Assembly: GCF_035593265.1 (NCBI RefSeq)
Contig: NZ_CP141614.1
Span: 1,798,001-1,862,000 of the forward strand
Direction of reading: 5' to 3'
Length of the DNA stretch: 64,000 nucleotides
Origin: Limnochorda sp. LNt
GTDB lineage: Bacteria; Bacillota; Limnochordia; Limnochordales; Geochordaceae
In this document: in pieces, positions 1-64,000 of the stretch
How the letters are laid out: each line of letters opens with the position of its first letter
Position numbering within the stretch: position 1 is the stretch's first letter
Notes under the pieces: generated by a model
What the model was told of the DNA's origin: nothing
What the model saw: only the letters and a program-made list of their open reading frames with translations
The model's database searches: none
Position numbers and translations under genes: made by a program

Positions 1-1210
1 TGCCCACGTGGGCATCCAGGAGCACCGTGGCCAGCATGGCGGCCAGGGCCACCGGGGTGAGGTATCCGGCGAAGCTCCACGGCAGCTCGTCGAGCACCCG
101 GGCCGCCACCGCCACCAGCAGGGCCAGGGAGGCGATCATGGTCGCCATGCGGCGCGAGCGCACCACGGCCCCGTGGAAGCGGGCCAGGTAGAAGGCCGTG
201 ATGGCCACCAGCGCGGCCAGCACCAGCCCCACGCCCAGCAGGCTGCTCAGGAGCTGGCCGCCCCGCTGCAGCATGCCCAGGTCCCGCAGCAGCTGCACGT
301 GCTCCTCGGTCACCACGTCGCCGCGGCGCAGGATGACCTGGTCCTGCAGCACCATGACGGGCTGGACGCCGCGCGTCGCCTCCTGGCGGACCCGCTCCAG
401 CCGGGCCGGGTCGAGGATCAGGTTGGGCACCAGCGCGGCGGCCGCCAACTCCTGGACGACGCCCTTGACCTCCTCGGACGCATCGAGAGCCGCCACCTCC
501 TGGGCCAGCCGCTGGCGGGCGTCATCGACGTCGCCGGCGCCGATGCGCACGGTCCCCATGATCCGCTCCACCAAGGCCGGCGCCTGCTGCGTCACGGTCG
601 AGAAGCCGGCGTCGGGCAGGCGCAGGGCCGCGGCCACCACTGACCCCGGCAGCACCAGCCGCGCCTCGTCCAGCAGTCGTGGCTGGAGCGCGCCGGCCCG
701 GGCGTTGGCCGCCGACGACGAGGGGGCCTCCCCGGCCGATCTCCAGAGGCTGGAGCGCTCCTCCTTCAACAGGGTCAGGGCCTTGCGCACCCGGTCGCCG
801 GCCTGCACCGCCGCGGTGGGATCGATGGAGTAGTTGGCCGGATCCTCCGAGGCCCGGCGCAAGGCGTCCTTGACGGCCTCCTCCTGCAGGAGGGCCGTGC
901 GGTAGCGGTTTTCGATGGTGCGGGGGGCGCTGACGTCCACGGGGCTGACCTGGCCGGGCGCCAGCTGGACCGTCGGCTGGGTGACCGCCGGCAGGAAGAG
1001 GATGACCAGCACCGCCCAGGCGTAGACGGCGACCGCGGCCGGGTGACCCAACAGGCGCGCCGCCCGGTCCAGCGGCAGACGCCCCCGGTAGGTCCCGAGC
1101 CTCTCCTTGATCCAGCGCCAGGTCGTCCTTGCCCCGGCAGGGGGCCGGGCCACCACCAGGCTCCCATGGCCCTCCCCGGCCTCGCTCTTGCTCCCTGACA
1201 GGGCTCGCAA
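1..1210 (-). CDS. yqfF: 7TM-HD family membrane protein YqfF/PgpH, N-terminal part (runs off the left edge)
   Basis: Members of this family are membrane c-di-AMP phosphodiesterases with an extracellular domain, seven membrane helices and a cytoplasmic HD domain. About 403 codons are visible. A membrane helix lies near residues 58-76, followed by a long extracytoplasmic domain (about 77-315) that contains the family signature ILRRGDVVTEEHVQLL near residue 293. Further helices start near 315, 355 and 385. The HD catalytic domain would lie beyond position 1. The chosen TTG start at 1210 has an SD (aggggaggcg) about 6 nt upstream. In most Firmicutes phoH lies between yqfD and yqfF; here only about 107 nt without a gene separate them. 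Family assignment rests on domain layout and synteny. Confidence 0.85.
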   Translation of the reverse strand, partial: MRALSGSKSEAGEGHGSLVVARPPAGARTTWRWIKERLGTYRGRLPLDRAARLLGHPAAVAVYAWAVLVILFLPAVTQPTVQLAPGQVSPVDVSAPRTIENRYRTALLQEEAVKDALRRASEDPANYSIDPTAAVQAGDRVRKALTLLKEERSSLWRSAGEAPSSSAANARAGALQPRLLDEARLVLPGSVVAAALRLPDAGFSTVTQQAPALVERIMGTVRIGAGDVDDARQRLAQEVAALDASEEVKGVVQELAAAALVPNLILDPARLERVRQEATRGVQPVMVLQDQVILRRGDVVTEEHVQLLRDLGMLQRGGQLLSSLLGVGLVLAALVAITAFYLARFHGAVVRSRRMATMIASLALLVAVAARVLDELPWSFAGYLTPVALAAMLATVLLDAHVG

Positions 1211-1244
1211 ACGTCCGCCTCCCCTTGCCCCCGAACTCGTGTCC

Positions 1245-1273
1245 AGTATAGTGCGGCGCCCCCGGGAAAGCCA
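1245..1273 (-). promoter_or_regulatory. possible promoter for yqfF
   Basis: On the minus strand a TATACT -10 hexamer (1245-1250) lies about 35 nt upstream of the TTG start of yqfF. Seventeen bases further upstream is TGGCTT (1268-1273), a poor -35. It sits in the only gap of the yqfC-yqfD-yqfF cluster, where phoH would normally be. The -10 is convincing in this GC-rich context; the -35 is not. Confidence 0.35.
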
Positions 1274-1317
1274 GTCCGCCCTTGCGGGGCCGCTCTCAGG
1301 CGTCACGACGTCCCCGG

Positions 1318-2538
1318 CTACGCGTCAGGGGGATCCGGGGAGGCCTCCTCGTGGGGGGTGAAGGCGGAGATGTCCTGGATGGCCTCGATGACCGCCCGGC
1401 TGCGCACCAGGGCCTGCCCGTCGCCCGTCGGCTCCTCCCACGTCGACAGTCGCTGGGTCAAGACCTCCGGCGTCGGCCCCAGGTGCGAGGCGGCCTGCTC
1501 CAGGGCACGCTCCTCCACCAGGCGGCGCGCCTGCTCCAGGTCCACCGCGAAGCGCTCCAGCGCCATCTCCCGGTGGGTGACGTGATCCCATCGCAAAGGC
1601 AACGCGGCCAGCAGCCCCGGCAGGCGGCGATGTCGGACCTCCGTGCGGAAGCGGACGAAGGGAGGCTCCACGGCTCCGAGGCCGATCTGCCACGGGCCGG
1701 CGGTCACGAGCAGGCCCCGCGCCTGCCGCCCCGACGGCCGCTCCACCGTCAGCTCCAGGCCGGTCTCGGCGAAGCCCTCGGCCCAGACCCGGGCGTAGAC
1801 CACACCGGCCGCCCGGACGGACCGGGCATCGGGCGGGGCCCCCAGAGGAGGGCGGCCACTGATGAGGATCTGCCCCCGCCGCACCACGTCACCGGGCCGC
1901 ACCACCGGCCAGCCGGAGGCGGCCATCACCTGTACCACCAGCCCGTCCGACGCCGCCACCACGTCCCCGGGCAGCAGGGCGAGCCGCTGGTCGTCCCGGC
2001 GCGTCCGCGCCTCCACCCGGACCAGGCTGCCCTGGATGCGCACGTCCACCCAGGCCAGCTCGGGGACGGCCTCCATCAGCCCTTGCTCCAGCCGCCTCGG
2101 GTCGACCGCCGCCCGCGCCGCACCGGGGCGCAGGCCCAGGGCCACCAGGGTCGACCGCACCCGCTGGGCCTGCTCGCCGGCGACGCCCGCCACCTCCACC
2201 GCCCAGATCCGGGAGTGCAGGACGCCCATGATGGCGAGCGCCACCGCCACGCCGGCCACGAGACCGGGGCGATGGGCCAGCCGGCCCAGCACGAAGGGCA
2301 GGCCCCGCCGGCGCACGAGCCGCAGGCGGACGCCAGCCCGCCGGGCCGGGTGGCGCAAGTGCCGGTACTGGCTCGCGCGGACCCGCGCCACCAGGGCGTG
2401 AGGGCCGGGTCGGCTCACCTGACGCAGCTCGACGCCGCCTCGCGACGCCAGGTTGAGGAAGGCCGGCAGGCGCTCGCCCACGGCCCGGATGACCACGTAG
2501 CCCCGGACATAGTCGGCCAATCGCTCAGACAGCCCCAT
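1318..2538 (-). CDS. yqfD: sporulation protein YqfD
   Basis: YqfD is a membrane protein conserved in endospore formers, needed for efficient sporulation and expressed in the mother cell with YqfC. The 406-residue product has the family length and layout: a basic N-terminal cytoplasmic part, one membrane helix near residues 92-108, and a large C-terminal domain beginning with the WAVEVAGV segment and containing the LLPGDVVAASDGLVVQV region. The ATG start at 2538 lies inside the last codons of yqfC (14-nt overlap), so the two are translationally coupled. It is followed directly by yqfF, without phoH. Identification is by family features and gene order; the biochemical role is not known. Confidence 0.9.
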   Translation of the reverse strand: MGLSERLADYVRGYVVIRAVGERLPAFLNLASRGGVELRQVSRPGPHALVARVRASQYRHLRHPARRAGVRLRLVRRRGLPFVLGRLAHRPGLVAGVAVALAIMGVLHSRIWAVEVAGVAGEQAQRVRSTLVALGLRPGAARAAVDPRRLEQGLMEAVPELAWVDVRIQGSLVRVEARTRRDDQRLALLPGDVVAASDGLVVQVMAASGWPVVRPGDVVRRGQILISGRPPLGAPPDARSVRAAGVVYARVWAEGFAETGLELTVERPSGRQARGLLVTAGPWQIGLGAVEPPFVRFRTEVRHRRLPGLLAALPLRWDHVTHREMALERFAVDLEQARRLVEERALEQAASHLGPTPEVLTQRLSTWEEPTGDGQALVRSRAVIEAIQDISAFTPHEEASPDPPDA

Positions 2539-2815
2539 GCCGCTGGCCCAGGCGTACCTCCTCGATGAGCCCCGCGATGCGCAGGCGATCGGGGCGGATG
2601 GCCTCGATGACGAACCCCCGTCCCGCCACCGCGACCCGCCCGTTGGGGGTGTCGACCACGACCTCGCGGGAGGAGAAGGCCAGCAGCCCTCGATGGTTCT
2701 CGATGAGGAGCCGGCGACGACCCACCATCTCGATGCGCGTCTCGCCGAAGGCCTCGGGCGGCAGGTCCAGCGCCCTCGCCGCCCCGGCCAGCCACCCCTT
2801 GCCTCTTCTTGCCAT
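2525..2815 (-). CDS. yqfC: sporulation protein YqfC
   Basis: A 96-residue protein of the YqfC/YabP-like family, a small beta-rich sporulation protein that works with YqfD. The sequence shows the family pattern RIEMVGRRRLLIENHRGLL followed by a short hydrophilic beta-repeat region ending in RIAGLIEEVRLG. The ATG at 2815 is preceded by a G-rich SD. It is the first gene of yqfC-yqfD-yqfF and overlaps yqfD by 14 nt. Upstream (2816-2942) the region is divergent towards the P5C dehydrogenase gene. In other Firmicutes floA and nfeD lie just upstream; here they are about 8.7 kb away, behind an inserted metabolic block. Confidence 0.9.
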   Translation of the reverse strand: MARRGKGWLAGAARALDLPPEAFGETRIEMVGRRRLLIENHRGLLAFSSREVVVDTPNGRVAVAGRGFVIEAIRPDRLRIAGLIEEVRLGQRHGAV

Positions 2816-2942
2816 AGGGCCCCCCGCGAGGTTGTCTCGGTGCCCCCACGAGACCTATGCGCCAGGCGGCCGGGACAGCCCAGGCAACCGCTCGCGAGGA
2901 GGACGAGAAGGAGGGGTGGAAAGTGCCCCGGGGGGATGCACG

Positions 2943-4511
<1,569 letters not shown>

Positions 4512-4542
4512 CCGCATAGGCGGCCCCGCCGGGGGCAGACTG

Positions 4543-4580
4543 AGCGAGGCGGGCGGGAGAGCTCCCGCTCGCCTCTCGCT
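4543..4580 (+). terminator. hairpin downstream of the P5C dehydrogenase gene
   Basis: Two long arms (about 4543-4558 and 4563-4580) pair with one wobble and a 2-nt bulge around the loop gagc, 30 nt after the P5C dehydrogenase stop. There is no T-run, so it may be a transcript-end stabiliser or a weak terminator. It also ends just before the SD of the next small gene. Confidence 0.4.
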
Positions 4581-4600
4581 CTCGAAGGGACGGGAACGCG

Positions 4601-4810
4601 ATGGCGCCTCGACAGCCAGGCCGGCGCAAGCCGGCCGACGCCCCCAACCGGCTGAGGCCGCTGCGCACGGCCCAGGAGGTCGCCCGGGAGCCGGGAGCGA
4701 CCCTGGTCGGCATCGACAATCCGGACGACGCCGACGTCTACCCCCCGACCGAGACGCCCGACAGGGGCCGTCGCCGCCGCCAGGACCTGCCCCCTCGCCG
4801 GGAGGGGTGA
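4601..4810 (+). CDS. small hydrophilic hypothetical protein
   Basis: A 69-residue protein, rich in Pro, Arg and Asp, that I do not recognise. Support for coding is indirect: an SD (gaagggacggg) precedes the ATG at 4601, and nearly every third codon position is G or C as in neighbouring real genes. It has no membrane segment, no signal peptide and no cysteines. A central stretch (ATLVGIDNPDDADVYP) is the only part that looks structured; the rest is likely disordered. It stands alone between the P5C dehydrogenase and the ABC binding-protein gene. It could be lineage-specific or spurious. Confidence 0.5.
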   Translation: MAPRQPGRRKPADAPNRLRPLRTAQEVAREPGATLVGIDNPDDADVYPPTETPDRGRRRRQDLPPRREG

Positions 4811-4931
4811 GATCCCACCCGCGCCCCGGCCGGATCCGGGCAATCGGCAAAGGGAAATGGCCAGCCCCTACCGAAATCGTTCGCCCTAAAGAAGTGCCGG
4901 CATGGCCGGCGAGGGGGGGAACCGATTCGGT

Positions 4932-6647
4932 ATGCGCTGGTCAGTTGCCCGGGTCGCTCTGGCGGTCGTGGTCCTCGCGGGGTTGTGGGTGGGTACGGCC
5001 GCGGCCGGGGTGACGACCCTCGATCCGGAGGTCCGTCCGGTCTCGGGCGGCAAGTACGGCGGCGTCTTCCGCTACTCGGTGCTGGGCGACCCCAAGACCT
5101 TCAACTACTTCCTGGCCAAGGAGACCTCGTCCACCGACATCCTGGACCGGGTCTTCGAGGGTCTCACCACAGCCGACGGCGTCACCACGGAGGTGATCCC
5201 CTCCCTCGCGAAGAGCTGGGAGATCAGCCCCGACAACCGGGTGATCACCTTCCACCTGCGCCGCGGGGTCCAGTGGCACGACGGGCGGGAGTTGACCGCC
5301 GACGACGTCATCTTCTCCTTCGACCTCGTCTACGATCCCAACATCCCCAACAACTTCGTCGACGGCCTCACCATCGACGGCCAGCCCCTGACGTACGAGA
5401 AGGTCGACGACTACACCGTGCGCTTCACGCTGCCGCGGGTCTACGCCCCCATCCTGCGGTCCATCGGCATCCCCATCGTGCCGAAGCACCTGCTCTACGA
5501 CGCCTGGCGCGAGGGCCGGTTCAACCAGATGTGGGGCATCGACACCGACCCGCGCCAGATCGTGGGCACCGGTCCGTACCGGATCGTGGAGTACCGGCCG
5601 GGCGAGCGGATCGTCTTCGAGCGCAACCCCAACTGGTGGCAGGTGGACCAGGACGGCAACCCGCTGCCCTACATCCAGCGCCTGGAGGCCAGCATCGCCG
5701 GCAACCAGGACGTGCAGGTGCTCAAGTTCCTCAATAACGAGATCGACTACCTGGCCCCCAACCTGGCCCGGGTCGCGGACCTGGAGCTGCAGGCCGACCA
5801 GAAGGGCTTCCGGCTCATCAACGGCGGGCCGGCTTTCGGCACCAACTTCATCGTCTTCAACCAGAACCCCAACACCGTGCCGCAGCCCAAGCTGAGCTGG
5901 TTCACCGACAAGGCCTTCCGCCAGGCCATGGCTCACGCCCTCGACAAGGAGTCCATCATCGACCTGGCCTACGGTGGGCTGGCGCAGCCCCAGTGGAGCC
6001 CCATCGAGGCGGCCAACGTCTTCTTCCACAAGCCCGACGTCAAGCAGTACCCCTACGACCTGCAGCGGGCCCAGGCCATCCTGGCCGAGGCCGGCTATCG
6101 CAAGGGGTCCGACGGGCGGTTGCGGGATCCGCAGGGCAACGTGGTGGAGTTCGAGCTCTTGACCAATGCGGGCAACCGGGCCCGTGAGACCATCGGCACC
6201 CTCTTCAAGGCCGACCTGGAGCGGCTCGGCATCCGGGTCAACTTCCAGCCCGTCGACTTCAACTTGCTGGTGCGCAAGCTCTCCGAGACCTTCGACTGGG
6301 ATGCCATCATCATCGGCCTGACCGGCGGCGTCGAGCCGGCCAGCGGCAACAACGTCTGGCCGTCGTCGGGCGGGCTGCACATGTGGTATCCCTTCCAGGA
6401 GCGGCCGGCCACCGACTGGGAGGCCCGCATCGACTACCTCTTCGAGGAGGGCACCAAGTACCTGGATCCCAACGAGCGCAAGCGGTACTACGACGAGTTC
6501 CAGGACATCGTGGCCGAGCAGGTGCCCCTCATCTACACCGTCAATCCCGAGGCCTGGTTCGCCATCTACGACTACGTCCAAAACGCCAGGCCCACCGCTT
6601 ACGGCGGGCTCTTCTACCAGATCGGCGAGATCTGGCTGGAGCGCTAG
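4932..6647 (+). CDS. ABC transporter substrate-binding protein, peptide/nickel family (SBP_bac_5)
   Basis: Extracellular binding protein of a DppA/OppA-type importer. After an N-terminal signal peptide (hydrophobic ARVALAVVVLAGLWVGTAAA) without lipobox cysteine, the mature part has the family-5 features: GGVFRYSVLGDPKTFNYF near the start, then the conserved HLRRGVQWHDGRELTADDVI segment and VGTGPYRIVEYRPGERIVF. The ATG at 4932 is preferred because a strong SD (gaggggggaa) lies about 11 nt upstream; an in-frame ATG at 4902 lacks a good SD. The two permeases follow after an 80-nt gap that contains a perfect hairpin, which probably sets the usual excess of binding protein over permease. The substrate cannot be told from sequence. 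Confidence 0.92.
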   Translation: MRWSVARVALAVVVLAGLWVGTAAAGVTTLDPEVRPVSGGKYGGVFRYSVLGDPKTFNYFLAKETSSTDILDRVFEGLTTADGVTTEVIPSLAKSWEISPDNRVITFHLRRGVQWHDGRELTADDVIFSFDLVYDPNIPNNFVDGLTIDGQPLTYEKVDDYTVRFTLPRVYAPILRSIGIPIVPKHLLYDAWREGRFNQMWGIDTDPRQIVGTGPYRIVEYRPGERIVFERNPNWWQVDQDGNPLPYIQRLEASIAGNQDVQVLKFLNNEIDYLAPNLARVADLELQADQKGFRLINGGPAFGTNFIVFNQNPNTVPQPKLSWFTDKAFRQAMAHALDKESIIDLAYGGLAQPQWSPIEAANVFFHKPDVKQYPYDLQRAQAILAEAGYRKGSDGRLRDPQGNVVEFELLTNAGNRARETIGTLFKADLERLGIRVNFQPVDFNLLVRKLSETFDWDAIIIGLTGGVEPASGNNVWPSSGGLHMWYPFQERPATDWEARIDYLFEEGTKYLDPNERKRYYDEFQDIVAEQVPLIYTVNPEAWFAIYDYVQNARPTAYGGLFYQIGEIWLER

Positions 6648-6669
6648 CCGGGGATCGCCGTCCGTAGAG

Positions 6670-6702
6670 GTCGCGGGGGCGCCGGGCCGGCGCCCCCGCG
6701 AC
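6670..6702 (+). terminator. intercistronic hairpin between binding-protein and permease genes
   Basis: A perfect 14-bp inverted repeat (arm gtcgcgggggcgcc at 6670-6683, complement at 6689-6702) encloses a 5-nt loop, starting 22 nt after the binding-protein stop. No T-run follows. Such stem-loops in ABC importer operons commonly act as partial terminators or 3' stabilisers that raise binding-protein mRNA relative to the permeases; that role is inferred here. Confidence 0.6.
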
Positions 6703-6727
6703 GGGCGAAGGGGTGTGCCGGGGGTCC

Positions 6728-7696
6728 ATGTGGCGCTTCATCGGCCGCAGGCTGATCCAGATGATCCCCATGCTGCTCGGCATCAGCCTGCTCAGCTTCC
6801 TCATCATGTACGCGGCACCGGGGAGTTTCGTCAGCTCGTTGAAGCTCCGTCCCGACCTCTCCCCCGAGACCATCGCCCGCATCGAGGCGCAATTCGGCCT
6901 GGATCAGCCGGTGCTGGTGCAGTACCTGCGGTGGCTGTGGAACCTGCTGCGACTCGACCTGGGCCAGTCCTTCACCTACCAGGTCCCGGTCACCTACCTC
7001 ATCGGCAGCCGCGCCCTCAACACGCTGCTTTTGGCCGTCAGCTCGGCGGCCATCTCGTGGCTGTTGGCCTTTCCCCTGGGCGTCTACGCCGCGGTGCGGG
7101 CCCACACCGGCTACGACCGCACCCTGACCTTCGTCTCGCTCCTGGGGCTTTCGATTCCCAACTTCTTCCTGGCCATGCTGCTGCTCTTCGCCGTCGTGCG
7201 ATGGCGGCTGCCCCTGCCCGTCGGCGGCATGACCAGCCCCGGAGCGGCTAGCTGGGGCTTCTGGGAGCAGGTGGTCGACGTGCTGCGTCACCTGCTCATC
7301 CCCGCGGTGGTGCTGGGCACGGCCGGGGTGGCCTCCCTGACCCGCTACCTGCGCTCGGGCCTCTTGGACGTGCTCCGGCAGGAGTACATCACCACCGCCC
7401 GGGCCAAGGGCCTGCCGGAGCGGGCCGTCATCTGGCGCCACGGGTTGCGCAACGCCCTCAACGTCATGATCACCCTCTTCGGCTTCGAGCTGGGCGGGCT
7501 GTTGAGCGGCGCGGCGCTGACGGAGATCATCACCTCGTGGCCGGGCCTCGGACGGCTCATCCTGGAGGCGGTGCAGAGTCAGGACTACTACCTGGTGATG
7601 GGTAGCGTCACCATCGGAGGCGTCATGCTGGTGACGGGCAACCTGGTGGCCGACATCCTGCTGGCGTGGGCCGATCCACGGGTGAGGCTGGCATGA
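6728..7696 (+). CDS. ABC transporter permease, DppB/OppB type
   Basis: Inner-membrane permease of the peptide/nickel importer family. The 322-residue product begins MWRFIGRRLIQMIPMLLGIS, the classic DppB N-terminus with the first membrane helix, and has about six hydrophobic helices. The cytoplasmic EAA loop is EYITTARAKGLPERAVIWRH, which docks to the ATPase. The ATG at 6728 is chosen for this match; an in-frame GTG at 6713 exists upstream. The stop codon overlaps the ATG of the second permease (ATGA), so the two permeases are translationally coupled. No ATPase gene lies in this cluster, so the ATP-binding subunits must come from elsewhere in the genome. Confidence 0.92.
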   Translation: MWRFIGRRLIQMIPMLLGISLLSFLIMYAAPGSFVSSLKLRPDLSPETIARIEAQFGLDQPVLVQYLRWLWNLLRLDLGQSFTYQVPVTYLIGSRALNTLLLAVSSAAISWLLAFPLGVYAAVRAHTGYDRTLTFVSLLGLSIPNFFLAMLLLFAVVRWRLPLPVGGMTSPGAASWGFWEQVVDVLRHLLIPAVVLGTAGVASLTRYLRSGLLDVLRQEYITTARAKGLPERAVIWRHGLRNALNVMITLFGFELGGLLSGAALTEIITSWPGLGRLILEAVQSQDYYLVMGSVTIGGVMLVTGNLVADILLAWADPRVRLA

Positions 7697-8925
7697 GCCA
7701 ACCGCTGCAACCCACCGCGGGCGCGCACGCCGGCGAGTCGCTGTGGCAGGCAGGGTGGCGGCGTCTGCGGGCCAACCGCTCGGCCCGGGTAGCGGGCGCC
7801 GTCCTGATCCTCCTGCACCTGCTGGCCATCTTCGCCGACTTCGTGGGGCCCTACTCGGAGACGTGGCAGGATCGGCGCAAGTTCTACCATCCGCCCACCC
7901 GGGTCCGCATCGTGGATGCCGAGGGCAGGCTGCGGTGGCCCTTCGTCTACGGCACCGAGCTGGAGGACCGGCGCCTGCGCACCTGGCGGGAGCGCACCGA
8001 CCAGATCTACCCCGTGCGCCTCTTCGTGCGGGGCGAGCCCTATCGCCTGCTCTGGCTCATCCCCACCGACATCCACCTCTTCGGGGTCGACGCCCCCGGC
8101 AGCATCTTCTTGCTGGGCACCGACGAGCTGGGGCGCGACATCTTCACGCGCCTGCTCTTCGGAGCCCGGCGATCGCTGTTCATCGGCATCCTGGGCATCG
8201 TGCTGACGCTGACCATCAGCCTGCTGTACGGCGGGATATCGGGCTACTTCGGGGGCATCGTCGACAACGTCATGATGCGGTTGGCCGAGATCATCCTGGC
8301 CATCCCCGGCTTCTACCTTCTGGTGGCCCTCAGCGGGCTTCTGCCCCTCAACGTCCCCTCGCAGACCCGCTTCTTCTTCATCGTCGTGATCCTGAGCTTC
8401 GTCGGGTGGCCGGCCGGGGCCAGGGTGGTGCGCTCGCAGGTGCTCTCCATCAAGGAGCAGGAGTTCGTCGTGGCGGCTCGGGCCATGGGGGCCAACCACC
8501 TGCGCATCGTCACCCGCCACATCCTGCCCAACGTGATGTCGTGGGCCATCGTCAGCATGACCCTGTCGGTGCCCGGCTTCATCCTGGCCGAGTCGGGCCT
8601 CTCCCTCATCGGGGTGGGCGTCCAGGAACCTTACGCCAGCTGGGGCAACATGCTGAGCCGGGCGACCAACATCGCCTCCATCGCTCGCTTCCCGTGGACC
8701 CTGGTGCCCGGACTCGCCATCTTCGTCGCCGTGCTGGCCTACAACTTCCTCGGCGACGGCATCCGGGACGCCTTCGATCCCAAGGCCCAGTCGGCCGCCA
8801 GGCGCCCGGCGGCCTGGAGCCGCCACCTGGCCGACCGCATCCGCGGCCTGTTGGGGCTCTCCCGGCGAGCCGCCGGCGGCCGTGCCGCCACCGTGGCCAG
8901 CGGGCTCTCCGCCCCTCGGCGGTAG
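7693..8925 (+). CDS. ABC transporter permease, DppC/OppC type
   Basis: Partner permease of the same importer, 410 residues. It has the DppC layout: an N-terminal OppC_N helix (AGAVLILLHLLAIFADFVG), a large periplasmic-side loop, then the transmembrane block starting LLGTDELGRDIFTRLLFGAR. The EAA loop is EFVVAARAMGANHLRIVTRH. The loop between the first helix and the core is long (about 100 residues), as in a subset of OppC proteins. A 40-residue Ala/Arg-rich tail follows the last helix. The ATG at 7693 overlaps the preceding stop. The gene ends 23 nt before the convergent amidohydrolase gene. Confidence 0.92.
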   Translation: MSQPLQPTAGAHAGESLWQAGWRRLRANRSARVAGAVLILLHLLAIFADFVGPYSETWQDRRKFYHPPTRVRIVDAEGRLRWPFVYGTELEDRRLRTWRERTDQIYPVRLFVRGEPYRLLWLIPTDIHLFGVDAPGSIFLLGTDELGRDIFTRLLFGARRSLFIGILGIVLTLTISLLYGGISGYFGGIVDNVMMRLAEIILAIPGFYLLVALSGLLPLNVPSQTRFFFIVVILSFVGWPAGARVVRSQVLSIKEQEFVVAARAMGANHLRIVTRHILPNVMSWAIVSMTLSVPGFILAESGLSLIGVGVQEPYASWGNMLSRATNIASIARFPWTLVPGLAIFVAVLAYNFLGDGIRDAFDPKAQSAARRPAAWSRHLADRIRGLLGLSRRAAGGRAATVASGLSAPRR

Positions 8926-8948
8926 CCGGAGGGCCGGAGACGGCGGGG

Positions 8949-9908
8949 TCAGATGCCCAGCACGCGCGTGGCGTTGGTGCGGTACAGCCGCACCAGCACC
9001 TCCTCGGGCAGGTCCAGCCCCCGGATGACCGGCATCCCGTCGCAGTCCGGGTCTTCGACGGGGGAGGGGCAGACCCGGTCCGTCTCCCAAAAGAGGCGGT
9101 GGGTCCAGTAGCGCGACGTGTAGCGCACCAGCGACGAGCCGGCTGTCACCACCTGATCGGTGCCGAAGAGGATGCGGTCGGCGTTGCGCACGATGAACTG
9201 ACGCGCCGCCTCCCGCTGGCGTCCCAGCTCCCGTACCATCCACTTGGTGGCGCTGGTGTCGAGGAAGAGATTGGGGTGGCGGTCCAGCAGGGCCTGAAGG
9301 TGGTCGAGGTGCTCCGGATCGCCGCCCATGTGGGCGGCGATGATCCGGATGCCCCGGTGGCGGGCCAGCACCGCCTCCAGCTGCGGATACTGCTCCTCCT
9401 TGCTGCCGTAGAGGGAGCGGTCCGTGTAGACCCGCTCGAACCAGACGTCGGGGTCGGAGACGTGCACCAGGGCGCCGAGCCCCAGCGCCTCCATGCGAGC
9501 GAAGATCGGCTCCAGGCGGGCATCGTCGAGCCGCAGCCGGGTCGTGGCGTAGAAGCGGGGCGTGAACCAGAACTTGATCAGCCGCGCGCCCAGCTGGTGG
9601 GCCTGCTCGACCCTGGCGACGTTGGTGCGCACGAAGGCATCGGCGTCGTCGAGCTGCCGGTAGTCGAGCTGCGGCGCCACCAGGATGCGACCGTCCCACC
9701 CGTCGGCGAGGCGGGCGGGCTCGATCCACTCCCGCGTGATGACCACCAGCGTCTCGATGCCGTAGAGCCGGGCGGCGTGCAGCAGGTGGGCCGTCTCGGG
9801 CATGACGGCGGCGTGGGTGTGCACGTCGATGGCGGCGAGGTCCACCTTGGACGGGGGCGGCTCGGTGAAGTCCCGGGCGGCCGCTCGCTCCGTAACGGCG
9901 AAGTCCAA
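8949..9908 (-). CDS. amidohydrolase family protein (metal-dependent TIM-barrel hydrolase)
   Basis: A 319-residue protein of the Amidohydro_2 type. Metal-site motifs are visible: IDVHTHAAVMPE near the N-terminus, IIAAHMGGDPEHLDHLQ in the middle, RILFGTDQVV further on and the closing NATRVLGI. These resemble decarboxylase-type amidohydrolases; the substrate cannot be named. TTG 9908 is chosen because a GAGGAGG SD lies about 10 nt upstream; a TTG at 9986 would extend the protein but has no SD and adds a basic, low-complexity tail. It converges with the ABC importer genes and is divergent from the next two unknown genes. A link to peptide or amino-acid breakdown is only suggested by the neighbours. 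Confidence 0.8.
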   Translation of the reverse strand: MDFAVTERAAARDFTEPPPSKVDLAAIDVHTHAAVMPETAHLLHAARLYGIETLVVITREWIEPARLADGWDGRILVAPQLDYRQLDDADAFVRTNVARVEQAHQLGARLIKFWFTPRFYATTRLRLDDARLEPIFARMEALGLGALVHVSDPDVWFERVYTDRSLYGSKEEQYPQLEAVLARHRGIRIIAAHMGGDPEHLDHLQALLDRHPNLFLDTSATKWMVRELGRQREAARQFIVRNADRILFGTDQVVTAGSSLVRYTSRYWTHRLFWETDRVCPSPVEDPDCDGMPVIRGLDLPEEVLVRLYRTNATRVLGI

Positions 9909-10091
9909 CGTCGGTCCGACCTCCTCTTCGATGGGGCCGCGGGGTCGCTTCGACAGATTTTGCCGCGCCCGGCAGCCGCGGTGCAAGCCCGAGTGCCGGC
10001 ACGGGGACGGCCCACCCGCGCGGCCGCGGACGGCAGGAGGGCCGGTCGTGCCGCACGAAGATGGCGCCGCGAAGGGCAGGGATCGGCTCCG

Positions 10092-10583
10092 TTGGGTGCG
10101 CGGCGATGGTCCTTCTCCACTCTCGCGGCTGTCCTGCTGGCTGTGCTGGGCGTGGCCTCCGCGGCGGGCAGCGTGGAGATGGCACGCCGGTACGTCCGGG
10201 TGGCGGCGACGCTGGGCCGCTTCGAGTCGGCGGCCGAGCCCATGGTCCTGGCTGACGGCCGCCTCGGGGTGCGCATCGCCTACCGCAACCCGGGGCCGTG
10301 GCCCATCGCCCTGCTGGAGATACAGGTCCTGGCCTGGCGCGACGGTCGCTACGTCGGCGCTGCCAGTCTCGACCGGCGAGCAGACCCCCTGGAGGTGCCG
10401 CCCGGAGGCAGCCGGGCCGTGGAGCTGGCCTTTCCTCGCCCCCCGGGAGACCCGCCGGCCGTCGCCGGAGTCGACGACGTCGGTGCCTGGGTCTTCCAGC
10501 TATCGGGCGGGATGCAGCTGCCGGTCATCGGCCCTCGTCCGTTCGCCCGGCGTACTCTCTACCCGGAGGGGACGACGCCATGA
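10092..10583 (+). CDS. hypothetical membrane-anchored protein
   Basis: A 163-residue protein I do not recognise. An N-terminal signal-anchor helix (STLAAVLLAVLGVASAAGSV) is followed by an extracytoplasmic beta-rich domain with regular segments such as GVRIAYRNPGPWPIALLEIQ and VPPGGSRAVELAF, the pattern of an immunoglobulin-like or LEA-like fold. The TTG at 10092 is the only in-frame start with an SD (gaagggcaggga) at reasonable distance. Its stop overlaps the next ATG (ATGA), so it forms a two-gene operon with the following membrane protein. I infer a role at the cell envelope and nothing more. Confidence 0.6.
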   Translation: MGARRWSFSTLAAVLLAVLGVASAAGSVEMARRYVRVAATLGRFESAAEPMVLADGRLGVRIAYRNPGPWPIALLEIQVLAWRDGRYVGAASLDRRADPLEVPPGGSRAVELAFPRPPGDPPAVAGVDDVGAWVFQLSGGMQLPVIGPRPFARRTLYPEGTTP

Positions 10584-11032
10584 GCGTGGGAGCGTCGAGG
10601 CCTTCGCGACTTCGGTGGGGCGAGCGGCTCGGCTCCCTTCTCGTCGATGCCCTGGCCGTCGCCGGCGCCGGCAGCACCCTGGCCTTCGCCCTGGCCGGCT
10701 GGTGGATCCCGGAGATGAGCCCGGTGCCCTGGCTGAGCGACCGGGGACCGGCCGTGCCCGTGGCTACGGCCGCCCTCATGGGCCTCTTGCTGGGATGGCG
10801 GGTCGCCCGCATGGCGGGGGCCGCTCTGCAGGTGGCGCTGGCCCTCGTCTTGGGGGCGTCGGGCCTCGCTCTCATCCTGGCGGCCCCTGCCACGACGGGC
10901 ACCCTCGACGCGGTGCAACAGCAGGCACTGGCCTCTTTCGTCGCGTCGCGACTGATGGTGTCGCTGCTCCTGACCACGCCGGCCGCGTTGCTGGGGGCGA
11001 GCGTGGGCGCCGCACGCGGCACCGGGCGGTGA
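10580..11032 (+). CDS. hypothetical integral membrane protein
   Basis: A 150-residue hydrophobic protein with four likely membrane helices: LVDALAVAGAGSTLAFALAG, VATAALMGLLLGW, LQVALALVLGASGLALILAA and LMVSLLLTTPAALLGASVG. I know no family for it. It is translationally coupled to the preceding anchored protein (ATGA overlap), so the two probably act together in the membrane. It converges with the damaged small gene downstream of floA. Confidence 0.6.
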   Translation: MSVGASRPSRLRWGERLGSLLVDALAVAGAGSTLAFALAGWWIPEMSPVPWLSDRGPAVPVATAALMGLLLGWRVARMAGAALQVALALVLGASGLALILAAPATTGTLDAVQQQALASFVASRLMVSLLLTTPAALLGASVGAARGTGR

Positions 11033-11041
11033 GCCCGCCCC

Positions 11042-11464
11042 CTACGCGCCCCGCCAGCGGGAGCTCACGGGGCCCCGGTACGGCCGGAGGGCTCGGGGGG
11101 GCCCCAGCACCTCCGCCATCACCACCGCCCACGCCCATGCGGACGCTGCCGGAGGTCGCCCGGATCCGCCCGGGGAGCTCCGCCTGCGCGGCGAGAGCGG
11201 CCCGCGGCCGCTGGCCTCCGGCCACTCGAGGCTGATCCCTCGTCCCAGGCGGGAGGCATCGGCTGCACGACCGGCGGACCTCCTCCGTCACCGGGGCCGG
11301 CGGAGACGGGAGCCTGGGCCGCAGCGCCTGAGGCGAGCGGGCCGCGGCTGCGGGCTGCGGGCTGCCGGCGAGCGACCCGTGCGGGCCCGCTGCCGGGAGG
11401 CGTTGCGGATGGCCCCCAGCACCACGATGGCCGCCCAGATCAGGAGGGGCAGCAGCTCATCCAC
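11042..11464 (-). pseudogene. small membrane protein downstream of floA, interrupted by one in-frame TGA
   Basis: From a GTG at 11464 (SD aggggaagggggg about 10 nt upstream, right after the floA stop) a reading frame starts with a membrane helix (MDELLPLLIWAAIVVLGAIR), runs into an Arg/Pro-rich linker, meets a single TGA at 11288-11290, and then continues in the same frame for 81 codons to a TAG at 11042. The last part (WAVVMAEVLGPPRALRPYRG) looks like a real conserved C-terminus. The middle also reads openly in another frame as a Pro/Ala/Gly linker, so two compensating indels are as likely as one nonsense change. If the stop is real, only a 58-residue protein is made. Confidence 0.45.
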
Positions 11465-11491
11465 GACCCGCGGGCCCCCTTCCCCTGCCGC

Positions 11492-12550
11492 TCAACGCCC
11501 GGCTCCGCCGCCCTCGCCGGGCATCGCGGGCTTGCCCCGTCCCGACTCGCCCGGAGCCGGCGGCGGCTCGAGCCCCGGCACCCGGCCCTCGCCCGAGCGT
11601 CCGATGGCCTGGCGCATGGCCGTGTCGGCGAGGACGTTTTGCATCGTGTAGTAGTCCATCACCCCGAGCTTGCCCTCGCGCAACGCCGCCGCCAGCGCCA
11701 GGGGTACCTCGGCCTCGGCCTGGACCACCTTGGCCCGCATCTCCTGGACCATGGCCAGCATCTCCTGCTCCCGGGCCAGGGCGGCGAAGCGGCGCTCTGC
11801 GGCCTTGGCCTCGGCGATGTTCTTGTCGGCTATGGCCTGGTCCACCTGGAGCTGGGCGCCGATGTTGCGCCCCACGTCCACGTCGGCGATGTCGATGGAG
11901 AGGATCTCGAAGGCGGTGCCGGCGTCCAGCCCCTTGGCCAGGACCGTCTTGGAGATGCGGTCCGGGTTCTCCAGGACCTCCTTGTGGGTCTCGGAGGAGC
12001 CGACGGTCGTCACGATCCCCTCCCCCACCCGGGCGATGATGGTGGCCTCGCCGGCGCCGCCTACCAGGCGGTCGATGTTGGCCCGCACCGTCACGCGGGC
12101 CTTCACCTTGAGCTCGATCCCGTCCTTGGCCACCGCCGCCACCGTGGGAGTCTCGATCACCTTGGGGTTGACGCTCATCTGGACGGCCTCCAGCACGTTG
12201 CGACCGGCCAGGTCGATGGCCGCCGCCCGCTCGAAGCTGAGGCCGATGTTGGCACGCTGCGCGGCGATGAGGGCGTCCACCACCCGGTCCACGTTGCCCC
12301 CGGCCAGGAAGTGGGCCTCCAGCTTGTCGATGGCCACGTCCAGGCCGGCCTTCTGCGCCTTGATGAGCGGCAGGATGATGCCCGCAGGCGGCACCCGTCG
12401 CAGCCGCATCCCCACCAGGGTGAAGATGCTGACCGGCACCCCTGCGGCCCAGGCCGAGATCCAGAGCCCCACGGGCACGAAGTTGAGCAAGATGACCAGG
12501 AAGAGCAGGACGACGATGACCGGAAGCCAGAAGACCAAGAGCTGTTCCAT
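11492..12550 (-). CDS. floA: flotillin-like protein FloA
   Basis: FloA (YqfA) is a membrane scaffold that organises membrane microdomains and influences sporulation, secretion and competence in Bacillus. The 352-residue product has the family form: an N-terminal hydrophobic hairpin ([20 protein letters not shown]), then an SPFH/band-7-like domain with the highly conserved [37 protein letters not shown] and [20 protein letters not shown], and an Ala/Glu-rich helical C-terminus ending in a Pro/Gly tail. ATG 12550 has an SD (ggaggg). It lies 15 nt downstream of nfeD, forming the conserved nfeD-floA operon. Confidence 0.95.
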
Positions 12551-12565
12551 CGCTTCGAACCCTCC

Positions 12566-13906
12566 CTATGGCTCCTGGAGCCGTCGCACCACGATGCGCA
12601 GCCCCTCGGCCCTCACCACGCGCACGGGTGTCCCTGGCTCCAGGAACTCCCCCTCGGTGCTCGCGTCGAGGCGCTCCCCGTCCACCTCGATGGCGCCGCC
12701 GGGCCGAAGGGGCGTCAGGGCCCGCCCCGTGCGACCGACCCAACGCTGGAGGTCCGACGGGGCCGTGTAGCCCTGCTCGGGCGCCTGGCGCTCCCGCAAC
12801 ACGATGCGCTGGCCGGTGCGGCTCACCTTGAAGTAGCGGAAGGTGAGCGCCCCCACCAGCGCCGTCATCGCCACCGAGCCGCCGATGACGTAGATGGCCG
12901 AGCGCACGTCACGAAACGAGAGGTACAGGCTGGCGAAGACGGCGACCAGGCCCGGGATCCCCGCGATGCCGAAGCCCGGGACCGCCACCAGCTCCAGCAC
13001 CAGCAGCGCCACGCCCACCAGGAAGAGGATGACGACCTCCCACCCCGCCAGCCCCGTCAAAAGGCGCGCCCCGAAGAAGAGGGCCAGCGAGGCCAGGCCC
13101 ACGCTGCCGGCCACCCCCCAACCGGCCGAGGCCAGCTCGTAGAGCAGGCCCAAGAAGCCGACGGTGAGCAACAGCGAGCTGACCGTGGGCTCCGTCAGGA
13201 AGCGGGCGACCCGCTCGGCCCAGTTGGGGAAGCGCTCCACCAGCCGGGCCCCCGCCAGCCCCGCGGCGGCCGCCGCGGCGGCCCGGTCCTGCGCGAGGGC
13301 GTCGGCGAAGCCCAGCTGGACCGCCTGCGAGGCAGGCAGGGTCAGTATCTTGCCCGCCTCCACCACGCCGGGGATCTCGATGCTCTTGTCGACCATGGCC
13401 GCCGCCAGCCGGCCGTCGCGGCCCCTGGCCTGGGCCGTCGCCTCGAACTCGGCCCGCAGCGCCGATACGATCTTCTCCTCCGCGGGGATGGGCTCAGCGG
13501 CTCCGATGCTGGAGCCCGGCGCCATGATCAGGTAGTCGCAGGCCAGCGCCACCAGCGCCCCGGCGGACTGGGCCCGCCGCGAGACGAAGGCGATGGTGGG
13601 AAGACCCGCCTCCAAGAGCGCGTCGCGGATGGCCTCCCCCGCGTCGACACGGCCCCCCGGCGTGTCGAGATCGACCATGACGGCCGTGGCCCCGGCCTGG
13701 CGCGCCTCGGCCACGGCTCGCTCGACGAAGGCGGCGAGCCCCAGCTCGATGACGCCACGGATGGGCACGACGAAGACGGTGGGCGTCGTGCCCGGGGGCG
13801 GCGTCAAGGGCTCACGCGCCCGGGTCGCCCCGAGGCCCCCCGGCAGGCCGGCGACGAGCATAGCGACGGCCACCCACCGGGTCCATCGGATGTGGCGTGG
13901 TCGCAC
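12566..13906 (-). CDS. NfeD family membrane protein with ClpP-like protease domain (YqeZ)
   Basis: NfeD long-form proteins accompany flotillins. This one has a signal peptide, an extracytoplasmic ClpP/SDH-like domain, four or five helices and a C-terminal OB-fold. The protease-like part shows VDLDTPGGRVDAGEAIRDAL and the nucleophile region RRAQSAGALVALACDYLIMA. A downstream Lys in MVDKSIEIPG may complete a Ser-Lys pair. Helices follow from about residue 235. The OB-fold region starts near YTAPSDLQRWVGRTGRA. GTG 13906 has an excellent SD (ggagg, 7 nt); GTG 13933 is the longer alternative. It is directly upstream of floA and downstream of rpsU, with yqeY missing in between. Confidence 0.92.
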   Translation of the reverse strand: MRPRHIRWTRWVAVAMLVAGLPGGLGATRAREPLTPPPGTTPTVFVVPIRGVIELGLAAFVERAVAEARQAGATAVMVDLDTPGGRVDAGEAIRDALLEAGLPTIAFVSRRAQSAGALVALACDYLIMAPGSSIGAAEPIPAEEKIVSALRAEFEATAQARGRDGRLAAAMVDKSIEIPGVVEAGKILTLPASQAVQLGFADALAQDRAAAAAAAGLAGARLVERFPNWAERVARFLTEPTVSSLLLTVGFLGLLYELASAGWGVAGSVGLASLALFFGARLLTGLAGWEVVILFLVGVALLVLELVAVPGFGIAGIPGLVAVFASLYLSFRDVRSAIYVIGGSVAMTALVGALTFRYFKVSRTGQRIVLRERQAPEQGYTAPSDLQRWVGRTGRALTPLRPGGAIEVDGERLDASTEGEFLEPGTPVRVVRAEGLRIVVRRLQEP

Positions 13907-14010
13907 CCGCGCCCCTCCGCTCCTGTCCGACACGACTCCAAACGAAACGACCGCCCGGTCATCTCTTCGATGCCGGGCGGCCCAAACCCTAGCCCACCAG
14001 GCCCGCGCCG

Positions 14011-14181
14011 CTAGCCTCGGCGGCGCTTGGCCCGCGCCTTCTGCTTGCGGCGGTCGCTCGGTTTGACGTAGTGCTCGTGACGACGCATCTCCGCCAGAAT
14101 GCCGTCTTGCCGCATGATACGCTTGAGACGCCGCAACGCCGCATCCAGCGACTCGTGGTCGCCCACCCTGACCTCGGCCAT
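14011..14181 (-). CDS. rpsU: 30S ribosomal protein S21
   Basis: A 56-residue basic protein with the S21 pattern: the N-terminal [20 protein letters not shown] followed by the very basic tail with [13 protein letters not shown]21 joins the small subunit near the anti-SD region of 16S rRNA. The ATG at 14181 has the SD ggaggggagg. It sits upstream of nfeD-floA as in B. subtilis (yqeX-yqeY-yqeZ-yqfA), except that yqeY is missing. The 152 nt upstream hold no gene. Confidence 0.96.
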
Positions 14182-14333
14182 GCCGGACCTCCCCTCCGCC
14201 CGTCCGGCGACCGGTCGTCGGGAGCCACCCTGCCCTTTCGAGCCCCCCACGCGGTACCGGGGATGCAGATTGGCTTTCAACACGTGGCGAGGGCCCTCCT
14301 GCCCGGGCCGGCCGGGCGGCGCGGCGGTGGCCC

Positions 14334-14885
14334 TCACGCCGGCGCGAGCCCGTCGACGACCGACGCCGGCACCCCGAAGTGCAAGAGGCTCAGGTAGGCC
14401 AGGCCCATGCCGACCAGCGCCCCGACCAGCACGTCCGAGGGATAGTGGTGACCCAGGTAGGTGCGGGAGAGCCCCACCAGCGCCGCGGCGCCCAGCGCCA
14501 CCCCCGCCCACGACGGCCAGTACGCCCCCAGCACCGTGGCCAGCGCGAAGCTGGCAGCCGTATGACCCGACGGAAACGAGTAGTCCGCCAGCGGGGCCAC
14601 CACGCTGCGGCTCTCGGCCAGCACCAGGTAGGGGCGTGGCCGCTCGGTCCGGCGCTTGAGGAGCTGTACCACCAGCTGGCTGCCGGCCAACGCCACCATG
14701 GATGCCATCCCGGCCCGGCGCATCTCTCCGCCCAGCACCAGCAGCAACCCGGCGGTGCCCACCGTCGCGACGAAGCCGCCCAGGTGGGTGTAGACGCGCA
14801 TCACGCGGTCCAGCCACCGCCGTGCCAGCCGCAGGTGCACGTACCCGAAGACCCATCGGTCCATCCGTGTCAGTGCCCGTCGCAA
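14334..14885 (-). CDS. PAP2 family membrane phosphatase (undecaprenyl-diphosphatase-like)
   Basis: A 183-residue membrane protein with the three PAP2 signature motifs: KRRTERPRP near residue 77, the PSGH motif ([15 protein letters not shown]) and [12 protein letters not shown] with the catalytic histidine. Five to six helices surround them. Small bacterial members dephosphorylate undecaprenyl diphosphate or other lipid phosphates outside the membrane, so a role in recycling the cell-wall lipid carrier is likely but not proven. The TTG start at 14885 carries an SD (ggtgagggg) and overlaps the end of the HAD gene by 16 nt, so the two are co-transcribed. Confidence 0.88.
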
Positions 14886-15649
14886 GCGGATGGCCCCTCA
14901 CCCCCACCGGTCCGACGCCGGCTCGACCCCCGGGCCGCCTCCTCCGGCTCCAGGCCCCGCGCTGCCGCCTGGGCGGCCACTCGCTCCAACTCACGGACCG
15001 CCCGCTCCCGCGGGGCGAGGGCCGGCAGCACCGCCTCGGCGCCCGTCGCCGCCAGCTCCTCCACCCCGTAAGGTCCCGTCGCCACCGCGACGGCCTGGTA
15101 GCCCGCGGCGTGGGCCGCCTCCACGTCGAGCGGCGTGTCGCCCACCACGACCACGCACCGGGCGCACTCGCCCCACTGCGCTGCCGCCCGTCGCACCGCC
15201 GCCTCCAGGAGCGCCCGGCGGTCCTCGCCATCCTCAGCGAAGCCACCGACGGGGAAGTACCCGTTGAGGTCGAAGGGCTCCAGCTTACGGCGCGCCCCGG
15301 CCTCCAGGTTGCCCGTACCCAGCGCCAGCGCCCAGCCGCTGGCCCGGGCCCATCCCAGCAGCTCGACGACCCCCGGCAGGACCTCGCCGGCCCCCCGCGC
15401 CAGCTCCCGCTCCAGGGCCTCGAGGTAGCACGCCACCAGCCGGTCCCGGTGCCGCTCCATCTCCGCCTCCAGCCCGCTGCGGCGAGCCATCTCGCGGAAG
15501 ATGGCCAGATCGGTCCGCCCCGCTGTCCAGCGGGGCTCGAGCGTCACGGTACGACCGAAGACGGCCGCCCACGCCTGCTCCATGGCCCGGCGGCCGGCCC
15601 CGGCGCTCCTGATGAGCGTGCCGTCGAGGTCGAACAAGAGCAGACGCAC
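14870..15649 (-). CDS. HAD-superfamily phosphatase (phosphoglycolate phosphatase-like)
   Basis: A 259-residue HAD hydrolase with all four motifs: [13 protein letters not shown] (nucleophile Asp), ALALGTGN (Thr), the Arg/Lys region GARRKLEPF, and [19 protein letters not shown] (acidic motif IV). The four-helix cap between motifs I and II is that of the phosphoglycolate phosphatase/Gph group. The substrate is unproven. The C-terminal 30 residues are a Gly/Arg-rich tail that overlaps the PAP2 start. It begins at ATG 15649. Confidence 0.88.
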
Positions 15650-15707
15650 GCCCTCATCGTACCGTCACGGCGCGCCCGCGGTCAAATGCCGCCCGCCCCG
15701 GTGAGCC

Positions 15708-16919
15708 TCAGGGAGTCGACGAGTCCGACGAGCGGGCGGCGTCGGCGGCACGGATGCGGGGCAGCAACCAGTTGGCCACCAGTGACGGGACGTCCAGGGT
15801 GATCCTCACCCTGACCCCCGGCGCCAGATGGTACCCGCCGCGACGGCTCGCCTCCAGGACGGGGTGACGCGCCACGCTCCACAGCTGCTCGCGCAAGGAG
15901 CGGATAGCCGCCGAGAAGAGCCCCTCCATGCGCCCCACCGCACCCGGGGTCGCGGGCCACAGGGCGGAGATCCACGCGTCGCGCTCGAGACCTGCCCCTG
16001 AGGGTGCGTCGGCGCCGCCGACGAGGGAGAGGAAGGCCAGCCACAGCTCGCCCTCCATGGCCGCCAGCCGTCGCGTCCCGCCCGGCCCCCCCACGATGAC
16101 GGGACCGCCCGCCGACGTCTGCACGTGCAGGCATGGCGGGGCGTCGGCAGGTCCGCTGACCCGCACCGGCACGGTCGCCTCGACGCGGAGCCCCTCCGGC
16201 CGGTCGGAGGCGGCGGCCGCATCGGCCAGAGCCCTCACCACGGGGTCCCGGGCCATGGCCTCGCCCTGGCGCGATCGCTGCGACGAAGGCGCTCGAGCCT
16301 CGGCCATCAGCAGCGCGGCGTACGCCAGCGCCGCGGCGCCATCCTTCTCCGCTCCGGCCAGCCGCTCGGCTGCCTCCAGGGCACGCCGCCCCTCGGCGGG
16401 CCGCCCCTCCAGCAGGTACAGCGCGCCCAGCCACAGGGCGGGGCGGAAGTCATCGGCGAGCCGCTCGCGCTGCAGTCGGAGCATGGCGCGCGCCTGAGCC
16501 TGGTACGCGCGCTGCAGCCGACGACACCGCACGGAGCGGATCACCAGCAGGCGAGCCAGGCTCTGCAGCGATGGGTTGACGGACGCCCCCGGCAGGAGGC
16601 GGGCCGCGACGTCCACCGGCAGTCGGGCATCCTCCCGACAGGCCACCAGCCAGCCGACGCCGCGCAGCATGTCGCGCTCTGCCGCCGGATCCGTGCGGGC
16701 GAGCCCTCGGGCGAGACGTTGCAGGTGCGCCCGGGCCAGGCGGTCCGCGAGGGGCGCCGCCGCCCGCCCTCCGAGGACCGGCGCCCCCCAACGCCTGGCC
16801 GCAGAGGACGAGCGGGCCTCCAAACCGCTTTCAAATTCTCTCGATGATTCAAAGACGGTCTCGATGGCCGTCGCCCTCCCTGGTCCGGACCCCGCATCCC
16901 CCGGACCGTACCTCCTCAC
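15708..16919 (-). CDS. protein of unknown function with a C-terminal winged-helix-like (regulator-type) domain
   Basis: I do not recognise the whole protein (up to 403 residues). The N-terminal two thirds are Ala/Arg/Leu-rich helices that look like a repeat or TPR-like region (for example LWLGALYLLEGRPAEGRRAL). The last ~120 residues resemble the winged helix at the end of SARP/OmpR-type regulators: a tryptophan-rich segment (AWISALWPATPGAVGRM), a helix with paired arginines (SAAIRSLREQLW) and a wing-like VLEASRRGGYHLAPGVRV. A DNA-binding role is inferred from this only. GTG 16919 is the longest start, but codons 30-45 are unusually AT-rich; TTG 16823 (371 residues) may be the true start. It ends 58 nt before the start of the HAD gene. 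Confidence 0.6.
   Translation of the reverse strand: MRRYGPGDAGSGPGRATAIETVFESSREFESGLEARSSSAARRWGAPVLGGRAAAPLADRLARAHLQRLARGLARTDPAAERDMLRGVGWLVACREDARLPVDVAARLLPGASVNPSLQSLARLLVIRSVRCRRLQRAYQAQARAMLRLQRERLADDFRPALWLGALYLLEGRPAEGRRALEAAERLAGAEKDGAAALAYAALLMAEARAPSSQRSRQGEAMARDPVVRALADAAAASDRPEGLRVEATVPVRVSGPADAPPCLHVQTSAGGPVIVGGPGGTRRLAAMEGELWLAFLSLVGGADAPSGAGLERDAWISALWPATPGAVGRMEGLFSAAIRSLREQLWSVARHPVLEASRRGGYHLAPGVRVRITLDVPSLVANWLLPRIRAADAARSSDSSTP
16824..16858 (-). promoter_or_regulatory. AT-rich patch with a TTTGAA direct repeat, possible promoter or operator
   Basis: In a region of about 70 % GC this short stretch is strikingly AT-rich and, on the minus strand, carries TTTGAA twice, 12 nt apart. 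It lies at the 5' end of the winged-helix-like gene, just before a possible TTG start at 16823. If translation starts there, the patch would be the control region; if it starts at GTG 16919 it is coding. Confidence 0.3.
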
Positions 16920-16946
16920 TTAGCCGTCCGTGCCCCTCCTCCTCTC

Positions 16947-17867
16947 TTACCAGCCGAAGCTCGTCTGCCCGTCACCCGTCGAGCCCGCGCCCGACGGCGG
17001 ACGGGTGAAGCCCGCCTCCTGCTCGAGCCGGTGCATCGTCGTCTCGAGGCGCCGGCGGACGGTCTCGTCGACGCGGTCACCTCCGCGATACAGGTCCTGA
17101 TACCGAGGACCCAACCACGGCGCCCGCCGTCGTAGCCACGCCAGGTAGACCTCCCTGGCCCCCTCGCAGAGGCGCAGGGGGCTGGCATGCACGTCGACGG
17201 CCCCCGCCTCCCGGGCAGCCCGGAGCAGCGCCGCCAGCCCGGCCGCATCGTCGGTCAGACCGGGCAGGATGGGGGCGACCATGACCCCCACGCGCACCCC
17301 CGCCTGCGCCAGCATCCGCACCGCGCGCAACCGCTGGGCGGGAGGCGGCGCGCCGGGCTCCACCGAGCGGGCCAGCGTCCGGTCCAGGGTGGTGACGGTC
17401 ATCCAGACCATGGTGCCGGGTGCCTGGCGACAGAGCTCCGCCAGCAGATCCCGATCGCGTACCACCAGCGTCGACTTCGTGACCAACGAGATGGGAGTCC
17501 GGTGCGCCAGGAAGACGGCCAGGCTCCGCCGGGTGAGCCGGAGCCTGCCCTCGGGTGGCTGATACGGGTCGGTGGCCGTGCCGACGGCCACCAGTTCCCG
17601 CCGCCAGGTGGGCCGTGCCAGCTCGGCCCGCAGGCGGCGGGGCGCGTCCAGCTTGGCGAGGATGATGCGGTCGAAGTCGTCGCCGGCGTCGTAACCCAAG
17701 AACTCGTGGGTGCGGCGGGCATAGCAGTACCGGCACGCATGGGCACAGCCGCGGTACGGGTTGAAGGACCACCGGAAGGGCATGCCCCGCACCGGGTTGA
17801 TCACCCGGGAGGCCGGCATCGGCAAGATCCGCAGCCGACCGTATGTGCCGGCGGCCGTCGCGCCCAT
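16947..17867 (-). CDS. radical SAM protein, spore photoproduct lyase-like (SplB/Rv2578c type)
   Basis: A 306-residue radical SAM enzyme. The 4Fe-4S binding motif is CAHACRYCYAR near residue 42, of the CxxxCxxC type, preceded by FNPYRGC, as in the SplB-like/Rv2578c family. Further family segments are VAVGTATDPYQPPEGRLRLT, SLVTKSTLVVRD and MVAPILPGLTDD. The true substrate of most members is unknown; DNA photoproduct repair is established only for SplB itself. ATG 17867 with SD ggggcggg is preferred over GTG 17894, because the latter lies inside an inverted repeat resembling a LexA box. It converges with nothing and follows the tpx gene after 130 nt. Confidence 0.85.
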   Translation of the reverse strand: MGATAAGTYGRLRILPMPASRVINPVRGMPFRWSFNPYRGCAHACRYCYARRTHEFLGYDAGDDFDRIILAKLDAPRRLRAELARPTWRRELVAVGTATDPYQPPEGRLRLTRRSLAVFLAHRTPISLVTKSTLVVRDRDLLAELCRQAPGTMVWMTVTTLDRTLARSVEPGAPPPAQRLRAVRMLAQAGVRVGVMVAPILPGLTDDAAGLAALLRAAREAGAVDVHASPLRLCEGAREVYLAWLRRRAPWLGPRYQDLYRGGDRVDETVRRRLETTMHRLEQEAGFTRPPSGAGSTGDGQTSFGW

Positions 17868-17886
17868 CTCGACGCACCCGCCCCAT

Positions 17887-17917
17887 CCGAACACCTGTTT
17901 GGCGATGACGTGTTCGG
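17887..17917 (-). promoter_or_regulatory. LexA-like box and inverted repeat upstream of the radical SAM gene
   Basis: Positions 17888-17901 read CGAACACCTGTTTG, close to the Gram-positive SOS box (CGAAC, four bases, GTTCG-like half site) with mismatches in the second half. In addition ccgaacac (17887-17894) and gtgttcgg (17910-17917) form a perfect 8-bp inverted repeat with a 15-nt loop. It sits 20 nt upstream of the chosen ATG. An operator role is inferred. Confidence 0.4.
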
Positions 17918-18023
17918 ATCTTAGCCCGGCGCCTGGCCCGCGTCAAGCCTGCAGCCGGAGACGGCCGGAGCCCGGCTCGGGCAGCCGGGCTCCGGCGGAT
18001 GGCAACCCTCCCGATGGCTCGTC

Positions 18024-18554
<531 letters not shown>

Positions 18555-18679
18555 GTCGGACCCCTCCTTGTCCGCCTCTCTCCAGGCTGGGCTCCCGTCG
18601 CACCCCTAGGGTGCCGCGCCGGAGCCCCGGTCGCACTGTTTTCCCCGTGCTAACCAGGCTTCCTGCCGGGGTCCGGTGT

Positions 18680-19645
18680 TCAAGCCGCCGCAGGCGCGTG
18701 GCCGGTGACGGCATCGATGGCCTGCAGCAGATCGTCGCTGAGACGCAGGCCGGCGGCGCCCAGGTTCTCCTCCAGCTGCTCGAGGCGCGTCGCGCCCACG
18801 ATGGCGGAGGTCACCTCGGGACGCCGGAGCACCCACGCCAGGGCCATCTGGGCCGGTGTCATGCCTGCCGAGCGCGCGAGGTCGGCCAGCCGCTGGACCT
18901 GCTGGAGGGTCTGTTCGTTCATGAAGCGCCCGATGAACATGTTGCTGCGCGGGTCGGCGGCGCGGCTGCCGGCCGGCGGCGGCTGACCGGGGGCGTACTT
19001 GCCCGTCAGCACGCCCTGCGCCAGCGGAGAGAAGACCACCTGGCCGATCCCCTCCCGCGCGCAGACCGGTAGCACCTCCCGCTCGATGTCGCGCTCCAGG
19101 ATGTTGTAGAGGGGCTGGTTGGAGACGATGGGGTCCAGGCCGAGCTGACGCGCCAGGTGCACCGCGTCCGCGATCTGCACCGCCGTCCACTGGCTGACGC
19201 CGACGTAGAGGACCTTGCCCTGGGTCACGAGATCGTCCAGGGCCCGCAGCGTCTCGTCGAGCGGGGTCTCGGGGTCGAAGCGGTGACACTGGTAGAGGTC
19301 GATGTAGTCGGTGCCGAGCCGCTTGAGGCTGGCGTGGCACTGCTCCATGATGTGCTTGCGGGAGAGCCCCCGGTCGTTGGGGCCGTCGCCCATGGGGAAG
19401 AAGACCTTGGTGGCCAGCACGTACGAGCTGCGGGGGAAGACGCGCAGGGCCTCGCCCACCACCTCCTCGGCCACCCCGCGGTGATAGACGTTGGCCGTGT
19501 CGAAGAAGTTGACCCCCCGCTCGTAGGCCGCCCGGATGATCTCGATGGACCGCTGCCGGTCGACCGACGCCCCATAGGTCAACCAGCTCCCGAGGCCGAT
19601 CACCGACAGCCGCACACCGGCTCGCCCGAGTCGTCGATACTCCAC
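18680..19645 (-). CDS. aldo/keto reductase (Kv-beta-like AKR)
   Basis: A 321-residue NADPH-dependent oxidoreductase of the AKR superfamily. It shows the catalytic tetrad context: FFDTANVYHRGVAEEVVGEA (Asp and Tyr), VLATKVFFPMG (Lys) and YIDLYQCHRFDPETPLDE (His). The C-terminal NADPH-binding part reads SAIVGATRLEQLEENL. The closest recognised group is the Kv-beta/YghZ-like AKRs that reduce various aldehydes. GTG 19645 has a GGAGGAGG SD. It is divergent from the NUDIX gene. The substrate is not predictable. Confidence 0.9.
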   Translation of the reverse strand: MEYRRLGRAGVRLSVIGLGSWLTYGASVDRQRSIEIIRAAYERGVNFFDTANVYHRGVAEEVVGEALRVFPRSSYVLATKVFFPMGDGPNDRGLSRKHIMEQCHASLKRLGTDYIDLYQCHRFDPETPLDETLRALDDLVTQGKVLYVGVSQWTAVQIADAVHLARQLGLDPIVSNQPLYNILERDIEREVLPVCAREGIGQVVFSPLAQGVLTGKYAPGQPPPAGSRAADPRSNMFIGRFMNEQTLQQVQRLADLARSAGMTPAQMALAWVLRRPEVTSAIVGATRLEQLEENLGAAGLRLSDDLLQAIDAVTGHAPAAA

Positions 19646-19801
19646 CGAACCTCCTCCTTTCGTCTCATCCGCTCATCCACCGTCGCTCGAGAGGGCAGGC
19701 TCTTCTGGGGCCGGCCCCGAACTCCTGGTCGTCCCACCCGGTGGCGCCGGGCCCCGGCGTCCGGCCGCCCGCCACCCTGATGGAGGGGAGAAGGCGAGAC
19801 G

Positions 19802-20254
19802 TTGGCCTTCCGCAAGGCGCTGCTCATCGCCCGTGTCGTCGCCGTCCAGGACGGTCAGGTGCTGCTGGCCCACCATCGCCACCCCGATGGCCGCGACTTC
19901 TGGTGCTTTCCCGGCGGCCACGTGGAAGAGGGCGAGGGCTTGGCCGACGCCGCCGTCCGCGAGCTGGCCGAGGAGACCGGCCTGACGATGGAGCTCGTCG
20001 ACGTGGTCTTCGTCCAGGACTTCGCACGTCCTCCGGGCCCCGACGCCACCGAGGTCTTCTTTCGCGGCCGCATCGCCGGCGGCCGGCTCTCGCCCAAGTC
20101 GGAGCCCAACCTGGTGGAGGTGGCCTGGGTGCCGCTCGCGGAGTTGGGGCGTTACCGGGTCATGCCGCCCGCTCTGGCGGAGGCCGTGGCCGACGGGCGC
20201 TGGGAGAGCTGGCGCCTGCCGGTACCCTGGCCCGCCCGCAAGGGGGGCCCGTGA
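19802..20254 (+). CDS. NUDIX hydrolase
   Basis: A 150-residue protein with a complete Nudix box, GGHVEEGEGLADAAVRELAE followed by ETGL, starting near residue 38. These enzymes cleave nucleoside diphosphates linked to another moiety, using Mg2+ held by the REUxEE glutamates. Upstream strands (ALLIARVVAVQDGQVLLAHH) and the following FVQDFARPPGPDATEVFF complete the fold. Substrate unknown. The TTG start at 19802 is supported by an SD (aggggagaagg). The gene converges with the FUN14-family gene. Confidence 0.9.
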   Translation: MAFRKALLIARVVAVQDGQVLLAHHRHPDGRDFWCFPGGHVEEGEGLADAAVRELAEETGLTMELVDVVFVQDFARPPGPDATEVFFRGRIAGGRLSPKSEPNLVEVAWVPLAELGRYRVMPPALAEAVADGRWESWRLPVPWPARKGGP

Positions 20255-20287
20255 GAGGGGACCGGCCGGGCGTCGCGCCCCTTTCTC

Positions 20288-20617
20288 TCATCCCTTTCGA
20301 AAGCCCAGCCAGAACCCCAGGGTGAAGCTGCCGGCCGCCGCGACGCTGCTGGAGAACCACGCGACGATTCGCTCCAGCGCCCCCCGTGCGCCGCCGGCTT
20401 GGGTCATCGCGCCCGTGTAGGCGGCCTCCAGGGCCTCCCAGTGGATGGTGATGAACCCCACCTTGGCCATCCCCACGAAGAGCGCGGTCATGGCCCCCAC
20501 CAGCAGCAGCGCCACCTTGATGGCCTTCTTGAGGCTGTAGCCGACGGCCAGACCGAGGACCAAGCCGAGACCCGCCTGACCCCCGAGCAGCGACCAGTTG
20601 ATCCCGCCCGGCTCCAC
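20288..20617 (-). CDS. FUN14 family membrane protein
   Basis: A 109-residue protein with the FUN14 pattern: an amphipathic N-terminus (INWSLLGGQAGLGLVLGLAV), GYSLKKAIKVALLLVGAMTA, a short loop GFITIHWEALEAAY, and a C-terminal helix rich in small residues ending SFTLGFWLGFRKG. Bacterial members are small membrane proteins of unknown function. The GTG at 20617 has a gggggtga SD. It lies downstream of the citrate synthase gene on the same strand. Confidence 0.8.
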   Translation of the reverse strand: MEPGGINWSLLGGQAGLGLVLGLAVGYSLKKAIKVALLLVGAMTALFVGMAKVGFITIHWEALEAAYTGAMTQAGGARGALERIVAWFSSSVAAAGSFTLGFWLGFRKG

Positions 20618-20742
20618 GCCATCACCCCCACGGTGCCCGGGTCGCCACCGCCCCACCGGCCCCAGGGACGGTCGGGGGCGGAGCCTCGCCCTCTCCGTTG
20701 GCCCCGCCCCCAGCCGCCTCCTGCACAGCGACCCCGCGGCGC

Positions 20743-21888
20743 TCACGCCGCCGTATGCGGGGGCCTGTCCTCGACGGGCACGTAGCGCAGCTCCATGGGC
20801 CCCGTGTACTCGGCCCGCGGCCGGATGAGACGGTTGTCCGCGTACTGCTCCAGCAGGTGGGCGGTCCACCCGCTGATGCGGCTCACCGCGAAGACAGGGG
20901 TGAAGAGGTCCACGGGGATGCCCAGCAGGTGGTAGACCGAAGCCGAGTAGAAGTCGACGTTGGGGTAGAGGTCCTTGGCCGAGCGCACCGCCTCCTCCAC
21001 CGCCAGCGAGATGGCGTACCAGCGCGGCTCGCCCTTGAGGCGTGAAAGCTCCTCGGAGAAGCGCTTCAAGATGAGAGCCCGAGGATCCCACGTCTTGTAG
21101 ACGCGATGACCGAAGCCGGGGATCCGCTCCCTGGCCGCCAGCCTGGCCTGCACCACCTCGGCGGCTCGTTCAGGCTCGCCGATCTCCATCAGCAGCCGCA
21201 TCACCTGCTCGTTGGCGCCGCCGTGCAGCGGTCCTTTGAGCGTGCCCACCGCGGCGGCCACCGCCGAGTAGATGTCGGACAGCGTCGAGGCCGTCACCCG
21301 GCCGGCGAAGCACGAGGCGTTGAACTCGTGGTCGGCGTGCAGGGTCAGCGCCACGTCCATGACCCGCGCCGACGTCGGGTCGGGCCGCTGCCCCGTCAGC
21401 ATGTAGAGGAAGTTGGCGGCGTGATCCAGCTCCGGATCGGGCTCGATGACCGGCAGCCCCCGCCGCAACCGGTGAAACGCCGCCACCACCGACGCCATCT
21501 GAGCTGTCAAGCGCACCGACTTGCGCAGATTGGCCTCCCGGCCGTTGTCGTCGGCCTCGGCATCGTACAGCCCCAGGGCCGCCACCGCCGTCTGCAGCAC
21601 CGCCATGGGCGAGCGACCGGGGACGCTCGCTAGCAGCGAGACCACGCCCGACGGCAGCGGACGGGCGGCGACCAGCTGCTCGCGCAGGCTCGACAGCTCC
21701 CCGGAGTCGGGCAGCCGGCCGTGCCACAGCAGGAAGCACACCTCCTCGAAGGTGGCGTGCTCGGCCAGGTCCCGGATGTCATAGCCCTGGTAGATGAGTC
21801 GGCCCTGCCTGCCATCGACGTAGCTGATGGATGAGCGGGCCACCACGACACCTTCCAAGCCTCTGGCGATCTGAGTCGCTTCGCTCAT
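20743..21888 (-). CDS. citrate synthase (short, Gram-positive type; possibly 2-methylcitrate synthase)
   Basis: Condenses acetyl-CoA (or propionyl-CoA) with oxaloacetate at the entry of the TCA or methylcitrate cycle. The 381-residue product is the short bacterial type II-like form. It begins ARGLEGVVVARSSISYVDG, has LIYQGYDIRDLAEHATFEEV, the active-site His in GPLHGGANEQVMRLL, the second His in IPGFGHRVYKTWDPRA and the Asp in VDFYSASVYHLLGIP. Sequence alone does not separate citrate from methylcitrate activity. ATG 21888 is used; GTG 21894 is two codons upstream. The 136-nt gap upstream to the flavin reductase gene holds no gene. Confidence 0.93.
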   Translation of the reverse strand: MSEATQIARGLEGVVVARSSISYVDGRQGRLIYQGYDIRDLAEHATFEEVCFLLWHGRLPDSGELSSLREQLVAARPLPSGVVSLLASVPGRSPMAVLQTAVAALGLYDAEADDNGREANLRKSVRLTAQMASVVAAFHRLRRGLPVIEPDPELDHAANFLYMLTGQRPDPTSARVMDVALTLHADHEFNASCFAGRVTASTLSDIYSAVAAAVGTLKGPLHGGANEQVMRLLMEIGEPERAAEVVQARLAARERIPGFGHRVYKTWDPRALILKRFSEELSRLKGEPRWYAISLAVEEAVRSAKDLYPNVDFYSASVYHLLGIPVDLFTPVFAVSRISGWTAHLLEQYADNRLIRPRAEYTGPMELRYVPVEDRPPHTAA

Positions 21889-22024
21889 GGCCACGCACCC
21901 ACGCCCCCCGTGTCAAAATCGGTTTCCACGCCCGGCCGCGCCGAAACCTATTGACTCTTATTCGTGCTTGAGAACACGAGTACCTCCCAGGGCGGCTGCC
22001 GGGTGGCGGGCCCGGGGCTCGTCC

Positions 22025-22501
22025 TCAACCGGGTGCCAGGCGGGCGTAACGCCCCCCGAAGAAGATGAGGGGCGCTTGCGACTCGCCCACGGCAGCGTGC
22101 TCGACTTGCGCGACGAAGATGGAGTGGTCGCCGCCAGGGAAGACGTCGACGACCCGGCACTCCAGGTGCGCCAGCGCACCGGCGATGAGGGGCACGCCCG
22201 TCACCCCGGGCACGACCTCGAGGCTGCCCGGGGCCAGCGCGGCGCGCTGGCCGGCGAAGAACTCGGAGATCGCCTGCTGGTCCGCCCCCAGCACGCTGAC
22301 ACCGAAGCGGCCCGCCTGCAGGATGCGCCCGTGGGTCACGCGGCGGCGGTCCACGCAGACCAGGATCAGCGGGGGCCGCAACGAGACCGACGTGAAGGAG
22401 TTGGCGGTCATGCCGTGCGGCTGCTCGACCGTGCCCGTGGTGAGCACCGTCACCCCCGTCGCGAACCGCCCCGCGACGCGGCGAAAGTGAAGCGGCTCCA
22501 C
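22025..22501 (-). CDS. flavin reductase family protein (FMN-binding split barrel)
   Basis: A 158-residue flavin reductase-like domain protein: FRRVAGRFATGVTVLTTG, then the FMN-binding GMTANSFTSVSLRPPLILV, and GRFGVSVLGADQQAISEFFA. Such proteins supply reduced FMN/FAD to two-component monooxygenases or act on their own. No partner monooxygenase is nearby. The GTG at 22501 is chosen for its GGAGG SD and typical family length; the frame is open further upstream. It is divergent from comFB. Confidence 0.88.
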   Translation of the reverse strand: MEPLHFRRVAGRFATGVTVLTTGTVEQPHGMTANSFTSVSLRPPLILVCVDRRRVTHGRILQAGRFGVSVLGADQQAISEFFAGQRAALAPGSLEVVPGVTGVPLIAGALAHLECRVVDVFPGGDHSIFVAQVEHAAVGESQAPLIFFGGRYARLAPG

Positions 22502-22593
22502 CCGCCCCCCTCCTCTCGTCGCATGATATGGATGCCCGGCAGGATCGGGTCGGCTCTCGCTCGAAGCCTGGCCGCGCAGGAGGCGGTCGTGCC

Positions 22594-22890
22594 ATGCCAT
22601 CCGAGGGCCAGCGGCCGCGTCTGTCCAACCGCGTGGAGCAGGCCGTCCTGAGGCTGCTCGACCAGGCGCTGGCCTACCATCCCGATGCCTGCCGCTGTCC
22701 CCGCTGTCGCCGCGACGTGGTGGCCCTCGCCCTGCGCCGTCTGCCGGCTCGCTACGCCGGCAGCGCCACCGGGGAGGTGCTCATCGACGTGGAGCTGCAG
22801 CGGGTCCAGGTGCAGGCCGAGCTGCTGGGGGCCCTCGACCAGGCCATCCGTGTCGTCAAGGCGCGCCCCCATCATGACCGGCCGGCGTGA
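22594..22890 (+). CDS. comFB: late competence development ComFB family protein
   Basis: A 98-residue protein with the ComFB domain: LDQALAYHPDACRCPRC (two CxxC-type cysteines), then RDVVALALRRLPARYAGSAT and a C-terminal helix. In B. subtilis comFB lies between comFA and comFC, but its role in DNA uptake is not clear; other ComFB-domain proteins bind cyclic dinucleotides. Here it stands alone, with no comFA or comFC. ATG 22594 has an aggaggcgg SD. It converges with the EamA transporter gene. Confidence 0.85.
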   Translation: MPSEGQRPRLSNRVEQAVLRLLDQALAYHPDACRCPRCRRDVVALALRRLPARYAGSATGEVLIDVELQRVQVQAELLGALDQAIRVVKARPHHDRPA

Positions 22891-22907
22891 GGAGGTGGCC
22901 GCCCGAT

Positions 22908-23855
22908 TCACGGGCACCCCTCGCCCGAGCGCGGCGCCACCCTGCGCGCCGCCCACGGCCCCGTCTGGGCCACCTCCGCCCACACGGTCCCGACCAGGAT
23001 GGCCAGGCCGCCCGCCAACACCCGCGGCCCCAAGCGCTCGCCGGCCAGCAACGCGCCCGACAGGGCCGCGAAGATGGGCTCGGTAGCGAAGATGAGGGCG
23101 GCATGGGTCGCCGGGGTGTGCCGCTGCGCCCAGACCTGCAGCACCAGCAGCAGGCCGCTCACCACGGGTCCCGTCAGCAGCAGGGTGCCGGCCACGCCGA
23201 GGTCCATCCCCTCGAGCCCCCAGCCGTCCAGGGTGGCTGCCAGCCCGCTCACCAGCGCCACGGCCACCACCTGCCAGAGCGTGTACGGCAGCATGGGGAG
23301 GCGCCCGGCGTGGGCCACCACCGTCACGTGGGCGCCGAAGGCCAGCGCGCAGCCCAGCACCAGCCAGTCGCCGCGGCGCACCGAGATCTCCGCCGGCTCC
23401 ACGAACATGACGGCCATGCCCATGACGGCCAGCGCCACGCCCATCAGGGCCGCCCCCGGCTGCCGGCGTCCGTACAGCAGCCGGTCCAGCACCGGCACCA
23501 GCGCCACCGAGAGCCCCGTGATGAAGCCGGCCTTGCCCGGTGTCGTGTACTGCAGCCCCAGGGTCTGCAGCGCGTAGCCCGCGAAGAGCAGGAGGCCCGT
23601 CCCGAGGCCCGGCAGCAGGGCCGGGCGCAAGCCGTCGAGGCCCTCGCGCCCGGTGACGGCCAGCGTGCCCCCCAACGTCAGGGCCGCCAGGCCAAAGCGC
23701 AATGCCAGGAAGGAGAAGACGGGGATCTGGGCGACGGCGTCCTTGACCGCCACGAACGTGAAGCCCCACGTCATCGTGATGAGCAGCAGGGTCACGTCGG
23801 CCACGAGGCGCGACGGGCGCGACGGCGCGGCCAGGGCGGCTCGAGTCGGCTGCAG
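22908..23855 (-). CDS. EamA/DMT family transporter
   Basis: A 315-residue membrane protein with ten predicted helices in two EamA repeats. The first repeat starts LLLITMTWGFTFVAVKDAV and the second GCALAFGAHVTVVAHAG, with the typical FATEPIFAALSGALLAGERL near the end. The family exports amino acids or other metabolites; the substrate is unknown. The start is uncertain: the only codon with an SD at proper distance (gggagg, 11 nt) is CTG 23855; the next in-frame GTG, at 23804, has none and would cut into the region before helix 1. Confidence 0.88.
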   Translation of the reverse strand: MQPTRAALAAPSRPSRLVADVTLLLITMTWGFTFVAVKDAVAQIPVFSFLALRFGLAALTLGGTLAVTGREGLDGLRPALLPGLGTGLLLFAGYALQTLGLQYTTPGKAGFITGLSVALVPVLDRLLYGRRQPGAALMGVALAVMGMAVMFVEPAEISVRRGDWLVLGCALAFGAHVTVVAHAGRLPMLPYTLWQVVAVALVSGLAATLDGWGLEGMDLGVAGTLLLTGPVVSGLLLVLQVWAQRHTPATHAALIFATEPIFAALSGALLAGERLGPRVLAGGLAILVGTVWAEVAQTGPWAARRVAPRSGEGCP

Positions 23856-23899
23856 CGTGACAGGTCCCTCCCGATGGGGGCGCCGAGCGCCCGGCCGGC

Positions 23900-24994
23900 T
23901 CAGGGCGCCTCGCCCCATCGCTCCATCTCGGCCAGCCGGCGCAGCGAGTCCAGTCTCTCCCGCCGCCCGAGGCGGGCGAGCCGCACCGCCCGCCGCCAGA
24001 CGGCGATGGTCCGGTCGTACAGCTCCCGGTCGACGGGGAAGGGGATGCCGTCCTTGCCGCCGTGGGCGAAGGCGTAGCGGACGGGATCCCGGTAGCTGGG
24101 CCGTGCCCCGTAGACCACCTCGGCCACCATGGCCAGGGCCCGGATGGTGCGCGGCCCCACGCCCGGCGTCGCCAGCACCTGCTCGAAGCCGGTGGGGGCC
24201 GCCCGGTAGAGCGCGTCGAGGGCCCGCTCCAGCTGGGGCGTGTCGGCGATGGCATGCCCGGCCGGCATCGCCAGGTGGCGCGTCTGGAGCCGGCCCAGCT
24301 CCCGCCGCCACCACCCGACGTCACGCGAGGCCAGCTCCACCGAGGCCGCACGAGCCGCCGCACTCTCAGCGGCGACCAGGTTGAGCACCCCGCTCCGCTG
24401 CCGCACGCCCAGCACCGCGGCGTGGGGCTCCTCGGTGAAGGCGCGCACCGTCTCCGACAGCCAGTGATAGCGCCTGGCCCAGCCCGTCCGCTCGTTCATG
24501 CCCTGCTGCACCACGCACCAGCGGCCCGAGGCGGTGAAGAAGAACGTGTGATGGTAGAGGGTGTGGCCATCCTGGACGGCGGCGCTGTCGACCTTGGCGG
24601 CCATGCGGCTGGCATAGGCCAGCGAGGCCGCGTCCAGCGCCAGGCTGGCCTCCTCCACGTGGCGGGCGATCTCGTGGGGCGTGCGGCGCGAGGTGCCGCC
24701 CTTGCCGCCGCAGACGAAGAGGCCCAGCCGCCCCATGTGGCCCTGGAGCCCCTCCTTGAGCGCACCGCAGACCACCGTCGTGACCCCGGAGGAGTGCCAG
24801 TCGTAGCCCAGGACGCTGCCCAACGACTGAAACCAGAACGGATCGGCCAGTCGGCGCAGCACCTCGTCGGGCCCCCACTCCTCCACCATCGCCTCGACCA
24901 TGGCGGCCCCCAGCCGCTTCATGCGGTCGAAGAGCCAGGGAGGGCACCGACCCCCGTGCAGGGGCAGCGAGGCCGTCCCGGTGCGGCCGGCCAA
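23900..24994 (-). CDS. DUF763 family protein
   Basis: A 364-residue protein of the DUF763 family, found mainly in archaea and thermophilic bacteria. Family segments are visible: SLPLHGGRCPPWLFDRMKRL, FQSLGSVLGYDWHSSGVTT, a Gly/Lys-rich FVCGGKGGTSRRTP and WCVVQQGMNERTGWARRYHW. A helix-hairpin-helix-like VLATPGVGPRTIRAL lies near residue 275, as in DNA-binding proteins. Members are suspected to act on DNA, but no function is established. The TTG start at 24994 follows ggggtgag. It is divergent, over 60 nt, from a uracil-DNA glycosylase gene, which supports a DNA-repair context by inference. Confidence 0.85.
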   Translation of the reverse strand: MAGRTGTASLPLHGGRCPPWLFDRMKRLGAAMVEAMVEEWGPDEVLRRLADPFWFQSLGSVLGYDWHSSGVTTVVCGALKEGLQGHMGRLGLFVCGGKGGTSRRTPHEIARHVEEASLALDAASLAYASRMAAKVDSAAVQDGHTLYHHTFFFTASGRWCVVQQGMNERTGWARRYHWLSETVRAFTEEPHAAVLGVRQRSGVLNLVAAESAAARAASVELASRDVGWWRRELGRLQTRHLAMPAGHAIADTPQLERALDALYRAAPTGFEQVLATPGVGPRTIRALAMVAEVVYGARPSYRDPVRYAFAHGGKDGIPFPVDRELYDRTIAVWRRAVRLARLGRRERLDSLRRLAEMERWGEAP

Positions 24995-25054
24995 CTCGTC
25001 TCACCCCGACCTTCGCTGGGATTATACTCCCGCGGGGGTGGATGCGGCGTGTCG

Positions 25055-25795
25055 ATGGCCGCCACACAACCGGACCCATGGGACGAGCTGGTGAGCCGGA
25101 TCGTCCAGTGCGAGCGATGCCCCCGGCTCGTGGCGTACCGCAGGCGGATCGCCTCGGAGAGGCGGCGGGCCTTCGCCGACTGGGAGTACTGGGGCCGGCC
25201 GGTCCCGGGCTTCGGCGACCGGCAGGGGCGGCTGCTCATCCTGGGCCTGGCCCCGGCCGCTCACGGCGCCAACCGCACCGGCCGCATGTTCACCGGCGAC
25301 AGCTCCGGCGACTTCCTGATGGGGGCGCTGTGGCGGGCGGGCTTCGCCAACCAGCCCCGCTCGGAGCGCCGTGACGACGGGCTGCGCCTCGTGGACGCCT
25401 TCGTCTCGGCGCCGGTGCGCTGCGCCCCGCCCGACAACAGGCCGCTGCGCGAGGAGTTCGAGCGCTGCTTCGCCTACCTGCAGGCCGAGTGGGCCCTGCT
25501 GACGCGGGTGCAGGTGGTGCTGGCCCTGGGCCGCATCGCCTTCGGGACGGCCAAGCGCTTGGTGGCGCCTCGCCTCGATGACGAGGCACGGCGGGCCCTC
25601 CAAGCGGCCCCATTCCGCCACGGCGCGGTGGTGCCGCTGGGGCGCCTGACCCTGGTGGCCAGCTACCACCCGAGCCGCCAAAACACCCAGACCGGCCGGC
25701 TCACGCCGGCCATGATGGACGCCGTGCTGCAGGAGGTGCGGCGGCTGCTGGACGCTACGGAGCCGGCCGCAGCCGCGCCCCCAGGCGCACCGTAG
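25055..25795 (+). CDS. family 5 uracil-DNA glycosylase (UDGb)
   Basis: Removes uracil and other deaminated bases from DNA to start base-excision repair. The 246-residue protein has the family 5 motif A GLAPAAHGANRTGRMFTGDS, which lacks the usual catalytic Asp/Asn of other families, and the motif LVASYHPSRQNTQTGRLT (motif B). Four cysteines (about 19, 22, 123, 138) in QCERCPRL and RCAPPD...RCF match the 4Fe-4S cluster of thermophile-type enzymes. GTG 25049 is an alternative start with better SD spacing. A TATACT box at 25023-25028 may be its -10. Its 3' end overlaps the convergent exported-protein gene by 41 nt. Confidence 0.92.
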   Translation: MAATQPDPWDELVSRIVQCERCPRLVAYRRRIASERRRAFADWEYWGRPVPGFGDRQGRLLILGLAPAAHGANRTGRMFTGDSSGDFLMGALWRAGFANQPRSERRDDGLRLVDAFVSAPVRCAPPDNRPLREEFERCFAYLQAEWALLTRVQVVLALGRIAFGTAKRLVAPRLDDEARRALQAAPFRHGAVVPLGRLTLVASYHPSRQNTQTGRLTPAMMDAVLQEVRRLLDATEPAAAAPPGAP

Positions 25796-26840
25796 GCCCG
25801 CCGGAGACGGCCGCAAACAGCTCCAGCTCGCCGATGGCACGGCTGGCGATGCCCGCTGCCACCCCTGTCCCGGCGGCCGTCTGGGCACCGTGAGAGAAGG
25901 AGAGATCCGGCGCCGCCACCGCGGCGTCCGCGAAGAGGGCGATGTGCCCCGTCGCGTCGGGCCACCACCGCAACAGCTCCGGCAGCTGCGGCCACGCGAA
26001 CCGGCGCTCCACGCTCAGCCCGATGGCGGCGCGCCCTGGCGGCTGGCCGCCAGCGGGCGCGGCACCTCGCACGAAGAACTCGGCGGGCCATCCGCCCGCC
26101 CGGAAACCGAGCCGCCCCGGCTCGTCGGCAGCCGGGTAGTCGTCGCCCGGCACCAGGGCTCCCTCGGGAGGCCAGGCCAGCCCCACTCTCGCCTCGATGC
26201 GGAAGGAACCGGCCTCGAACGGGACGCTGCCCGTCACCGCTCCGAAGAGCGGGCGGGCCTGCCGGGAGCCGGGCGAGCCGCTGCCGACGACGGCCTCCAC
26301 CGACGGCCGTACCAGGAGCTCGGGCGCTAGATCCCGGGCGGTGTCGACCCGGCCCACCAGCGCCCGCACCGGCGCGGCCCCGGCGCGGCGGGCCCATACG
26401 TCGGCCACTACCGCCCCCAGGCGCCAGGACCACGCCCCCTCCTCGAGCTGGCGCCACGACACCATCAGCCCCGTGGTGCCGTCCCATCCCGGTACCCAGC
26501 TGGTCGGCCAGTGCACGACGCGCATGTCCACCTGACCGTTGGGGCTCACCGGGATGGTGAGGCCCATGCGACCCCGTACCCCGGCCCGGGCCCCGCCCTG
26601 GGGATCGGTGGGGTCGGGCAGCTCGTAGCCGAGCCCCAGGTAGCCCACCCACGCCTCGTCGAGCAGCCAGCCCTCGGCCCCGAAGACGGCGCCGTTGACG
26701 TCCAGGATGGGCACCACCTGCAGCTCGTACCCCTGTGCCCGCGCCGGGGACGCCGCCAGCGTCGCCGCCATCAGCCACCCGATGACGAGAGTCGCCCGCA
26801 CGCCCCGGCCCCTCGCTCTGCCGACCTCCGACACCTGCAC
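25755..26840 (-). CDS. exported hypothetical protein, beta-rich
   Basis: A 361-residue protein I do not recognise. A signal peptide (TLVIGWLMAATLAASPARAQ) is followed by a long beta-rich part with alternating hydrophobic residues, such as WVGYLGLGYELPDP, GLMVSWRQLEEGAWSWRLGA and the terminal PTVRLGARLRPAP. This pattern resembles an outer-membrane or surface beta-barrel, but without a profile match that is only an impression. GTG 26840 is the longest start with an SD (gaaggga); GTG starts at 26834 and 26801 also fit. The stop lies inside the 3' end of the convergent uracil-DNA glycosylase gene. Confidence 0.6.
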   Translation of the reverse strand: MQVSEVGRARGRGVRATLVIGWLMAATLAASPARAQGYELQVVPILDVNGAVFGAEGWLLDEAWVGYLGLGYELPDPTDPQGGARAGVRGRMGLTIPVSPNGQVDMRVVHWPTSWVPGWDGTTGLMVSWRQLEEGAWSWRLGAVVADVWARRAGAAPVRALVGRVDTARDLAPELLVRPSVEAVVGSGSPGSRQARPLFGAVTGSVPFEAGSFRIEARVGLAWPPEGALVPGDDYPAADEPGRLGFRAGGWPAEFFVRGAAPAGGQPPGRAAIGLSVERRFAWPQLPELLRWWPDATGHIALFADAAVAAPDLSFSHGAQTAAGTGVAAGIASRAIGELELFAAVSGGPTVRLGARLRPAP

Positions 26841-26850
26841 CGCCGTCCCT

Positions 26851-27708
26851 TCAGAGGCTCCGATGCTCCCGGAGACGTCCCCGCCAGTGGATCACCCGCC
26901 GGACGCCCGCTCGCCGCATCCACTCCCGGGCTCGCTCGAACCCGTGTCCCACCTCGCTCGGGTCGTGGGCGTCGGAGCCGAGGTGCACGTCGAGCCCGGC
27001 CTCCACCATGCGACGCAGCAGCTCCTCGGCGGGGTAGATCTCCCCCACGGGCTTGCGCAGTCCTGCCGTGTTGACCTCGACGGCGATCCCCCGCGAGGCC
27101 GCTTCTCGTAAGAAATCCTCGAAGGCCGCCTGCGGAAAGTGCCGGGGGCGGTGCCCGAATTTCTTGGGGAGGTCGGGGTGCGCCAGCACGTCGAACAGCC
27201 CGCTGGCCGCGGCTTGCCGCATCAACCGCCAGTAGCGCTCCCACAGCGCCTCGCCGTCGGCCTGCGGCCACGTGATGGAGGCCGAGCAGTCGATGCACGC
27301 CCCGTCGACGAAGTGCACGGAGCCGATGACGTAGTCCCAGGGGATCCCCTCCAGGGCCCGAGCGATCGCGGCCTCCTGCCCCGGCAGGTAGTCCACCTCG
27401 ATGCCGAGCCGCACCGCAAGCCCCTGCTCGCGGGCGGCGAGCACCGCGTCGGCGTAGCGCCGCAGGGGCTCGCGAAACTCCGCGGAGAGCCACCGGCGCA
27501 CCTCGGGGTGCTGAGGGCGTCCCTCCCCGAAGAGCTCCTCCATCACCGGGCGGAACTCGGCGAATCGGTGCGCGTGCTCGCTGATGCCGATCTCGGCCAC
27601 ACCCGCCCGGCGGGCCGCCTCTGCGTAGAGCCGCACCCGCTCGGGCGTGTAGGGGCAGGGATCGGTGACGTCGTCCCCCTCCAGGTGCATGTGGTAGTCG
27701 GGCAGCAT
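26851..27708 (-). CDS. PHP-domain phosphatase, histidinol-phosphatase-like
   Basis: A 285-residue PHP-family metal-dependent phosphoesterase of the HisK type. Metal ligands are visible in order: YHMHLEGDD, GISEHAHRF, GIEVDYLPGQ, SVHFVDG, LAHPDLPKKFG, EVNTAGLRKPVGEIYP and LGSDAHDPSEVG. HisK dephosphorylates histidinol phosphate, the eighth step of histidine synthesis; paralogues act on other phosphates, and no other his gene is present here. ATG 27708 (SD gggggat) is the natural family start. It ends ten nt before the exported-protein gene on the same strand. Confidence 0.85.
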   Translation of the reverse strand: MLPDYHMHLEGDDVTDPCPYTPERVRLYAEAARRAGVAEIGISEHAHRFAEFRPVMEELFGEGRPQHPEVRRWLSAEFREPLRRYADAVLAAREQGLAVRLGIEVDYLPGQEAAIARALEGIPWDYVIGSVHFVDGACIDCSASITWPQADGEALWERYWRLMRQAAASGLFDVLAHPDLPKKFGHRPRHFPQAAFEDFLREAASRGIAVEVNTAGLRKPVGEIYPAEELLRRMVEAGLDVHLGSDAHDPSEVGHGFERAREWMRRAGVRRVIHWRGRLREHRSL

Positions 27709-27839
27709 CGCTCGTCCATCCCCCGGGGCATCGTAGGCGCCGACCCCGGCCCCGGTCAAGGCGGCCCGGAAGGAGTCCGCCTCATCGTGCAGAACGTGGA
27801 AGCGAGGGAGGGGAAGCCGACTTGGCCAGGGAGACAGCG

Positions 27840-28292
27840 ATGACGACCGGCAGGCATCGGCGGACGTTGGCGACGTGGAGCCTTGCCGTGGCCCTGGCGC
27901 TCTCGACGGCCATCACAGCCCTGGCCGCCGGCGCGCCAGCCGGGGCCGGCTATGCGACGGTGGAGCTCTCGGGGGTGGTCATCCTCCGGGTCCGCGACGC
28001 GGGCGGGTGGCCGTCCGTCTACGCCCGGGCCGACGAGGTCTACAAGCGGCTCAACGAGGCCATCAACGCCTACCAGGACCGGCTCACGCCGGAGCTGGTC
28101 CGCGTCGGGCAGGTGGGCACGACGCCGGCCCTCTTCATCGGCGAGCATCTGCTGGTGACCGTCGACGAGACCAGCGCCCGCCTCAACGGCACCACGCCCG
28201 AGACGCTGGCGCGCGTCTGGGCCGCCAACCTCAAGGCAGCCCTGTCCCGCTTCGTGCAGGCCCGGCAGGGGCCGGCCAGCTCCGATCTCTGA
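27840..28292 (+). CDS. exported hypothetical protein with a short alpha/beta domain
   Basis: A 150-residue protein. A signal peptide (TLATWSLAVALALSTAITAL) precedes one compact domain: VVILRVRDAGGWPSVYARAD, then KRLNEAINAYQDRLTPE, TPALFIGEHLLVTVDETSAR and a final helix LARVWAANLKAALSRF. A similar short domain precedes mechanosensitive-channel and other membrane proteins in cyanobacteria and some Firmicutes, but here it stands alone. The function is unknown. ATG 27840 and TTG 27822 both have SD sequences. The gene ends in a clear hairpin terminator. It is divergent from the PHP phosphatase gene. Confidence 0.7.
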   Translation: MTTGRHRRTLATWSLAVALALSTAITALAAGAPAGAGYATVELSGVVILRVRDAGGWPSVYARADEVYKRLNEAINAYQDRLTPELVRVGQVGTTPALFIGEHLLVTVDETSARLNGTTPETLARVWAANLKAALSRFVQARQGPASSDL

Positions 28293-28301
28293 GGGTGGGC
28301 G

Positions 28302-28327
28302 ACGGGGCCCGCTGTCGCGGGCCCCGT
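28302..28327 (+). terminator. intrinsic terminator-like hairpin
   Basis: Perfect 11-bp stem (acggggcccgc, loop tgtc, complement) followed by tcgtctcttg, 9 nt after the stop of the exported-protein gene. It also separates this gene from the convergent rsmE, so it may serve both. Confidence 0.65.
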
Positions 28328-28362
28328 TCGTCTCTTGCGTCCCGATCGTGCTCGCCTGCTCC

Positions 28363-29172
28363 TCATCCGGGGTCGCCGACGTCGAGCGGCCCCGGCGGCC
28401 GATCCAGGTCGCCCCACCACGCCTGGAGCAGGGCGAGTGCGAGCCATCCTGCCGTCTCGGTGCGAAGGATCCGGGGGCCGAGCGACACGACCTCGAAGCC
28501 GCACCCGATGGCGGCGTCGGTCTCCTCCTCGCTCCATCCCCCCTCGGGCCCGATGGCGACCACCGCCCCCGAGACGCCCTGCGGCGACCGCTCTCGGAGC
28601 CAGCGGGTGAGCGGCAGCCGGGCCTTCTCCCCGGCCAGGAGTCGCAGCCATCCCCCCTCGAGGAGCCCGGCCCGGTCCAGAGCCTCGCGCCACGGCACCG
28701 GGGGCCGCACCACGGGGACGACGGAGCGACCGGCCTGACGGGCGGCGGTCTCCACCACTCGCCGCCACCGCATCACCCGCTGGCCCCCCGCATCGGGCCT
28801 CGCGACGCAACGGTGCGTCACGACCGGCCAGATCTCGTGGACGCCCAGTTCGGTGGCCTTCTCCAGCGCCAGCTCCATCCGCCCGCTCTTGGCCACAGCC
28901 TGCAGCAGCACGAGCCGCAGCCCGGCCTCCGGCGACGCCGCCCGGTCGGGGCTCCTCCCCTCGAGCCGCACCACCACCCGGCCAGGCTCCACGGCGTGGA
29001 TGCAGCCCTCGACGCTGTGGCCCTGCCCGTCGAAGAGCTCGATGGCCTGCCCCGGCCGTGCCCGCATGACACGGCGCAACCGGCGCGCCTCGGCACCGTC
29101 CACCACCACGGTCGCCGTCTCCATCCCGGCCGCCAGCCGTTGCGGCTCGACCCGGGCCCGCAACCGGCTCAC
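28363..29172 (-). CDS. rsmE: 16S rRNA (uracil1498-N3)-methyltransferase RsmE
   Basis: SPOUT-class methyltransferase that modifies U1498 of 16S rRNA. The 269-residue product has the N-terminal PUA-like part (LRRVMRARPGQAIELFDG) and the SPOUT knot with VVAIGPEGGWSEEETDAA and VSLGPRILRTETAGWLAL, which bind SAM. The GTG at 29172 overlaps the prmA stop (GTGA), as expected for the dnaJ-prmA-rsmE order of Firmicutes. It is the last gene of the hrcA-grpE-dnaK-dnaJ-prmA-rsmE run; mtaB does not follow. Confidence 0.95.
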   Translation of the reverse strand: MSRLRARVEPQRLAAGMETATVVVDGAEARRLRRVMRARPGQAIELFDGQGHSVEGCIHAVEPGRVVVRLEGRSPDRAASPEAGLRLVLLQAVAKSGRMELALEKATELGVHEIWPVVTHRCVARPDAGGQRVMRWRRVVETAARQAGRSVVPVVRPPVPWREALDRAGLLEGGWLRLLAGEKARLPLTRWLRERSPQGVSGAVVAIGPEGGWSEEETDAAIGCGFEVVSLGPRILRTETAGWLALALLQAWWGDLDRPPGPLDVGDPG

Positions 29173-30164
29173 GAGGCCACCTCCACGGGACGGCGCGCCG
29201 AGACCCAGGCCCACCCGGCCCAGACCCCTCGCTCCTCCGGCACCAGGCCCCGTGCGGCCAGCGCCGCCTCCACGTCGGGCGCCTTCTCCTCGACGATGCC
29301 GGCGCCCACCAGCCAGCCGCCCGGTCTCACCAGGCGTGCCAGCGGCTCCGCCAGCTCCACCAGCGTCTCCGCGACGAGGTTGGCCAGCACCAGGGCCGCA
29401 CCCTCGGTCCCCGCCTCACGAGCCGCCTGCTCCACCGAGCCGACCCGCAGCACCAGCGATCGCACGCCGTTGAGGCGGGCGTTGGCCCGGGCGACACGCA
29501 CGGCCTCGGGGTCCCGGTCCACTGCCACGATGCGCTCGGCCCCCAGGCGCCAGGCCGCGATGGCCAGCACGCCGCTGCCCGTGCCGATGTCGACCACCGG
29601 CCCTGCCGGCGGATTGCCCCGCATGGCCAGCTCCAGCGCCCACAGGGCCTGCTGAGTGCTGGGATGGTGCCCGGTGCCGAAGGCCATGCCGGGGGGGATG
29701 ACGAGCGGCAGCAAGCCGTATGGCCCGGGCGATGGCCGCCCGGCCCGGTCCCCGCTGCGGCGTCGCGCCGGGCGGCCCGAGACCCGGATGCCCGCCACCC
29801 TGACCGGGCGTAGCGTCCGGCTCCAGGCCTCCCGCCACGCGCGGGGGTCCACCGTCACCGGCTCGACGACGATCGGGCCCGGCGCGGCCCCCTCTTTCGT
29901 ACCGGCGGGTCTGACCGACGCCCGCCATGCCCGGAGGGCACCTCGCAGGCCTCGGGCTGCCGCCGCGGCCGCGGCGCGCGTCGAGAAGTAGGCGCGCAGG
30001 CGCGCGACGCCCTGCCCGGTGCCATCGTCGTTCCGCCGCTCCTCCAGCTCGATGCCGGCGCTGCCGTCTCGGGCCAGCAACCACCCCGCCAGGTCGGCCT
30101 CGGCCGGTGAGAGATGGGCGGTGACGGTCCACCACCGCGAGGCGGGACGACGCCGGACGCCCAT
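29169..30164 (-). CDS. prmA: ribosomal protein L11 methyltransferase PrmA
   Basis: Methylates lysines and the N-terminus of ribosomal protein L11. The 331-residue product has the family signatures PPGMAFGTGHHPSTQQAL, the SAM-binding motif VVDIGTGSGVLAIAAWRLGA and LVLANLVAETLVEL. An inserted Arg/Gly-rich stretch of about 20 residues sits before the catalytic domain (near residue 130), which makes the protein slightly longer than usual. It lies between dnaJ (6 nt upstream) and rsmE (4-nt overlap). Confidence 0.95.
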   Translation of the reverse strand: MGVRRRPASRWWTVTAHLSPAEADLAGWLLARDGSAGIELEERRNDDGTGQGVARLRAYFSTRAAAAAAARGLRGALRAWRASVRPAGTKEGAAPGPIVVEPVTVDPRAWREAWSRTLRPVRVAGIRVSGRPARRRSGDRAGRPSPGPYGLLPLVIPPGMAFGTGHHPSTQQALWALELAMRGNPPAGPVVDIGTGSGVLAIAAWRLGAERIVAVDRDPEAVRVARANARLNGVRSLVLRVGSVEQAAREAGTEGAALVLANLVAETLVELAEPLARLVRPGGWLVGAGIVEEKAPDVEAALAARGLVPEERGVWAGWAWVSARRPVEVAS

Positions 30165-30170
30165 GGCCCC

Positions 30171-31352
30171 TCAGCGCCGATGCCAGCGCCCGAAGACGCC
30201 CGAGCGGGACGAGCGGTGACCCTCTCGGGGCCCGGCGCTCTCGGAATCCGACGTGCCCTCGGCCGAACCCAGGGCCTCGCGCAGCAACGTCTTCTGGCGC
30301 TCGGAGAGGCGCGTCGGCGTCACCACCCGGAAGGTGACGATCTGGTCCCCGCGGCCGCCCGAGGGCCGGGCGATGCCCTTGCCGGGGATCCGGTAGGTGT
30401 CGCCTGTCTGGGTGCCCTCCCGCACCGGCACCCGAGCCTCGCCGTCCAGCGTGGGGACCCGCACCTCGCCCCCCAGCGCGGCCTCCAGCAGGCCCACCGG
30501 CACCTCGCAGTGGACGTCGAAGCCATGGCGCCGGAAGACCGGGTGCGGCTTGACCGTGACGAAGACGTAGAGATCGCCCGGCGGCCCGCCGTCCTGCCCC
30601 ATGTCGCCCATGCCGACGACCCGTACCCGCATGCCGTCCTCGACACCGGGCGGCACCTTGACGCTCACCCGCCGGCGCTGCCGCACCCGTCCCTCGCCGC
30701 CGCACGCGCGGCACCGCACCGGGATCTCCACGCCCCGGCCCCCGCAGCGCGGGCATGTCCTCACCTGCACGAAGCGCCCCAGGAAGGTCTCGCTCACCTG
30801 CTGGACCTGCCCGGCGCCGCCACAGACGCTGCAGCGCTGCGGAGGATGGCCGGGCTCGGCGCGAGAGCCGTTGCAGCGGGGACAGACCTCCATTCGCGGG
30901 ACCTCGATCGGCACCTCGACGCCGAAGGCCGCCTGCTCGAACGTGAGCTCCAGATCGTAGCGCAGGTCATCGCCTCGCGCCGGCACGTGGCCGCTCCCGC
31001 CCCGGCCGGCCCCGCCGGTGAAGAGGTCGAAGAGGTCGCCGAAGAGGTCGCCGAGGTCGCCGAAGCCCCCGGGCCACGGCCCTGCGGCGCCGGGCCCGCT
31101 CCCGTCGCCGCCCGGTGCCGCCTGCCCGTCGAAGACGTGACCGAAGCGGTCGTATTGCGCCCGCTTCTCGGGATCGCTCAGGACCTGGTAGGCCTCGGCA
31201 ATCTCCTTGAACTTCTCGGCCGCATCGGGATCCTCTTTGTTGACGTCGGGGTGGTAGCGGCGCGCCAGCTCGCGAAACGCCCGCTTGATCTCGTCGGGGC
31301 TCGCGTCGCGGCGGACCCCCAGCACCTCGTAGTAGTCACGCTTGGCCGCCAT
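30171..31352 (-). CDS. dnaJ: chaperone protein DnaJ
   Basis: Hsp40 co-chaperone that delivers substrates to DnaK and stimulates its ATPase. The 393-residue product has an N-terminal J domain with HPD ([19 protein letters not shown]), a Gly/Phe-rich linker (about residues 75-125), four zinc-binding repeats near 150-205 ([31 protein letters not shown]) and the C-terminal substrate-binding domain. The C-terminus has an extra Ser/Arg-rich tail. It follows dnaK after 32 nt and belongs to the CIRCE-controlled run. Confidence 0.97.
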
Positions 31353-31384
31353 GGCGTGCCCTCACCCCGTCCGGCGGGGCGACG

Positions 31385-33262
31385 TCACCCGCTGGTCCCG
31401 CCCGGCCCCGGGTTGTCGACCCGAAACTCGGCGTCCACGACCCGCTCGCCCGAGGACCGGCCGTCGGTCGAGGCGCCACCGGGCGTCCCGTCGGTGCCGG
31501 GTGCCTGGTTGCCGCCGGTGGCGGCATAGACCGCGGTGGTCACCTCGTGCAGGGCCTTGCTCAGCTCCTCCATCCGGTCCTTGATGAGCCGGGCGTCGTT
31601 GGACTCCATGGCCTGGCGCAGCTGGGTGCGGGCCTGCTCCACGCGCTCCTTCTGCTGGGCGGTCACCTTGTCGCCCATCTCCTTGAGCATCCTCTCGGCC
31701 GAGTAGAGCAGGTTGTCGGCCTGGTTGCGCGCCTCGGCCAGCTCCTTGCGCTTGCGGTCCTCCTCGGCGTGCCGCTCGGCCTCCTGCACCATCCGCTGGA
31801 TCTCCTCTTCGGAGAGCCGGGTGGAGCGCACCGTGATGGCCTGCGAGCGGCCGGTGCCCAGGTCCTTGGCCGAGACGTTGACGATGCCGTCGGCGTCGAT
31901 GTCGAAGCTGACCTCGATCTTGGGCACGCCCCGGGGTGCCGGCGGGATGCCCGTCAGGGTGAAGCGGCCCAGGGAGACGTTGTCGGCTGCCATGGGACGC
32001 TCGCCCTGCAGCACGTGGATCTCCACCGAGGTCTGGTTGTCGGCGGCGGTGGTGAAGACCTCCTTCTTGCTGGTGGGGATGGGCGTGTTGCGCGGGATCA
32101 GGACCGTCATGACGCCGCCCAGCGTCTCCACCCCCAGGGAGAGCGGCGTCACGTCCACCAGGACGATGCCCCGCATCTCGCCGCCCAGCACCGCTGCCTG
32201 GATGGCCGCGCCGACGGCCACGGCCTCGTCCGGGTTGACGCCCTTGCTGGGCTCCTTGCCGAAGATCTGGCGGATCTTGTCCTGCACCGCCGGGATGCGG
32301 GTCGAGCCGCCCACCAGCAGGATGCGATCCACCTGCGAAGGGCTCAGCCTGGCGTCCTCCAGCGCCCGCATGACGGGCCCCACCGTCGCCTCGACGAGAT
32401 CGGCCGTCAGCTGGTTGAAGAGCGCCCGCGTCAGGGTGCGCTCCAGGTGCACCGGGCCGGTGGGTCCGGCCGCGATGAACGGCAGGCTGATGGTGGTCTC
32501 CAGCAGGGTCGACAGCTCGATCTTGGCCTTCTCGGCTGCCTCCTTGAGCCGCTGCAGCGCCGTGCGGTCCGAGGAGACGTCCACCCCGGACTCGCGCTTG
32601 AGCTCGTCGATGAGCCAGCGCACGATGCGCTCGTCGAAGTCGTCGCCGCCCAGCCGGTTGTTGCCGGAGGTGGCGCGCACCTCGAAGACGCCCCCGCCGA
32701 TCTCCAGCACCGAGACGTCGAAGGTGCCGCCGCCCAGGTCGAAGACGACGACCTTGAGGTCCTCCTTCTCCTTGTCGATGCCGTAGGCCAGGGCGGCCGC
32801 CGTGGGCTCGTTGATGACGCGTAGCACCTCGAGCCCCGCGATGGTGCCGGCGTCCTTGGTGGCCTGCCGCTGCGCGTCGGTGAAGTAAGCTGGGCAGGTG
32901 ATGACGGCCTTGCGGATGGGCGTGCCCAGGTAGGCCTCGGCGTCCTGCTTCATCTTCTGCAGGATCATGGCCGAGATCTCCTGGGGCGTGTAGCTCTTAC
33001 CGTCGATGGCGACCCGGTGGTCGGTGCCCATCTTGCGCTTGATGGAGAGCACCGTGCGCTCCGGATTCAAGACGGCCTGCCGCTTGGCGGCCTGGCCCAC
33101 CAGGCGCTGGCCGTCCCTGGTCCATGCCACCGCCGACGGCGTCAGGCGGCTCCCCTCCGCGTTGGGGATGACGGTCACCTCGCCGCCTTCCATCACCGCA
33201 ATGACCGAGTTGGTCGTACCGAGGTCGATGCCCACGATCCGCTCGGTGCCCTTGTCACTCAT
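31385..33262 (-). CDS. dnaK: chaperone protein DnaK (Hsp70)
   Basis: ATP-dependent Hsp70 chaperone. The 625-residue product starts [19 protein letters not shown], and shows the ATPase signatures [20 protein letters not shown] and [17 protein letters not shown], the interdomain linker [19 protein letters not shown] and the helical lid; the C-terminus is Gly/Thr-rich. ATG 33262 has SD aggaaggga. Its start overlaps the end of grpE by 8 nt. Heat-shock control by HrcA/CIRCE is expected from the operon layout. Confidence 0.98.
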
Positions 33263-33926
33263 CTGCGATCCCTTCCTGGCCATCGGGTATGGTCTGAGAC
33301 GGAGCCTCCGGTGGCGTCGGAGTCGGCTCGTCGCCGGCGCGCCGGTAGACCCCAACCTTCACCATGGCCGGGCGCACCACCCGGCCCCGTCGGGTGAAAC
33401 CGCGCCGCAGCTCCTCCAGCACGCGCCCGTCCTGGGACGGGTCCTCCACCTCCACGGCCTCCACGGCCTGATGGAGAGCCGGGTCGAAGGCAGCGCCCCT
33501 GGCCGCCATCGCCTCGATGCCCGCCCGCTCCAGGGCCGAGAGGAGCTTCTGTTGGACCATTCTAATCCCCGTGGCCACCGATGACCACGCCGGATCCTCG
33601 GGCACCGCCGACAGGGCGCGCTCCAGGTCGTCGACCACCCCCAGCAGGGGCTCGGTCATGCGCTCGATGGCCTCGTCGGCCATCCGCTCCGCGTCGGCCC
33701 GGCTGCGACGGCGCAGGAGCTCGAAGTCGACCATCAGGCGCTGCACCTGGGCTTCGAGCGCCCGGGTCCGCTCCAGGGCCGCGGCGAGCGCGGCCTCGGC
33801 GGCCTGAGGCGACGCCCCGTCCCGGCTCACGTCCTGGGCCGCGTCGGGGTCTCCCGCGGGCTCCTGCTCGGTGGCCTCGGGCTCGTCGCGTGCCTCCTCG
33901 CTCTCGTGAGGCTGCTGCTCGTGCAG
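33255..33926 (-). CDS. grpE: nucleotide exchange factor GrpE
   Basis: Releases ADP from DnaK. The C-terminal beta domain is typical: [20 protein letters not shown] and [13 protein letters not shown], after a long coiled coil that begins near [20 protein letters not shown]. The start is unusual. A GTG at 33830 would give 191 residues but has no SD. In the same frame, 32 codons upstream, CTG 33926 lies 8 nt after a strong SD (aaggggg) and adds an acidic N-terminus (many Glu/Asp) typical of GrpE. No ATG, GTG or TTG is in frame between them. I therefore take CTG as the start (223 residues), with moderate certainty. Confidence 0.88.
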
Positions 33927-34005
33927 AGTCGTTACCCCCTTCGAAGACGATGGCCTGCCGGCCTCCGCCGCAGGCCATCGTCGAGACGCGATGGTCCGTG
34001 TCGGG

Positions 34006-35037
34006 TCACTCGTCGCCCGGCAGACGCTCCAGGGTCTCGCTGAGCATGTCGGCCATGGCCTGGACCGCGGCCACGGTGAAGCGATAATCCATCCGCGTCG
34101 GACCGATGAGCCCGATGACGCCCACCGGGCGGTCGCCCGGCCCGTACGGCGCCAGGACCACGCTACAGCGCTGCAGCTCGGCGACGGGCTGCTCGCGGCC
34201 GATGACGACCGCGACGTCGCCCACCTCGCCGCCCATCATCAGGGTGACCAGTGTCTCGGGCTCCTGCAGGCGGTCCAGCACCTGGCGCGTCCGGTCCACG
34301 TCCCTAAACTCGGGCTGCTCCAACAAGAACGGCATCCCGTCCAGGTAGGCCTGCTCGCCCTCCTGGCCCTGCCCCAAGAGATCCAAGAGCGGCGTCAGGG
34401 CCATCTCCCGCACCCGGCGCGAGGGCACCTCGTCGCTGAGCTGCTCGAGCAGGGTACGGTCCAGCTCCCGTGCCGAGACCCCGGCCAGGGCCTGCGTCAG
34501 GATGGCGGAGAGGCGCTGCAGCAGCTCCCCCTGGTCGGCCGCGTCGGCCCACTGCAGCAGGCGGTTGTAGACGAAGCCCGCGTCCGCCACCACCACCAGC
34601 AGCACGTGCCCCCGATCGACGGGGGTGAACTGCACGTGGCGCACCGTCAGCCGCCTGAGCGACGGCTTGAGCACCAACGTGGCGTAGCGGGTGCTGCGGC
34701 TCAGGGCACGGCCCGCCCGGTAGATGACCTGGTCCGGGTCGGGCGTCGCCGCCAGCTCCCGCCGCATCTCGTCGCGAGCCTGGGGCGGGAGGTCGGGGCG
34801 CGGCATCAGCTCGTCGACGTAGAAGCGATACCCCCGGTCGGCTGGGATGCGACCCGCCGAGACGTGGGGCTGCTCCAGGTAGCCCTGCTCCTCCAGGTCC
34901 GCCATCTCGTTGCGGATGGTGGCGGGGCTGACGCCCGGCAGGTACTTGCGCGCGACGGTGCGCGAGCCCACCGGCTCCGCCGTGTGGACGTAATCGTCGA
35001 TGATGGCCTGGAGTATGCGCCGCTTACGATCCTCCAT
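34006..35037 (-). CDS. hrcA: heat-inducible transcription repressor HrcA
   Basis: Represses the dnaK and groE operons by binding CIRCE. The 343-residue product has the N-terminal winged helix with RKRRILQAIIDDYVHTAEP, ARKYLPGVSPATIRNEMADL and EEQGYLEQPHVSAGRIPADR, followed by the effector/dimer domain ending LIGPTRMDYRFTVAAVQAMA. It is the first gene of the run, 25 nt downstream of a perfect CIRCE, so it controls itself and the downstream chaperones. Confidence 0.97.
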   Translation of the reverse strand: MEDRKRRILQAIIDDYVHTAEPVGSRTVARKYLPGVSPATIRNEMADLEEQGYLEQPHVSAGRIPADRGYRFYVDELMPRPDLPPQARDEMRRELAATPDPDQVIYRAGRALSRSTRYATLVLKPSLRRLTVRHVQFTPVDRGHVLLVVVADAGFVYNRLLQWADAADQGELLQRLSAILTQALAGVSARELDRTLLEQLSDEVPSRRVREMALTPLLDLLGQGQEGEQAYLDGMPFLLEQPEFRDVDRTRQVLDRLQEPETLVTLMMGGEVGDVAVVIGREQPVAELQRCSVVLAPYGPGDRPVGVIGLIGPTRMDYRFTVAAVQAMADMLSETLERLPGDE

Positions 35038-35062
35038 CCCGCATCCCCAAACCTGCCGCCGT

Positions 35063-35089
35063 TTAGCACTCGAGAGCTTGGAGTGCTAA
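35063..35089 (-). promoter_or_regulatory. CIRCE element (HrcA operator)
   Basis: TTAGCACTC (35063-35071), 9-nt spacer, GAGTGCTAA (35081-35089): a perfect match to the consensus HrcA operator. It lies between the hrcA promoter and the hrcA start codon. Confidence 0.98.
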
Positions 35090-35100
35090 ACCCGTCCTTC

Positions 35101-35129
35101 AGGTTACCAGCGAGAGGCCGTCATGTCAA
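35101..35129 (-). promoter_or_regulatory. sigma-A-type promoter of hrcA-grpE-dnaK-dnaJ
   Basis: On the minus strand TTGACA (35124-35129), a 17-nt spacer and TAACCT (35101-35106). The transcription start would fall just before or at the CIRCE element, the standard layout for HrcA repression. Confidence 0.85.
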
Positions 35130-35145
35130 GAAAACGCGGCCCCGT

Positions 35146-35169
35146 GCGATACCTTTATGCAGGTATCGC
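35146..35169. promoter_or_regulatory. 24-bp perfect dyad, possible operator
   Basis: GCGATACCT (35146-35154), 6-nt spacer, AGGTATCGC (35161-35169): a perfect 9-bp inverted repeat between the hrcA promoter (17 nt away from its -35) and the divergent exported-protein gene (start 44 nt downstream). It matches no operator I know. It could bind a dimeric regulator acting on either gene. Confidence 0.45.
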
Positions 35170-35212
35170 CCCCGAGGGAGCGACACTGCCATCCGGCAAG
35201 GGGAAGGGAAGG

Positions 35213-35704
35213 ATGCGGGTGACCGTACACCAGACGATGTCGAGGCGACGGACGACGCGAGGGGTCGCGGCCACCGCCGCGCTCTTGCTGGCCCTGGTCG
35301 CCATGAGTGCGCCGGCGTCGGCCGAGCCTCGTCGTGTCCTGGGCTTTCACTTCTTCGCCGATGCTGTCGGCTTCGACATCGAGCGGGAGAGCTCGGGCGG
35401 CGGCTCGTGGCTGGCCGGCCTCAGCCTGGCACCCGTCGGCTTCTACGGCGGGATTCGCCAGTACGAGTCGGGAGCCGCCGACGACCGGACCTTCTGGACC
35501 GTCTATGCCACCGTGCAGTCGGGTGGCGGGCGCTTCAGCGACGAGCTGGTGCCGGGCCTGTGGGCCTCCGCCGGCTACGAGGTTCGGCTGGATCGCTCGG
35601 CCAGGGGTACGGGGGAGATCGGCTTCGGCCTGGTGGGGACCGACCGGGGGCTCGCCCCGCGGGTCTTCATCGGGCTGGCGCTGGGATGGCGGCTGCAGTC
35701 GTAG
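35213..35704 (+). CDS. small exported beta-rich hypothetical protein
   Basis: A 163-residue protein I do not recognise. The signal peptide (GVAATAALLLALVAMSAPAS) is followed by strands of alternating hydrophobic residues, such as SWLAGLSLAPVGFYGGI, RTFWTVYATVQSGGG and the terminal APRVFIGLALGWRLQ, with an aromatic near the C-terminus. The pattern resembles a small barrel or membrane-associated protein. ATG 35213 has SD ggggaaggg; ATG 35237 is also possible. Its 3' end overlaps the convergent hemW by 38 nt. It interrupts the usual hemW-hrcA adjacency, and the perfect dyad upstream suggests it is regulated. Confidence 0.65.
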   Translation: MRVTVHQTMSRRRTTRGVAATAALLLALVAMSAPASAEPRRVLGFHFFADAVGFDIERESSGGGSWLAGLSLAPVGFYGGIRQYESGAADDRTFWTVYATVQSGGGRFSDELVPGLWASAGYEVRLDRSARGTGEIGFGLVGTDRGLAPRVFIGLALGWRLQS

Positions 35705-36941
35705 GCCGCGGGACCGTGGCGGTGATGGTGGCCACGATGGCGTCGGCCACCATCATCCCCCGGTCCGTCAGGCGGATCCGGTCGCCCTTGCGCTCCAGCA
35801 GCCCCGCCGCCTCCAGCTCGTCCCACACCGCCCCGCCGAAGGCCTGCTCGGGAGACAGCCCGAAGTCGGCGGCGAAGCGCCGCCGGTCCAGCCCCTCCTC
35901 CAGCCGCAGCGCCAGCATCAGCCGCTCCTCCATGCGCTGGCGGACCGTCAGACGCTCGGCGAAGGCCACCGTCGCCCCGGGACCATGAGCCCAGGCGACG
36001 GCTGCCCGGGCGTAGTCGCCGGGATCCCTCACCGTGGCGAAGCGCACACCCTCCCAGAAGGAGTGGGCCCCGGGCCCCAGGCCCAGGTACTCCTCGTGCC
36101 GCCAGTAGAGCAGGTTGTGGGCCGACTCGTAGCCGGGACGGGCGAAGTTGGAGACCTCGTAGCGCCGCCAGCCTCCTCGTCGCAGCCGCTCCACCACCCG
36201 GCGGTACATGGCCGCTTGCAGCCGCTCCCCCGGCAGGCGCAGGCGCCCCTCGGACCACTGCTCGAAGAAGGGGGTGCCGGGCTCCAGGGTCAGGCAGTAG
36301 GCCGAGACGTGCTGGGGCTCCAGGGCCAGGAGCGCGTCGAGGGTGCGCATGAGCGACGCCAGGTGCTGGCCGGGGAGGGCGAACATGACGTCGACGCTGA
36401 TGTTGGCGATGCCGTGGGCCCGACACAGCCGCACGCTGCGCTCGACCTGGGCCGGGCTCTGCCAGCGGCCCAGGCGCCGCAGCTCCAGCGGGTCCATGCT
36501 CTGGGCTCCCAGGCTGACCCGCCGGACCCCGCCCTCCACCAGCGCCTCCAGGCGGGCGGGCGTCAGGGTCCCCGGGTTGGCCTCGACCGTCACCTCGTCC
36601 AGGGCGTCGAGGGGCAGGAGCCGGCGCAAACCGCCGAGCAGCCGGCGGATCTGGGCGGGCGTCAGCAGGGTGGGGGTGCCGCCCCCGAGATAGAGGGTGC
36701 GAAAGCCGCCCTCCCGAGCGCCGCTGAGCCGGGCCCATCCCTCTGCCTCCCGCAGGATGGCGTCGACCACCCCGCCCGCCTGCTCACGGCTGCGCAGCAC
36801 GTAGGCGTTGAAGTCGCAATAGGGGCACCGATAGGGGCAGTAGGGCAGGTGGACATAGAGCCCCTTGGGCCAGCGGCGGGCCTGTCGGGCGGCCTCGACG
36901 GCCGCCTCGACCGGGTCGGCGCCGGACTGGGGCGGCTTCAT
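35667..36941 (-). CDS. hemW: radical SAM heme chaperone HemW
   Basis: HemW-type protein (formerly called HemN-like), a heme-binding radical SAM protein thought to deliver heme. The 424-residue product has the cluster motif LPYCPYRCPYCDFNAY near residue 35, then RTLYLGGGTPTLLTPAQI, EVTVEANPGTL, VSLGAQSMDPLELRRLGR and SVDVMFALPGQ, with a C-terminal HemW domain. It lacks the extra N-terminal part of true coproporphyrinogen oxidase HemN. It follows lepA by 13 nt, as in B. subtilis, so it probably shares the lepA promoter. Confidence 0.94.
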   Translation of the reverse strand: MKPPQSGADPVEAAVEAARQARRWPKGLYVHLPYCPYRCPYCDFNAYVLRSREQAGGVVDAILREAEGWARLSGAREGGFRTLYLGGGTPTLLTPAQIRRLLGGLRRLLPLDALDEVTVEANPGTLTPARLEALVEGGVRRVSLGAQSMDPLELRRLGRWQSPAQVERSVRLCRAHGIANISVDVMFALPGQHLASLMRTLDALLALEPQHVSAYCLTLEPGTPFFEQWSEGRLRLPGERLQAAMYRRVVERLRRGGWRRYEVSNFARPGYESAHNLLYWRHEEYLGLGPGAHSFWEGVRFATVRDPGDYARAAVAWAHGPGATVAFAERLTVRQRMEERLMLALRLEEGLDRRRFAADFGLSPEQAFGGAVWDELEAAGLLERKGDRIRLTDRGMMVADAIVATITATVPRPTTAAAIPAPAR

Positions 36942-36954
36942 GATAGGGCCTCCC

Positions 36955-38751
<1,797 letters not shown>

Positions 38752-38792
38752 CGTGCGAACTCCCGGGCTTCGGTGTGGGTCCAGCGCCAGTG

Positions 38793-38801
38793 ATTATAGC
38801 A
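38793..38801 (-). promoter_or_regulatory. extended -10 promoter of lepA-hemW
   Basis: On the minus strand TGCTATAAT, a full TGnTATAAT extended -10, lies about 42 nt upstream of the lepA start. No -35 match is seen, as is common for extended -10 promoters. It lies in the lepA/murJ divergent region. Confidence 0.7.
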
Positions 38802-38900
38802 TGGCCCCGCCCATCGCCGGCAGGAAGCCCTCTCGGGGGCATCGAAGGCCCCCCAGCGCGGCGAGCCCGGGCTACGTCAGCGAGAGGATGCGACCCGTCG

Positions 38901-40517
38901 TTGTCCGATCCGGCCAAGTCGTCGGCCCCACGCACGGCCTCCCTGGCGCGCGACGCCACCCTGACCATGTCCCTCATCCTGCTGAGCCGTCTCCTGGGCT
39001 TCGTGCGGGAGCGGGCCGTGGCCGAGGTCTTCGGGCGCACCGCCGAGACCGACGCCTTCAAGGCCGCCTTCAACATCCCGGACCTGATGTACTTCCTGCT
39101 GGTGGGCGGGGCCATCACCGCCGCGTTCATCCCCGTCTTCACCGGCTACCTGGCGCGGGGCCAGGAGGCCGAGGGTTGGCGGGTGGCGAGCACCTTCGTC
39201 AACGGCACGGTAGCCGCCCTGGTGGTGCTGACGCTGGCCGGCATGGCCTTCGCGCCCCAGCTGGCACCCCTGGTCGCCTACGCCTTCACGGGACGCCAGC
39301 GTCAGCTCCTCGTGGAGCTGATGCGGTGGATGTTCCCGGCCGTCTTCTTCACGGCCCTGGCCGGCCTCGGCATCGGCATCCTCAACAGCTACCGCCGCTT
39401 CTCCCTGCCGCTGGTGGGCCCCATCGTCTACAACGCGGCCATCATCGCCAGCGCCTACCTGCTCGGGCCCCACATGGGCATCCGGGGCATGGCCGTCGGC
39501 ACCGTCGTGGGCGCGGCGCTCAACGCCACGTTCCAGTGGCTGCAGGTGGCGCGCTGGCACTGGCGCTGGCAGCCGGTGCTGGACCTGGGCCACGAGGGCG
39601 TACGCCGGCTCTACCGCATCATGGCGCCGGCCCTGTTCGGGCTCTCCATCACCCAGCTCTCCCTCATCGTCAGCACGAGCCTGGCCTCCACCCTGCCCGA
39701 AGGGGCCATCACGGCCCTGGGGCTGGCCAACCGGGTCATGCAGTTTCCGCTGGGCATCTTCGCCATGGGGGTCTCCACCGTCACGTATCCGGCCATGGCC
39801 GCGCACGCGGCGTTGGGGGAGATGCAGCGCTTCGGCGCGATGGTGACGGCCTCGCTGCGGGGCGTCCTCTTCTTCACCGTGCCGTCGGCGGTGGGACTGG
39901 GCGTCCTGGCCGAGCCGGTGGTGCGGGTGCTGTTCGAGGCGGGGCAGTTCTCGTGGCAGGACAGCCGCGCCACGGCCGAGGCCCTGCGCTACTACGCCGG
40001 GGCCCTGGTCTTCCAGAGCGCCATCCAGATCCTGACCCGGGCCTTCTACTCCCAGCAGGACACCCGGACCCCCGTGCGGGTGTCGGCCATGGCCCTGGCG
40101 CTCAACGCGGCCCTGAGCCTGGCCTTCCTGCGATGGACCGCCCTGGAGCACGGCGGGCTGGCGCTGGCCTTCACGCTGGTGAGCCTGGCCAACGTGTCGG
40201 TCTACCTGGCCGTGCTGCACCGGCAGCACGCCGCCATCGACCTCGGCGGCCTGGCCCGTTACCTGGGCAAGGTCGCCGCGGCGTCCGCGGCGGTGGGCGC
40301 CGCGGCCCACCTGGCGGCGTCGTGGGCCAGCGCCGTGGTCGGCACCGAGACCCCGGGCGCCCGCACCGTGGTGTTGATGGCGGGCGTCGTGGCGGGTGGC
40401 GGGATCTACGCGGGCCTCACCCGGGCCATGGCCCTCGACGAGGCGGTGCTGGCCTCCCGGGCCGTGCAGCGTGCCGCGACCCGGCTGTGGCGGATGGCCG
40501 TGCGGCTTCGCCCCTAA
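38901..40517 (+). CDS. murJ: lipid II flippase MurJ
   Basis: Flips lipid II across the membrane for peptidoglycan synthesis (MOP/MATE-like fold, 14 helices). The 538-residue product shows family segments: RDATLTMSLILLSRLLGFVR, ETDAFKAAFNIPDLMYFLL, then ALFGLSITQLSLIVSTSLAS, AITALGLANRVMQFPLGIFA and YYAGALVFQSAIQILTRAFY. The TTG at 38901 is chosen by family N-terminus and an SD (gagagga) about 12 nt upstream. It is inserted on the opposite strand between lepA and spoIIP, and its stop overlaps that of the convergent spoIIP by 4 nt. Confidence 0.94.
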   Translation: MSDPAKSSAPRTASLARDATLTMSLILLSRLLGFVRERAVAEVFGRTAETDAFKAAFNIPDLMYFLLVGGAITAAFIPVFTGYLARGQEAEGWRVASTFVNGTVAALVVLTLAGMAFAPQLAPLVAYAFTGRQRQLLVELMRWMFPAVFFTALAGLGIGILNSYRRFSLPLVGPIVYNAAIIASAYLLGPHMGIRGMAVGTVVGAALNATFQWLQVARWHWRWQPVLDLGHEGVRRLYRIMAPALFGLSITQLSLIVSTSLASTLPEGAITALGLANRVMQFPLGIFAMGVSTVTYPAMAAHAALGEMQRFGAMVTASLRGVLFFTVPSAVGLGVLAEPVVRVLFEAGQFSWQDSRATAEALRYYAGALVFQSAIQILTRAFYSQQDTRTPVRVSAMALALNAALSLAFLRWTALEHGGLALAFTLVSLANVSVYLAVLHRQHAAIDLGGLARYLGKVAAASAAVGAAAHLAASWASAVVGTETPGARTVVLMAGVVAGGGIYAGLTRAMALDEAVLASRAVQRAATRLWRMAVRLRP

Positions 40518-41671
40518 CCCCACGTCCCTCGGGGCACGGGGTGGCGCAGCAGCATGGCGGCGATGGCCTGGGCCAGGAGCCTGGCGGTGCGCACCGCGGC
40601 CTCCTCCCGGCTGCGGTAGGAGCCCACCTCGATGAGCAGCGCGCCCGGGTGCACCTGCTGGTTGTAGCGCCGCCCCGGCTGGGCGATGATGCGCCGCAAG
40701 AGCCCCGGGAAGCGGGCGTCCAGTTCCTCGGCCAACAGGCGTGCCACCGTCATGTTGTCGGCGCCCTCCCGCCCTCCTTGGCCCGTGCCGACCACGATGG
40801 CGAGGCGCGCGACCTCCTCCCCGTCGACGGAGGTGACGAGGGTGCCCCCCTCCTGCGGGGCGTCCCGGTGCAGGTCGATGAGCAGGCGCAGCGAGGGGTA
40901 CCGGGCCACCACCGAGCGGGCCGTCTCCAGCGAGCGGGCGTAGGCGGCGTTGAAGTCCGGCGTGTCGTGGAGGGTGGTCACGTGGATGGCCGGGATGCCG
41001 TACTCGTTGAGCGCCCGCACCAGTTCGGCACCGACCCGCAGCACCCCCGTCTCCCGGCTGCCGAACCGGTGGTAGGCCTGGGGGTCGTCGGGATCGTCAC
41101 GGCCCGTCCGGTACATCTCCGAGGCGTGCGTGTGGTAGACCGCCACCCAGATGCCTCGCAGCGAGGCGGCGGTGGACGGCCGTGCCGGTACCTCTCGAGG
41201 AGGTGCGCCGGCGTTCGATGATGAGGCGGACGCCAGCGCCGGTCGCACCGGCAGCCCGTCGGGTACGATGGCGCCGTCCGCGCCGAACGCGACGGCGTCG
41301 GAGGGGGCGCGCGGCTCCTGCCCGGGAGCCTCGACGGGAGCGACGGCCCGGGTGGCCCTTGCGACGAGCCACCGTCCCCAGGCTTGCAGCCGCTCCCGGG
41401 GCGCGGGCACCGACCCCGGCGCCGGTGCCTCCGAGGGGGCCACCGCCGGGCCGGCCAGCCACTCGATCACGATCACCCACCCCGGCGCTCGAGCCGGGGG
41501 CGGCAGCACGGACGGCCCCGCCACGAAGCCGGCGAGGGCCGCGACCAGCAGGGCCGCTCGCCACCAAAGGCTCGTCCCGCCGGGGAGCATGAAGACGACG
41601 CGCCGGCCTCCCCAGGGCACCCCGCTCTCCCCCTCCGGCAGGGCACGGTATGCCCCCGGCGACCGGCTCAT
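40514..41671 (-). CDS. spoIIP: stage II sporulation protein P (SpoIIP)
   Basis: Membrane-anchored peptidoglycan amidase/endopeptidase that works with SpoIID and SpoIIM in engulfment. The 385-residue product has an N-terminal helix (WWRAALLVAALAGFVAGPSV), a Pro/Ala-rich linker and the catalytic domain with VAVYHTHASEMYR (zinc His/Glu), LRLLIDLHRDAPQ and RYNQQVHPGALLIEVGSYRS. ATG 41671. In B. subtilis gpr and spoIIP are adjacent; here a short unknown gene lies between them. It converges with murJ. Confidence 0.94.
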   Translation of the reverse strand: MSRSPGAYRALPEGESGVPWGGRRVVFMLPGGTSLWWRAALLVAALAGFVAGPSVLPPPARAPGWVIVIEWLAGPAVAPSEAPAPGSVPAPRERLQAWGRWLVARATRAVAPVEAPGQEPRAPSDAVAFGADGAIVPDGLPVRPALASASSSNAGAPPREVPARPSTAASLRGIWVAVYHTHASEMYRTGRDDPDDPQAYHRFGSRETGVLRVGAELVRALNEYGIPAIHVTTLHDTPDFNAAYARSLETARSVVARYPSLRLLIDLHRDAPQEGGTLVTSVDGEEVARLAIVVGTGQGGREGADNMTVARLLAEELDARFPGLLRRIIAQPGRRYNQQVHPGALLIEVGSYRSREEAAVRTARLLAQAIAAMLLRHPVPRGTWG

Positions 41672-41694
41672 GCCGGCCCGTCACCCGGCGGCGC

Positions 41695-42069
41695 CTACGC
41701 CCGGGTGCGAGTCGACAGCTCCAACAACCACAGCAGCTGGTCGTAGAGTCGCGACAGCTCGACGAGGCTGTGGTAGGAGAAGCGCACGATGACGAGGACG
41801 CCCGCGGCGCCCGGGCCGGCCAGGAAGCGGTAGGAGGGATGGGCCTCGAGCAGGCTCAACAGGCGGCCGAGCCGCTCCTCGGGGCCGGGCCCGGCACGCC
41901 GCCGGGACGACGGACGGTGGGACGGCAGGCGGATCCGCACCACCGCCGTGCCCCCGCCCTGGGCCGACGGGAGAGCATGCACCTGCGGCGGCCCTTCCAG
42001 CTCGAGCGCCCTGACGGGACGCCGGCGGCGGCCGCCCTCCAACGGGTGCGACGGCCTACCCCGCAGCAC
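41695..42069 (-). CDS. hypothetical protein between gpr and spoIIP
   Basis: A 124-residue soluble protein I do not recognise. The N-terminal half is Arg/Pro-rich; the C-terminal half looks folded: ERLGRLLSLLEAHPSYRFL, GVLVIVRFSYHSLVELSRLY and a final leucine-rich helix (DQLLWLLELSTRTR). The GTG at 42069 has an SD (agaggggg); the frame is open further up to the gpr end. It lies in the gpr-spoIIP interval, on the same strand, so it may be expressed during sporulation. That is inference from position only. Confidence 0.5.
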   Translation of the reverse strand: MLRGRPSHPLEGGRRRRPVRALELEGPPQVHALPSAQGGGTAVVRIRLPSHRPSSRRRAGPGPEERLGRLLSLLEAHPSYRFLAGPGAAGVLVIVRFSYHSLVELSRLYDQLLWLLELSTRTRA

Positions 42070-42145
42070 GTGAGCCCCCTCTTCGCCGACTCCATCTTCG
42101 GCTCGCGGCAGGGGGACTCCTCCGCCTCCCACCAGGTCCGGCTGG

Positions 42146-43352
42146 CTACTGGATGTAGCGGAGCACCTCGTCCAGGTCCAGCCCGGGGTGCAGGGCGGCG
42201 TTGACGGCGCCTGCCAGCAGATCCGCGGCGTCGTCGATGAGCACGTCGATCTCCTTGGGGGTGACGATGAGCGAGTCCATCCACGCCGCGGCCGCCGCCA
42301 CCCCCTGTCCGTCGGCACCCGCCATGGGTGTGGCTTGGGCGTGTGCATCCCTCAACAGCGGCGGGAAGGCTTGCGGGCGAACCGGTACGGCCTCGTCTCC
42401 CCCACCGTCGGCACCCGCCCCCCGCCCGTCGAGCGCCCCCTGCGCCAGCCGCAGGGCATGGATGACGGTCGGCACGCCCATGGCGATGACGGGGATGCCC
42501 AGCTCCTGACGGTTGAGGGCCCGGCGCACGTTGCCGACGCCCGCCCCCGGCTGGATGCCGGCGTCGGTCAGCTGCACCGTGGCACACAGCCGCTGGGGCG
42601 AGCCGGCGGCCAGGGCGTCCACGCAGATGAGGGCGGCCGGCTGGACCTGGCGCACCACGGCGGAGACGATCTCGCTGGTCTCGATACCGGTCAAACCCAG
42701 CACCCCCGGCGAGATGGCAGCCACCGGGCGCAGCGAGCCGCGCTTCTCGGGCGGGAGCAGCGCGTGGAGGTGGCGGGTCACCAGGAGCTGCCCCACCACT
42801 CTCGGCCCCAGGCTGTCGGGCGTGGCGTTCCAGTTGCCCAGCCCGGCCACCAGCACCGCCGACTCCTCGCCGACGCCCTGCTCCCGCAGCAGGGCCTGCA
42901 GCTCCTCGGTCACCAGGCGCAGGACCTCCTCCCGGGCCTCCTGCGAGCGGTCCCGCAGCCCCGCGGACTCCACGGTGGTGTAGGTGCCGGGCGCCTTGCC
43001 CAGGGCCCTGGCCGCCTGCATGTCCCGGATGCGCACCCGGTGCACGGTGGCATGGGTCCCCGCCCGTCGCTCCTGCTGCACGCCGGCGAGGGCGCCTCCC
43101 CGACGAGCCTGCGCCCACGCAAACGCCTCGACGGCCAGGTCGGTCCGGGCAGCCCCCGAGCGCTGGCCGGTGCGGCCGGCGGTGGCCCCAGACGCTCGGC
43201 GGCCTCGAGCGCCCGGCGGGCATCGAGCGCAGCCGCCCCGGGGGCGGCGTGCCCGCGGGCACGGCGGGCATGGCCGGACGGCTCGCGGGCAGTCGCAGGG
43301 CCTGCTGGTCCGGTTGCGAATGAGGCGGCAGCACGGGAGGGCGCTCCTGCAT
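42146..43352 (-). CDS. gpr: germination protease GPR (spore protease), N-terminal frame broken
   Basis: GPR degrades small acid-soluble spore proteins during germination; it is made as a zymogen in the forespore. From RTDLAVEAFAWAQARR to the end the frame is intact and typical: VLVAGLGNWNATPDSLGPRV, RPVAAISPGVLGLTGIETSE, ALICVDALAAGSPQRL, GIPVIAMGVPTVIHALRLA and SLIVTPKEIDVLIDDAADLL. Upstream, the likely start ATG 43352 (SD aaaggag) is in another frame, and a helical piece (ALDARRALEAAERLGPPPAA) is in the third. Two one-base losses at G/C runs near 43240 and 43155 would restore one reading frame. No start codon with SD exists in the main frame. Confidence 0.9.
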
Positions 43353-43422
43353 GGCAGGGGACGGCTCCTTTCGACGGTCGATGTCGCACGAGGCACGGGT
43401 CCCTAGCATGCCCGCCCGCTCG

Positions 43423-43452
43423 TTGCCGGGACGTCCGCGGCTGTGGTAGAAT
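43423..43452 (+). promoter_or_regulatory. promoter of rpsT
   Basis: TTGCCG (43423-43428), 18-nt spacer, TAGAAT (43447-43452), about 57 nt upstream of the rpsT GTG. It lies in the region divergent from gpr. Confidence 0.6.
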
Positions 43453-43508
43453 CACGGCGTCCGTGCCAAGGTTCCATGGCGCCTGCCACGCCAGAAGGAG
43501 GTCGAGGG

Positions 43509-43814
43509 GTGGCCACCACCCGTTCCGCAGCCAAGCGGCTGCGCCAGTCCATCAAGCGCCATCTCGCCAACCAGGCGGCCAAGTCCGCGATGAAGACGGC
43601 CATCCGCAAGTGTCAGCGGGCGGCCCAGCAGGACCTGGCGGAGGCCTGGCGGCTTCTCCCGCTCGCGCAGAAGGCCATCGACAAGGCCGCCAAGCGGGGG
43701 GCCATCCACCCCAACCAGGCCGCGCGGCGCAAGTCGCGGCTGGTCGCGTACCTCAAGCGGCTCGAGTCGGCCCGGACGGCCGAGGCCACGCCCGCCCACC
43801 CGGCGGCCTCCTGA
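43509..43814 (+). CDS. rpsT: 30S ribosomal protein S20
   Basis: A 101-residue, very basic, all-helical protein of the S20 family: TTRSAAKRLRQSIKRHLANQ, KSAMKTAIRKCQRA and AIDKAAKRGAIHPNQAARRK, the last being the best conserved part. It is slightly longer than average because of a C-terminal Ala/Pro tail. GTG 43509 has a strong SD (agaaggagg). The divergent gpr and the convergent holA around it match Firmicutes order. Confidence 0.97.
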   Translation: MATTRSAAKRLRQSIKRHLANQAAKSAMKTAIRKCQRAAQQDLAEAWRLLPLAQKAIDKAAKRGAIHPNQAARRKSRLVAYLKRLESARTAEATPAHPAAS

Positions 43815-43860
43815 CGCGCATCCGGGCGCTCGCGGTCGCCGAGACGATCCGGCGCCCGCG

Positions 43861-44964
43861 TCACCGACGGGCATCGAGCCAGGCGCCCATGCGGGCGAAG
43901 AGGCGGATCAGGGCCTCGTGCGGGGTCATGCCGCCTCTCTTCGCGTCGTAGTCGGCCTCGGCCGTCCATTGCAGCAGTCGCCACAGCCCCTCGGTGCCCC
44001 ACCGGCGGGCGCCCTCGGCCCACCGCCGCAGGGCGACCGGCGGCCGGCCCGCGAATCGGGGAGCGAGCTCCCGCCACGCACCGGGGGGCCAGGCGCCGGG
44101 AGGGCCCCAGCGAGCCTCCAGGGCCTCGGCCATCTCCCAGGCCTCCATGACCTGCCGGCTGATGTCCCGCCAGATCCAGGCGGGGGGGACCCCCTGTCGC
44201 TGCAGCGCCAGCGACAGCGTAAGCGCGCGGGTGACGTCGCCGCCGAGCACCGCCTCGCCCACCTCGAAGCGCCGCGAGTCGGGCGCCCCGCCCGGCACGG
44301 CCGCGGCCTCCTCCGCCGACTCCAGCAGGTCCTGCGACACGACGAGCCGCACGGTCGCCTCGTCGAGGGGCTCCCCTGCCAACAGCTCCAGCTTGGCCAG
44401 CTCCTGGGGAGCCCGGTCCGGGTGGTGGCGCAGCACCCCCCGCAACCAGGCGGCGGTCGCGGGGGCCAGCCCCAGGTGCTCGACGACCCGGGCGGCGGCG
44501 GCCGATGACCCGTCACCGTCCCGGCGGCGGTCGACGACCGTGATCGCGCCGCGATTGCCCGACGCGAGGCCCTGAGCCAGCCGTCCCTCGGGCGAGGCGT
44601 CCCAGAGCACCAGCCACTCCTCCCGCAGCGGGTAGCGGGCGAGCGCCTCCAGCAGCGCACGCGCCTCCCCCGCGGGCATCGCCTCCGCGTGGCGCACCAG
44701 CACGAGGCGTGGGGTGCCGGTCAGGGTCGGGGTGCCCACGGTCTCCAGGAGGCGAGAAGCCTTCACGTCGTCGCCGAAGAGGACGAGCCGCTCCACCTCT
44801 CCCTCGGCCAGCGCCTCGACGAAGGCCTCGCCGTCAGGGGCCGACGGCGCCAGCAAGAGATAAGCCCCCGGCGGGTGCGCACCGGAGGATGCCGTCTCGT
44901 CGTGGGTCTCGCCGGTCCTGCGCTTGCGCACGCGAATCCCGTCCCGTGGCGGTCGGTCTTCCAT
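43861..44964 (-). CDS. holA: DNA polymerase III delta subunit
   Basis: Clamp-loader subunit that opens the beta clamp. The 367-residue protein has the delta layout: an N-terminal AAA-like region without P-loop (LLLAPSAPDGEAFVEALAEG, LVLFGDDVKASRLLETVGTP), a middle helical lid and a C-terminal collar (WIWRDISRQVMEAWEMAEAL, TEADYDAKRGGMTPHEALIR). The divergence level is normal for delta. It follows comEC by 10 nt, in the conserved comEA-comEC-holA-rpsT neighbourhood. Confidence 0.9.
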   Translation of the reverse strand: MEDRPPRDGIRVRKRRTGETHDETASSGAHPPGAYLLLAPSAPDGEAFVEALAEGEVERLVLFGDDVKASRLLETVGTPTLTGTPRLVLVRHAEAMPAGEARALLEALARYPLREEWLVLWDASPEGRLAQGLASGNRGAITVVDRRRDGDGSSAAAARVVEHLGLAPATAAWLRGVLRHHPDRAPQELAKLELLAGEPLDEATVRLVVSQDLLESAEEAAAVPGGAPDSRRFEVGEAVLGGDVTRALTLSLALQRQGVPPAWIWRDISRQVMEAWEMAEALEARWGPPGAWPPGAWRELAPRFAGRPPVALRRWAEGARRWGTEGLWRLLQWTAEADYDAKRGGMTPHEALIRLFARMGAWLDARR

Positions 44965-44974
44965 TCTCCCGGCT

Positions 44975-47221
44975 TCATCGCTGGGTCAGGTGGACCGGGC
45001 CGTCGCCGCGGCAGTGGCGGATGCCCGCCGATTCCCACGCCAGGCAGTGGGTGTCGACGTCGAGCAGGACGCTGCCCGCCCCCTCCATCTCCAGGCGAAG
45101 GCTGGTCCGTCCTTCGACGCGCAGCCGGATGGAGCTCGCGTGCACCTCGCTGACGGGGTGGTGCGTCGTCGAGCCCAGCACGACGGGACCCTGCTCTCCC
45201 ACCGCCAGCCAGGCCCGACTCATCGCTGCCTCCTTGGGCGACAGGCCGGGCAGCTCCGCGGAGGTCGTCGAGGATGCGCTCCACAGCGCGACCCGGGCCC
45301 GTGCCACCCCCAGACCGCTCAGGGCGGCCGCGGCCTTCTCCAAGGCCTGGCCCAGTTCCTGCCCCGGTCGTGCGTCGATCCAGAGCCAGCCGTCACCTCC
45401 CGGCGAACGACCGGCCACCACCCAGCCGGTGCCGACCGGGGCGGCGGTCACGGCGGCCGGACTCTGGCTCGCGCCCGGCAGACCGGCCGCCAGCGCCGCC
45501 CCAGCGAGATCGCCGCGACGGCCGGGCCCGTCGCGGCCTGCGCCCGTCGCCCCCGCCGCGCGACGAGCCATGCCAGGCCCGCCACGGCTGGCAGGCTCCA
45601 CGCCACCGCGCTGACCCGCAGCGCCCCAGCCGCCCTCCAGGTGAGCCCCCGCCAGCGCCAGCGCCCGGAGGGTGCCAGCCGTCCGCTCGGCGACCCACAC
45701 CGCGGGCCCGGCCAGGGACGATGGCACCAGCGCGGCCGCCAGCGCCGACCACAGGAGCAGCCCGCAGACGGGCCCTGCCCCCACGCTGACCACCGCCCCC
45801 AGCAGCGACACCCGGCCGAAGTAGAGGGCGGTCAAGGGCGTGATGGCCGCCCAGGCGGCCAACGACAGCCCCAGCGCCTCGAGCATCCGCCCCGTCACCC
45901 TTCGCAGGGCGCGGCGGCGCGCCCGGGCGTCGACCGGGCCCGGCGGCGCTCGGCCCGCTCGGGGCCTGCCCAGGAAGAGCGCGATGGCCAGCGTGGCCAG
46001 ATAGGACATCTGAAAGCCGGCGTCGGCCCCCAGTCCCGGGCTCGAGAGGAGCATCTGCGCCGCGGCGGCCACTCCCAGGATGGTGGCCAGGGAGGACCGG
46101 CGTCCCGCCATCCACAGGGCCATGCCCAGCGACTGCATCAAACCGGCCCGTACCGCCGGAGGGGCCAGCCCGGTCATGCCCGCGTAGGCCCATCCCGTGG
46201 CGCAGGCCACGATGGCGGCGCCCAGTCGGGCCACCCAGCGGGAGCGGGGCAGGCGTCGCACGACCGCCACCAGAGGGCCGGCCAGCAGTCCCACGTGCAG
46301 CCCCGAGACCGACAGGACGTGACCCAGTCCTGCCTCCCACAGCGCCTGCTCGTCCGCCTCGGCCAGGGCATCGCGGTGCCCCAGCACCACCGCCCTCGCC
46401 CAGGCGGCTCCCTGGGGCCCCAGCCTCGTCTCGAGCCGCCGCGCCATGGTCTCGCCCATGGCCGCGACAGCGGCGCGCAGGCGGATGGTCGCAGGCGCAC
46501 GCGGCGGCTCAGCGGGCACGGCCAGGCGGCTCTCGGATCGCACCTCGACCACCAGGCCCACGCCGCGGGCGCCGAGGTAGCGACGCAGCGAGAAGTCGCC
46601 TGGGAAGGCCCCCGTCTCGGGCCGGCGCACCAGGCCTCGGGCCGCCACCCACATGCCCGGCCGCCACGACCGACCCCGGCGGTCGCCGGCCGGCACCGCC
46701 ACCTCCACGTCGCAGGCAGCGCACGCCAGCCGTCGCCGGGCGGTGCCGCCGATGGGACCTCCGCCAGACGCGCGTCCCGCAGGAGCAGATAGGTGGCGTA
46801 ACGGGTCACGAGCGGGGGCTCGACCACCCAGCCGCCCACCCACGCCACCCGGCCCGGCTCCAGGGAGGCCAGCGAGCCGGCCTGCCGCTCGAGCCGGCAC
46901 GCCTCCACCACGCCCCCACCGCCGCGGCCAGGGCGACCAGCGCGGCCAGGCAGCGCCCTCGACGCCGGGCCACCGCCGGGACCGGCGCTCTGAGCCCCCC
47001 CGGCCAGGGCTGGTACGGCGGAGGCCAGCCGGGCAGGGCGACCGGAGCCCGCCCGCTCGCAGCCGCCTCCGCCACCTGCGAACGGCGCGCCCGACGCCTC
47101 TCACCAGCGCCAGGCCCGCCGCCAGCCCCAGCACGGAGGCCGGTGCGGCAGGCTCCCACCCGCCGAGGGCAGCCGCCGCCATGCCGGCGGCCATCCCCCA
47201 CGCCACGGCACCGACGCCCAC
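44975..47221 (-). CDS. comEC: competence protein ComEC/Rec2, frame broken in several places
   Basis: ComEC forms the DNA channel across the membrane in natural transformation. The main frame clearly encodes the channel core, for example GAWARAVVLGHRDALAEADE, LGHVLSVSGLHVGLLAGPLV and DAGFQMSYLATLAIALFLGR. The N-terminal ~160 codons, however, are split over three frames. A membrane segment (CLAALVALAAAVGAWW) is in one and the segment VAWVGGWVVEPPLVTRYATY in another, with jumps near 47100, 46900 and 46745. A further helix (VSAVAWSLPAVAGLAWLVAR) is out of frame between about 45640 and 45490. The C-terminal metallo-hydrolase domain of B. subtilis ComEC is absent or very short. Either a decaying gene or sequence errors. 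Confidence 0.85.
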   Translation of the reverse strand: MGVGAVAWGMAAGMAAAALGGWEPAAPASVLGLAAGLALVRGVGRAVRRWRRRLRAGGLRSPCPAGLRRTSPGRGGSERRSRRWPGVEGAAWPRWSPWPRRWGRGGGVPARAAGRLAGLPGAGPGGVGGRLGGRAPARDPLRHLSAPAGRASGGGPIGGTARRRLACAACDVEVAVPAGDRRGRSWRPGMWVAARGLVRRPETGAFPGDFSLRRYLGARGVGLVVEVRSESRLAVPAEPPRAPATIRLRAAVAAMGETMARRLETRLGPQGAAWARAVVLGHRDALAEADEQALWEAGLGHVLSVSGLHVGLLAGPLVAVVRRLPRSRWVARLGAAIVACATGWAYAGMTGLAPPAVRAGLMQSLGMALWMAGRRSSLATILGVAAAAQMLLSSPGLGADAGFQMSYLATLAIALFLGRPRAGRAPPGPVDARARRRALRRVTGRMLEALGLSLAAWAAITPLTALYFGRVSLLGAVVSVGAGPVCGLLLWSALAAALVPSSLAGPAVWVAERTAGTLRALALAGAHLEGGWGAAGQRGGVEPASRGGPGMARRAAGATGAGRDGPGRRGDLAGAALAAGLPGASQSPAAVTAAPVGTGWVVAGRSPGGDGWLWIDARPGQELGQALEKAAAALSGLGVARARVALWSASSTTSAELPGLSPKEAAMSRAWLAVGEQGPVVLGSTTHHPVSEVHASSIRLRVEGRTSLRLEMEGAGSVLLDVDTHCLAWESAGIRHCRGDGPVHLTQR

Positions 47222-47239
47222 GGCCTGCCGGCGGCTCCC

Positions 47240-47809
47240 TCACCCGTCCCCGATACAGACGGTCACCAGCGGCCGCAGCCGCTCCAGCGTCTTGGGGCCG
47301 ATGCCGGTCACCTCGAGCAGGTCGTCGACCAGTCGAAACGGCCCGTGACGCTCACGGAAGGCCACGATGCGCGCGGCCAGCACGGGGCCGATGCCCGGCA
47401 GGGCCTCGAGCTGCTCGGCGGTGGCCACGTTGAGGTCGATACGCCCGTGCTCCCCCTCCGGGCAAGCACCGCCGCCCTCCGCGGGAGCCCCCACGGGTGT
47501 GGCACCGTCGTCGGCACCGGCCTGCGGACCGCTGCCGGCCTCGGATGCCGCGGCAGATGGCGCCCCGGCCGCCTGTGCCACCCCGTCGATCCCCGCCTCC
47601 CGGCCTCCCTGCATCACGGGGCCCGGCACGATGACCACGGGCTCGCCCGCCAGCTCCATGCCGACCCGGATCCCCACGCCGACGAGCGCCACGGAGAGCA
47701 GGCAACGGGCCACCCCGCCCGACAGGCTCGCGCGCGCCAGCCTGGCTAACGCCAGGCGCCGCCGCACCCGGCCTGCATCCGGCCACTCGCTGGTATCTGG
47801 CACGTCCAT
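47240..47809 (-). CDS. comEA: competence protein ComEA (helix-hairpin-helix DNA receptor)
   Basis: Membrane-anchored DNA receptor for transformation. The 189-residue product has a basic N-terminus, a membrane helix ([20 protein letters not shown]), a flexible Gly/Ala-rich linker and a C-terminal double HhH domain: [40 protein letters not shown] and [20 protein letters not shown]. An SLBB domain is not obvious, so the receptor is shorter than that of B. subtilis. It is directly upstream of comEC (18 nt). Confidence 0.92.
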
Positions 47810-47887
47810 CGCCGTCCCTCCGGACTCGCACCGTCCCGAAGGACGACCGTTAGACGTGCTAGCGCCCCACTCCTTCCGCGACGACGC

Positions 47888-48739
47888 TCACCCCTCCCCG
47901 TCGCGCTGGCGGCGCAGCCATCCCGCTGGAGCGGGCTGGGGCAGGGGGACGTACTGGACCGAGGGCCTCCGCTCCGGCGCCTGAGGGTAGAGGTCCATCA
48001 GGGCGTAGATGGCGGCCGGCAGGCCGCACCGCACCGGCAGCCCCCACTCCTGCAGGCGTCGGCAGTCGAGGGGGTAGTCGTGGGTCCAATGACCCTGGGT
48101 CAGGTAGTCGGCCACCTGCGCCGCTCGCTCCGGCGGGAGATGGTCCCCCAGGATGTCGGTCACCAGATCCCTGACCTGGGCCAGAGCCTTTCGCGCCATG
48201 TCCGCCATGATGAGGGTCTCGTCGTCGACCCGGTTGCGGTCCTTCTGTTCGACGGCCCGCACGATGGAGGCCGCGGGCCACTGGCCCAGCTGGGGGTCGA
48301 CCGGGCCCAGCACGGCATTGTCGTCCATCCAGATCTCGTCGGCCGCCAGGGCGATGAGGGTGCCTCCCGACATGGCGTAGTGCGGCACGAAGACGCTGAC
48401 CCGGGCGGGGTGTCGGCGCAGGGCCTGGGCGATCTGCTCGGCGGCCAACACGAGGCCACCGGGCGTGTGCAGGATCAGGTCGATGGGCAGGTCGGGCGGG
48501 GTGGTGCGGATGGCCCGCAACACCTTCTCCGAGTCCTCGATGGAGATGAATCGGCGCCCCAGCAGCCCCAGCAACCCCCACGACTCCTGACGGTGAATGA
48601 GGGTGATGATGCGGCTGTTGCGGGCCCGCTGGATCTGGCCCATCACCTTGAGGCGCAGCCGCTCCGTCCGCTGCTGGCGCAGGATGGGCCACAGCGAGAG
48701 GGCGAATATCAACAGCCAGAAGAGCTGGAAGAGATCCAT
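47888..48739 (-). CDS. membrane-anchored serine protease, SDH_proteinase (ClpP-like) family
   Basis: A 283-residue protein with an N-terminal helix (LFQLFWLLIFALSLWPILRQ) and a ClpP-fold domain of the SDH serine-proteinase family. Recognised parts are LIHRQESWGLLGLLGRRFIS, IDLILHTPGGLVLAAEQIAQ, the nucleophile region VPHYAMSGGTLIALAADEIW and NAVLGPVDPQLGQWPAASIV. Such proteins are found in many bacteria and archaea, but their substrates are not known. The product may act on membrane proteins, by analogy with NfeD. It is divergent from yjbQ and lies between comEA and leuS, outside the conserved order. Confidence 0.88.
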   Translation of the reverse strand: MDLFQLFWLLIFALSLWPILRQQRTERLRLKVMGQIQRARNSRIITLIHRQESWGLLGLLGRRFISIEDSEKVLRAIRTTPPDLPIDLILHTPGGLVLAAEQIAQALRRHPARVSVFVPHYAMSGGTLIALAADEIWMDDNAVLGPVDPQLGQWPAASIVRAVEQKDRNRVDDETLIMADMARKALAQVRDLVTDILGDHLPPERAAQVADYLTQGHWTHDYPLDCRRLQEWGLPVRCGLPAAIYALMDLYPQAPERRPSVQYVPLPQPAPAGWLRRQRDGEG

Positions 48740-48821
48740 AGGCCGCTCCGGCCATAGTCTCCGGAGGTGACGGCCCCGCTATGCGACGACCCACGACGAG
48801 CCGCGAGGGGAGCACCCACCC

Positions 48822-49247
48822 GTGATCCGCATCGAGCTGTCCACCTCGGCCCATAGCGAGATGGTCGACATCACCGCCCGCGTGAGCCGGGCGCTGGAGG
48901 AGGCGGGCGTCCGGGCCGACGGGGTCGTGCACCTCTTCTGCCCGCACACGACCGCGGGGCTGCTCGTCGACGAGCGCGCCGACCCCGACGTGGCGGCCGA
49001 CATCCTGGCCTACCTGGAGCGAGCCGTGCCCTGGGAGGGGGGCTGGCGTCACGCGGAGGGCAACGCGGCCGCCCACGTGCGCGCCGCCCTGGTGGGCTCG
49101 TCGGTCTGGGTGCCGCTGGAGGGCGGCCGGCTGCGTCTCGGCCGCTGGCAGGGCATCTTCTTCTGCGAGTTCGACGGCCCCCGCCGGCGCACGGTCTGGC
49201 TCCAGGTGCTGCCCTCGCATCCCTCGCCAGCGGGGGCGTCCCGATGA
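48822..49247 (+). CDS. yjbQ: YjbQ family protein (UPF0047, secondary thiamine-phosphate synthase-like)
   Basis: A 141-residue protein of the YjbQ/UPF0047 family. Key segments are MVDITARVSRALEEAGVRAD, VVHLFCPHTTAGLLVDERAD, and WRHAEGNAAAHVRAALVGSS with conserved His residues, followed by LGRWQGIFFCEFDGPRRRTV. Some members show weak thiamine-phosphate synthase activity, but the true role is open. The GTG at 48822 has a gagggg SD. Its stop overlaps the ATG of the npdG-like gene (ATGA). Confidence 0.92.
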   Translation: MIRIELSTSAHSEMVDITARVSRALEEAGVRADGVVHLFCPHTTAGLLVDERADPDVAADILAYLERAVPWEGGWRHAEGNAAAHVRAALVGSSVWVPLEGGRLRLGRWQGIFFCEFDGPRRRTVWLQVLPSHPSPAGASR

Positions 49248-49952
49248 CGACGGGGGACCGGCCCTTCGCCGGCAGGGTGGCCGTGATGGGGGGCACGGGC
49301 CGCCAGGGATTGGGGCTCGCCCTGCGGTGGGCGGCTGCGGGCCTCCCCGTGGCCATCGGCTCCCGCGACGCCCAACGTGCCCGACAGGCCGTCGACCGGC
49401 TCCGGCAGGCGCTCGAGCGGGCAGGTCTCCCCCTGAAGGCCGAGGTGGCGGGCGCCCCCAACGCCGAGGCCGCGGCATGGGCCGACGTGGTGGTGCTGAC
49501 GGTGCCGCCCCAGGCCCTCGACTCGTCGCTACCCCCGCTGGTGCACGTCCTGCGCGATCGGGTGGTCGTCGACGTCTCGGCGGCGCTGGTCCGCACCCCT
49601 GACGGACACTGGCGAGCCGACTTGCCGGCCGAGGGCTCCACGGCGCTGCGAGTGCGCCGGCTGTTGGGAGGACACCGGCGGCTCGCCGCCGCCTTCCACA
49701 CCGTCTCGTCGGCCCTGCTGGCCGAGCCGCGGCGCTCCCTGGCGGGCGACGACACCGCCGTCTTCGCCGACGAGCCCGAGGCCGCCGAGACGGCCGCGGC
49801 GCTGGCGCGGGCCGTGGGCTGCGCCCGTGGTCGCCGGCGATCTCCTCGACGCGGCGCTCGCCGAGCAGGTGGTGGCGCTGCTGCTGGGGCTGGGCAGCCG
49901 CCACCGCCGCCGGTCGGTCGGGTTGCGCTTCACGCACCTGGCGCCCCCGTGA
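49244..49952 (+). CDS. NADPH-dependent F420 reductase-like protein (NpdG family), frameshift near the 3' end
   Basis: NpdG reduces F420 with NADPH or the reverse. The product has the N-terminal Rossmann fold of this family: VAVMGGTGRQGLGLALRWAA, PVAIGSRDAQRARQAVDRLR, and DVVVLTVPPQALDSSLPPLV, followed by LAAAFHTVSSALLAEPRRSL. Near 49820-49828 the frame must shift by one base to read the expected C-terminus (VVAGDLLDAALAEQVVALLL and GLRFTHLAPP, stop 49950-49952); in the unshifted frame it becomes Arg/Gly-rich. One missing C in a C-run explains it. NAD(P)-binding is clear; F420 specificity is a family inference. Coupled to yjbQ. Confidence 0.8.
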
Positions 49953-49967
49953 GGGGCGTCAGGGCCT

Positions 49968-52493
49968 TCAGCGGGTCACGACGCTGACGAGGCGGCCGGG
50001 CACCACGATGACCTGCTGCACCGTGCGCCCCTGGACCCACCGCTGCACCCGGGGGCTCGACAGCGCCGCCCCCCGGGCCTCCTCGTCGCTTGCGTCCACG
50101 GCCAGCTCGATGCGATCCCGCACCTTGCCGTCCACCTGCACCGGCACCGTGACCCGCTCCCGCTGCAACGCGTCGGGGTCGTAGGCCGGCCAGGGCTGCT
50201 GGTGGACGCTGCCCTGGCGCCCCAGGGTCTCCCACATCGACTCGGTGGCATGGGGGATGAAGGGCGCCAGCGCCAGCACCAGGATCTCCAGGCACTCGCG
50301 CACCACGGCCGGATGCGGCTCGGCGCCAGGGCGCTCCTTGTAGCGGTAGAAGGCGTTGACGGCCTCCATCAGGGCGGCGATGGCCGTGTTGAAGGCCAGC
50401 CGCTCCTCGCAGTCGGCGGTCACCTTCTTGAGGGCCTGGTGCACCGCTCGCCGCAGCTCGCGCTCGTCGGGGCCCAGCAGCGCCCCGTCCTGCCCGGGAC
50501 GGTAGGGCTCCACGCCGGCCAGGACCGGTGCGTACGACTCGACCAGTCGCCAGACCCGCTGGATGAACCGCTGGGCGCCCTCGACGCCGGCGGTGCTCCA
50601 CTCCAGATCCCGATCGGGCGGGGCGGCGAACAGGATGAACAGCCGCGCCGTATCGGCGCCGTAGCGGCTCACCACCTCGTCCGGATCCACGACGTTGCCC
50701 CGGGACTTGCTCATGGCGGCCCCGCCCAGCGTCACCATGCCCTGGGTGAACAGCCGCCGGAAGGGCTCCACGTCGCTGACGAGGCCCTCGTCGTAGAGCA
50801 CCTTCATGAAGAAGCGGGAGTAGAGCAGGTGCAGCACGGCGTGCTCGATGCCGCCGATGTAATGGTCCACCGGCATCCAGTACCGCACCGCCCGCGGGTC
50901 GAAGGGCCCCTCCTGCGTCGTGGGCGAGCAGAAGCGCAGGAAGTACCACGACGAGTCGATGAAGGTATCCATGGTGTCCACTTCGCGCACGGCCGGGCCG
51001 CCGCATCGCGGGCAGGTGGTGTGATAGAAGTCGGGAGCCGTCGCCAGCGGCGCCTGCCCCTTGGGCGAGAACTCCACCTGTCGCGGCAGCAGCACGGGCA
51101 GCTGCTCCTCCGGGACCGGCTGCTCGCCGCACCGGTCGCAGTAGACGATGGGGATGGGACAGCCCCAGTAGCGCTGGCGGCTGATGAGCCAGTCCCGCAG
51201 GCGGTACTGCACGCTGGCCCGGCCCGCCTGACGGCGCTCCAGCTCGGCGATGACGGCGCGCTTGCCCTCCTCGCTGGGCATCCCGTCGAAGGGGCCCGAG
51301 TTGACCATGACGCCCGGCCCCTCGTAGGCGGTCTCCAGGCGCTCCCCTTCCAGGGGCACCCCCTCGGCGGCGATCACGACCCGCACCGGCAGCCCGTACT
51401 TGCGGGCGAACTCGAAGTCTCGCTGGTCGTGGGCCGGCACCCCCATGACGGCACCGGTCCCGTACCCCATCACCACGTAGTTGCCCACCCAGATGGGCAC
51501 GGCCTCGCCGTTGATGGGGTTGATGGCGTGCGCGCCCGTCGGCACGCCGACCTTCTCCGCCTCGGCCAGCTCGTGCTCGCGCAGCGCCAGCGCGCTTGCC
51601 ATCTCCTCCACGGCCTGCTCGTAAGGCCCGCCCGCCACCAGGCGGCTGGCCAGCGGGTGCTGCGGCGAGATGACCATGTAGGTGACGCCAAACAGCGTAT
51701 CGGGCCGGGTCGTAAAGACAGGCAGCTCGTCACCGGTCTCCTGGACCCGGAAGCGCACCTCCGCGCCCTCGCTGCGGCCGATCCAGTTGCGCTGCATGGT
51801 CTTGACCCGCTCGGGCCACCCGTCCAGCCGATCCAGATCGCGCAGCAGCCGCTCGGCGTAGGCCGTGATGCGCAAGAACCACTGCCGCAGCCGGCGTTGC
51901 TCCACCTTGCTGTGGCAGCGCCAGCACTCCCCGTCGCCCACCACCTGCTCGTTGGCCAGCACCGTCTGGCAGCCCGGACACCAGTTGACGCGCGCGTCGG
52001 CCCGGTAGGCCAGCCCCTTGCGGTACATCAGCAGGAAGAGCCACTGCGTCCAGCGGTAGTAATCGGGGTCGGAGGTGGCCACCTCCCGGCCCCAGTCGTA
52101 GCTGAAGCCCAGCCGCTTGAGCTGGTCCCGCATCACCGCGATGTTGCTGTAGGTCCACTCCGCCGGATGGCGGCCGTACTGGATGGCCGCGTTCTCGGCC
52201 GGCAGGCCGAAGGCGTCCCAACCCGTGGGGTTGAGCACGTTGAACCCCCGCATCCGGGCGAAGCGGGCCACCACGTCCACCAGCGCGTAGTTGCGCAGGT
52301 GGCCCATGTGCAGGCGGCCCGACGGGTACGGAAACATCCCCAGCGCGTAGAACTTGGGGCGGGATGGATCCTCCGCCGCCCGATAGATGCCCCGCGCCTC
52401 CCACTCTTGCTGCCAGCGGGCCTCGATGACGCTCGGCTCGTACGAGCGTGTCTCGACCGCCTCCTGGCTCCTCGCCTCGTCTTGCGCCATCAT
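49968..52493 (-). CDS. leuS: leucyl-tRNA synthetase
   Basis: Class I synthetase charging tRNA-Leu. The ~841-residue protein has the HIGH motif ([20 protein letters not shown]), a zinc-binding insert with [12 protein letters not shown] and CWRCHS, the CP1 editing domain ([15 protein letters not shown]), [20 protein letters not shown], the KMSKS loop ([20 protein letters not shown]) and a C-terminal anticodon domain ending [18 protein letters not shown] 52493 or 52490 is the likely start. A complete T-box leader with a Leu specifier precedes it, so uncharged tRNA-Leu controls it. It converges with the npdG-like gene. Confidence 0.97.
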
Positions 52494-52511
52494 GACCAGA
52501 CCCCCTGCCGT

Positions 52512-52552
52512 CAAACGAAAGGCGCCCTCCGCCCCTAGAGGCGGAAGGCGCC
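52512..52552 (-). terminator. regulated terminator of the leuS T-box
   Basis: Minus-strand stem of 13 bp (52540-52552 with 52521-52533, one G-T pair) closed by a 6-nt loop and followed by TTTCGTTTG. It overlaps the T-box region and lies about 20 nt before the leuS start. Confidence 0.88.
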
Positions 52553-52790
52553 GACCCTCCGCGGTACCACTCTAATTGGCCCGCCATCGTGGCCCCACGC
52601 CACGGCGAGCCCCCTCTCGGCGGATAACGGCCGCCCGGGCGCCGACCGGCGCCCCCTCCAGGCCGTCCCGGGCTACCCGGCCCCCGTCGCACGCCGTCGT
52701 GGCCGCTCGCCCGGGAAGCTCCGGGGCGAGTTCGCAACCGCAGGGCCGCTGCCTCGCACCGCCCGGCAGCTCTCTTGCGGGCCCGTCCCG
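52521..52790 (-). promoter_or_regulatory. T-box leader of leuS (Leu, specifier CTC)
   Basis: On the minus strand the T-box sequence TGGTACCGCGG (52559-52569, following agag) is a consensus match. Upstream, stem I carries the AGAGAGC-type motif and GGTG-(C)GAG-like distal elements (about 52750-52785), and the specifier loop reads GCGAACTCG with CTC (Leu) at 52728-52730. Downstream follows a terminator stem and T-rich run before leuS. Uncharged tRNA-Leu would stabilise the antiterminator. The 5' limit is approximate. Confidence 0.92.
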
Positions 52791-52831
52791 GCTGCTACTG
52801 CTCCCCTTCGTCGCCTCTTGCGGATAAAGAA

Positions 52832-52857
52832 CGGAGGGTGATCCCCCTCACCCTCCG
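52832..52857 (-). terminator. terminator between tRNA-Ala and the leuS T-box
   Basis: Perfect 10-bp stem (cggagggtga, loop tccccc, complement) followed on the minus strand by TTCTTTATCC, 22 nt after the tRNA-Ala 3' end. It probably ends the tRNA transcript; some read-through may reach leuS, since no separate promoter for leuS is evident. Confidence 0.75.
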
Positions 52858-52878
52858 CCTCGCCGTGCTCACCGAAGA

Positions 52879-52954
52879 TGGTGGAGCCGAGCGGGATCGA
52901 ACCGCCGACCTCGTGAATGCCATTCACGCGCTCTCCCAGCTGAGCTACGGCCCC
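52879..52954 (-). tRNA. tRNA-Ala (anticodon GGC)
   Basis: A 76-nt cloverleaf with encoded CCA. Acceptor GGGGCCG pairs with CGGCTCC and includes the G3-U70 pair that identifies alanine tRNA. The D arm is GCTC..GAGC, the anticodon stem CGTGA/TCACG with loop ATGGCAT (anticodon GGC), and the T loop TTCGATC. A consensus promoter lies just upstream and a terminator just downstream, so it is a single-gene transcript. Confidence 0.97.
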
Positions 52955-52970
52955 ACCGCTGGCGCCCCTG

Positions 52971-53000
52971 ATTATAGCGAGGCCGTACGGGACCGGTCAA
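52971..53000 (-). promoter_or_regulatory. promoter of tRNA-Ala
   Basis: Minus strand: TTGACC (52995-53000), 18-nt spacer, TATAAT (52971-52976), 16 nt upstream of the tRNA 5' end. Confidence 0.9.
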
Positions 53001-53185
53001 GTGGAGCGGCCCGTGCGCAGAGATCGCGCCAGTGTTTACCAGTAAGAAGTTGTTAGTTGATTGGTGAGGTGGGGGTCAGAAGGACAAAACGAGCCGGGCA
53101 CCTCCCCCCCTCCCCGGGGCCACCCGGCTGGCTTCCACAACATACGGCTTGCCCGGTCGGCTTCCCCCACCCGCCGGCGGGAGGG

Positions 53186-54539
53186 TCAGCTGGTGTCCGG
53201 GACCAGATACAGCCCCAGCGGTCCCTCCCCGATCAGCAGCTCCGCCCGCAGCCGCTCGGCCACGCCCCGCTCGGTCTGCTCCCACGGACCGCGGCGGCGG
53301 ATGCGGCGGGCCAGAAAGAGCTGAAAGAGGTTGTAGCCAGCGGCCAGCAACGCCCACAGCACCTGCATGCCGGTCGGGTGGTGGAGGAAGCCATGGTCCA
53401 GGTGCCACTCCTGCTTCAGCTGCCGGAAGCCTTCATTCTCTACCCCCCAACGGGATCGGGCGATCTCCCACACCACCCGGCCGCTGGCCTCGGCCGGGCT
53501 CAGCGTGGTGGCCACCTCCAGGATGCGAAGGGCTTTGCAGTGCCAGACGGCAGTCCCCTGGTGCTCCGTCCAGCTCAGCTCCTCTTCGGCATAGACGACT
53601 CGGATAGGGTGCTTGAGCCCCTCCCAGCTGGTCAGCTCCGGGCTGTCCCACACCCGCACCTCCACCTGAAAGGAGCCGATGCGGGTGACAAAGGCTTCGC
53701 CGTAGCGGCGGCCCCGGCGCAGTCCCGCTGCGTCCTGGACGACCGCGTAGCGCTCGTCCTTCAGGCGCACCACGACGTGCAGTCCAGGGCGCGCACCGCC
53801 TCGAGGAAGGGAGCCTGCGCGTACAGGGCATCCACCGTGACCACGTCGCAGAAATGCCCGTGCGTGCCCTGCAGGCGCCGAAGCAGTCGCAGGCAGCGTC
53901 GACCTCCCCTTCCTTCGGCCGCTGGGGCTCCATGCCCACACCACCGGCGGCACGTCCCGACCCTTGCACCGACTCGGATAGTCCCCTCGTCCCCATGCCG
54001 CCAGCGCACCGTCTGGGCCGCCACGACCCGGTGGGCGTACTCCACCCGCCCGTCCCGATGCCGGTAGACCTGGCAAGCCGCACAGCAGCGGGCCTGGGTG
54101 CGCAGCACCTCGGTCCCATCCAGCGCCACCACATGCCAGCCATGCACGCTGCCGCCCCGGAAGGTCTTGTTCTTGCGGGCCGTGGCCAGGATGGCGTCGT
54201 TGATCGCCCACGCCGAGGCCACGTCGGCGGCCATGGCCCAGTCCCGAAGGCAGTCCCGAAGCGGCAATCGGTGGCGTCCTACCAGCTTGCGGAAGGCGCC
54301 GGCCCGCACCCAGCGCTCCAGCTCCGTCATCGACCGGGCCCGCAGGCTGACCCCACCGAAAGCACGCAGCCGATGACGAAGCCGGGCACCTCCACCCGCC
54401 GGCGCCGATCCCGCAGGCCGCGCAGGTGCCGGCCGAGGCAGAAGGTGGAGGCCATGTACGCGGCGAACTGTCGGACCCGCCGGTGGGAGGGCGTGGCTCC
54501 CATCGGCTGTAGCACCCCCTGGTCGCGTGTTCTGGCCAT
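53186..54539 (-). mobile_element. IS4-like insertion sequence (degraded or mis-assembled)
   Basis: The only mobile element seen. It consists of a broken DDE transposase gene between tRNA-Ala and an exported-protein gene. I could not find convincing terminal inverted repeats. TTGATT occurs at 53057-53062 and 54658-54663 in the same orientation and might be a target duplication, but nothing else supports that. The true ends are therefore unknown and lie within about 53040-54660. Confidence 0.6.
53186..54539 (-). pseudogene. IS4-family-like transposase, several frameshifts
   Basis: Pieces of one transposase lie in three frames. The N-terminal part starts at ATG 54539 (MARTRDQGVLQPMGATPSHR), continues after a shift near 54358 as MTELERWVRAGAFRKLVGRH and HGWHVVALDGTEVLRTQARC (a DDE-domain Asp), then VGMEPQRPKEGEVDAA, DVVTVDALYAQAPFLEAVRA and finally, in the last frame, VVVRLKDERYAVVQDAAGLR. 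The C-terminal IARSRWGVENEGFRQLKQEW carries the Y/R-E signature of IS4-type enzymes. At least four shifts are needed, so no active enzyme can be made from this sequence as given. Confidence 0.75.
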
Positions 54540-54715
54540 CGTCTTCGTCGCCCGGGGGTGCTTTCCTTTTGCTGGAGGCTTGCCGCCCCCATTTCCAGCG
54601 AAAAAAAGAAAGAGCCCCTCCGCCCGCTACCCTCGTGGGCCCAGCCGTCTCCGGCCTTTGATTAGGGCGGCTGAGCTACTGGCGCAGGTTCTGGCCCGTG
54701 CGGCCCGCGTCGCCG

Positions 54716-55180
54716 TCACCCCTCGATGTCGGAGGCCGCGAAGATGACGCCGGTCCAGACCTCGTCGTAGCCAGCCTCGGCATCGGCCGGCAGGCCTACG
54801 AAGGCCGTCATGAACGGCGACTCCTCGATCCGCTCGAAGCGCAGCCGCACCACCGCCTCGGAGGCGCTCGCCGGCTCGACCACCTCTACCTCGATCGGCT
54901 CGAGCACCCGCTCGCCGCTGGGCGTGAAAGCAGCCAGGCGCCCGCTCACCTGGGGGAACGACGGCTGGGTCCAGCCCTCGAGCCGGACCTGCACCACGAC
55001 GTCGATGCCGGCCTTGCCGTCGGACAGGACGACGGCCCGTACCTCGTCCAGGGTGGCGCTCACCGTGACGCTGGCCGGTGCCTGCGCCAGGGCCAGCGGC
55101 CCTGCGAGCCCCACGGCAACGACGGCGACGCTCGAGAGCGCGAGGGCGAGAAAGCGACGAAAAGGCGACAACTGAGCCAC
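54716..55180 (-). CDS. exported hypothetical protein
   Basis: A 154-residue secreted protein I do not recognise. Signal peptide FLALALSSVAVVAVGLAGPL, cleavage near LALAQA. The mature part is beta-rich and acidic, with VSATLDEVRAVVLSDGKAGI, DVVVQVRLEGWTQPSFPQVS and EVVEPASASEAVVRLRFERI, compatible with one immunoglobulin-like domain. GTG 55180 has an excellent SD (aggaggg); the frame is open upstream. It lies between rsfS and the transposase. Its function is unknown. Confidence 0.7.
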   Translation of the reverse strand: MAQLSPFRRFLALALSSVAVVAVGLAGPLALAQAPASVTVSATLDEVRAVVLSDGKAGIDVVVQVRLEGWTQPSFPQVSGRLAAFTPSGERVLEPIEVEVVEPASASEAVVRLRFERIEESPFMTAFVGLPADAEAGYDEVWTGVIFAASDIEG

Positions 55181-55277
55181 GCTCCCTCCTGGCATGGAAG
55201 ATGGTCTCGCTTCGCCTTTCTTCTTGCGCCGAGCCGTCGCTCCTGCCGCCAACGGGCGGACGCCGCCGTCCCGGCGC

Positions 55278-55631
55278 TCAGGGCGCGGTCCGCGGCGGCG
55301 ATCCGTCCCAGAGGGACTCCAGGGAGTAGAACTCCCGCTCGGCGTGGTGGAAGATGTGCACCACCACCTCGCCGTAGTCGAGCAGAATCCAGCGAGCCCC
55401 GTCGCCTCCCTCGCGGCGGGGCGGGCGGGCTCCGGCCGCGTCCAGGGCCCGCTCCACGTGCTCGGCGATCGCCCTCAGGTGGGGGGTCGACGTCCCGCTG
55501 GTCACGACGAAGAAGTCGGCCAGCGGGCTTCGCTCCCGCAGGTCCAGCACCACCGTGTCCGAGGCCTTGCGCTCGTCAGCCGCCCGGGCTGCGAGCTGGG
55601 CCAGGCGTGCCGACTCCAGCAGCCGGATCAC
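55278..55631 (-). CDS. rsfS: ribosome silencing factor RsfS
   Basis: Binds ribosomal protein L14 and blocks subunit joining when nutrients are low. The 117-residue protein shows KASDTVVLDLRERSPLADFF, VTSGTSTPHLRAIAEHVERA, and GARWILLDYGEVVVHIFHHA followed by EREFYSLESLW, all conserved. GTG 55631 gives the normal family length; an in-frame ATG at 55697 would add a Ser/Arg-rich tail that overlaps the LCP gene further. It follows yqeK and the LCP gene in the usual nadD-yqeK-rsfS neighbourhood. Confidence 0.93.
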   Translation of the reverse strand: MIRLLESARLAQLAARAADERKASDTVVLDLRERSPLADFFVVTSGTSTPHLRAIAEHVERALDAAGARPPRREGGDGARWILLDYGEVVVHIFHHAEREFYSLESLWDGSPPRTAP

Positions 55632-56946
55632 CTCCCGGGGACGGGTTCCATCGACCTCGGGCCGTCGCCAGGTCCATGCCGACGACGACGATGACATCCT
55701 GCTCCGAGCCTTCGGCCGGGTCCAGGGCCAGCGGGCCGTCCTGCCGGATCACCGGCAGGTCCCCCAGCAGCTCGGCGACCCGTCTCGCCAGCGGGAGGGC
55801 CGCGTCACGCACCACCAGCACCTGGCTCTGGGCCCGACCGAACTCGCGGGCGTTGCCCACGCGCTCCACCGGCACCCCGGCGGCCTCGAGGCTGACCGCC
55901 ACGCGGGCGGCCGCGCCCGTCACGCCGTTAGCGTTGAGCACCGCGACGCCGCTGGGGGCGGCCTGGGCGCCCAGCACCTGGCGCGCCACCACCCGAGCCC
56001 GGCCGCGATCCGGCAGCCAGTAGCTGGCGCCGGCGACGGTGCCGGGCATGCCGGGCAACACGCCCGTCACCAGCTCCAGGGAGCCCCGCCGCAGGACGTA
56101 GGAGGCCGCCGCCAGCCCCAGATCCAGCGGCAGGTCGGTCTCGACCATGGCGTAGACCTGCCGGAGCAGCTGGGGTAGACGGGTCAGCACCTCGGGCCGG
56201 CTGGCCGCCTCCATCAGGGCCCGGGCGAACTCCTGCTGGCGCTGCACCCGGCCGAAGTAGGCGCCCGTGCCCGGATCGTAGGAGATGTCGCCCAGGCCGT
56301 CGGCCCGGAAGCGCACGTACTGCAGCGCCTCCTGGCCGGTGAGCCGCCGACGACCCGGTGCCAGGTCGATGACGAGCCCCTGGGCATGGTCGACGTAGTG
56401 CAGGCGGCGCGGGATGGTCATCTCCACCCCGCCGACGGCATCGATGAGATGCTCGAACGCCTGGAAGTCGACCCGCACGTACCCGTCCAGGGGCACGCCC
56501 AGCAACGACGACAGCGACTGCACCAGGACGTCGGGCCCGTGGGCCGAGTAGAGGACGTTGATCTTGTTGTAGGAGCCGTTGGGCGTCTGGACGCGGGTAT
56601 CGCGGGGCACCCAGAGCAGGCCCAGCTGGCCGTCGTCCAAGCGCAGGCTGGCCACCACGATGGTATCGGTACGGCCGGGGTCGTGGGCCCGGGCGTCGAG
56701 CCCGACCACCACCACCGACAGCTGGCCGTCCGCGGCCGGGCCGCCTCGCAGGCGCCACTCCACCAGGGCGGCCACCCAGCCGGGCCCCCACCGCAGGGTC
56801 GCCGCGAAGGCCGCCGCGGCGCACAACAGCCCCACGGCGAGCGCCGCGACCCACCGCCGGCGGCTGGACGGCCGCCGCACCCTGACACGCCTCCCCCGGC
56901 GCGCCGGCTCCAGCTCGGCCCGGTCAAGCACGGCAGCCACTGGCAC
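55576..56946 (-). CDS. LytR-CpsA-Psr (LCP) family cell-wall protein with LytR_C domain
   Basis: LCP enzymes attach teichoic acids or other polymers to peptidoglycan outside the membrane. The ~450-residue protein has one N-terminal helix (WVAALAVGLLCAAAAFAATL), the LCP domain with VVVVGLDARAHDPGRTDTIV, LLWVPRDTRVQTPNGSYNKI and GVEMTIPRRLHYVDHAQGLV, and a C-terminal LytR_C domain (VAVLNANGVTGAAARVAVSL). GTG 56946 and 56931 are both possible starts without clear SD. Its last ~55 nt overlap rsfS; after GMDLATARG codon use deteriorates, so the true end may be earlier, at a TGA in another frame near 55630. Confidence 0.9.
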   Translation of the reverse strand: MPVAAVLDRAELEPARRGRRVRVRRPSSRRRWVAALAVGLLCAAAAFAATLRWGPGWVAALVEWRLRGGPAADGQLSVVVVGLDARAHDPGRTDTIVVASLRLDDGQLGLLWVPRDTRVQTPNGSYNKINVLYSAHGPDVLVQSLSSLLGVPLDGYVRVDFQAFEHLIDAVGGVEMTIPRRLHYVDHAQGLVIDLAPGRRRLTGQEALQYVRFRADGLGDISYDPGTGAYFGRVQRQQEFARALMEAASRPEVLTRLPQLLRQVYAMVETDLPLDLGLAAASYVLRRGSLELVTGVLPGMPGTVAGASYWLPDRGRARVVARQVLGAQAAPSGVAVLNANGVTGAAARVAVSLEAAGVPVERVGNAREFGRAQSQVLVVRDAALPLARRVAELLGDLPVIRQDGPLALDPAEGSEQDVIVVVGMDLATARGRWNPSPGGDPAAGVGTPGPARSPGG

Positions 56947-57523
56947 GGCGCATCAAGAGCCAGTTACGCGCCTCCACGGTACGTGGGTGGATGGGATGCC
57001 CCCTGTCTAGAAGGTATCGCAGACGAGCGTCGAGGCTCAACAGGCAGGCGCCTTCCAGACTCTGGCGGGCCGCCTCCCGGATGGCGGCGGCCTCGGCGAA
57101 CTCCCGGCCCGGCTCGCTGTAGTCGGCCACCACCAGCACCATCTCCAGCGGGCTCATGCCGGGGCGTCCCGTGGTGTGGTAGCGCACCGCGTCGAGCACG
57201 GGGCCGTCGTCGACACCCAGGTGGGCCCGGGCCCAGTGGGCCGCGGCAGGCCCGTGCAGGAGCTCGGGCGAGGCCTGCTCCAGGGGCGACAGGCGTTCGC
57301 CCGCCTCCGCCAGGGTGGCCGTCAGCCGCGAGAGGGGCCAGTCGCGGGCCGCGTCGTGCAACAGCGCAGCGACGGCCGCCCGGCCCTCGTCGAGGCCGAA
57401 GCGCCGGGCCAGCTCCCGGGCAGTCTCGACCACGCCCTGGATGTGGCGCCACCGGGTGGGCGACACCATGGCCCGCACCCGCGGCTCCAGGCGGCCCCAC
57501 CCGGTCGGCACCGGTGACCTCAT
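56924..57523 (-). CDS. yqeK: HD-domain hydrolase YqeK (Ap4A hydrolase)
   Basis: YqeK is a diadenosine tetraphosphate hydrolase with an HD metal site. The 199-residue product has HIQGVVETARELARRFGLDE, AAVAALLHDAARDWPLSRLT (HD motif) and DAVRYHTTGRPGMSPLEMVL followed by VVADYSEPGREF. ATG 57523 matches the family N-terminus; GTG 57553 and ATG 57469 are alternatives. It follows nadD and precedes the LCP gene, the usual Firmicutes order. Confidence 0.93.
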   Translation of the reverse strand: MRSPVPTGWGRLEPRVRAMVSPTRWRHIQGVVETARELARRFGLDEGRAAVAALLHDAARDWPLSRLTATLAEAGERLSPLEQASPELLHGPAAAHWARAHLGVDDGPVLDAVRYHTTGRPGMSPLEMVLVVADYSEPGREFAEAAAIREAARQSLEGACLLSLDARLRYLLDRGHPIHPRTVEARNWLLMRRASGCRA

Positions 57524-57554
57524 CCGGCGTGAGCGCCCCCCGTCGGGCCTCACC

Positions 57555-58232
57555 TCACGCCCGAGCCAGCCGCCGGCCCTCGAGGGGATCCTTGGATCGG
57601 GCCTCGGCCGACTGGTGGGGGGCCTCGTAGAGGCGGTACTTGTAGATGTAGTCCGCGACCGCCTCGGGCAACAGGTAGCGGATGGGATGGCCCCGGCGCA
57701 CCCGCTCGCGGATGTCCGACGACGAGATGGACATGGCGGGCACCTGCACCACGTGGATCCGGCTGGAGAAGCGTGCCCACAGATCGCCGATCGCGCCCTC
57801 CAGCCGGCTCAGATCGTAGCCCGGCCGGGTGGCGGCGATGACGTGGCAGCTGGCCAGGAGCCGCTCGGGCTCCTTCCAGGTCAGGATCTCCAGGATGGCG
57901 TCGGCCCCCGTGATGAAGAAGAGCTGGGCCGAAGGCCCCCACTCCCGGCGGGCCTCCTCGATGGTGTCGACGGTGTAGCTGGGTCCGGGGCGATCGATGT
58001 CGATGCGGGAGACCTCGAAGTGCGGGTTGCCCAGGGTGGCCAGCACCGTCATCAGATAGCGGTGCTCCGCCGGCGTCACCTGCTCGGTGGCCTTGTGAGG
58101 GGGACGCCCCGACGGGACGAAGAGCACCTTGTCGAGGGCGAACTCGACCCGGGCTCCTTCTGCCGTCACCAGGTGACCGTAGTGGATGGGGTCGAAGGTG
58201 CCCCCCATCAGCCCGATGCGCGGCCCCTTCAC
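57555..58232 (-). CDS. nadD: nicotinate-nucleotide adenylyltransferase
   Basis: Adenylates nicotinate mononucleotide in NAD synthesis. The 225-residue product shows GLMGGTFDPIHYGHLVTAEG (nucleotidyltransferase GxFxPxHxGH), VLFVPSGRPPHKATEQVTPA, and the ISSSDIRERVRRGHPIRYLL motif near the C-terminus. GTG 58232 overlaps the proA stop (GTGA). It sits between proA and yqeK. Confidence 0.96.
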   Translation of the reverse strand: MKGPRIGLMGGTFDPIHYGHLVTAEGARVEFALDKVLFVPSGRPPHKATEQVTPAEHRYLMTVLATLGNPHFEVSRIDIDRPGPSYTVDTIEEARREWGPSAQLFFITGADAILEILTWKEPERLLASCHVIAATRPGYDLSRLEGAIGDLWARFSSRIHVVQVPAMSISSSDIRERVRRGHPIRYLLPEAVADYIYKYRLYEAPHQSAEARSKDPLEGRRLARA

Positions 58233-59560
58233 GTCCGCACCTGCCCATCCCCCACCACGACGTAGCGGGTGGTGGTCAAGGCCTCCAGGCCCATGGGGCC
58301 ACGGGCGTGCAGCTTCTGCGTGCTGATGCCGATCTCGGCCCCGAAGCCGAACTGGCCCCCGTCGGTGAAGCGGGTGGAAGCGTTGACGTAGACCGCGGCC
58401 GCGTCCACCTCGCGGGTGAAGCGGCGGGCCGATGCCAGATCGGATGTCACGATGGCCTCGGAGTGGCCGGTGCCGTAACGGGCGATGTGGTCGATGGCCG
58501 CCTCCAGGTCGTCGACCACCCGCACCGCCAGGATGAGGTCGAGGTACTCCGTCTCCCAGTCGGCCTCGGTGGCCGGTCGGGCCTGGGGGACGTACCGCCG
58601 CGTGCGAGGGCAGCCCCGGATCTCGACGCCGTGCTCGACCAGGCGGTCCGCCAGCCGCGGCAGGTGACGCTCGGCCCACGCCTGGTGCACCAAGAGCGTC
58701 TCCACGGCGTTGCAGACCGACGGACGCTGGACCTTGGCGTTGAGCACGATGGCCTCGGCCATCTCGTAGGGCGCCGAGGCGTCCAGATAGATGTGGCAGT
58801 TGCCCACGCCCGTCTCGATGACGGGCACCCGGGCCTGCTCCACCACCGTGCGGATCAGCTCGGCGCCTCCTCGGGGGATGAGCAGATCGAGCAGCCCCCG
58901 CGCCTGCATCATGGCCACCGCGGCCGCACGGTCGGCCGTGGGCACCGCGGCGATGGCGCCCGCCGGCACCCCGGCGCTCGTCGCCGCCTGCCGCAGGGCG
59001 TCGGCGATGGCCAGGTTGGTGGCCAGGGCCTCCGAGCCGCCCCGCAGCACCACCGCGTTGCCCGACTTGATGCACAGCCCCGCCGCGTCCGCGGTGACGT
59101 CGGGCCGGGCCTCGTAGATCACTCCCACGACCCCGAGCGGCACCCGCACCTGGGCGATCTCCAGCCCGTTGGGGCGTCGCCACGCCCGTACCACCTCCCC
59201 CAGCGGATCCGCCAGCGACGCCACCTGCTCCAGGCCCCGCGCCATCCGCTCCAGGCGCGCCTCGTCCAGGTAGAGCCGGTCCAGCAGCGCCTTGCTCAGG
59301 CCGGTCGCCCGGGCCCTGGCCACGTCCTGCGCGTTGGCCTGCAGGATCCGAGGCCCGTGGGCCCGCAAGGCCGCCGCCATGGCAAGAAGGGCCTGGTCAC
59401 GGCTCGCCGCCGACAGCCGCGCCAGCACCCTCGCCGCCTGGCGAGCCTCGAGCGCCAGCTGGCGCACCAGCTCCACCGGATCGACGGCCGGCTCCGGCAT
59501 CGCGCCGGACGCCCCCGTCGCAGCCGTATGGGCCGCATGAGCCGTCGCATCCATCGTCAT
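58229..59560 (-). CDS. proA: gamma-glutamyl phosphate reductase
   Basis: Second enzyme of proline synthesis; reduces glutamyl-5-phosphate to the semialdehyde. The 443-residue product has IYEARPDVTADAAGLCIKSG, NAVVLRGGSEALATNLAIAD and the active-site Cys in VQRPSVCNAVETLLVHQAWA, and ends with FGFGAEIGISTQKLHARGPM. ATG 59560 overlaps the proB stop (ATGA), giving a coupled proB-proA-nadD run. Its product is the same compound that the P5C dehydrogenase at 2943 consumes. Confidence 0.97.
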   Translation of the reverse strand: MTMDATAHAAHTAATGASGAMPEPAVDPVELVRQLALEARQAARVLARLSAASRDQALLAMAAALRAHGPRILQANAQDVARARATGLSKALLDRLYLDEARLERMARGLEQVASLADPLGEVVRAWRRPNGLEIAQVRVPLGVVGVIYEARPDVTADAAGLCIKSGNAVVLRGGSEALATNLAIADALRQAATSAGVPAGAIAAVPTADRAAAVAMMQARGLLDLLIPRGGAELIRTVVEQARVPVIETGVGNCHIYLDASAPYEMAEAIVLNAKVQRPSVCNAVETLLVHQAWAERHLPRLADRLVEHGVEIRGCPRTRRYVPQARPATEADWETEYLDLILAVRVVDDLEAAIDHIARYGTGHSEAIVTSDLASARRFTREVDAAAVYVNASTRFTDGGQFGFGAEIGISTQKLHARGPMGLEALTTTRYVVVGDGQVRT

Positions 59561-60753
59561 GCGCCCTCCTCCCGGGCCGGCTCGGTCGCGGCGGCCAGCA
59601 CCAGGTTGTCGCGGTGGACGACCTCCCACGAGGTGCGGACACGGCCCAGCAGGCCGGGCAGCTCGTGGCTGCGCCGACCCTTGATCCGGCGAAGCTCCTC
59701 GGCCCCGAAGCTGACGATGCCGCGGCCCACCTCCTGCCCGGCCGGCGTCACCAGCCGCACCACGCTGCCGGCCCGAAACTCCCCCACGACCTCCACCACG
59801 CCGCTGGCCAGCAGGCTGCGCCCCCGCTGCGCGACCGCCTGGGCCGCCCCCGCGTCGATGACGACGGTGCCCGCCTCGGCCGGGTAGAAGGCCAGCCAGC
59901 GCTTCTTGCCCCGCAACCCGAGAGGAGACGGCAGGAAGAGGGTGCCGCAGGGCTCGCCTGACGCCACGCGCTCCAGGACGTCGGGCGCGGCACGGGCGAT
60001 GAGGGTGGGGATGCCGTTGACCGAGGCCATGCGGGCCGCCTCGACCTTGGAGCGCATGCCCCCCGTGCCCATGGGCCCCGGCTGCCCCACGGAGGCCCCC
60101 AGCGTCGGGTCGCCGGGATGGGCCACCAGGGGGATGAGCCGGGCCGACGGATCCCGCCGGGGGTCCGCGGTAAACAGCCCTTCGACGTCGGAGAGCAGGA
60201 TCAGCAGGTCCGCCTGGATCAGCACCGCCACCATGGCCGCCAGGCGGTCGTTGTCGCCCACCTTGATCTCGTCGACCGCGACGGTGTCGTTCTCGTTGAC
60301 CACCGGCACGGCGCCACGGCCCAGCAGCGCCTCCATTGTCCGGTGGGCGTGGTTGAACCGCGCCCGGTCGCGCAGGTCGTCGGCCGTCAGCAGCACCTGG
60401 GCGGCCGGGCGGCCCCGCCGGCCCAGCACCTGCTCGTAGTACGCCATCAGCAGGCCCTGGCCCACCGCGGCGGCGGCCTGCTTGTCGGGCAGCGTCGAGG
60501 GGCGCCGCTTGAGGCCCAGCCGGGGCCAGCCCAGGGCGATGGCGCCGGAGCTGACCAGCACCGCTCCGCGACGCGGCGCCCCCTCGACCCAGTCGAGCAA
60601 GCTGGAGCAGAGAGGATCCAGCAGGTCGGCCCGCACCTGGCCACGCCCGTCGACAACCGTGCTGCTGCCGACCTTGACGACGAGACGCCGCGCCCCGCGC
60701 AGCCAGGCCGCGGCGTCCACCGGCACCGGCGAAGGCATCGCTCGCTCCGTCAT
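59557..60753 (-). CDS. proB: glutamate 5-kinase
   Basis: First enzyme of proline synthesis, feedback-inhibited by proline. The 398-residue product has the amino-acid kinase domain with LVVKVGSSTVVDGRGQVRAD, AVLVSSGAIALGWPRLGLKR, PVVNENDTVAVDEIKVGDND and GTGGMRSKVEAARMASVNGI, plus a C-terminal PUA domain (GTVVIDAGAAQAVAQRGRSL). ATG 60753. It is coupled to proA by a 4-nt overlap and follows obgE by about 80 nt, the usual order. Confidence 0.97.
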   Translation of the reverse strand: MTERAMPSPVPVDAAAWLRGARRLVVKVGSSTVVDGRGQVRADLLDPLCSSLLDWVEGAPRRGAVLVSSGAIALGWPRLGLKRRPSTLPDKQAAAAVGQGLLMAYYEQVLGRRGRPAAQVLLTADDLRDRARFNHAHRTMEALLGRGAVPVVNENDTVAVDEIKVGDNDRLAAMVAVLIQADLLILLSDVEGLFTADPRRDPSARLIPLVAHPGDPTLGASVGQPGPMGTGGMRSKVEAARMASVNGIPTLIARAAPDVLERVASGEPCGTLFLPSPLGLRGKKRWLAFYPAEAGTVVIDAGAAQAVAQRGRSLLASGVVEVVGEFRAGSVVRLVTPAGQEVGRGIVSFGAEELRRIKGRRSHELPGLLGRVRTSWEVVHRDNLVLAAATEPAREEGA

Positions 60754-60834
60754 GGTTGCGCCATCCGTTCGTCTCCCACGAGGTCCGCTCCTGCCGGGTC
60801 GGGGCGGCGCGCCCGTGCGCGGCGGCCCGGGCCC

Positions 60835-62593
<1,759 letters not shown>

Positions 62594-62597
62594 CGGC

Positions 62598-62969
62598 TCA
62601 TGTCCCATGGTCATCGCTCTCACCCCCATGCCGTTGCACCAACCGCACGTGTCGGGCGTACTGCCTGGCGATCTCGTCGATGCCCAGCACCGCCGTCTCC
62701 AGGACGGCCTGGGCCCGTCCCCACGCCTCGGGCGTCTGGACGGCCGCCCCCCCGCCCGTCTCCAGCCGGAGCTCCAGGTATCCGTCGCCCGCCTGCAGAC
62801 GGGCCGGCAGGCCCAGGTGCCGGATGATGCCCAGGACGGCCGCCTGCAGGATGGCCGACGCCCCCGCACAGACGACGTCCTGCCCGTGCCGGGCCCATCC
62901 GGCGTGACCCCGGGCCCGCAGGCCCACGATCTCGCCGCCCTCGCCCCGAAAGACCTCGACCACCAGCAT
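62598..62969 (-). CDS. prp: ribosomal-processing cysteine protease Prp
   Basis: Prp (YsxB) cuts the N-terminal extension from L27. The 123-residue product has the catalytic His in [20 protein letters not shown] and the catalytic Cys thirteen residues later ([10 protein letters not shown]), followed by the long helix of the family. It lies between rplU and rpmA, the invariant position in Firmicutes. ATG 62969. The matching cleavage motif in L27 (DLQRF then AHKKG) is present. Confidence 0.95.
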
Positions 62970-62982
62970 CCGGTCGAGTCGG

Positions 62983-63306
62983 CTACCCCGCCACCTCGAG
63001 GCGCTCGATGGCCAGCCGGGTGTAGGGCTGGCGATGGCCGTAGCGCCGCCGGTAGTTGACCTTGGGCTTGTACTTGAAGACCAGCACCTTGCGATCGCGC
63101 CCGTGCTCCAGCACCCGGGCCACCGCCTTCGCACCGGCGACCAGCGGCTCGCCCACCAGCAGCCGGTCCGCGTCGCGCACCATCAGCACCCGGTCCAGCG
63201 TCAGCTCCTGACCGACCGGCGCATCCAGGCGCTCCACCGTGATGACGTCGCCGGGGGCGACCCGGTACTGGCGCCCTCCCACGTCGACGATGGCGTACTC
63301 GGCCAC
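62983..63306 (-). CDS. rplU: 50S ribosomal protein L21
   Basis: A 107-residue protein typical of L21: [40 protein letters not shown], and the C-terminal [20 protein letters not shown] followed by [11 protein letters not shown]. First gene of rplU-prp-rpmA-(obgE), with a consensus promoter about 40 nt upstream. GTG or ATG 63306 with an SD (agggtga). Confidence 0.97.
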
Positions 63307-63345
63307 GCTCCATCACCCTTCTACTCCTGACACCGCACGAGTGGC

Positions 63346-63374
63346 ATTGTAGCATCCAAGTCCGACCCCGTCAA
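63346..63374 (-). promoter_or_regulatory. promoter of rplU-prp-rpmA
   Basis: Minus strand: TTGACG (63369-63374), 17-nt spacer, TACAAT (63346-63351), about 40 nt before the rplU start. One of the best sigma-A-type promoters in the window. Confidence 0.88.
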
Positions 63375-63452
63375 AGCCCGTGCCGACGCCCATTTACCGG
63401 GCTCCCTCCACCGGCCGACGGCCGGCGAGGACGGGGCCGGCTCCCGACACCC

Positions 63453-64000
63453 TCAGGTCGCCGAGACGACCCGACCCTTGGCGTAGGTGCGAAAGACCTT
63501 GGTGATCTCGACCCGCAGGCGCTGGCCGACGTGGGGGCCGCCCCCCTCGATGTCGACGACGTACCCCTCGAGCCGCGCGATGCCGTCGCGCGGGTTGGAG
63601 ACGTGGGGCTCCTCCACCTCCAGGTCCACCACCTGGCCCTCCTTGACGGGCAGCGCCATCTGCTCCACCTCGCGCCGGCTGCCGACGGTGACGACCCGCA
63701 TCTCCTCGATGTGGACGTCGTCGCTGCCCCGCACGTAGATGATCTTGCCGGTCTCCGACTCGAGACGTCGCAGGTTGGCCCCGCCGACCCCGATCACCTG
63801 GGCGGCCACCGACGGATGGGTGGCGACCAGCATCGCCTCCGCATCGGAGCTGCGAGCCAGCCGCCGGATCTCCCGCTCGATCTTGTGGGCAGTGGTGGCC
63901 TCCGAGAGGACCCGCCCGCTCCCCTGGCAATAGGGGCAGGGCTTCTGCAACACCGCGTAGAGGTCCTCTCGTACCTTCTTGCGGGTCATCTCCACCAGGC
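63453..64000 (-). CDS. rng: ribonuclease E/G family protein, C-terminal part (runs off the right edge)
   Basis: Single-strand endoribonuclease of the RNase G/E family; only the last ~180 codons are inside the window. Visible are LVEMTRKKVREDL, the zinc-link cysteines in KPCPYCQGSGRVLSE, a helical region IEREIRRLARSSDAEAMLVA, and a C-terminal segment (MALPVKEGQVVDLEVEEPHV, then GIARLEGYVVDIEGGGPHVG) that looks like a TRAM-type RNA-binding extension. The frame is open beyond 64000. Its position upstream of rplU is the common order (rng-rplU) in Firmicutes. Confidence 0.93.
   Translation of the reverse strand, partial: LVEMTRKKVREDLYAVLQKPCPYCQGSGRVLSEATTAHKIEREIRRLARSSDAEAMLVATHPSVAAQVIGVGGANLRRLESETGKIIYVRGSDDVHIEEMRVVTVGSRREVEQMALPVKEGQVVDLEVEEPHVSNPRDGIARLEGYVVDIEGGGPHVGQRLRVEITKVFRTYAKGRVVSAT

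Follow-up and report, generated by a model that had tools for sequence, protein, structure and literature searches.

Frame jumps in the comEC gene of Limnochorda sp. LNt lie in very G+C-rich sequence and are probably errors of the assembly

The comEC gene in the assembled chromosome of Limnochorda sp. LNt changes reading frame at five places, and these frame jumps are very probably consensus errors of the assembly and not mutations of the organism. They look like sequencing errors because they lie at very G+C-rich sites and unrelated genes are broken in similar sequence; this reading is favoured since the jumps track G+C, hit unrelated genes and fit an assembly made by the Nanopore, Flye and Pilon route. 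The organism's own comEC is, we infer, most likely intact and read in one ordinary frame. The gene was analysed in a stretch of 64,000 nucleotides (the window; positions 1,798,001-1,862,000 of the single 3,019,339-bp contig of the genome, here G000), and coordinates for comEC and its neighbours are those of the window. The nearest relatives used for comparison were G001 (same genus, about 800 contigs), in which a contig end cuts comEC so that the gene is incomplete, and G002 and G003 (same family), whose ComEC proteins are 96% identical. The genome of G002 is a single 3,313,549-bp contig and the window is mostly syntenic with it, so that a gene-by-gene comparison was possible.

As assembled, comEC is an open reading frame of 748 amino acids with a GTG start on the minus strand (44975-47221), in which the channel core is in frame while the N-terminal portion and one C-terminal stretch are out of frame. 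This single frame spans all five jumps with no stop and comEC is therefore garbled in stretches, not cut by stops. The Competence core (PF03772) was matched at residues 279-517 with 137.9 bits (cut-off 23), and DUF4131 (PF13567; common, not universal) was matched over profile positions 107-163 only, with 23 bits against a cut-off of 31.6 that the ComEC proteins of G001, G002 and G003 all reach. The full-length equivalog TIGR00361, searched in the window protein only and not in its relatives, gave 55.4 bits, under the cut-off of 190.05. Lactamase_B (PF00753; also common, not universal) was not matched in ComEC of the window, G002 or G003, nor in the truncated G001 protein, and was present in all 7 other Limnochordia ComEC proteins tested. 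According to a passage of PMC6299819 this domain has been repeatedly lost and gained in ComEC, and DUF4131 with Competence is a known profile; its absence here is thus ordinary. The C-terminal ~200 amino acids of Geochordaceae ComEC (L005, L004 and window 44975-45660) had no Pfam match at E <= 0.001. Upstream lies comEA, encoding a helix-hairpin-helix DNA receptor (47240-47809, minus strand), and downstream a holA-like gene for DNA polymerase III delta (43861-44964, minus strand; TIGR01128 58.4 bits, below the cut-off of 80), which is one open frame and showed no frame jump against G002.

Jumps were placed with a frameshift-tolerant protein-to-DNA aligner, run at two penalties against the ComEC proteins of 13 relatives and used instead of plain tblastn, which aligned across frames. 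Against the nearest relatives the jumps fell at 47,056-47,078, 46,908-46,944, 46,708, 45,624-45,654 and 45,505. With G001 as query they were found, at both penalties, at 47,078, 46,908 and 46,708, each reading as a missing base; with G003 at 47,056, 46,944, 46,708, 45,654 and 45,505 at both penalties, with a further pair (45,974/45,916) at the lower one; and with G002 at 46,944, 46,708, 45,624 and 45,505, a pair (47,069/47,026) being added only when the penalty was lowered. On the minus strand the approximate intervals are accordingly 47050-47085 for jump 1 (47,069 with G002, seen only under the lower penalty), 46900-46945 for jump 2, 46700-46760 for jump 3, where codon usage also switches (46,754/46,756), 45620-45660 for jump 4 and 45495-45515 for jump 5, which restores the frame and forms with jump 4 a compensating pair near the C-terminus (G002, G003). 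Of the five, confidence is lowest for jumps 1 and 2; jump 2 is a missing base by G001 and an extra base, about 36 bp away, by G002 and G003. The five frame changes over three frames reported in the initial annotation were thus borne out, as was its placing of recognisable ComEC segments in different frames around the channel core: in the minus-strand frames CLAALVALAAAVGAWW lies in the first, the core in the second, and VAWVGGWVVEPPLVTRYATY and VSAVAWSLPAVAGLAWLVAR in the third. Its description of the gene as split holds for the frame changes and not for the coding stretch, which one 748-residue frame covers without a stop, and its proposal of one missing base per N-terminal jump holds with G001 and not with G002 and G003, which give jump 2 the opposite sign.

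All five comEC jumps lie between the 97.3 and 99.97 percentiles of local G+C (300-bp windows, 284 kb of G000). Two stretches of the window exceed 0.82 G+C (300-bp G+C of at least 0.82; no strand), and together they hold 4/5 of the comEC jumps: 46801-47253 contains jumps 1 and 2, and 45385-45786 contains jumps 4 and 5. For a wider view, G000 was compared with G002 gene by gene, using coding segments trimmed by a model. The first census covered the window and its surroundings, 264 kb in all, with 211 aligned coding segments from G002, and the second an adjoining 180 kb (167 segments), picked by synteny before any gene comparison, of which 20 kb (L046) had been retrieved earlier; pooled, they comprise 444 kb of G000, 337 kb of it aligned. 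To be counted, a jump had to be flanked on each side by 15 or more aligned residues, and jumps at segment edges were excluded; the comEC jump at 46,944 failed a stricter score test in the 264-kb census, yet was counted. Removal of overlapping queries reduced 19 jumps to 17, a pair in a response regulator being dropped. An earlier census confined to the window (51 aligned queries) was discarded, since its stop-to-stop frames included upstream non-coding sequence and its jumps outside comEC were judged by eye to be edge effects.

In the 264-kb census seven genes carried 15 jumps between them: four each in comEC and a chemotaxis-receptor-like gene, two each in nuoN and a response regulator, and one each in nuoL, nuoI and a spoIIIAE-like gene. 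Of these, nuoL and nuoI are named by profile matches above cut-offs and the others, comEC aside, by matches below them; within the window, jumps other than those at edges were confined to comEC. Per kb, this census had about 0.03 jumps below G+C 0.78, 2.2 between 0.80 and 0.81, and 5.4 from 0.81 upwards. In the 180-kb census three genes carried 4 jumps, each at G+C 0.777-0.793, and the 655 aligned bp of this stretch at 0.80 or above were free of jumps. One of the three is dprA, whose location agrees with that from a separate search, and the other two we read, presumptively, as fliH-like and DAK/FakA-like. In the pooled data 13/17 jumps lie within the 4.9% of aligned sequence at G+C >= 0.78. 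Internal jumps occur in 5/9 genes that have 100 bp or more at G+C >= 0.80 and in 4/366 others (Fisher p 2.5e-7), in 4/8 against 4/366 genes at the same threshold when comEC is left out (p 5.9e-6), and in 7/51 against 2/324 genes at G+C >= 0.78 (p 1.7e-5). This gene-level Fisher test is safer than a binomial p, which takes clustered jumps as independent. Jumps outside extreme G+C lie 15 residues before the end of nuoI, 22 residues into the spoIIIAE-like gene and, as a pair, in the response regulator, and genes in G+C-rich sequence were jump-free in 4/9 cases at >= 0.80 and in 44/51 at >= 0.78. In the reverse comparison, with G002 DNA as control, 5 genes had jumps, none of them with any sequence at G+C >= 0.78, and 0/18 genes holding 100 bp or more at that G+C had a jump. 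This control is weak because G002 offers too little G+C-rich sequence, with roughly a quarter of the G000 amount at >= 0.78 and just 2 genes that have 100 bp at >= 0.80, and 0/18 against 7/51 is no clear difference alone.

A search independent of the aligner also found nuoL split between frames, with TIGR01974 matched at 1,892,593-1,894,035 and again at 1,892,135-1,892,479. A second, intact copy of nuoL lies at 1,475,562-1,477,319; because of it the nuoL jump alone is no proof of error, and the argument that a broken essential nuoL must be an error was dropped. Frame jumps in the nuoN and nuoL genes (G000 1890678-1894035) lie in G+C-rich sequence, and the chemotaxis-receptor-like gene (G000 1915734-1917064) has four jumps of the missing-base type within ~140 bp at G+C 0.81-0.83. 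A compensating pair of jumps was also seen, against G002, in the C-terminal part of dprA (G000 1637904-1639028). Five other G000 stretches with G+C >= 0.82 were examined by codon usage: in L045 a Melibiase-domain gene (15771-17355) showed a jump near 16,098-16,119, within a stretch of G+C 0.82 and upstream of the domain, which is suggestive only, the piece upstream of the domain having no Pfam match; L048 and L051 showed no jump, and L041 and L047 were ambiguous.

The way in which the genome was probably assembled fits this distribution. Closed genomes have been described in PMC11456536 for two Geochordaceae isolates, Geochorda subterranea LN-T and Carboxydochorda subterranea L945-T, which in the relevant passage are separated by RuBisCO, present in L945-T and not so in LN-T. 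RuBisCO is present in G002 and none was found in G000, and because this matches the distinction drawn there G000 is taken to be Geochorda subterranea LN-T. The identification works by elimination: of 14 genomes of its order, G000, G002 and G005 consist of one contig each, and the paper lists three closed genomes for the order, two of which RuBisCO tells apart. The same source gives the LN-T assembly as Flye on Nanopore reads followed by Illumina correction with two Pilon iterations, and that of L945-T as hybrid SPAdes. For two reference strains, a section of PMC6807382 reports more than 10x the indels of a hybrid assembly after Flye and Pilon on ONT reads, and a tendency for small errors to concentrate where Illumina coverage was very low. 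The present chromosome would thus have been built from Nanopore data, with Illumina reads used for correction; at a local G+C of ~0.78 or more the correction would often have failed and small Nanopore indels would have persisted, and several such indels may have gathered in comEC, which holds the window's two most G+C-rich stretches. The gene of the organism would then be one intact frame encoding DUF4131 and Competence without a metallo-beta-lactamase domain, like that of its nearest relatives.

The main rival, that comEC is a true recent pseudogene or encodes a garbled full-length protein, natural transformation having been abandoned and the channel left unselected after the pilus was gone, is unlikely. 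In its favour, G000 had no T2SSE-type motor (PilB/PilT) above cut-off when all 41 candidates were scored (one weak match, E 9.4e-4), and neither prepilin peptidase nor PilM was found in it by search, the three being present in both G002 and G003. With none of these found, comEC could be dispensable and its real loss is biologically plausible, and the concentration of five jumps in one gene of the window points the same way, as does the precedent of Piscirickettsia salmonis, in which comEC is interrupted by transposable elements and other competence genes remain (PMC12955456, in part). Against this stand the gene itself and its relatives. The aligned path carries no stop against G001, G002 or G003. 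The core is not accelerated, Tajima-type counts for G000:G001 over 265 columns being 28:24, 18:26, 17:27 and 22:28 with four outgroups. The out-of-frame parts are as conserved towards G001 as the intact genes of G001 and G002 are towards each other: 24/56 residues of 47,077-46,909 and 29/66 of 46,908-46,709 are identical to G001, compared with 18/54 and 26/63 between G001 and G002 over the same parts. Moreover, G+C-linked jumps of the same kind occur in nuoL, nuoN, the chemotaxis-receptor-like gene and others. Genuine decay would have no reason to track local G+C across unrelated genes, whereas failed short-read correction would be expected to do so.

The absence of a motor also has a wider setting. 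Among the 41 genomes compared 13 lack a strong T2SSE match (E < 1e-10, our own line; G007 and G008 have weak matches over the Pfam cut-off), and all 13, G000 included, have comEC. In the other 12 (G004-G009, G011-G013, G020, G024 and G027) comEC is open (651-1042 amino acids) and stands beside a ComEA-type gene, matched within 0.85 kb of the core match and above the family cut-off in 10/12. Prepilin peptidase was found in neither of the two motor-poor genomes tested for it, G000 and G005, and some absences of pilus genes may be gaps because many of the genomes are drafts in many contigs. As far as these sequences go, motor absence is not associated with a broken comEC in this group. That Limnochordales and some other Limnochordia keep comEA-comEC without a type IV pilus, G000 with an intact comEC being one case, is a tentative and rather doubtful extension of these observations; such a pilus-free pair may serve DNA uptake or another role, within a class in which cultivated Geochordaceae are bounded by two membranes. 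G000, where no pilus motor was found, also encodes what we take to be a secretin-like protein (L048, 8688-9986).

Between the two readings offered in the initial annotation, indel errors of the assembly and a lost DNA channel, the first is therefore preferred; the second finds no support in the gene itself, whose path is free of stops, whose core is not accelerated and whose displaced segments are conserved. The refuting condition named in that annotation, out-of-frame segments that are not conserved, fails on identities matching those of intact genes. The retention of comEA stands, the gene being one open frame with TIGR00426 at 60.2 bits (cut-off 53.1). A comFB-type gene is likewise present (22570-22884, plus strand; one open frame, PF10719 65.3 bits, cut-off 25), and its being alone is ordinary because ComFB also occurs in G002 and G003, in G002 within the stretch syntenic with the window.

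It is highly improbable that the out-of-frame segments are not ComEC and that the aligner fitted Ala/Gly/Arg-rich translations to low-complexity helices by chance. The aligner does produce spurious jumps between distant ComECs: among the ComECs of the relatives at least one jump arose in 14/24 control comparisons, one of them in the N-terminal linker between G002 and the 96%-identical G003, and ten more distant ComECs gave scattered jumps on the window (L020 none at the higher penalty), so that it is trustworthy for near relatives only. The codon-usage model, run alone, supports one comEC jump, that at 46,754/46,756, and leaves 46,915-47,245 unassigned, the remaining jumps therefore resting on homologues, which disagree between G001 and G002 on the type of jump 2. 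A chance fit is nevertheless hard to reconcile with segment identities to G001 that equal or exceed those between intact orthologues, with a jump 3 that is the same to the base with G001, G002 and G003 while the others agree within about 40 bp, with the jump-free comparison of G001 and G002 in both directions, or with the 18 jump-free G002 genes that have 100 bp at G+C >= 0.78. With five sites to account for, programmed frameshifting was considered unlikely.

For G000, claims of gene loss are unsafe where local G+C exceeds ~0.78, since nuoL, nuoN, the chemotaxis-receptor-like gene, dprA and others also jump. More generally, setting jumps against local G+C, with a differently assembled relative as control, helps to tell decay from error without raw reads.

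The window protein resembles ComEC/Rec2 in its Competence core above cut-off and its apparent, below-cut-off DUF4131 remnant, and its gene in having comEA directly upstream and the holA-like gene downstream, an order shared with G002. It differs in that the N-terminal part of DUF4131 and one C-terminal stretch are out of frame and in lacking Lactamase_B, a domain also missing from the open ComEC frames of G002 and G003. Short-read-polished Nanopore assemblies (PMC6807382, in part) are alike in that small indels lead to frame jumps and in following the route reported for LN-T; here, unlike there, the errors are tied to extreme G+C by gene comparison and not by read coverage. The comEC pseudogenes of Piscirickettsia salmonis, as partly described, provide a likeness in that comEA, comFB and dprA are still present in G000, and a difference in the lesions themselves, which are transposable elements there and, in G000, small jumps shared with other genes.
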